DNA of 20,570 bases, from positions 1 through 20,570 of the IMG/VR virus record IMGVR_UViG_3300045733_000299; one strand, written 5' to 3'. Below, piece by piece: positions 1 through 20,570 of the stretch. This DNA comes from a virus. The position numbers were made by a program, and so were the translations under genes. Each line of letters opens with the position of its first letter. Positions within the stretch are counted from its first letter, which is position 1. Under the pieces are notes generated by a model that was not told the origin of the DNA, did no database searches, and saw only the letters and a program-made list of their open reading frames with translations.

Positions 1-166
1 TATCATAATCTACAGTAACATTATCAGAAGTAGTTATAGATACTTGTAATTCAAGAGTATTTATCTCATTACCTGGTGTAGGTGACCAACCAGTACTTAT
101 ATCAGTAAGTGTTATTAATTTATTGTAATTACGTTCTACGTAATTTAAAGCTAATGATACTGCCAT
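1..166 (-). CDS. Partial virion-type protein, N-terminal 55 residues
   Basis: An open frame starts at ATG (166-164) with MAVSLALNYVERNYNK and stays open to the left edge, so only the N-terminus is visible. It is the next gene after the 126-aa protein and separated from it by a strong hairpin. The visible part contains a short helix-like stretch followed by threonine- and valine-rich, beta-type sequence. I do not recognise the family. Its place at the end of the head-gene block suggests a virion or tail component, which is inference from context. Confidence 0.7.
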   Translation of the reverse strand, partial: MAVSLALNYVERNYNKLITLTDISTGWSPTPGNEINTLELQVSITTSDNVTVDYD

Positions 167-180
167 TTAATTTATTTTTT

Positions 181-223
181 AAAGTAAAAAAAGAAGGGTG
201 GGCAGTTTTTAGCCCGCTCACCC
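181..223 (-). terminator. Intrinsic terminator after the 126-aa gene
   Basis: Read on the minus strand, GGGT and GGGC (separated by a 4-nt bulge) pair with GCCC and ACCC around the loop TAAAAACT. The stem is followed at once by TTCTTTTTTT. It lies between the stop of the 126-aa gene and the start of the next gene, so it would end or attenuate head-gene transcription before the edge gene. Confidence 0.7.
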
Positions 224-253
224 TGCCTTGTTTACTGTGCTTGATATTTTTTA

Positions 254-634
254 TTACACAAAATACTCTACATAGAATGTTGGAACTCCAACATAAGATG
301 AGTTAGCACTAGCCTGCAATTGAACATTTAATTGTCCTGCAACTGGTACATATACACCACCTGCTTGATTAAGTGTCAAAGCTACAGGTACTGTCTGTGC
401 CCCAAGTTGTTTCAATGTTATAGCACTAACGATGCTCTGTGTTCCAACAAAAAGCTGGAATGTTGCAGAAGCAGCAGTCAAGTTTGTCTGAGCACCTGTA
501 ACAACAGCATTAACGCCTTTTATGATAGCACCTGCAGGAATATATACCCCTGCATTGATAGTAGCAGCTGCCTGAGCGAACGGAACGTTCTGCCAAACAA
601 TTACCCTATCTGCCAAAAATGAATTTTTTGCCAT
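254..634 (-). CDS. Small beta-rich virion protein, possible head decoration or fibre
   Basis: 126 aa beginning MAKNSFLADRVIVWQNVPF. It is rich in Ala, Val, Thr and Gln with alternating hydrophobic residues, no charged helical region, no signal peptide and no TM segment, which fits a small beta-sandwich. A good Shine-Dalgarno (TAGGAG) precedes the ATG, uncommon here and perhaps a sign of high expression. It follows the 347-aa structural gene after 18 nt and is followed by a terminator. A head decoration, head-fibre or tail protein fits position and composition; I cannot tell which. Confidence 0.75.
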   Translation of the reverse strand: MAKNSFLADRVIVWQNVPFAQAAATINAGVYIPAGAIIKGVNAVVTGAQTNLTAASATFQLFVGTQSIVSAITLKQLGAQTVPVALTLNQAGGVYVPVAGQLNVQLQASANSSYVGVPTFYVEYFV

Positions 635-652
635 ATCTATTTTCTCCTATAA

Positions 653-1696
653 TTATACAGTAACTGAACTAAACCCTCTCTGGAGAGATTCCATCCAACC
701 ATTAAGTATACTAACCACTTCAGCGCTCTGACCATAAGCATTGTTTCCATTAGAAGCAGTTGCTAAGGCAAGAACTGTAGTAAGAGAAGTTTGCTGAAAT
801 GTATTAATTCCAGGAGACATATATTCTCTATCATGTTCAATTACTATAAGATCATAATAAGATCCTGAAACAGAACTAAGTAATGGGGTGATGATAGGGA
901 ATGCTGTGAAATTAGTAACTCCTCTATAAGGAAGTTGCTGTAATTCCATATCACGTACAATAGCATATGTTCCACTACCTGGATCAGTAGCAACAACAGT
1001 CGTACTTGTAACAGTTACTGGTGCCCATCTTGTATTAGCATCAACATAATTAAAGTAAGATTTGAAAGTTACTTGCTTGTATCCATCAATAGCATTTCCT
1101 GGAACAGCCTTAGCTGTAATCAGTAATGTATCAGTACCAGCTGTATAAGTAGCCTGAACTCTACGACCTGAATGTCCATTTATCTTTGCAGCGAAAGCAG
1201 CACCAAATGTATCAATTGCTAATACGTCTGCTGCCGTAGCAGTATACCTATAAGTCTGTGTAAACTGACCTGGATATTCTTCCATGTCTGTGTATACAAG
1301 TCTTATAATATACTCCCTACCCAAAACAACTGGGTGAAGTGCAGTTAATACATAAGCTACAGATCCCTCTACAGCTGCTGCATAACTCATCCCTTTATAT
1401 GATCTAACAAGTTTACCCTGTATAGGATCTGAGAATATCAATTCCCTAGCTCCTGTAACAGCGGTTCCTAATTCGTTGGTATAGTCGAATGTCTTACTAG
1501 TTGCTTGAGCAATAAAAATAGTATCGCTATCGGCAACAGTTGCGCCAGCTGCGAGTACACTTTTATTTTTATCAAGAACCAGTATTTCTCCATCAACAGC
1601 ATTAGCGACAACTACTTTAATAGCTGCCCCAGCCACGTTTGCAGCTGTGCGGTCAATATCCTTACCGATTAATACCTTTTCTACTCTATTTAACAT
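653..1696 (-). CDS. Virion structural protein, possibly auxiliary capsid
   Basis: 347 aa, low in Cys and His, rich in Ala, Thr, Val and Gly. Repeated beta-type stretches such as VDGEILVLDKNK and GREYIIRLVYTDMEE run through it, with no catalytic motif, signal peptide or TM segment. It is third after the major capsid gene in transcription order. Crassvirales genomes carry auxiliary capsid and other structural proteins of this general size downstream of MCP, so that is my best guess; a tail or collar component is the alternative. The ATG at 1696-1694 has no Shine-Dalgarno but an AT-rich leader, usual in Bacteroidota and their phages. Confidence 0.8.
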   Translation of the reverse strand: MLNRVEKVLIGKDIDRTAANVAGAAIKVVVANAVDGEILVLDKNKSVLAAGATVADSDTIFIAQATSKTFDYTNELGTAVTGARELIFSDPIQGKLVRSYKGMSYAAAVEGSVAYVLTALHPVVLGREYIIRLVYTDMEEYPGQFTQTYRYTATAADVLAIDTFGAAFAAKINGHSGRRVQATYTAGTDTLLITAKAVPGNAIDGYKQVTFKSYFNYVDANTRWAPVTVTSTTVVATDPGSGTYAIVRDMELQQLPYRGVTNFTAFPIITPLLSSVSGSYYDLIVIEHDREYMSPGINTFQQTSLTTVLALATASNGNNAYGQSAEVVSILNGWMESLQRGFSSVTV

Positions 1697-1715
1697 AATA
1701 TTTTAATATTATTTT

Positions 1716-2417
1716 TTATTCGACTTTATTTAGTTCCACAGTATGAGATTGATACCTTGGTTGTTCTATGTTTTCTAATACCATATTAACCGCTGATTTA
1801 ACAATTTCATCATGTGTGTGTTCTGGTAAATCACAGTTTACACTGTCAATACCACTATTCAAAACTTCCAAAGGTTTCTTTATATATCTAACATAGTAAT
1901 TAATAACATTATAATTTTCATCTGCTATTAATTCTACAGTTCTTTGATATACTAACCTGAGTGGTTTTGCTTCTTCATAGTGAAGTCTATGCTCACTATA
2001 TGGATCATCAATGTGATATCTATATGTACTTGATGTACATTGGGTAACCCCTTGTCGTTTGATAGTATCCGTTTGTTCGCCTAATTTTTTATATTGTATG
2101 TCAGCTTCTTCTCCAACAATAAACCATAGTTCCTGTAAAAGATCTGTCAAATCAGCTACAAAAGAATTATCTTTTATAGGATCTGCAGACACTGATAATG
2201 ATGCTTCATGCACTAAGTTAGATAAATCCATTGTACGTTTTGATATTTCTTCAAAACCTACACCATCTTGTTTACCTCTGAATCTAGTCTTAACAAAATT
2301 CCTTATTGCTAAATTTAACCAAAAATCTATTTCTTCTGGTTCAAATGATGGTAACTCAAGAGCACTAGATTTATCAAGTTCTAGCTTAAAAGCTCTATGC
2401 ATTTCTGCTATTGTCAT
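1716..2417 (-). CDS. Putative head-tail connector (adaptor/ring) protein
   Basis: 233 aa. The N-terminus (residues about 3-48) has two predicted helices around the segment FEPEEIDFWLNLAIRNFVKTRF. This short-helix, acidic turn, EIDxWLNxA, FVKTR pattern is common at the start of phage connector proteins that dock on the portal. The rest mixes helix and strand with a conserved-looking HIDDPYSEHRLHYEE segment near the middle. The start overlaps the stop of the upstream 298-aa gene as TAATG, implying translational coupling. Function is inferred from the N-terminal pattern and the position in the head-completion block. Confidence 0.75.
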   Translation of the reverse strand: MTIAEMHRAFKLELDKSSALELPSFEPEEIDFWLNLAIRNFVKTRFRGKQDGVGFEEISKRTMDLSNLVHEASLSVSADPIKDNSFVADLTDLLQELWFIVGEEADIQYKKLGEQTDTIKRQGVTQCTSSTYRYHIDDPYSEHRLHYEEAKPLRLVYQRTVELIADENYNVINYYVRYIKKPLEVLNSGIDSVNCDLPEHTHDEIVKSAVNMVLENIEQPRYQSHTVELNKVE

Positions 2418-3313
2418 TATAGTGTATCTCCTTTACGCCTAGGTCTACTTACAAATTTTTCTTCGTCCTCATCTAAAATTTGAGGAATAAGTGGATATTT
2501 AATTATATCCTCCTTTGCAGTTTCTTTTACTTTTACTACTTCAGGTTCTAATTCAACCTGAACTATTGTATCTTTTGATTGTGTATTCTGCATTATTGAA
2601 AGTAAAATATCCTGATTTTTAGGATTTTCTAGAAACTCTATAGCTTCTACCATAGTTCTACCAATTACTTCTGAACCATATCTATAGATGTTTTTAGCTC
2701 TCCTTATAATATTCATTGATATTGCACGCTCAATAATTACCTCAGTATCTCTTCTAGTGTTATTTATCCATCTATCAATAAATGATTGTGGATTAGATTC
2801 TGCTATTTCAAACAGTTTGTTTTCAGCTACTTCAGGTTCCATATTGTCACCATTCTGCCCAAACAATCTTAAAGCCTTCCTGATGTCTTCTGCAGTTAAA
2901 GAATCAAATTCTTTCAAAGCAGTACGTCTAACTTTATTAATAAGATTAGAACGCTTAGCTTCTTCTTCTTTATTTATAAGTAAAAAATGAGCACTTGCTT
3001 TACGTTCAAAAATTGATGTCTTTACACGTTTGTGATTCTTCAAAAATAAGTATCTTAACTCATCATTAGGATCTTCTAGATTCAAAAATATATCAGTTGA
3101 ATAAGTACGAACAAAAAAGTTCTTCCAATACTCTGATCCTCTTTGTAAATTCTGTCCTAATATTGCCCCCAGTCTTTGTTCATCTGCTGGAGTAAGACCT
3201 GTATAAATCATACCAGATCTTGTGTAGTAAGGACCTAAATCCTCATAACAATTTCTATATCTAACTAAGCCTGACCAATTCTCTTTTTTAAGTGGTCGTA
3301 ATATTGCTATCAT
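2417..3313 (-). CDS. Conserved-type structural-module protein, unknown function
   Basis: 298 aa, mostly helical and strongly charged from residue 90 onward, with an acidic, Val/Glu-rich C-terminal tail. The N-terminus contains aromatic, Tyr-rich sequence (VRYRNCYEDLGPYYTRSGMIYTG). No enzyme motif, signal or TM segment is visible. A good Shine-Dalgarno (GAGG, in CGAGGAAAT) precedes the ATG at 3313. It sits directly after MCP and is coupled through TAATG to the putative connector. A head-completion or assembly factor is plausible from position alone. Confidence 0.8.
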   Translation of the reverse strand: MIAILRPLKKENWSGLVRYRNCYEDLGPYYTRSGMIYTGLTPADEQRLGAILGQNLQRGSEYWKNFFVRTYSTDIFLNLEDPNDELRYLFLKNHKRVKTSIFERKASAHFLLINKEEEAKRSNLINKVRRTALKEFDSLTAEDIRKALRLFGQNGDNMEPEVAENKLFEIAESNPQSFIDRWINNTRRDTEVIIERAISMNIIRRAKNIYRYGSEVIGRTMVEAIEFLENPKNQDILLSIMQNTQSKDTIVQVELEPEVVKVKETAKEDIIKYPLIPQILDEDEEKFVSRPRRKGDTL

Positions 3314-3352
3314 ATTTCCTCGTTTTAAACGGTTTATAAATTATAAGAATGT

Positions 3353-3375
3353 ATTGGGGGCTATTAACCCCCAAT
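3353..3375 (-). terminator. Perfect 8-bp GC-rich hairpin just after MCP
   Basis: ATTGGGGG (3353-3360) pairs perfectly with CCCCCAAT (3368-3375) around a 7-nt loop. It lies between the MCP stop and the 298-aa gene. On the minus strand it is followed by an AU-rich but broken tract (ACATTCTTATAATTTATAA), not a clean U-run. It may be a weak terminator or a 3'-end stabilising hairpin that lets MCP be made in excess over the downstream proteins. Confidence 0.5.
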
Positions 3376-3390
3376 CACCCTTAATTTGTT

Positions 3391-4866
3391 TTATTCAGCA
3401 TCGCAGAAAAGTTCACCGCAAGAGGTAGGATCAGCAAGCATAACACCCTGTTCTGACAGGAAGTTAACCTGATAACTATCTTTTGTGTTGGACCTTAATG
3501 TAGTAATGTTTTTAGCATGTCCCTGGCCAGGAGCAACAGCACCTGCAGTATGCCACATTACCATCTCACGATCTTTACGAACGACCTTCTGGATATTTGA
3601 TTCACCATCTTTCATTCCAATGTTAAGGAATGTCATACGATAAGATTCGAGAGGTTTGCCTGTTACTGGATGTACTTTCCTATTACGAATAGGATCGTCA
3701 TACAGCGGAAGGTGCTTAAGTGTAAGTTCTACACCATTAAGACCTTTGTATGTTGTGAACTGACCACCAAGGGTAAGTTCCTGACCTGTACCTGTAATGA
3801 ATACTGAATGATCCATAAGGGTATAGCCAGATGCTTTATCTCTTAATACTCTATCAAATTCCCTCATAGCCATCTCACCAGCAAGAGCGATAAACTTACG
3901 TTCGCCGAAGCCACGGATGTTAAATGAAAGATCTGAAAGATATGTATCAAGCAATTCAAGTGTTAAAGTTGTATAAGGCTTCCTGTTAGCGGGAGCGATC
4001 TGCTGAAGAACGCCAGCACCAATATATACAGGACGACCGTTAGTCCCTATGAGACTGACAGTACCATCTGCATTAGCATTATACTTGGAGTACATTGTCA
4101 TGTAATCCACTCTTTCGTACCACTGACGAAGAGCAACCCACTCCTGATAAGGAGCCCAATATTTAGTTGTTTTCTTAGTACCTGGTTCACGCATCTCAAT
4201 AACCATAACCGATGAATAAGCATCACCAGTTATATCATATGTAAGACGCATAGTTGTAAGGTGGTTTCTAAGCATGAACGGTGTTTGATAGTTCACGATA
4301 TCTGCCTCATCACTACCTTCCTCGTATGCACTACCAACTCTAGATACCTGCTTTCCAGCAGCCAACTCAGTCGGAGGAACATAAGAAGCGGCCTGACCAT
4401 CTGCCAATACTACTGTGTAAACCCACTCATTTCCATCCTGATAAGGTTCAGAAACTATACGAACCTGATAATCTTTATCATCAAATTCAATAATAGCTCC
4501 AGGGCCAAACCATTTGTCAGACAACCAGAGAGTAATCGGAGCACCATTTAAACCAGGAGCATCTGCTGTACCAATGGCCAAACCATCAATTTTTGCATCC
4601 CTGATAGTAACGGCACGTTCTGATTCGATCATAACACGCCATTCATACTGCCTATTCTCAATTGTCATGACTTTACCCATACCATTGGTTATATAATCTA
4701 TAACGCTTCCTTGATTGAAACGTCCCATTATATAAGACAATACAGGTGAAACTTCATGTGGCCTAGTAAGTAGTGTATTAGCTAGCATCCTTTCGTCAAC
4801 GAGATCTGAAAACCACTTAGTACGATAAAGTTGCAGTGTATTTAATACATTATTTTCCATTGCCAT
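3391..4866 (-). CDS. mcp: Major capsid protein, crAss-like HK97 fold
   Basis: 491 aa, in the size range of Crassvirales major capsid proteins, and the best-recognised structural gene here. Segments such as MGRFNQGSVIDYITNGMGKVMTI near residue 47 and LSFNIRGFGERKFIALAGEMA in the second half look like crAss-like MCPs, which build the icosahedral shell from an HK97-type fold. It follows the probable scaffold gene after 16 nt, the usual scaffold-MCP order, and is followed by a strong hairpin. ATG at 4866 (MAMEN) or the second ATG two codons on could initiate; the leader has only a weak TAGG. Confidence 0.92.
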   Translation of the reverse strand: MAMENNVLNTLQLYRTKWFSDLVDERMLANTLLTRPHEVSPVLSYIMGRFNQGSVIDYITNGMGKVMTIENRQYEWRVMIESERAVTIRDAKIDGLAIGTADAPGLNGAPITLWLSDKWFGPGAIIEFDDKDYQVRIVSEPYQDGNEWVYTVVLADGQAASYVPPTELAAGKQVSRVGSAYEEGSDEADIVNYQTPFMLRNHLTTMRLTYDITGDAYSSVMVIEMREPGTKKTTKYWAPYQEWVALRQWYERVDYMTMYSKYNANADGTVSLIGTNGRPVYIGAGVLQQIAPANRKPYTTLTLELLDTYLSDLSFNIRGFGERKFIALAGEMAMREFDRVLRDKASGYTLMDHSVFITGTGQELTLGGQFTTYKGLNGVELTLKHLPLYDDPIRNRKVHPVTGKPLESYRMTFLNIGMKDGESNIQKVVRKDREMVMWHTAGAVAPGQGHAKNITTLRSNTKDSYQVNFLSEQGVMLADPTSCGELFCDAE

Positions 4867-4882
4867 AATAACCTACTTTTAA

Positions 4883-6040
4883 TTATACTTTATTTAATAA
4901 ATTTTTACTTATTGAGCCTAAAAAATCAAAATCTGAGCTACTCTCTGGAGTCCCTACGCCTTTGGATCTTTTCCCTTTATTAGCTTTTATTTTCTGATGA
5001 AACTCTTTATAAGCATCAGATGAACCCTTCTTCTGCGCATCTGCGATTAAAGAGTCCCCTTTTTTAGTAAAATAAGCCGATTCAATCAGGTTTTTAATAT
5101 CAGACATATAATCTTTCTGATAATTAGTAAACCCATCTGAGGCCGGCTTAAATATGTAATCCAACAATTCGTCTTTCTCCTTGGTGGATATTTTTATCCC
5201 TCTAACATTTTCGAGAGACTTTACACTCTTTTGTACGTTTTCATAGAACATTTGTTGCTGTTTTGCACTAGCAGTACTGATCTTTTCCTGTTCCTCTAAT
5301 AGCTTTTTCTCTTGTTTTATTTTGTAATCTTTTAACAATTCTACAGCATCTTCAGATTCTTCTGCCAACGTTTCTGATTTTTCATATCGATCAATTGCTT
5401 TTTCAATTTTTGAATCATCGTAACCTTTAGTCTTCAATAGTTCTTTGATAACTAATCTTTGATTAGATTCCCTGGACAAATCTAAATTATCATAATCTAT
5501 ACCAGAAGGACCACCATATACTTCTTTAAAAAATTTATCTACAGATCCGCCATTTTTTACATAATCGTCAAGTTTAGCAATCGTATCACTATGATATTTA
5601 GGTTTAGAATTTTCAGCCACAACCTCTTTCATATAGTCTACGATATCTTTTAAAGATCCGAGTTTTTCGTCTTCATCTAATTCCCAACCTAATTCTTCTG
5701 ATAATCTATCTTTTAAAAATGATGTTACTTCTGTTTCTAATTCGTCATCGTCATCGTCAGGCTCATCTACTACTTCCTCTGGCTCTTCCACTGTTTCCAC
5801 AGGTTTCTTAGTTGTCTTTACCTTAGGTTCTATAACTTCCTCAGGTTCCTCAACAACTTCTTCTTCATCCACTACCTCTTCCACTTCCTCTTCTTTTTGA
5901 AGATCTTCTGGATCAATGTACGGAATTTCACTATCAGGATCACTTGCATGTACAGGTCCACCTGTGCCAGGTGATATTAATTTAGATAGGGCTTCAAATC
6001 CACTAAATACATTGGGTACTTCAACTTCTTTCTTAGCCAT
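4883..6040 (-). CDS. Probable capsid scaffolding protein
   Basis: 385 aa. Residues about 45-105 are extremely acidic, with runs of Glu, Asp and Val. The remainder is Lys/Glu-rich, almost wholly helical with coiled-coil character, and ends in a basic Ser-rich segment (KANKGKRSKGVGTPESSSDF). No catalytic motif is visible. The gene begins 2 nt after the portal stop and lies directly before MCP, the classic place for a scaffold. Acidic, helical, low-complexity composition agrees with that role; the assignment rests on composition and position. Confidence 0.85.
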   Translation of the reverse strand: MAKKEVEVPNVFSGFEALSKLISPGTGGPVHASDPDSEIPYIDPEDLQKEEEVEEVVDEEEVVEEPEEVIEPKVKTTKKPVETVEEPEEVVDEPDDDDDELETEVTSFLKDRLSEELGWELDEDEKLGSLKDIVDYMKEVVAENSKPKYHSDTIAKLDDYVKNGGSVDKFFKEVYGGPSGIDYDNLDLSRESNQRLVIKELLKTKGYDDSKIEKAIDRYEKSETLAEESEDAVELLKDYKIKQEKKLLEEQEKISTASAKQQQMFYENVQKSVKSLENVRGIKISTKEKDELLDYIFKPASDGFTNYQKDYMSDIKNLIESAYFTKKGDSLIADAQKKGSSDAYKEFHQKIKANKGKRSKGVGTPESSSDFDFLGSISKNLLNKV

Positions 6041-6042
6041 AA

Positions 6043-8370
6043 TTATTTACTATTATTAACAACAGGTTTATTTGCCTGTTTACGTTTTATTTCTATTTCT
6101 TGCTGTTTCTGTTCTTCAGCTTTCTTGTTCTTACGAACTGTCTCTTTCAATTGTTCGTCCTTTATTCTTGCGTCATCTCTCTGCTTTTCAAGTTTTAATT
6201 GAAAATCTTGAATAGCATCTGCTAAACCGTCTTCATTCTTATCATCACCAGTAGCAGATTGTTTGATCATCTCTACTTGAACTGCGGTTTCATATTTACG
6301 AATGGAATCCTCTTCCTTGAGTCTAAGCTCTTCCATCTTAATTTCGTTCTCAATCTGAATAGCATCCTGTTCCATCTTAGCCTGTTGAGATTGTAACATC
6401 TGTCTACGTTCTTCGATTTCACCAAGTTTAAGTTTAATTTGTGATAAATTCTCTGATGATAATATTTCGGCAGCTTCCAATAAAGTTGCTCCATTCTGCA
6501 TAGCAGGTTGAAGTAATGTTTTGATAGCTTCTATATCCTGATTCTGTTTTGTATTATCGCCTATAAATACATCCATATCTGAATACAAGAAATCATCTTC
6601 CACAGTAAGGAATACTCTTTCTGCATCATTAAGAATGTAGTGTATGGCTTTATTAGGTGTTTCTTTCCATGCATGTTTAGCTACATTAAGTAGCATAGTT
6701 ACTGCATTCTTCTTCACCTGATTATGATACCAGAATAATGGTTCTGTAATATGAGATGACTGTACTACAGCTCTCTCTACATTACCTACTAATTCTGTAC
6801 GTGATATTTGACCTTGACGTTGTTTAGATACACCAGATATTTCACCAATCATATCTTCTATCTTGACCATTAAGCCAATATAGCCAGCCATTACATCTTG
6901 CATTGATAAGTCAATAGCAGTGATCTGATTAAATTGAGATGGCTTACCACCTTCCCTACCTGGGATATTCCAACCTTCATCATATGGATTAACAAAGTTA
7001 ACACCAGCTGATGTAAGATAGTGCATCCACTGTTCTACAGTTACGCCTAACCCCACTGGTATTTGTGTCATATCCATGGTAAGAACTTTACCCTTATCTC
7101 TTGCCAATGCTAACTCCAAACGATACCATAATATAATGTACATGTATTGTAATGGTTTCATTAGACCAACTAAAGACTTTGGTAAAGAATTTATATTGTT
7201 ATATATTATACCACAATATGGAAGTTTCCTAGAAGACAACCCATCTATAGAAGTATGTTGATATTCAACAGGACCTATACCTAAGTATATATCCTCACCA
7301 ACTTTATAACCTTCCCAGACTTCTGGGATCCAATCCCATTCAATTGTTTCTTCTGGAGACGCTTTATAGTCTTCATTAACAATTGTATTTTGTTCCTCAC
7401 CTGTTTCGTCAGTATACGTAAGAAATCCTATCTTTTTATAAGATCTCCATACACCATGATATACATCTATAAGGTTAAGATCACCACTAGAATTAATGAA
7501 TCTTTTAGTAACTGTATCTCTAAACTGATTAATATCATCTATACGACTTTTACCCATGACAGACTGTTGGTGACCTTCACCAGCAAATTCTAACATACGA
7601 TCCAAATCTTTCTCTTCCATAATATCAAAGAATCTATCATAGATAGTTGCTGGACTCATCTGCATATAGCGTACGAACCAATCACCATCTTCTATAAATT
7701 CTATATCAGGATCTTTATCATAATCGCAATTCAAAGGATTAACCCTCTCTAGAAAAGGTTCACCATTAATTGTTGATACATAATATATCTCTTCTGTAGA
7801 TATTAACCCATCTCTCCAACCTTTTAAAAACTCATTGTCTAAGTTTAATTTCTGCCTTAAATAATTTAAAGCATGGTATGCTGTTTCCTCTGCTATAGTT
7901 TTATAATTATATTTCAAATATTTTTCTATTTCCTTAGGAGTTACTGGCTGACCATTTTCATCTTGAGTTACACCAACAACACTAGATATATATTGCATTA
8001 ACAATTCTTTCTTTTTGTCCTGCAATTTAGTAACCACATCTGGATTAGTTTGTACAACCTTTAAATCAAAAGGTCTCTTAGATTCTTCTCCAACTAGAAG
8101 ATCAATCTTAGGTCTTATGATATTAAAGTTCTGTAGTTTTGCTGGAAAACCATCAGCTACTTTGAAAGGATTAGTTACATACTTTAAATCATTTTCATTG
8201 TATTCGCTATTATACAATCCATACCAGGTGCTCATTTCTGTTTTTCTCCTAGTACTAATACCACCGCTTGCTTCTCTAGAAATAACAGCATCTAACGATT
8301 CGTGGCGCCACTCCTCAGTCTTCTTGCTTAGCGGTAATTTTTGTACTGGAAAATTTGACTTGTCTACCAT
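6043..8370 (-). CDS. Portal protein, crAss-like
   Basis: 775 aa, located directly after TerL (15-nt gap) and before scaffold and MCP, the canonical portal position. The portal forms the dodecameric ring through which TerL pumps DNA. The body has portal-like segments such as QNFNIIRPKIDLLVGEE near residue 80 and, in its middle, SGVSKQRQGQISRTELVGN, resembling phage portals that carry a conserved SG(x)n-QG stretch. The last 120 or so residues are a long charged coiled-coil and end KPVVNNSK. Crassvirales portals are of this large size. Confidence 0.9.
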   Translation of the reverse strand: MVDKSNFPVQKLPLSKKTEEWRHESLDAVISREASGGISTRRKTEMSTWYGLYNSEYNENDLKYVTNPFKVADGFPAKLQNFNIIRPKIDLLVGEESKRPFDLKVVQTNPDVVTKLQDKKKELLMQYISSVVGVTQDENGQPVTPKEIEKYLKYNYKTIAEETAYHALNYLRQKLNLDNEFLKGWRDGLISTEEIYYVSTINGEPFLERVNPLNCDYDKDPDIEFIEDGDWFVRYMQMSPATIYDRFFDIMEEKDLDRMLEFAGEGHQQSVMGKSRIDDINQFRDTVTKRFINSSGDLNLIDVYHGVWRSYKKIGFLTYTDETGEEQNTIVNEDYKASPEETIEWDWIPEVWEGYKVGEDIYLGIGPVEYQHTSIDGLSSRKLPYCGIIYNNINSLPKSLVGLMKPLQYMYIILWYRLELALARDKGKVLTMDMTQIPVGLGVTVEQWMHYLTSAGVNFVNPYDEGWNIPGREGGKPSQFNQITAIDLSMQDVMAGYIGLMVKIEDMIGEISGVSKQRQGQISRTELVGNVERAVVQSSHITEPLFWYHNQVKKNAVTMLLNVAKHAWKETPNKAIHYILNDAERVFLTVEDDFLYSDMDVFIGDNTKQNQDIEAIKTLLQPAMQNGATLLEAAEILSSENLSQIKLKLGEIEERRQMLQSQQAKMEQDAIQIENEIKMEELRLKEEDSIRKYETAVQVEMIKQSATGDDKNEDGLADAIQDFQLKLEKQRDDARIKDEQLKETVRKNKKAEEQKQQEIEIKRKQANKPVVNNSK

Positions 8371-8385
8371 TTTTTATAAATTTAA

Positions 8386-10410
8386 TTAAATATCTCTATA
8401 TAGACCATCTTTGAATAACATTCTTTTTTCTAAATGTATATTCTTTTTAACAGTAACTGAATATAATTCTCTTAAATAGATCATTACTTGAATCATGGCC
8501 ATGACTCTATCAAAGTTACCATTATCATTATATGCTATTAATTCCTCTAACAATGCTTCTGAAAATATCTTTGTTAGATTTTTATGACCTGGTGCATACT
8601 CTTCATTTAACCAATCCTTTAGTAAACCTATGCCCCAAATCTTCAAAGGTTTGTTCATATGACAACCCTTTAATCGTTTTACTGTCATTACACCTACAAT
8701 ATCCCTGATAATATCAGGCTGATCTGCAAGCATGTAATCACATTTCTTATGCAAAAAGTAATCGAATATTCCTTTATTTTGATTTTCATACATTATCTTA
8801 GCATGAAAATACAAACCTAACATCCTAACTTTCTCATAAAATGTCTCAGCTTTATCTGGCCTACCTGTATATTCTGCTACTGGTAAATCATAATACTGTT
8901 CAAAATTTTGAAACCTTTTATATACTATAGCAGAACCTAAAGAGTCTGTTGTTGATTGATCATAGTCATATGAGTCACAACCTATAACATATAAACCATA
9001 AGGTATTTCCTCTGGAGGATGCTCCCATATAACAACAGCCCCTGCTGGATCATCATTAGCCGAAACTCTATACCTAGTCAAATCTTTATATTTCTTATCT
9101 ATTTCCCACTTAACTACACCATCTTTATCAAAGAATAGATCCCCTACTTGTTTAAATTCTTTAAGTTTAACAGAGTTTCTTATCTCTGCTAAATGTCTCA
9201 TTAAATCTTTTTTAGGAAATATATTACCAGAGATTTGTAATGTAGCTTCCATTGGGTTAAATGGATGCTCAGCGATATGACGATCAATAGAAGCCTTATC
9301 ACTAGAGTTTTCTATTATCTTATCCCTTTGTTGTATGGCCCATAATCTAGCAATATTTATATTAGAATTGCCATTTTGATCCATAAAAGAAATACCATTG
9401 GCATCTTTACCATACATATTATAATACTCTGGTACAAAGAAACCACAACCTTTACCATCTAATGCTCCATCATCCCATATGTTTCTTACAGGTAATGTGT
9501 TATAAGTATCTGGTTCATAGAATAATTGCTTTAATCCTTCATAGTCAGCATCAGCTGTACCACCAGTACCATATGCAATCATTAAACCAAATGCAACGTT
9601 GCCATCTTCTACAGATGGTTGTGCTACCTGCCATGCTTCTTTGAGACCTGGAAATTTTCCAGCCTCTTCCCATATGATAAGTTTGGCTCTTTTACCTCTA
9701 GCCTTCTGTACGTCGTTCTTTAAGCTAACCCCAATAATTTCAGAAGCCCATCCCTTCTCTGCATATATACCATAGTCATCACCAGATCTAGAAATAAAAG
9801 ATGCACGTTTGTGCATTACTGTATTCTTACCTTGTCTCCTTTTACCCCATGCTGTATTAGTGTCGATAAAACTCATCATATCCCAAGCTTTATTCAACAC
9901 ACCATCCTTTGTTAAAAATTCTGCTTCAGCAGCAATGGCATAAGATTTAGACCTTGGTATACAATAAAAATTTCTACACATCATTGAAGCTGCTTTAAAA
10001 GAATAACCAGCTCCACGTTTTTTAATAACAACTAAATGTTTACCTTTTTCTTCAGCATCTTCTATTGCTTCAAAATAGGCTCTATCATAATCATAGTATT
10101 TAGGAAATTGCTCTGGTCTATCTACAGCTTTCCTTTTACGTCCATAAGGATCAGTAAACTCTCTTTCCTTGGTTATAATTATTCTGCTATAATTTAAATA
10201 AAAATAAAAATAACCAGATATATATTCCCCATCTTCTGTAGTATAACCAAATATAGAACGACGAAGCTCCTCGTCCCAATACTTCATATAAGCTTTGGTA
10301 CCAACAGGAGCATTAGTGTAATAACCATACTGTTCGTAAGTTATTGCAGCTTGTCTAAACTTTGAACTATCGTCACAAAATTTTACTTCTACATCATGTA
10401 AATATTCCAT
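8386..10410 (-). CDS. terL: Terminase large subunit (ATPase and nuclease)
   Basis: 674 aa. TerL docks on the portal, pumps DNA into the prohead and cuts concatemers. Visible motifs: Walker A-like VIKKRGAGYSFKAA (residues 128-141), Walker B LIIWEEAG (244-251) with adjacent catalytic Glu, and coupling motif AYGTGG (279-284). An RNase H-type nuclease follows: VIGCDSYDYD (Asp479), MYENQNKG (Glu542) and NFDRVMAM (Asp634) are the likely metal ligands. The ATG overlaps the stop of the upstream gene as TAATG, so translation is probably coupled to the putative small terminase. All key residues are present. Confidence 0.93.
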   Translation of the reverse strand: MEYLHDVEVKFCDDSSKFRQAAITYEQYGYYTNAPVGTKAYMKYWDEELRRSIFGYTTEDGEYISGYFYFYLNYSRIIITKEREFTDPYGRKRKAVDRPEQFPKYYDYDRAYFEAIEDAEEKGKHLVVIKKRGAGYSFKAASMMCRNFYCIPRSKSYAIAAEAEFLTKDGVLNKAWDMMSFIDTNTAWGKRRQGKNTVMHKRASFISRSGDDYGIYAEKGWASEIIGVSLKNDVQKARGKRAKLIIWEEAGKFPGLKEAWQVAQPSVEDGNVAFGLMIAYGTGGTADADYEGLKQLFYEPDTYNTLPVRNIWDDGALDGKGCGFFVPEYYNMYGKDANGISFMDQNGNSNINIARLWAIQQRDKIIENSSDKASIDRHIAEHPFNPMEATLQISGNIFPKKDLMRHLAEIRNSVKLKEFKQVGDLFFDKDGVVKWEIDKKYKDLTRYRVSANDDPAGAVVIWEHPPEEIPYGLYVIGCDSYDYDQSTTDSLGSAIVYKRFQNFEQYYDLPVAEYTGRPDKAETFYEKVRMLGLYFHAKIMYENQNKGIFDYFLHKKCDYMLADQPDIIRDIVGVMTVKRLKGCHMNKPLKIWGIGLLKDWLNEEYAPGHKNLTKIFSEALLEELIAYNDNGNFDRVMAMIQVMIYLRELYSVTVKKNIHLEKRMLFKDGLYRDI

Positions 10411-10949
10411 TATTCTATTCCATAATCAAAATCATCCCTTGGGAGCTCATATAATCCTATGTCACCACCACCTCTAACATTAGAGGATTCAGACTGTTCT
10501 CTCTTAACCATATCTTCTAATATACCTAAAGACTTTACTATACCTGCTACTTCTTTCAAATTAGAAGAAAGATCTCTAGAAGAATATACTGGTTTACCAT
10601 AGTTATCTTTCAAAGAAAAATCTACTGTATCAAAATATTCAGCTAATTTATCTGCTGCTCTTTTAGCAGACCTTAGTAATCTAGAGTTAGTAGTTTGTTT
10701 TAATTCTTTATACTTTTCAATGGCTTTTATTATATCTTCGTCAGGTACCCATTTATCACCCATAAAATCTTTTACAAGAACATTTTCTCGCTCAATATCT
10801 TTATAAGCCCTGTATGGATTATTGACGGATTCATCACATAAGAAAACCACATAAGATATTTCTTTAGTGGCTTTATGTTTGTCTTTACCTTTATCTCTAT
10901 CCCAAAGTAACCTAAACTCTGGTATAACTAACGAGTTGGCATTAAGCAC
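10410..10949 (-). CDS. Putative small terminase subunit; start displaced by homing gene
   Basis: 179 aa from the GTG at 10949. The protein is helical and charged with no enzyme motif. Its position immediately before terL, coupled by TAATG, is the usual place of the small terminase subunit, which recognises phage DNA for packaging; no HTH is evident, so this stays tentative. The reading frame is open further upstream through VFDIENNKVVLNANS, and the strong Shine-Dalgarno AGGAGGG sits 7 nt before an ATC codon at 10982-10980, not before the GTG. The real start may therefore be upstream and non-canonical. Confidence 0.8.
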   Translation of the reverse strand: MLNANSLVIPEFRLLWDRDKGKDKHKATKEISYVVFLCDESVNNPYRAYKDIERENVLVKDFMGDKWVPDEDIIKAIEKYKELKQTTNSRLLRSAKRAADKLAEYFDTVDFSLKDNYGKPVYSSRDLSSNLKEVAGIVKSLGILEDMVKREQSESSNVRGGGDIGLYELPRDDFDYGIE

Positions 10950-10996
10950 AACTTTGTTATTCTCTATATCAAAAACCTGGATGGTTCGTCCCTCCT
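10950..10996 (-). promoter_or_regulatory. In-frame 5' extension with strong SD and an ATC where a start is expected
   Basis: AGGAGGG (10996-10990) is followed by ACGAACC and then ATC CAG GTT TTT GAT ATA GAG, in frame with the downstream gene. The encoded IQVFD echoes MQVFD, the first five residues of the homing endonuclease. Spacing from SD to ATC is ideal, but ATC is not a normal start codon. The frame is also continuous with the endonuclease frame across its TAG stop. Confidence 0.65.
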
Positions 10997-11567
10997 ATTC
11001 TGTTTTATATTTCCAAATAAATCCTCCAGCAGATATTCTTACATTTTTACACACTAGATGAATATTTGTCGAATTAATTAATAAATTTCTAGATGCTGAT
11101 ATTATACTATCCCATTCTTTAATAAAATTAACCTGTTTATCAAATTGATAAATAATTTTATTATTTGTTCTACGACCAATACCAGATCTTCTTATTTTTT
11201 CTATTGCTTCTTCTGAATGTTTATAACCTCTATTTAAATAAGCAAAAGGTTGTATATTATATTTTGGTTTATATGAATCTATATAACTTTGTTCTAATTT
11301 CATTAATATAGTTATATCTTTTATTGGTAATATATGAAGTATTTTAAATTCAAAATTATTAATACCATATTTATTTATAGCACTTTGTAAATGTTTATTT
11401 AGGTGGTTATTTCTAAATAGTAAATTTCTATGATACCATAGTCTACGATATAAATTTTTTGCAGATCCTACATAACAATCGTTGTTTACATTATTTATTA
11501 TAATATAAACTCCAGGTTTATCATATAAATATTTTCTAAACTTATTTAAACTATCAAATACTTGCAT
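10995..11567 (-). CDS. GIY-YIG homing endonuclease with NUMOD-type DNA-binding tail
   Basis: 190 aa. GIY-YIG module: GVYIIINN (residues 19-26), CYVGSAKNLYRRL (31-43) with the YVG motif and Arg41/42, and LMKLEQSYIDSYKPKYN with catalytic Glu92. A NUMOD3-like segment (RGYKHSEEAIEKIRRSG) and a NUMOD1-like tail (IYQFDKQVNFIKEWDSIISA to GGFIWKY) follow, typical of nicking homing endonucleases. These cut homologous DNA lacking the gene so that it spreads. No RNA splicing core fits around it, so it seems free-standing. It sits between two virion-block genes and uses a TAATG junction that probably belonged to the downstream gene. Confidence 0.92.
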   Translation of the reverse strand: MQVFDSLNKFRKYLYDKPGVYIIINNVNNDCYVGSAKNLYRRLWYHRNLLFRNNHLNKHLQSAINKYGINNFEFKILHILPIKDITILMKLEQSYIDSYKPKYNIQPFAYLNRGYKHSEEAIEKIRRSGIGRRTNNKIIYQFDKQVNFIKEWDSIISASRNLLINSTNIHLVCKNVRISAGGFIWKYKTE

Positions 11568-11962
11568 TAATTATTATATGCTACCCAACCATCCCATATC
11601 ATATTTATCTTTTCATAATCCCCTATTTCATATGCTTCGTCAATAACATGTTTAGCAGACTCTACAGTGGGAACTTGAAAGCCTAAAGTTGTAACCATCA
11701 TTATAGTTACATCTACTATATTTTCTAATAATATATTTTTACGAGTTTCTACCCTCATAGCCTTATTTTTATAATTACCTTTTTGTGTAAAAGCCCCAAT
11801 ATACGGAAACCGAACACCTTCTTCTATGGAAGGGTCGGTCACCAAATATTTGAGATATGCAAAAGGCGCATCTATTATGGCCTTACAAATTCTTACATCT
11901 ATTGAATTATTTAAAGCTAACTCTTTGATTAACTTATCATAATTATTTTTTATCGGTGCCAA
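11567..11962 (-). CDS. Small conserved-type protein before terminase genes, unknown
   Basis: 131 aa with a TTG start (11962-11960), the only initiator in frame giving the full N-terminus; it overlaps the end of the previous gene by 20 nt. The sequence is helical, then VRFPYIGAFTQK, a strand-turn-strand recalling the GFGTF segment of HU/IHF proteins. Crassvirales carry IHF-like genes, but the resemblance is short and I would not assign it. Its TAA overlaps the ATG of the homing endonuclease. Ancestrally it was probably coupled to the small-terminase-like gene. Confidence 0.8.
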   Translation of the reverse strand: MAPIKNNYDKLIKELALNNSIDVRICKAIIDAPFAYLKYLVTDPSIEEGVRFPYIGAFTQKGNYKNKAMRVETRKNILLENIVDVTIMMVTTLGFQVPTVESAKHVIDEAYEIGDYEKINMIWDGWVAYNN

Positions 11963-12167
11963 AGCCTATTGCTCCTTTTTTCTCTGTCATTATATGTTCT
12001 ACACTAGACCTTTTTTCTCTAGCAAATATTGGAATTCTACATATATCTAAGGTATATCTAGTTGTACCAGTCTCATTGTATATATTTTTATCAATGTCTA
12101 TCCAAGTAACAGTATTATGAAACTCCCTTTGAATATGCACTATTGATCTTAATACTCTTTTCAACAT
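11943..12167 (-). CDS. Small basic protein of unknown function
   Basis: 74 aa, rich in Arg and Lys at both ends, with the central segment TRYTLDICRIPIFAREKR. It overlaps the 3' end of the winged-helix gene by 53 nt and the 5' end of the 131-aa gene by 20 nt, filling a gap that would otherwise be empty in a very compact block. The ATG has an A-rich leader without SD. No family is recognised. The overlaps and protein-like composition support it, but the length leaves some doubt. Confidence 0.6.
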   Translation of the reverse strand: MLKRVLRSIVHIQREFHNTVTWIDIDKNIYNETGTTRYTLDICRIPIFAREKRSSVEHIMTEKKGAIGFGTDKK

Positions 12168-12540
12168 TTGTTTTCTTTTTATTTAATATGAGTATAAAGT
12201 TTATCTTCACTTCCTCTTTCTTTAGTTCTTCGTTATACTCTATTGTAGGTTTAATATTGTCATTAATAACCCATTTATTTTTGTCATTTTTAACAATCAA
12301 ACCTTTCTCTTTTATAGTACTTAAATACCTACTTAAATTTGCTTCACTTATACCTAGATCTGTTTTAATAATATCCCTGATTTTTCTATCGTTGACATTA
12401 CCTTCAAACCCAACTGAATCTGCTTTAAATAAATAGGAAAGTACTTCAACCTCCCGATTGGAAAGCTGAAGTACCCCATTAAGAATATTTACAAAGTCTA
12501 AATAGAATTTATCTTTGTCGACTTTTTTATACAAGTTCAT
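12115..12540 (-). CDS. Winged-helix DNA-binding-type protein
   Basis: 141 aa. Residues about 22-85 look like a winged helix: LSNREVEVLSYLFKAD, then KIRDIIKTDLGISEANLSRYLSTIKEKGLIVKND, with the turn at LGIS and a recognition helix ANLSRYLSTIKEKG, followed by a wing. The C-terminus (EELKKEEVKINFILILNKKK) is charged then hydrophobic. It overlaps the stop of the Zn-ribbon gene by 14 nt. It could be a phage transcription regulator. Being close to terL it is also a rival candidate for the small terminase subunit, since those usually contain an HTH. Confidence 0.8.
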   Translation of the reverse strand: MNLYKKVDKDKFYLDFVNILNGVLQLSNREVEVLSYLFKADSVGFEGNVNDRKIRDIIKTDLGISEANLSRYLSTIKEKGLIVKNDKNKWVINDNIKPTIEYNEELKKEEVKINFILILNKKKTNVEKSIKINSAYSKGVS

Positions 12541-13246
12541 AAAATACAGTGGTTTCTAATTCACAGTTAGTACACTTAAGATTTAACTTTGTCTCTTCTG
12601 CTACTGGGAAAAATAAACCATATCTCATTCTATGAATTGGATTTTTGAAATGACACAAACCACATTCGAAAGTAAGTATACCTTCAGGTACACTATATGC
12701 ATTATCTGGAACTGGAATTTCATCTTTTGGTTCTTCCTTTGCAGTTTCATCTTCTGTTGGAAATGTACTAACTTCTTCAATGACATTTTCTACTGTAGTA
12801 GAACATTCCTCACAATTACCACAATGAATCTTATTCCTTTCCTTCCATTCCTCTGGCATATTATTGAAGTCCTCTACCTGTGGTTCTTCTTTGACTTCTT
12901 TGTTAATTGCTGGATGTGCTACATCACAAGGCTGCCAATTCTTCATAGAATAGTCTTCTTTAACTTCTTCAAGACCTATATCATAATTTTGTCTGAGAGA
13001 ATTTAACTTAGGTTCTTCTATATATTCAAAATAATCACCCATGTTAGCCCAAACTATTGCAGGATCTATAGCAACTGCAAAACCTGAATAGTAATAACTA
13101 CTATCAGCTATATCTTCTTCTCTATTTACACTAACGTACTTCCCGCTAGCGGAATCAAATTTTAATACTGCACCAGCAGGTATACCAAGTATATTATTTA
13201 CTGTAGTTACAGGTTTAAAATCATTATTCTTTATCATATCTTCCAT
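12527..13246 (-). CDS. Zinc-ribbon protein of unknown function
   Basis: 239 aa in three parts. Residues 10-80 form a beta-type domain with GIPAGAVLKFDSASGKYV. Residues 85-190 are acidic, Pro/Glu-rich linker containing CGNCEEC (142-148). The C-terminus is a zinc ribbon with CGLC (195-198) and CTNC (225-228). Two initiators are possible, MEDMIK at 13246 or ATG three codons later. It is followed with overlap by the winged-helix gene. A small structural or regulatory protein is possible; I do not recognise the family. Confidence 0.8.
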   Translation of the reverse strand: MEDMIKNNDFKPVTTVNNILGIPAGAVLKFDSASGKYVSVNREEDIADSSYYYSGFAVAIDPAIVWANMGDYFEYIEEPKLNSLRQNYDIGLEEVKEDYSMKNWQPCDVAHPAINKEVKEEPQVEDFNNMPEEWKERNKIHCGNCEECSTTVENVIEEVSTFPTEDETAKEEPKDEIPVPDNAYSVPEGILTFECGLCHFKNPIHRMRYGLFFPVAEETKLNLKCTNCELETTVFYELV

Positions 13247-13250
13247 ATTC

Positions 13251-13502
13251 TTACTTCTTAAATAAACTTATTATTGGTTTAACTAACTCTAACACACCTG
13301 CTGTAAAATAGAACTTATTAAGTTGTTCTGTTGTATACCAGAAATTATAGTCCTTATTCTTATTGTTTTTATCAATATCAATATTGACTTTATACTGTGG
13401 TACCTGTGTAAACTTATCAATTCTTTCTTTTACAATTGTGCCTTTTACTAACCCCCAGGCTGTAAAGACATACACTTTATCATTAACTGTTGCTGCTTTC
13501 AT
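13251..13502 (-). CDS. Small protein, unknown function
   Basis: 83 aa, basic, starting MKAATVNDKVYVFTAWGLVKG. The N-terminal half alternates hydrophobic and charged residues like a small SH3-like barrel (VYVFTAWGLVKGTIV then YKVNIDID); the C-terminal helix is amphipathic. The ATG follows GGGAG of the upstream 45-aa gene, which can act as Shine-Dalgarno. Four nt separate its stop from the next gene. No family is recognised. Confidence 0.75.
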   Translation of the reverse strand: MKAATVNDKVYVFTAWGLVKGTIVKERIDKFTQVPQYKVNIDIDKNNKNKDYNFWYTTEQLNKFYFTAGVLELVKPIISLFKK

Positions 13503-13505
13503 ATC

Positions 13506-13643
13506 TTATCTCCCTTGACCAACATATGGTTTACTATAATGTTTAGAATTCTTATTAGTACTTTGCTTTGTTTTAGCATGTACCCCATGTCCCCTTTTCT
13601 TATCATTAAGGACTCTTTTACCATTACCTGTAGCCTGTGCCAT
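13506..13643 (-). CDS. 45-aa basic Gly/Lys-rich protein
   Basis: Open from ATG 13643 to TAA 13508-13506: MAQATGNGKRVLNDKKRG continuing to a GQGR C-terminus. It is strongly basic, Gly/Asn/Lys-rich and probably unstructured or nucleic-acid-binding. Its stop lies 3 nt before the ATG of the 83-aa gene, and its last codons supply that gene's GGGAG. The sequence has the look of a small conserved protein of gut phages rather than a chance frame, though no function can be given. Confidence 0.7.
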   Translation of the reverse strand: MAQATGNGKRVLNDKKRGHGVHAKTKQSTNKNSKHYSKPYVGQGR

Positions 13644-13646
13644 TAC

Positions 13647-13787
13647 TTAATAGATTATATAATTTACTAACCTTGGTTCTACGTCTCTAATTCTAATAAC
13701 TTTTATTCGTTTAACCTTTTTAGGTTTCACTCTTTTAATCTTTGCCTTTTCCGGCACTCTTACTATTCTTACTAATTTTATTTTCAT
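13647..13787 (-). CDS. 46-aa highly basic protein
   Basis: ATG at 13787, TAA at 13649-13647. Residues 1-35 alternate hydrophobic and Lys/Arg (IKLVRIVRVPEKAKIKRVK), with net charge strongly positive and no acidic run. The 5' third overlaps the zinc-ribbon micro-ORF in another frame by 53 nt, and its stop is 3 nt before the next ATG. A basic DNA- or RNA-associated peptide is possible. It could be fortuitous, but without it the spacing of the block would break. Confidence 0.5.
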   Translation of the reverse strand: MKIKLVRIVRVPEKAKIKRVKPKKVKRIKVIRIRDVEPRLVNYIIY

Positions 13788-13905
13788 CTTGTTCTTTTTT
13801 AACTATTACTATATTAAATTCAACACCACACACACAAACATACTGAATAACTGATTCTTGTATAATGATCTTATGCTCACAATGTGGACAAACTAATTCT
13901 CTCAT
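13735..13905 (-). CDS. 56-aa zinc-ribbon microprotein
   Basis: ATG 13905, TAA 13737-13735. The N-terminus reads MRELVCPHCEHK and a second pair CVCG lies at residues 24-27, giving a compact Cys4 zinc knuckle over 30 residues, followed by a Lys/Ser-rich tail. Its ATG overlaps the stop of the upstream membrane microprotein as TAATG. The last 53 nt also encode the start of the basic 46-aa ORF in a different frame. The complete CxxC pair and the coupling make it credible. Confidence 0.7.
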   Translation of the reverse strand: MRELVCPHCEHKIIIQESVIQYVCVCGVEFNIVIVKKEQDENKISKNSKSAGKGKD

Positions 13906-14054
13906 TACCTATGTATTATATATATACGCCTTTTAACCTTTACCTTAGGTTCCCTAGGTTCTCTTACAGGTTCCTTGTCCATGTCCCTGCCTACTAATAC
14001 CCCAACACCAAATGCTGCTGCTACTAATATTACTGTTGTTAAAAACCACACCAT
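13905..14054 (-). CDS. 49-aa single-pass membrane protein
   Basis: ATG 14054 after AAAGGAATAATT (AAGGA Shine-Dalgarno), TAA 13907-13905. One TM helix (WFLTTVILVAAAFGVGVLVG, residues 3-22) precedes an Arg/Lys/Pro-rich tail (REPREPKVKVKRR). By the positive-inside rule the tail faces the cytoplasm. It lies between another membrane protein gene and the zinc microprotein. Function unknown. Confidence 0.7.
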   Translation of the reverse strand: MVWFLTTVILVAAAFGVGVLVGRDMDKEPVREPREPKVKVKRRIYIIHR

Positions 14055-14069
14055 AATTATTCCTTTCTT

Positions 14070-14297
14070 TTAAACTATTCTGTATTCACCTAAATGTTCA
14101 TTATATGCCCTCATTATAAAATCATCTAAGGTTTCTTCTGCACCACGCAATGTAATATCAACTGCATATATAAGCCTTTGGGGCTTCTTTTCAAACCACA
14201 GATGAAACATTATATTGCTTGCTAAAGCAGCAGTTAACACCCATGGAAACAATATCAAACAATCTACTATAGTCATACTACTTATTTTAAATACCAT
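14070..14297 (-). CDS. 75-aa single-pass membrane protein
   Basis: The N-terminal 33 residues contain one TM helix (CLILFPWVLTAALASNIMF), then FEKKPQR and a soluble, mildly acidic C-terminal domain of about 35 residues (RGAEETLDDFIMRAYNEHLG). Probably N-out, C-in. It is the first gene after the terminator at 14372-14404, so it may begin a transcription unit; a weak promoter candidate lies just upstream. No family is recognised. Confidence 0.7.
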   Translation of the reverse strand: MVFKISSMTIVDCLILFPWVLTAALASNIMFHLWFEKKPQRLIYAVDITLRGAEETLDDFIMRAYNEHLGEYRIV

Positions 14298-14305
14298 TGT
14301 TATAC

Positions 14306-14338
14306 CACTATAACGTATGAGTTACAATAATGTTACAA
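14306..14338 (-). promoter_or_regulatory. Possible promoter with duplicated TTGTAAC
   Basis: On the minus strand two copies of TTGTAAC, 11 nt apart start to start, precede GTTATAGTGG, which ends about 10 nt before the ATG of the 75-aa gene. The first copy and TATAGT are about 20 nt apart, close to the -33/-7 spacing of Bacteroidota promoters. It lies just downstream of a terminator, a sensible place to restart transcription. The -7 match is imperfect. Confidence 0.35.
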
Positions 14339-14371
14339 TTATGATGAATTATTTTATTATTGATATAAAAT

Positions 14372-14404
14372 AAAAAGGCCCCTCTTGTGGAGGAGCCCTT
14401 TTAA
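14372..14404 (-). terminator. Intrinsic terminator dividing the minus-strand block
   Basis: Read on the minus strand, GGCTCCTC pairs with GAGGGGCC (one G-U pair) around loop CACAA, followed by TTTTTATTTTAT. The flanking AAAA/TTTT tracts make it near-symmetric, but the better U-run serves the minus strand. It follows the 21-aa basic peptide gene. Confidence 0.8.
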
Positions 14405-14423
14405 ACTGTGATGTTTAGTGTGA

Positions 14424-14489
14424 TTATTTCTTTTTACCGCTTTTAGGTTTCATTGAACCTGATTTGCCACTCTTTGGTTTGCAAGCCAT
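14424..14489 (-). CDS. 21-aa Lys/Ser/Gly peptide with a perfect Shine-Dalgarno
   Basis: ATG 14489, TAA 14426-14424, encoding MACKPKSGKSGSMKPKSG and KKK. The element KPKSGK occurs twice, and the peptide carries a net charge of about +8. It is preceded at ideal distance by AAGGAGGT and followed by an intrinsic terminator, so it has all the signals of a separately and strongly translated gene. A tiny basic peptide may bind DNA, RNA or capsid interior; its role is unknown. Confidence 0.65.
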   Translation of the reverse strand: MACKPKSGKSGSMKPKSGKKK

Positions 14490-14492
14490 AGA

Positions 14493-14500
14493 CACCTCCT
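14493..14500 (-). promoter_or_regulatory. Consensus ribosome binding site AGGAGGTG
   Basis: Minus-strand AGGAGGTG ends 3 nt before the ATG of the 21-aa peptide. It is the strongest Shine-Dalgarno in the window, where most genes have AT-rich leaders without SD, and it fixes the start of this very short gene. Confidence 0.7.
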
Positions 14501-14529
14501 TTTTAGGTAACTTTATTAATTGTTATAAA

Positions 14530-14970
14530 TTATGCCTTCACCGGTTTAAATGGTGTAGGTTTAAACGTAGCTGTAGGTTCACCCTCTTTAGGTGCAGCCT
14601 TAGCAGCCTGTTTGTCCTTAATTGCCTTGATGATAGTCCCAACCAACAACTCAATTACACCTTTAAATATAAGTGCATTCTCATCTGATTCAAGGCCAGG
14701 AATCTTAACCAACGAAGCAATCAAATCTGCAGCAATAACTTCTGACAATTCTATGTCTTCTGCAATAACTGCATCAACTAATTCACCTAGTTTAAGTTTT
14801 AATTCTTCATCTAATTTATCAATATAAGAATCATCAATAAATGAAATCACTGCCTTAAACACAAAACCATCCAAAAACTCTGGAATACCTTTGAGTTTAG
14901 CTGTATCATCTAGTAAACCAGACAAATACTTTTCCTGTTCTAATGTTAAAATACCTTTATTACTTGCCAT
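14530..14970 (-). CDS. Helical protein of unknown function
   Basis: 146 aa. Residues 1-115 are helical with a regular hydrophobic pattern (ILTLEQEKYLSGLLDDTAKLKG, then IELLVGTIIKAIKDK). The C-terminus is an Ala/Pro/Lys tail (PTATFKPTPFKPVKA). There is no signal or clear TM segment. The pattern looks like a small protein that recurs in Bacteroidales phages, but I know no function. It is separated by 27 nt from the 59-aa helical gene upstream, with which it shares composition. Confidence 0.8.
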   Translation of the reverse strand: MASNKGILTLEQEKYLSGLLDDTAKLKGIPEFLDGFVFKAVISFIDDSYIDKLDEELKLKLGELVDAVIAEDIELSEVIAADLIASLVKIPGLESDENALIFKGVIELLVGTIIKAIKDKQAAKAAPKEGEPTATFKPTPFKPVKA

Positions 14971-14997
14971 ATTAATATGTTTAAATTATTATTATTA

Positions 14998-15177
14998 TTA
15001 TTTCTGCAATTCTGCAATAGCCAGCTTGAGTGCATCATATGTTGCAACATCACCTGGTGTTTCTACTTTACCACTGTCAATCAAAAACTGTTTGTTAGCT
15101 TCCTTACCTTTTTCAAGCAGAGCAACTAACTCTATAAGTTTAGCGATTAACTTATCTTTATTTTCCTTTAAACTCAT
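14998..15177 (-). CDS. 59-aa helical protein
   Basis: ATG 15177, then TAA TAA TAA in tandem from 15000. MSLKENKDKLIAKLIELVAL and the following residues form a long amphipathic helix with heptad-like Leu/Ile spacing. A short hinge (SGKVETPGDV) and a second helix (YDALKLAIAELQK) follow. Probably a small coiled-coil protein. It sits just before the 146-aa helical gene, so the two may act together. No family is recognised. Confidence 0.7.
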   Translation of the reverse strand: MSLKENKDKLIAKLIELVALLEKGKEANKQFLIDSGKVETPGDVATYDALKLAIAELQK

Positions 15178-15209
15178 AATATTATATTTATGTTTTATTA
15201 TTAATAACT

Positions 15210-15311
15210 AGTTATGATCCTCTATAATTATTTTATATATTTTTTCTGAAATATTATTTCGGATGTTATTAAGGCTGCACAAAATGCTAGCCATATTATT
15301 ACTATACCCAT
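15210..15311 (-). CDS. 33-aa single-pass membrane microprotein
   Basis: ATG 15311, TAG 15212-15210. A hydrophobic segment (MGIVIIWLAFCAALI) is followed by a basic/acidic tail (FQKKYKIIIEDHN). It begins 5 nt after the HNH gene stop. The ATG is preceded by TTAAGAAAA. It resembles other one-helix microproteins of this block in layout (short N-terminus, TM, Lys-rich tail). The short length leaves uncertainty. Confidence 0.45.
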
Positions 15312-15316
15312 TTTTC

Positions 15317-15832
15317 TTAATTACTTTTGAATAAAAACTCTTTTAATTCATCAATAGTTAAATCTTTTGTATCTTCAAATACCTTTAACCAATTATTAGG
15401 TATGTTTATTTTTAATAGTTTACGTTTTATCTTATCCCTTATTCTCAATTTTGCTTTCTGTTTATCACTAATTACAGCTGGTCTATTTACTTTTTGTTTA
15501 GTTTGTTTACCATACTTAATACCTTTTAATGGTGCTTCATAAGGTTTATTCTTAGACCATATTGAATCTCTATATTCTATTTCATGTGTATCATGCCATA
15601 TTTGATGACATTTCCTACACAATACAACTAGAGCTTTATCGGGATATTCCCACAACTTATGACCATTGACATAATATAAATGATGTACCTCTAAACTTTT
15701 GTTGTATTTACATTCACTACATAAGTGCATAGATTTGGTTAATAATCTTTGCCTTTTCTTTTGCCATTGTATAGTCTTTAACTCAGCTAGATGTTGAGTG
15801 CTTTTGATTTCTATTTTAGCATTATTTTTCAT
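15317..15832 (-). CDS. HNH endonuclease, probable homing type
   Basis: 171 aa. HNH module with two zinc pairs: CSEC (38-41), LEVHHLYYVNG with catalytic His50/His51, and LCRKCHQIWH (71-80) with Cys72, Cys75 and His80. The C-terminal 70 residues are Lys-rich, probably DNA-binding, ending in a helix (TIDELKEFLFKSN). Free-standing HNH genes of this size in phage genomes are usually selfish homing nucleases; a packaging-associated HNH is the alternative, but it is not next to terL. ATG 15832 follows GGGGGGATT. The structured stretch directly upstream has no coding sense. Confidence 0.9.
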   Translation of the reverse strand: MKNNAKIEIKSTQHLAELKTIQWQKKRQRLLTKSMHLCSECKYNKSLEVHHLYYVNGHKLWEYPDKALVVLCRKCHQIWHDTHEIEYRDSIWSKNKPYEAPLKGIKYGKQTKQKVNRPAVISDKQKAKLRIRDKIKRKLLKINIPNNWLKVFEDTKDLTIDELKEFLFKSN

Positions 15833-16030
15833 AATCCCCCCTAGAGTGAATTGGTATACTCACTTTACTAATTTTCAGTTAACTTGCAACTACTTGGTTT
15901 TGAGCCCCATGCCTACTATTGCCTTACCGTTAGGTTGTAGTCGTAATTACTTATTAACTTATTCTTGCCATCGAGGATTCCCACCTATTTAGTTTCACAC
16001 CCCCGACCTATCTCCTCCCCCTGTAGGGTA
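15833..16030 (-). ncRNA. Structured non-coding stretch before the HNH gene
   Basis: 198 nt without a credible ORF and richer in G/C than its surroundings. On the minus strand it has several G-runs (GGGGAGGAG, TCGGGGGTG) and a 7-bp hairpin AGTGAGT/ATTCACT with loop ATACCA (15845-15864) just before the HNH start. A 7-bp long-range pairing is also possible between CGACTAC (15943-15937) and GTAGTTG (15893-15887). ACGACTA recalls a group I intron R element, but I cannot build a full core. It may be an intron remnant, a leader controlling the HNH gene, or another RNA. Confidence 0.4.
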
Positions 16031-16237
16031 CTAAGAGTTAGACTGGTCATTAACTACTACGTGAGGTTGCAAATTTTGTTGCACTTTTGTAGTATCTTTT
16101 TCATAATATTTTTTATGCCAATTAATTTTAGGTAATGCCCTAATTATCAATACCCCATATACAGTTGATAAAATGCCTAAACTAAAGGCAAATATTAAAT
16201 CGTATATACTATACAACTGTGAGGATAGCTGATTCAT
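16031..16237 (-). CDS. 68-aa single-pass membrane protein
   Basis: One TM helix (YDLIFAFSLGILSTVYGVLII, about residues 12-32) is followed by a basic segment (NWHKKYYEK) and a polar Gln/Asn/Val tail ending NDQSNS and TAG. Probably N-out, C-in. It overlaps the 3' end of the GroES-like gene by 29 nt. No spanin or holin signature is clear. Function unknown. Confidence 0.65.
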   Translation of the reverse strand: MNQLSSQLYSIYDLIFAFSLGILSTVYGVLIIRALPKINWHKKYYEKDTTKVQQNLQPHVVVNDQSNS

Positions 16238-16628
16238 CTGGTATATGTTTAATTGCTATAATCTCAAAGTTCTTTAGTACTGATACCCCAGGTATTAAAT
16301 CAAAGTCTAATAGATTAGATACCTTATATACTACTCTATCACCTATATGTAACCTTGGTTCATTTTTTGCTATCTGTAATACTATTGCCTCTTGATATAA
16401 CCTATTAATAGTATGTACCATCTTCTTCATAGGCATTTCATCTTCTTGAGGGTTAATACCCTCAGCCTTAGCCTTTGCATAATCAGGTTCACTGCCAACT
16501 GATTCATAATTCCTTAATTTAAGCGGGTGTATAAGCACTCGCCCGTCTAGTGGCTCTAATAGAGAGCACTTGTTAACTAGGTTTGTTATCTTGTTTGTCA
16601 TTCTTACTTTATTATTTATTAATACCAT
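16209..16628 (-). CDS. GroES-like co-chaperonin candidate
   Basis: 139 aa. The layout matches the 10-kDa chaperonin fold: PLDGRVLIHP (26-35) corresponds to the PLHDRVIVK strand of GroES. IGDRVVYKV (95-103) matches the VGDxVxF strand, YQEAIVLQIA (78-87) the RGEVLAVG strand, and ESAILTVV at the C-terminus the ESDILAIV ending. The GroES mobile-loop region is replaced by a longer segment (41-77). Phage co-chaperonins such as T4 gp31 team with host GroEL to fold the capsid protein, which would suit this block. ATG 16628 or ATG 16601 could initiate. Assigned by eye. Confidence 0.75.
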   Translation of the reverse strand: MVLINNKVRMTNKITNLVNKCSLLEPLDGRVLIHPLKLRNYESVGSEPDYAKAKAEGINPQEDEMPMKKMVHTINRLYQEAIVLQIAKNEPRLHIGDRVVYKVSNLLDFDLIPGVSVLKNFEIIAIKHIPDESAILTVV

Positions 16629-16717
16629 TTATGTTTATTGTGTAACCTATTGAGGATAACAATCCCTATGGTTACTATAACTATTAAACTATAAAATATT
16701 ACATCTATCGGGTACAT
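16619..16717 (-). CDS. 32-aa single-pass membrane microprotein
   Basis: ATG 16717, TAA 16621-16619. Residues 5-22 are hydrophobic (DVIFYSLIVIVTIGIVIL), followed by the basic tail NRLHNKHKWY. It overlaps the 66-aa gene by 29 nt and the GroES-like start by 10 nt, filling the gap between them. Layout matches other one-helix microproteins here. Short, so a chance frame is possible. Confidence 0.4.
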   Translation of the reverse strand: MYPIDVIFYSLIVIVTIGIVILNRLHNKHKWY

Positions 16718-16889
16718 ATAATGTGTTTTTACCTTTATTATATATCAATCTTTTGTCTTTAAATGGCAGGGTACTGAAATATGCCTCAAAATCTACGTAT
16801 AATTCACCATATTTAGCCATTATCATAGCCCATTCTACTTGATTAAATGGTTTTAACTCATATATATTCTTAAATACCTCTTCATTCAT
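16689..16889 (-). CDS. 66-aa protein, first gene of the minus-strand block
   Basis: MNEEVFKNIYELKPFNQVEW starts at ATG 16889; TAG stop. Soluble, mixed helix and strand, with FKDKRLIYNKGKNTLYVPDR near the C-terminus. It is the first minus-strand gene after the divergent spacer, so it should be promoter-proximal. No family is recognised. Confidence 0.65.
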   Translation of the reverse strand: MNEEVFKNIYELKPFNQVEWAMIMAKYGELYVDFEAYFSTLPFKDKRLIYNKGKNTLYVPDRCNIL

Positions 16890-17099
16890 GCTTATAATAC
16901 GTATATACTGTATAAATGTTACATGTATTAGTAAAAATTGTGTGTATAATGCCCCGCCTTAACTGTTACATTAGTAATACCCCCGTACCTAGTGTATATA
17001 ATGTCGAGCGTAGACTGCCTCAATCAGACTACCCCCTAGCCCTTTGGGCAGGGATGGTACCCGTGGCCAATGAAATTATAAAACTAAAAAATTACGACA
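16890..17099. promoter_or_regulatory. Divergent intergenic control region
   Basis: This spacer separates the leftward and rightward blocks, so both transcription units probably start here. Plus-strand TATAAT occurs twice (16945-16950 and 16997-17002), each in a GTGTATA context; neither has a good -35. Downstream, the leader is GC-richer than its surroundings and folds locally: GTAGaCTG/CAGaCTAC with loop CCTCAAT, then GCCC-TTT-GGGC. The 60 nt before the first plus-strand ATG end in ATTACGACAATG. Confidence 0.5.
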
Positions 17100-17103
17100 A
17101 TGA
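17085..17103 (+). repeat. Partial copy of the start-codon element
   Basis: AAAAAATTACGACAATGA matches the last 11 nt (TACGACAATGA) of the 19-nt element seen at three later starts and includes the ATG of the 64-aa gene. Confidence 0.6.
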
Positions 17104-17294
17104 AAGCAAGAGAAATGTACTTCGTTAGACCAAATGCAGACTTGAGCAAGGTAAAATTAACAGCAAAAGGTGCAAATGAGATCATGATCATAGATGGACA
17201 GAAGTGTGAAGTGTTCGGTAATGCTAAGTGGACAGCTATAAGACCAATCAATGAGCCTAAGACAGCCAAAACAGTAAGAAAGAGCACAAAATAG
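17100..17294 (+). CDS. 64-aa basic protein, first plus-strand gene
   Basis: MKAREMYFVRPNADLSKVKL starts at ATG 17100 within ATTACGACAATGA; TAG stop. Positively charged, with a compact alternating pattern (IMIIDGQKCEVFGNAKWTAI) and a Lys/Thr-rich tail (KTAKTVRKSTK). Being first after the divergent spacer it is likely an early gene. No family is recognised. Confidence 0.75.
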   Translation: MKAREMYFVRPNADLSKVKLTAKGANEIMIIDGQKCEVFGNAKWTAIRPINEPKTAKTVRKSTK

Positions 17295-17338
17295 GGCACG
17301 TGGGCGTAAAAAACCCACATAAAACATCAATTAATGCA

Positions 17339-17372
17339 TGCATACGGATCTTGACTAGATCCAATGTGTGCA
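17339..17372 (+). repeat. 12-bp bulged hairpin in leader
   Basis: TGCATAC-GGATC (17339-17350) pairs with GATCC-aat-GTGTGCA (17358-17372) around TTGACTA, with one G-U pair and a 3-nt bulge. It lies 60 nt upstream of the 59-aa gene, in the 137-nt gap 17295-17431 where I see no gene. There is no U-run, so it is not an ordinary terminator; it may be an operator or mRNA structure. Confidence 0.5.
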
Positions 17373-17374
17373 CC

Positions 17375-17404
17375 TTGACACTATCTAAGCATTAACAATA
17401 ATCA
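17375..17404 (+). promoter_or_regulatory. Possible promoter, TTGACA box
   Basis: TTGACA (17375-17380) is followed after 16 to 18 nt by AATAAT/TAATCA. This resembles a sigma70-type promoter ahead of the 59-aa gene and directly follows the 12-bp hairpin. The -10 is poor, and Bacteroidota hosts prefer a different consensus. Confidence 0.3.
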
Positions 17405-17431
17405 TAACTATTAATAAACACATAGCTTATC

Positions 17432-17611
17432 ATGAAAATATATACATTCTGGTCAAAGAAATTCAATGATGTGGTAGTCATTGTGGAAGAAGATATAACA
17501 TCTGCAATTAAACAATTAAATGCAATGCAAGAAACAAAAGATCATGATTATATTATTGGTTCATCAATACCATGTATTAAAGGATATAATTGCACAACAA
17601 CAATAATCTAA
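17432..17611 (+). CDS. 59-aa protein, unknown function
   Basis: ATG 17432, TAA 17609-17611. MKIYTFWSKKFNDVVVIVEE begins a strand-helix arrangement, followed by DITSAIKQLNAMQETKDHDY and a C-terminal strand. The stop TAA lies inside the repeat stretch that precedes the next gene, leaving only 16 nt between them. The start lacks the ACTACGACA element (leader AGCTTATC). No family is recognised. Confidence 0.7.
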   Translation: MKIYTFWSKKFNDVVVIVEEDITSAIKQLNAMQETKDHDYIIGSSIPCIKGYNCTTTII

Positions 17612-17612
17612 C

Positions 17613-17631
17613 TTAATAACTACGACAATGA
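17613..17631 (+). repeat. Start-codon element, full copy
   Basis: TTAATAACTACGACAATGA, including the ATG of the 208-aa gene. The match to the copy at 18768 extends 5 nt further upstream (CTAAC), giving 24 identical nt. Confidence 0.85.
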
Positions 17632-18254
17632 AAACTTTGACACTAGATCAATATCCTAAACATAGAGGAATTAATCCAGAATTATTATCAACAGATCAAA
17701 TAAACATAAGAGTTATTGCAACAACTATAACAAATGTTGAAACTAAAGTATGTAAGAAATGTCTTAATACATTACCAATAACAGAATTCTGGTTCAATAA
17801 CAAAACAAAAAATTATAGAAAAAGTAAATGTAAAGACTGTATGTCTGAAGAACAAGGTGTTATTGAAATAGGTAGAGTTAGATTTGCAAGGAAAATATTA
17901 ACAAAAGGTTTTAGACGATGTTCAATATGTAAAGATATTAAACACATATCTGAATTTAGTAAAGACAAGCACTCAAAAAATACAAAGGATAATAAAACTA
18001 GTCACACTTGCAAAGACTGTAATTATAAATTACATAGACATTATTTAGATAATGTACATAACAAAAGAGTAGAAGCAATGCCAATAAAACACACAGTAGA
18101 TAATAAAGATTTTAAATCAGATAGATCCTTTGCAATATATCTATTAAAAACATATGAAATACCAATAACACAAACAGAAAAAAGGATACAAACATATAAA
18201 TATACAGACGAACAATGTACATTACCATCACATAAAATACGACATAAACCATGA
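17628..18254 (+). CDS. Double zinc-knuckle protein
   Basis: 208 aa, Lys-rich. Two zinc units of the same type: CKKC (42-45) with CKDC (68-71), and CSIC (98-101) with CKDC (128-131). Each contains a short motif before an aromatic (LPITEFWFNNK; IKHISEFSKDK) and ends in CKDC. This arrangement, CxxC, about 22-26 residues, CKxC, is widespread in phage and HNH-like nuclease N-termini. The catalytic His cluster of an HNH is not obvious, although HRHYLDNVHNKR follows. Probably a nucleic-acid-binding protein. The start lies in the 19-nt element; the end overlaps the next gene as ATGA. Confidence 0.8.
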   Translation: MKTLTLDQYPKHRGINPELLSTDQINIRVIATTITNVETKVCKKCLNTLPITEFWFNNKTKNYRKSKCKDCMSEEQGVIEIGRVRFARKILTKGFRRCSICKDIKHISEFSKDKHSKNTKDNKTSHTCKDCNYKLHRHYLDNVHNKRVEAMPIKHTVDNKDFKSDRSFAIYLLKTYEIPITQTEKRIQTYKYTDEQCTLPSHKIRHKP

Positions 18255-18652
18255 TATCAGTTAGACACCTCAACCAGCCAATAGTCAAACATGTTCCAAA
18301 GAGGACAGAAGCAGACTATATTATCAAACGTGACACACTTGATATGCTTGATAAACTAGCAGGTAAGTTACCAAAGTTTAATCATATATTATTCCCAAGT
18401 AATAATATCATGCATAAACATAATAGTAAATTATTATCATTATTATTAATGATAGTGTTATCATTATGTATATCATGTAGGCAACCTGATGTTAAACAAC
18501 CTCAATCATATCAAACTAATGATATGTTCATACGTGATCTTAGTGATACAACAATACCTGAATTTAAGCGCTTTAAAATAGATACAGCTAAACTAAGGAA
18601 AGCTGCACTTACTAATAAAGCAGACTTAAAAGGTAGAATATATAAATATTAA
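18251..18652 (+). CDS. Membrane or lipoprotein-like protein with an internal start
   Basis: 133 aa, starting within ATGA of the previous gene. Residues 1-53 are polar and basic. From Met54 the sequence MHKHNSKLLSLLLMIVLS then LCISC is a textbook lipoprotein-type signal (basic n-region, hydrophobic h-region, Cys76), followed by a polar, Pro/Gln-rich mature part. If translation starts at ATG 18410, the product is a 80-aa lipoprotein, plausibly an envelope or superinfection-exclusion factor. If from 18251, it is a membrane protein with an N-terminal domain. The box is a loose lipobox because position -3 is Cys. Confidence 0.7.
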   Translation: MISVRHLNQPIVKHVPKRTEADYIIKRDTLDMLDKLAGKLPKFNHILFPSNNIMHKHNSKLLSLLLMIVLSLCISCRQPDVKQPQSYQTNDMFIRDLSDTTIPEFKRFKIDTAKLRKAALTNKADLKGRIYKY

Positions 18653-18655
18653 TAA

Positions 18656-18674
18656 TTAATAACTACGACAATGA
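18656..18674 (+). repeat. Start-codon element, full copy
   Basis: TTAATAACTACGACAATGA, including the ATG of the 31-aa membrane microprotein. Confidence 0.85.
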
Positions 18675-18766
18675 ACAATCAACCTACATCAAATGACAGA
18701 TACATTAATACAATTATTGTATTGATAGTCGCTTTACTCATATGCTTAACAATATTATTTGGCTAA
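18671..18766 (+). CDS. 31-aa single-pass membrane microprotein
   Basis: ATG 18671 lies in a perfect 19-nt element and TAA ends at 18766. A polar N-terminus (MNNQPTSNDRYIN) leads into one TM helix (TIIVLIVALLICLTILFG) that ends the protein, a tail-anchored layout opposite to the minus-strand microproteins. The shared start element makes it credible despite its length. Function unknown. Confidence 0.7.
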   Translation: MNNQPTSNDRYINTIIVLIVALLICLTILFG

Positions 18767-18767
18767 C

Positions 18768-18786
18768 TTAATAACTACGACAATGA
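18768..18786 (+). repeat. Start-codon element, full copy
   Basis: TTAATAACTACGACAATGA, including the ATG of the 85-aa gene. With CTAAC just upstream it is identical to the 17613 copy over 24 nt. Confidence 0.85.
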
Positions 18787-19040
18787 GTAATCATTTAATT
18801 AAAACATTAGACCTTGCTGGCACTGAAACAACAACAGTGCTGGCATCATCAACACAAGAACACAAGATACTACAAGTATGTGTCAAATATGAGATAAATA
18901 AAGGGATATTATTCTCAAGAACATATTATACTCTTAAACATAGAGGTAATATAGTATGGATAGGTGATTATGTTCATATGGCAATTAATAAGTATAATGA
19001 AATACATTCATCATATAAACCTCAACCAATACTGCCATGA
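18783..19040 (+). CDS. 85-aa protein, unknown function
   Basis: MSNHLIKTLDLAGTETTTVL from the ATG within the start element. A longer reading from a TTG at 18759 would place the repeat inside the gene, so the ATG is preferred. The central part has strand-type segments (KILQVCVKYEINKGILFSRT, YYTLKHRGNIVWIGDYVH). The stop overlaps the next ATG as ATGA. No family is recognised. Confidence 0.75.
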   Translation: MSNHLIKTLDLAGTETTTVLASSTQEHKILQVCVKYEINKGILFSRTYYTLKHRGNIVWIGDYVHMAINKYNEIHSSYKPQPILP

Positions 19041-19198
19041 GTGACGATATAAGACAAAATCCATATGTGTTTATTGATAACTATCCAACAGGTATATCAA
19101 TAAATAATAAAATAATAATAGTACATGTAGACTATTTATTATACGCTAAGAAGGCACCATCACCTATAATGCCACGAATAATCATAATGCTCAACTAA
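19037..19198 (+). CDS. 53-aa protein, unknown function
   Basis: ATG 19037 overlaps the previous stop (ATGA) and TAA ends at 19198. MSDDIRQNPYVFIDNYPTG, then a strand-rich stretch SINNKIIIVHVDYLLYAKK and a basic C-terminus PRIIIMLN. Coupled position supports it. No family is recognised. Confidence 0.6.
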   Translation: MSDDIRQNPYVFIDNYPTGISINNKIIIVHVDYLLYAKKAPSPIMPRIIIMLN

Positions 19199-19203
19199 TC
19201 ACA

Positions 19204-19485
19204 ATGAAAAAGATCAATTGTATATTAGTACCTAACATAGGGATAAATGATGCAGTGATAGGATATACTGCAATACGATTCCCTATTATTGAGAAAGACA
19301 CACAAGATTTAATGGATATAGACAATCCTGAGATCACATGTAATGTTGATACCAAGTTTGACTTATTCAGATATATCGAAGATGGTGTACCAAATCTAAC
19401 ACCATTCAACATAACTGAGACATGCCATGCACCATCATTCGATAAAGCTATTCAATGGTTTAATAGAATGACTAGAGCAGGGTAG
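19204..19485 (+). CDS. 93-aa protein, unknown function
   Basis: MKKINCILVPNIGINDAVIG starts 5 nt after the previous stop. Mixed strand and helix, weakly acidic, ending in a helix (SFDKAIQWFNRMTRAG). There is no start element, only TAATCACA before the ATG. Three Cys residues are not in metal-like pairs. No family is recognised. The following 77 nt contain nothing beyond an AT-rich leader for the next gene. Confidence 0.7.
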   Translation: MKKINCILVPNIGINDAVIGYTAIRFPIIEKDTQDLMDIDNPEITCNVDTKFDLFRYIEDGVPNLTPFNITETCHAPSFDKAIQWFNRMTRAG

Positions 19486-19562
19486 CAATAACTCACAATA
19501 ACCACAAATATATATTCGCTAAAATTATTCTAAATCATTCACTATTATTAATAATTACAATT

Positions 19563-20396
19563 ATGGCAAAGCAAACATTCACAGCAGATGAAGCATTAGA
19601 TCTTCTTATCTCCATGAATCCATTACGTTTGGGTGTTAATGCAAACCCACTCGTTGAAAAAGACAATCAGTTTATCATAACTGGCAAAAGGAAGACCATT
19701 AAAGGTATTCCAAATGTTGAAGCATACGTTGACATGACTAAGATAACAGAAGCTGGAAAAGCAGCAAATCCAGGCTTAGTAGCAGGCAGATATATCAGAA
19801 TGACCAAAACTGATATGACAAAAGAAATAACATCATTAACTGACAAATTGAGAGCAGGTCGTAAGCCTGTAGCTGATAACTTATTCGAAAATCAGAATCC
19901 ATTGTTATTCAGCAAACTCCTTCAGTTATTAGGTCAGAAAGATGAGAAAGGCAATTACACATATTTCACAAGAATGCCAGATGATAAAAATGGCAATCCT
20001 GTATTAATACTGAAGATTGCAGTTCCAGGTGCATTTGTAACATTGAACATGCCACCACATTTCAAAATAGATGTAGAAGGCAAAATATTAGCAGGTGCAA
20101 GAAAAGACCTCAGAACACAATCATATGGTAGTCCTGAAAGCATTGTATTCAACGATGTAACACTATTCTTATTACCTGAAGAATTTGAAAGACTTCAGTC
20201 AAAAGCATTGAATATATTTCAAAAGACTGTTGAACCAATGCTTGCGAAAGAAATTGTCAAGATCACAAGAGTTGCTGGTAAAGAAGTTGCTAAAGAAGTA
20301 AAAGCTAATACTACTACTGCAGAAAATCTTGAAACAGCACCACCTGCAAATGAAATACCAGAACAAGAGCTTGATGAAATGGGTAATCCAATTTAA
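19563..20396 (+). CDS. 277-aa protein with acidic tail, possible nucleic-acid-binding role
   Basis: 277 aa, the largest plus-strand gene. Helical N-terminus (TADEALDLLISMNPLRLG), then beta-rich segments (QFIITGKRKTIKG; GAFVTLNMPPHFKIDVEG). A helical segment follows near residues 214-245 and a low-complexity Ala/Thr/Glu/Pro linker ends in the acidic tail EQELDEMGNPI. A beta-rich core plus linker and acidic tail with hydrophobic end is the general plan of single-stranded DNA-binding proteins, but no OB-fold motif is certain. It is the last gene before the terminator. Function unproven. Confidence 0.85.
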   Translation: MAKQTFTADEALDLLISMNPLRLGVNANPLVEKDNQFIITGKRKTIKGIPNVEAYVDMTKITEAGKAANPGLVAGRYIRMTKTDMTKEITSLTDKLRAGRKPVADNLFENQNPLLFSKLLQLLGQKDEKGNYTYFTRMPDDKNGNPVLILKIAVPGAFVTLNMPPHFKIDVEGKILAGARKDLRTQSYGSPESIVFNDVTLFLLPEEFERLQSKALNIFQKTVEPMLAKEIVKITRVAGKEVAKEVKANTTTAENLETAPPANEIPEQELDEMGNPI

Positions 20397-20431
20397 TAGA
20401 TTACCTAAATAAAATACCACTGAAGGTTGAA

Positions 20432-20503
20432 TGTACTCTCACACATTACTGTACCAACATAGTTTGTCGTAGGCTATGTCAGTAATGAGGGAGTACATTT
20501 TTT
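20432..20503 (+). terminator. Long three-stem intrinsic terminator
   Basis: TGTACTCTC pairs with GGGAGTACA, CATTACTG with CAGTAATG, and ACATAG with CTATGT around an 11-nt apical loop TTTGTCGTAGG, all coaxial with small bulges. It is followed by TTTTTT and then CCCTATTTTTTG. It ends the plus-strand unit. It is much longer than needed for termination, and its loop complements the start-codon element. Confidence 0.85.
20464..20472 (+). other. Terminator loop complementary to start-codon element
   Basis: TTGTCGTAG in the apical loop is the exact reverse complement of CTACGACAA, which directly abuts or overlaps the ATG of the three full element copies (17613, 18656, 18768). With the partial copy at 17085 it pairs as well with one G-U. 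The loop is exposed in the predicted stem-loop. Confidence 0.6.
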
Positions 20504-20511
20504 CCCTATTT

Positions 20512-20542
20512 TTTGTTTCAATGCATACTTACTTATAAACCC
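20512..20542 (+). promoter_or_regulatory. Possible Bacteroidota-type promoter for the edge gene
   Basis: TTTG (20512-20515) is followed about 18 nt later by TATAAAC, near the -33 TTTG and -7 TAnnTTTG spacing, directly after the terminator and before a new ATG. The -7 match is weak. Confidence 0.3.
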
Positions 20543-20557
20543 TTAATAATAATAAAA

Positions 20558-20570
20558 ATGACAGTAGCTG
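20558..20570 (+). CDS. Start of next gene, four codons visible
   Basis: ATG at 20558 after an A-rich leader (AATAATAATAAAA) reads MTVA before the edge. It follows the terminator and the promoter candidate. Nothing can be said about the product. Confidence 0.4.

Follow-up and report, generated by a model that had tools for sequence, protein, structure and literature searches.

A message can be repressed by its own three-prime untranslated region (3' UTR) when the latter pairs with the start region, as exemplified by OppZ and CarZ, autoregulatory 3'-UTR-derived small RNAs (sRNAs) of Vibrio cholerae (PMC7398697), and by the icaR mRNA of Staphylococcus aureus, where pairing between a 3'-UTR motif and the ribosome-binding region disturbs the initiation complex (PMC3868564). 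Phages also encode antisense and small RNAs, including lambda aQ and P1/P7 c4 (reviewed in PMC12197685). In plant RNA viruses, 3' CITE kissing loops pair a 3' hairpin loop with the 5' region of the same message. A 3'-UTR anti-start element of the sort described below was not found in that review or in the literature we searched, nor did our search, whose coverage is incomplete, return any report of such 3'-UTR regulation in crAss-like phages.

The DNA analyzed here, a fragment of 20,570 bases hereafter called the window, comes from an uncultivated phage. Its large terminase is 46–55% identical to those of cr118_1, cr10_1, cr60_1, and ProJPt-Bp1 (all named Suoliviridae), meeting the terminase criterion for placement in the Crassvirales family Suoliviridae; this placement rests on the terminase alone, portal and capsid not having been compared. 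The host itself is unknown, and a Bacteroidota host is inferred from the family. Named phages contained neither a DNA match to the locus nor a homologue of the last operon gene. The features used in the analysis are as follows.

Minus strand of the window: structural genes
17100-20396, plus strand: divergent early operon
16984..17099, plus strand: leader of the first gene, with a promoter-like TGTATATAAT stretch and a GC-rich hairpin-forming element GCCTCAATCAGACTACCCCCTAGCCCTTTGGGCAGGGATGGTACCCGT
17085-17103, plus strand: copy of the start element TTAATAACTACGACAATGA with three mismatches, at the first gene of the operon
17092..17100, plus strand: partial start element TTACGACAA of the first gene (AUG at 17100)
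17100..17294, plus strand: first gene of the operon, 64 aa
17305-17319, plus strand: hairpin 3' of the first gene, which could end or attenuate transcription
17613..17631, plus strand: perfect copy of TTAATAACTACGACAATGA, at the gene starting at 17628
18238..18244, plus strand: weak candidate element TACGACA (7 nt), 7–13 nt upstream of the AUG at 18251
18656..18674, plus strand: perfect copy of TTAATAACTACGACAATGA, at the gene starting at 18671
18768..18786, plus strand: perfect copy of TTAATAACTACGACAATGA, at the gene starting at 18783
19563..20396, plus strand: last gene of the operon, 277 aa, function unknown, directly before the terminator
20429..20500, plus strand: operon terminator hairpin, followed by U runs (stems: outer 20429-20440/20489-20500, middle 20444-20451/20480-20487, inner 20457-20462/20474-20479)
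20463..20473, plus strand: apical loop of the terminator, TTTGTCGTAGG, 11 nt

Two minus-strand products were noted in passing: a 190-aa product (10995-11567) that, judged by eye alone, resembles a GIY-YIG homing endonuclease, and a 171-aa product among the minus-strand genes (15317-15832) that matches HNH endonuclease families. The 277-aa protein had no PHROG, Pfam, or fold match; its structure model is of medium confidence (pLDDT 65) with no fold match below 0.001, and an "SSB-like" label was dropped. An HMM identified homologues of this gene in six relatives, and these homologues serve as anchors when 3' UTRs are compared below.

Each perfect copy of TTAATAACTACGACAATGA ends in the start codon plus one base, and nucleotides 20464-20472 of the terminator loop are the perfect 9-nt antisense of CTACGACAA, which occurs in the window at exactly three plus-strand positions and one minus-strand position (20464-20472), with 0.08 matches expected. 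The apical part of the terminator reads ACATAG-TTTGTCGTAGG-CTATGT, and the whole hairpin folds at -33.1 kcal/mol (z -5.2). Its loop is not fully open, since the thermodynamic fold shuts part of it with weak G-U/A-U pairs. The partial element of the first gene, TTACGACAA, forms nine pairs with the loop, one of them G-U (duplex -10.4, net -4.9 kcal/mol), and the TTAATAACTACGACAATGA copy at the 17628 gene reaches -13.4 kcal/mol for the duplex and -7.9 net. Five of the nine operon starts carry at least 7 nt complementary to the loop, a total never matched by shuffled loops in 5,000 trials; the TACGACA candidate overlaps the end of the preceding gene. The element has A at -3 and -6, both covered by the loop pairing, and A at these positions promotes or tunes initiation in Flavobacterium, a member of the Bacteroidota, which initiate without Shine-Dalgarno (SD) pairing (PMC6847099). 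An earlier note on this DNA had described a start element repeated at three starts with a partial further copy, and a terminator loop containing the perfect 9-nt antisense of the segment adjoining the AUG; both observations held. It had also placed loop and elements on one transcript in the orientation needed for pairing, of which orientation, strand, and operon held, with the qualification that hairpins after the first gene may split the transcripts.

The leader of the first gene contains a GC-rich element common to the relatives (leaders of ten relatives aligned), which could be a structured 5' UTR or a phage-polymerase promoter, a role inferred from sequence alone. A leader core, CAATCAAAC-ACCCCC-hairpin-GGG-CCCCGT, precedes the first divergent-operon gene in ten relatives (window 17013-17075; L105 rc 11112, L106 8308, L204 7676, L192 rc ~1340, L201 ~85-145), and two mutually exclusive C-run/G-run pairings look possible within it. 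In a covariance-model search of Rfam, leader and terminator came nowhere near the gathering score.

How remarkable is one such match? A shuffled 11-nt loop carries all nine antisense letters with a frequency of 4e-4. When all 3'-UTR hairpins were scanned against all start regions in all fetched loci without anchoring, matches of 8–10 nt showed no excess over a reversed-sequence control (74 vs 108 at 9 nt, in AT-rich genomes), and because of this we do not take any single loop/start match as evidence. The match at the window's first gene is likewise unremarkable by itself (shuffle p = 0.36 on energy, genome-background p = 0.087); what is unusual in the window is that the loop complements a repeated element. 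The claim that the match was unlikely to arise by chance thus held only in part, for the anchored comparison and the three-fold repeated element, and failed for any single loop/start match. An exact search of viral contigs for TAACTACGACAATGA gave 91 scattered matches, which were not used as evidence.

Close relatives were located via the terminase, and their neighboring DNA was compared at two anchors: the region where the divergent operon's first gene starts, and the 3' UTR that follows its last gene. The eight relatives, all with the divergent operon, are G005 (IMGVR 3300009009_000011), G004 (3300045733_000310), G011 (3300045973_000434), G012 (3300033143_001610), G031 (3300002220_000060), G017 (3300002220_000359), G016 (3300027719_000021), and G018 (3300040801_002149). 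In six of them the last gene belongs to the 277-aa family: the HMM was built from the window and five relatives, and then detected G016 at 9e-7; the last-gene homology of G018 is weak. Further protein or alignment queries for close relatives returned only known contigs or one identical contig.

Start elements differ widely among these genomes (CTACGACAA, CCACGAC, TCAACTGGAAAT, ATCAAAATAGAAATGAAA, TAACACCCAA, GTTATGCCAA), each being complementary to its own 3' UTR. In G005, three genes carry CACGACAATG and the first gene carries CCACGACATG, and the 3' hairpin exposes GTCGTGG; the pair CCACGAC/GTCGTGG spans only 7 nt, and at one aligned position U-A in the window is replaced by C-G, a compensatory double change. 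The first gene of G004 has ACGACAAA, which pairs with TTTGTCGT (terminator loop TTTGTCGTGAT), and the G012 loop ATAACTGGCA pairs across the first AUG, again over only 7 nt (TGCCAGT/ACTGGCA). The start region of G031, ATCAAAATAGAGAAATGAAATG, faces TTTCATTTCTATTTTGAT immediately 3' of the last gene with ~18 pairs and a 2-nt bulge, and its element stands at three starts (the first gene and two more). TAACACCCAACA of G017 complements TGTTGGGTGTTA, situated in a hairpin loop; GTTATGCCAA of G016 complements TTGGCATAAC, over the AUG; and G018 is a ninth, weaker case. G011 served as a blind prediction: its first gene begins TTCAACTGGAAATG and another gene TTCAACTGGAAAATG, from which TTTCCAGTTGAA or part of it was predicted, in writing and before the 3' sequence was seen, to be exposed there. 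The sequence found directly 3' of the stop codon was TATCTTGATTTCCAGTTGAGATA, a 12-nt perfect antisense (pair TCAACTGGAAAT/ATTTCCAGTTGA) in a small hairpin of its own, upstream of the real terminator.

Across genomes, the antisense usually sits in an apical loop, its setting being the terminator loop, a separate hairpin, or an apparently unstructured 3' UTR. Since that loop need not belong to the terminator, the conserved unit is a 3'-UTR anti-start element rather than the terminator loop as such. In L101, a more distant relative outside the formal test, two starts carry GTCTAACCTAA, and AGGTTAGACA and a loop TAGGTTAG lie downstream. The gut Suoliviridae cr118_1, cr10_1, cr60_1, and cr115_1 showed no convincing antisense, from which we infer that the feature belongs to a subgroup; three of these four have leader-like sequences upstream of the first gene, and the first gene annotated in cr10_1 is possibly not the right anchor.

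Several other non-coding features were seen in these contigs. In L101 (L107 rc 4355 and 5355), the antisense of GTCTAACCTAA is present twice; one copy occupies a 10-nt hairpin loop located downstream of the first gene instead of beyond the last one. G016 (L201 2690-2880) and G017 (L196 rc 2190-2440) share a long structured non-coding stretch 3' of the last gene, TAGGGGGTGATAATCAAAGTTAGT..ACAGCCGTTTT.CGGATAAGG..ACCAACGAGC, which may be an unknown phage RNA and, in G016, includes the antisense loop; the 3' region of G016 had no Rfam match. In several relatives (L115 rc 20750-21500, L105 rc 13880-14200, L118 rc 18490-18640), the last gene is immediately preceded by long non-coding stretches whose ends match (e.g. 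AAGCCTTGTTAT..ATAACAAGGCTT), and directly 3' of the first gene in G004 (L106 8615-8640) there is a tRNA T-arm-like GCGGGTTCAATTCCCGC, perhaps a tRNA remnant.

We assessed coordinated change with a permutation test over the nine contigs, pairing the first-gene start window (-25 to +12) with at most 310 nt after the last gene. Each pair was scored by its best perfect run, in which G-C counted for more than A-T. The own-genome assignment was the single best of 362,880 permutations (p = 2.8e-6); 69 permutations were as good when scored by length and 164 when scored by duplex energy. Orientation controls stayed at background (sense p = 0.47, reverse p = 0.27, complement p = 0.34). Three of the contigs (G016, G017, and G018) were recruited in part by a match search, and the 310-nt limit was chosen so that G017 would be covered. 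When the test was confined to the seven contigs with an HMM-family last gene, own-genome pairing ranked first among 5,040 assignments, with the same result at 175 nt. Measured against same-strand windows of each contig, the combined p was 7e-8, with some per-genome p values weak. Because most elements are unrelated in sequence between genomes, shared ancestry cannot yield these matches. We therefore regard it as very likely that complementarity between start element and 3' UTR has been conserved through coordinated change in the nine contigs, with pairing in cells remaining an inference. The earlier note had proposed just such a covariation check and named as its refutation relatives that keep the start element beside unrelated or uncompensated loops; the opposite was found, elements and 3' antisense differing between relatives and matching within each genome. 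Its central claim of a loop antisense to start elements, with possible regulation, is thereby supported, with the location amended to a 3'-UTR element.

Pairing energy and accessibility, also proposed there, were computed, and the net values are favorable. After opening both partners (~4.5 kcal/mol for the window loop), net interaction energies fall between -4 and -11 kcal/mol in all genomes computed except G018 (-1.2); G016 was not included. All computed duplexes lie at about -20 to +8 of the start codon (from -25 in G018), i.e. in the initiation region, and in G012, G016, and G031 the duplexes cover the AUG itself. Structure near the start codon hinders initiation in SD-less Flavobacterium, and Bacteroidia do not use SD pairing (PMC9976891). 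Given that the duplexes fall in the initiation region, that the element has its As at -3 and -6, and that SD-less initiation is structure-sensitive, a block of initiation is the simplest reading.

In the proposed mechanism, several genes of the divergent early operon would have in common a "private" sequence spanning the ribosome-binding region, from about -20 to +8 relative to the AUG, with its antisense held in the 3' UTR of the operon's final gene, usually in a hairpin loop. With the build-up of transcripts that extend to the 3' end, the antisense segment would pair with the start elements and keep 30S subunits from binding, so that translation of several early genes would fall together; the regulator could be a stretch within the mRNA or an RNA processed out of its 3' end. 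We lean, by a modest margin, toward such repression of early-gene translation; pairing in cells and repression are both inferred, in the absence of expression data or RNA from infected cells. The earlier suggestion that a 3'-derived small RNA or a kissing loop blocks or paces several early genes thus remains an inference. Action mainly in trans is inferred, as hairpins after the first gene may separate the transcripts, and cis action is also possible; the clear terminator GGGGCTCGTCCCCTTTTTT 3' of the first gene in G031 favors trans. No sRNA promoter or processing site was identified. Separately, a motif AATAACCAC-ATATA-ATTCGCTAA is kept ~40–50 nt upstream of the 277-aa gene in the three closest contigs (window 19510-19535; G005, L105 rc ~14155; G004, L106 ~9830), where the proteins behind it are only 32–37% identical; it is possibly a separate promoter of the last gene.

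Other explanations were weighed against this reading. A long-range 5'-3' clamp in cis, closing the mRNA into a loop that stabilizes the message or promotes translation without repression, would be served by the same conserved complementarity, and the first gene, with the 5'-most start, is among the partners in most genomes. We nevertheless consider it unlikely: duplexes over the ribosome-binding region, and over the AUG in G012, G016, and G031, should hinder initiation, one loop would need to serve three to five starts, and hairpins 3' of the first gene suggest an often separate transcript. Elements and loop could instead be copies of a DNA-level binding or recombination site (operator, promoter, or inverted repeat), with RNA pairing incidental; a protein site could occur either way round, and the element is repeated three times. 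However, the excess is confined to the antisense orientation, with the other three (sense, reverse, and complement) at background, which is why we reject a DNA-level site as the main reading; the element also abuts start codons, and the match is kept between relatives whose sequences are wholly different, which is not expected of one protein's site. This alternative, too, is improbable.

An activating role is a further alternative. The 3' RNA might act as a phage-supplied surrogate anti-SD that guides ribosomes to the phage's own starts in an SD-ignoring host or, in a bolder form, a private, fast-changing start-site code and its matching RNA might single out a set of phage genes to be translated preferentially. 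In favor of activation, SD pairing goes unused in Bacteroidia (PMC9976891, PMC6847099), and the start elements are genome-specific and complementary to a separate RNA. Yet the pairing extends to the AUG or to the adenines at -3 and -6, which leaves too little distance for an SD-like helix, and the 3' hairpins show no apparent ribosome-binding module; we hold the first form to be very unlikely, and the bolder form equally so. Chance combined with shared ancestry, whereby the window match is coincidental and those of the relatives are the best of many, draws on the lack of excess in the unanchored scan and on the weak individual p values. Against it stand the 12-nt outcome of the blind G011 prediction, the fixed-anchor permutation and background tests (2.8e-6 and 7e-8), and the fact that elements are unrelated between most genomes, leaving it a remote possibility.

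Under the favored reading, repression from the 3' UTR, the phage likely regulates several of its own genes at once via the tail of its own message, the regulation being inferred. If true, this would be a phage version of 3'-UTR autoregulation in which several genes are addressed via a shared start element with a fast-changing, self-consistent sequence. Little is known of the timing of gene expression in crAss-like phages, whose Bacteroidota hosts work without SD pairing, and a concrete RNA mechanism is offered here, one 3' UTR acting on several genes via a shared start element. The relatives form a natural series of ready-made compensatory variants that makes the mechanism testable, and their ever-matching variable pairs are candidate orthogonal RNA regulators.

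Compared with known systems, the locus resembles plant-virus 3' CITEs in setting a 3' hairpin loop against the 5' region of the same viral message, but those loops promote eukaryotic translation and leave the start codon uncovered. With lambda aQ and P1/P7 c4 it would share a phage-made RNA that pairs with phage mRNA, pairing being inferred in our case, whereas those RNAs are encoded as separate antisense or processed RNAs. Like icaR, it has a short 3'-UTR motif directed against the ribosome-binding region. In icaR, however, one gene is involved and the motif pairs with the SD, a criterion not met here, where up to five candidate starts lack an SD and pairing covers an A-rich, SD-less start element; as for the cis arrangement of icaR, start region and 3' UTR share strand and operon, and hairpins after the first gene may split the transcripts.

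The likeness to OppZ and CarZ is that a 3'-UTR segment of an operon complements translation-start regions of the same operon, for which negative feedback is the natural reading. An antisense in the 3' UTR or terminator region of the operon, the first criterion for such a system, is present in the window and its relatives, and the second, covarying complementarity to the operon's own starts, is met at the sequence level, with pairing in cells inferred. The phage pairing segment differs in lying mostly in a terminator or 3' hairpin loop, without evidence for sRNA release, RNase E, or Hfq. The phage case also differs in belonging to a crAss-like phage, in a probably SD-less setting, with several genes under one start element, and in that element and antisense vary from phage to phage and yet remain complementary.
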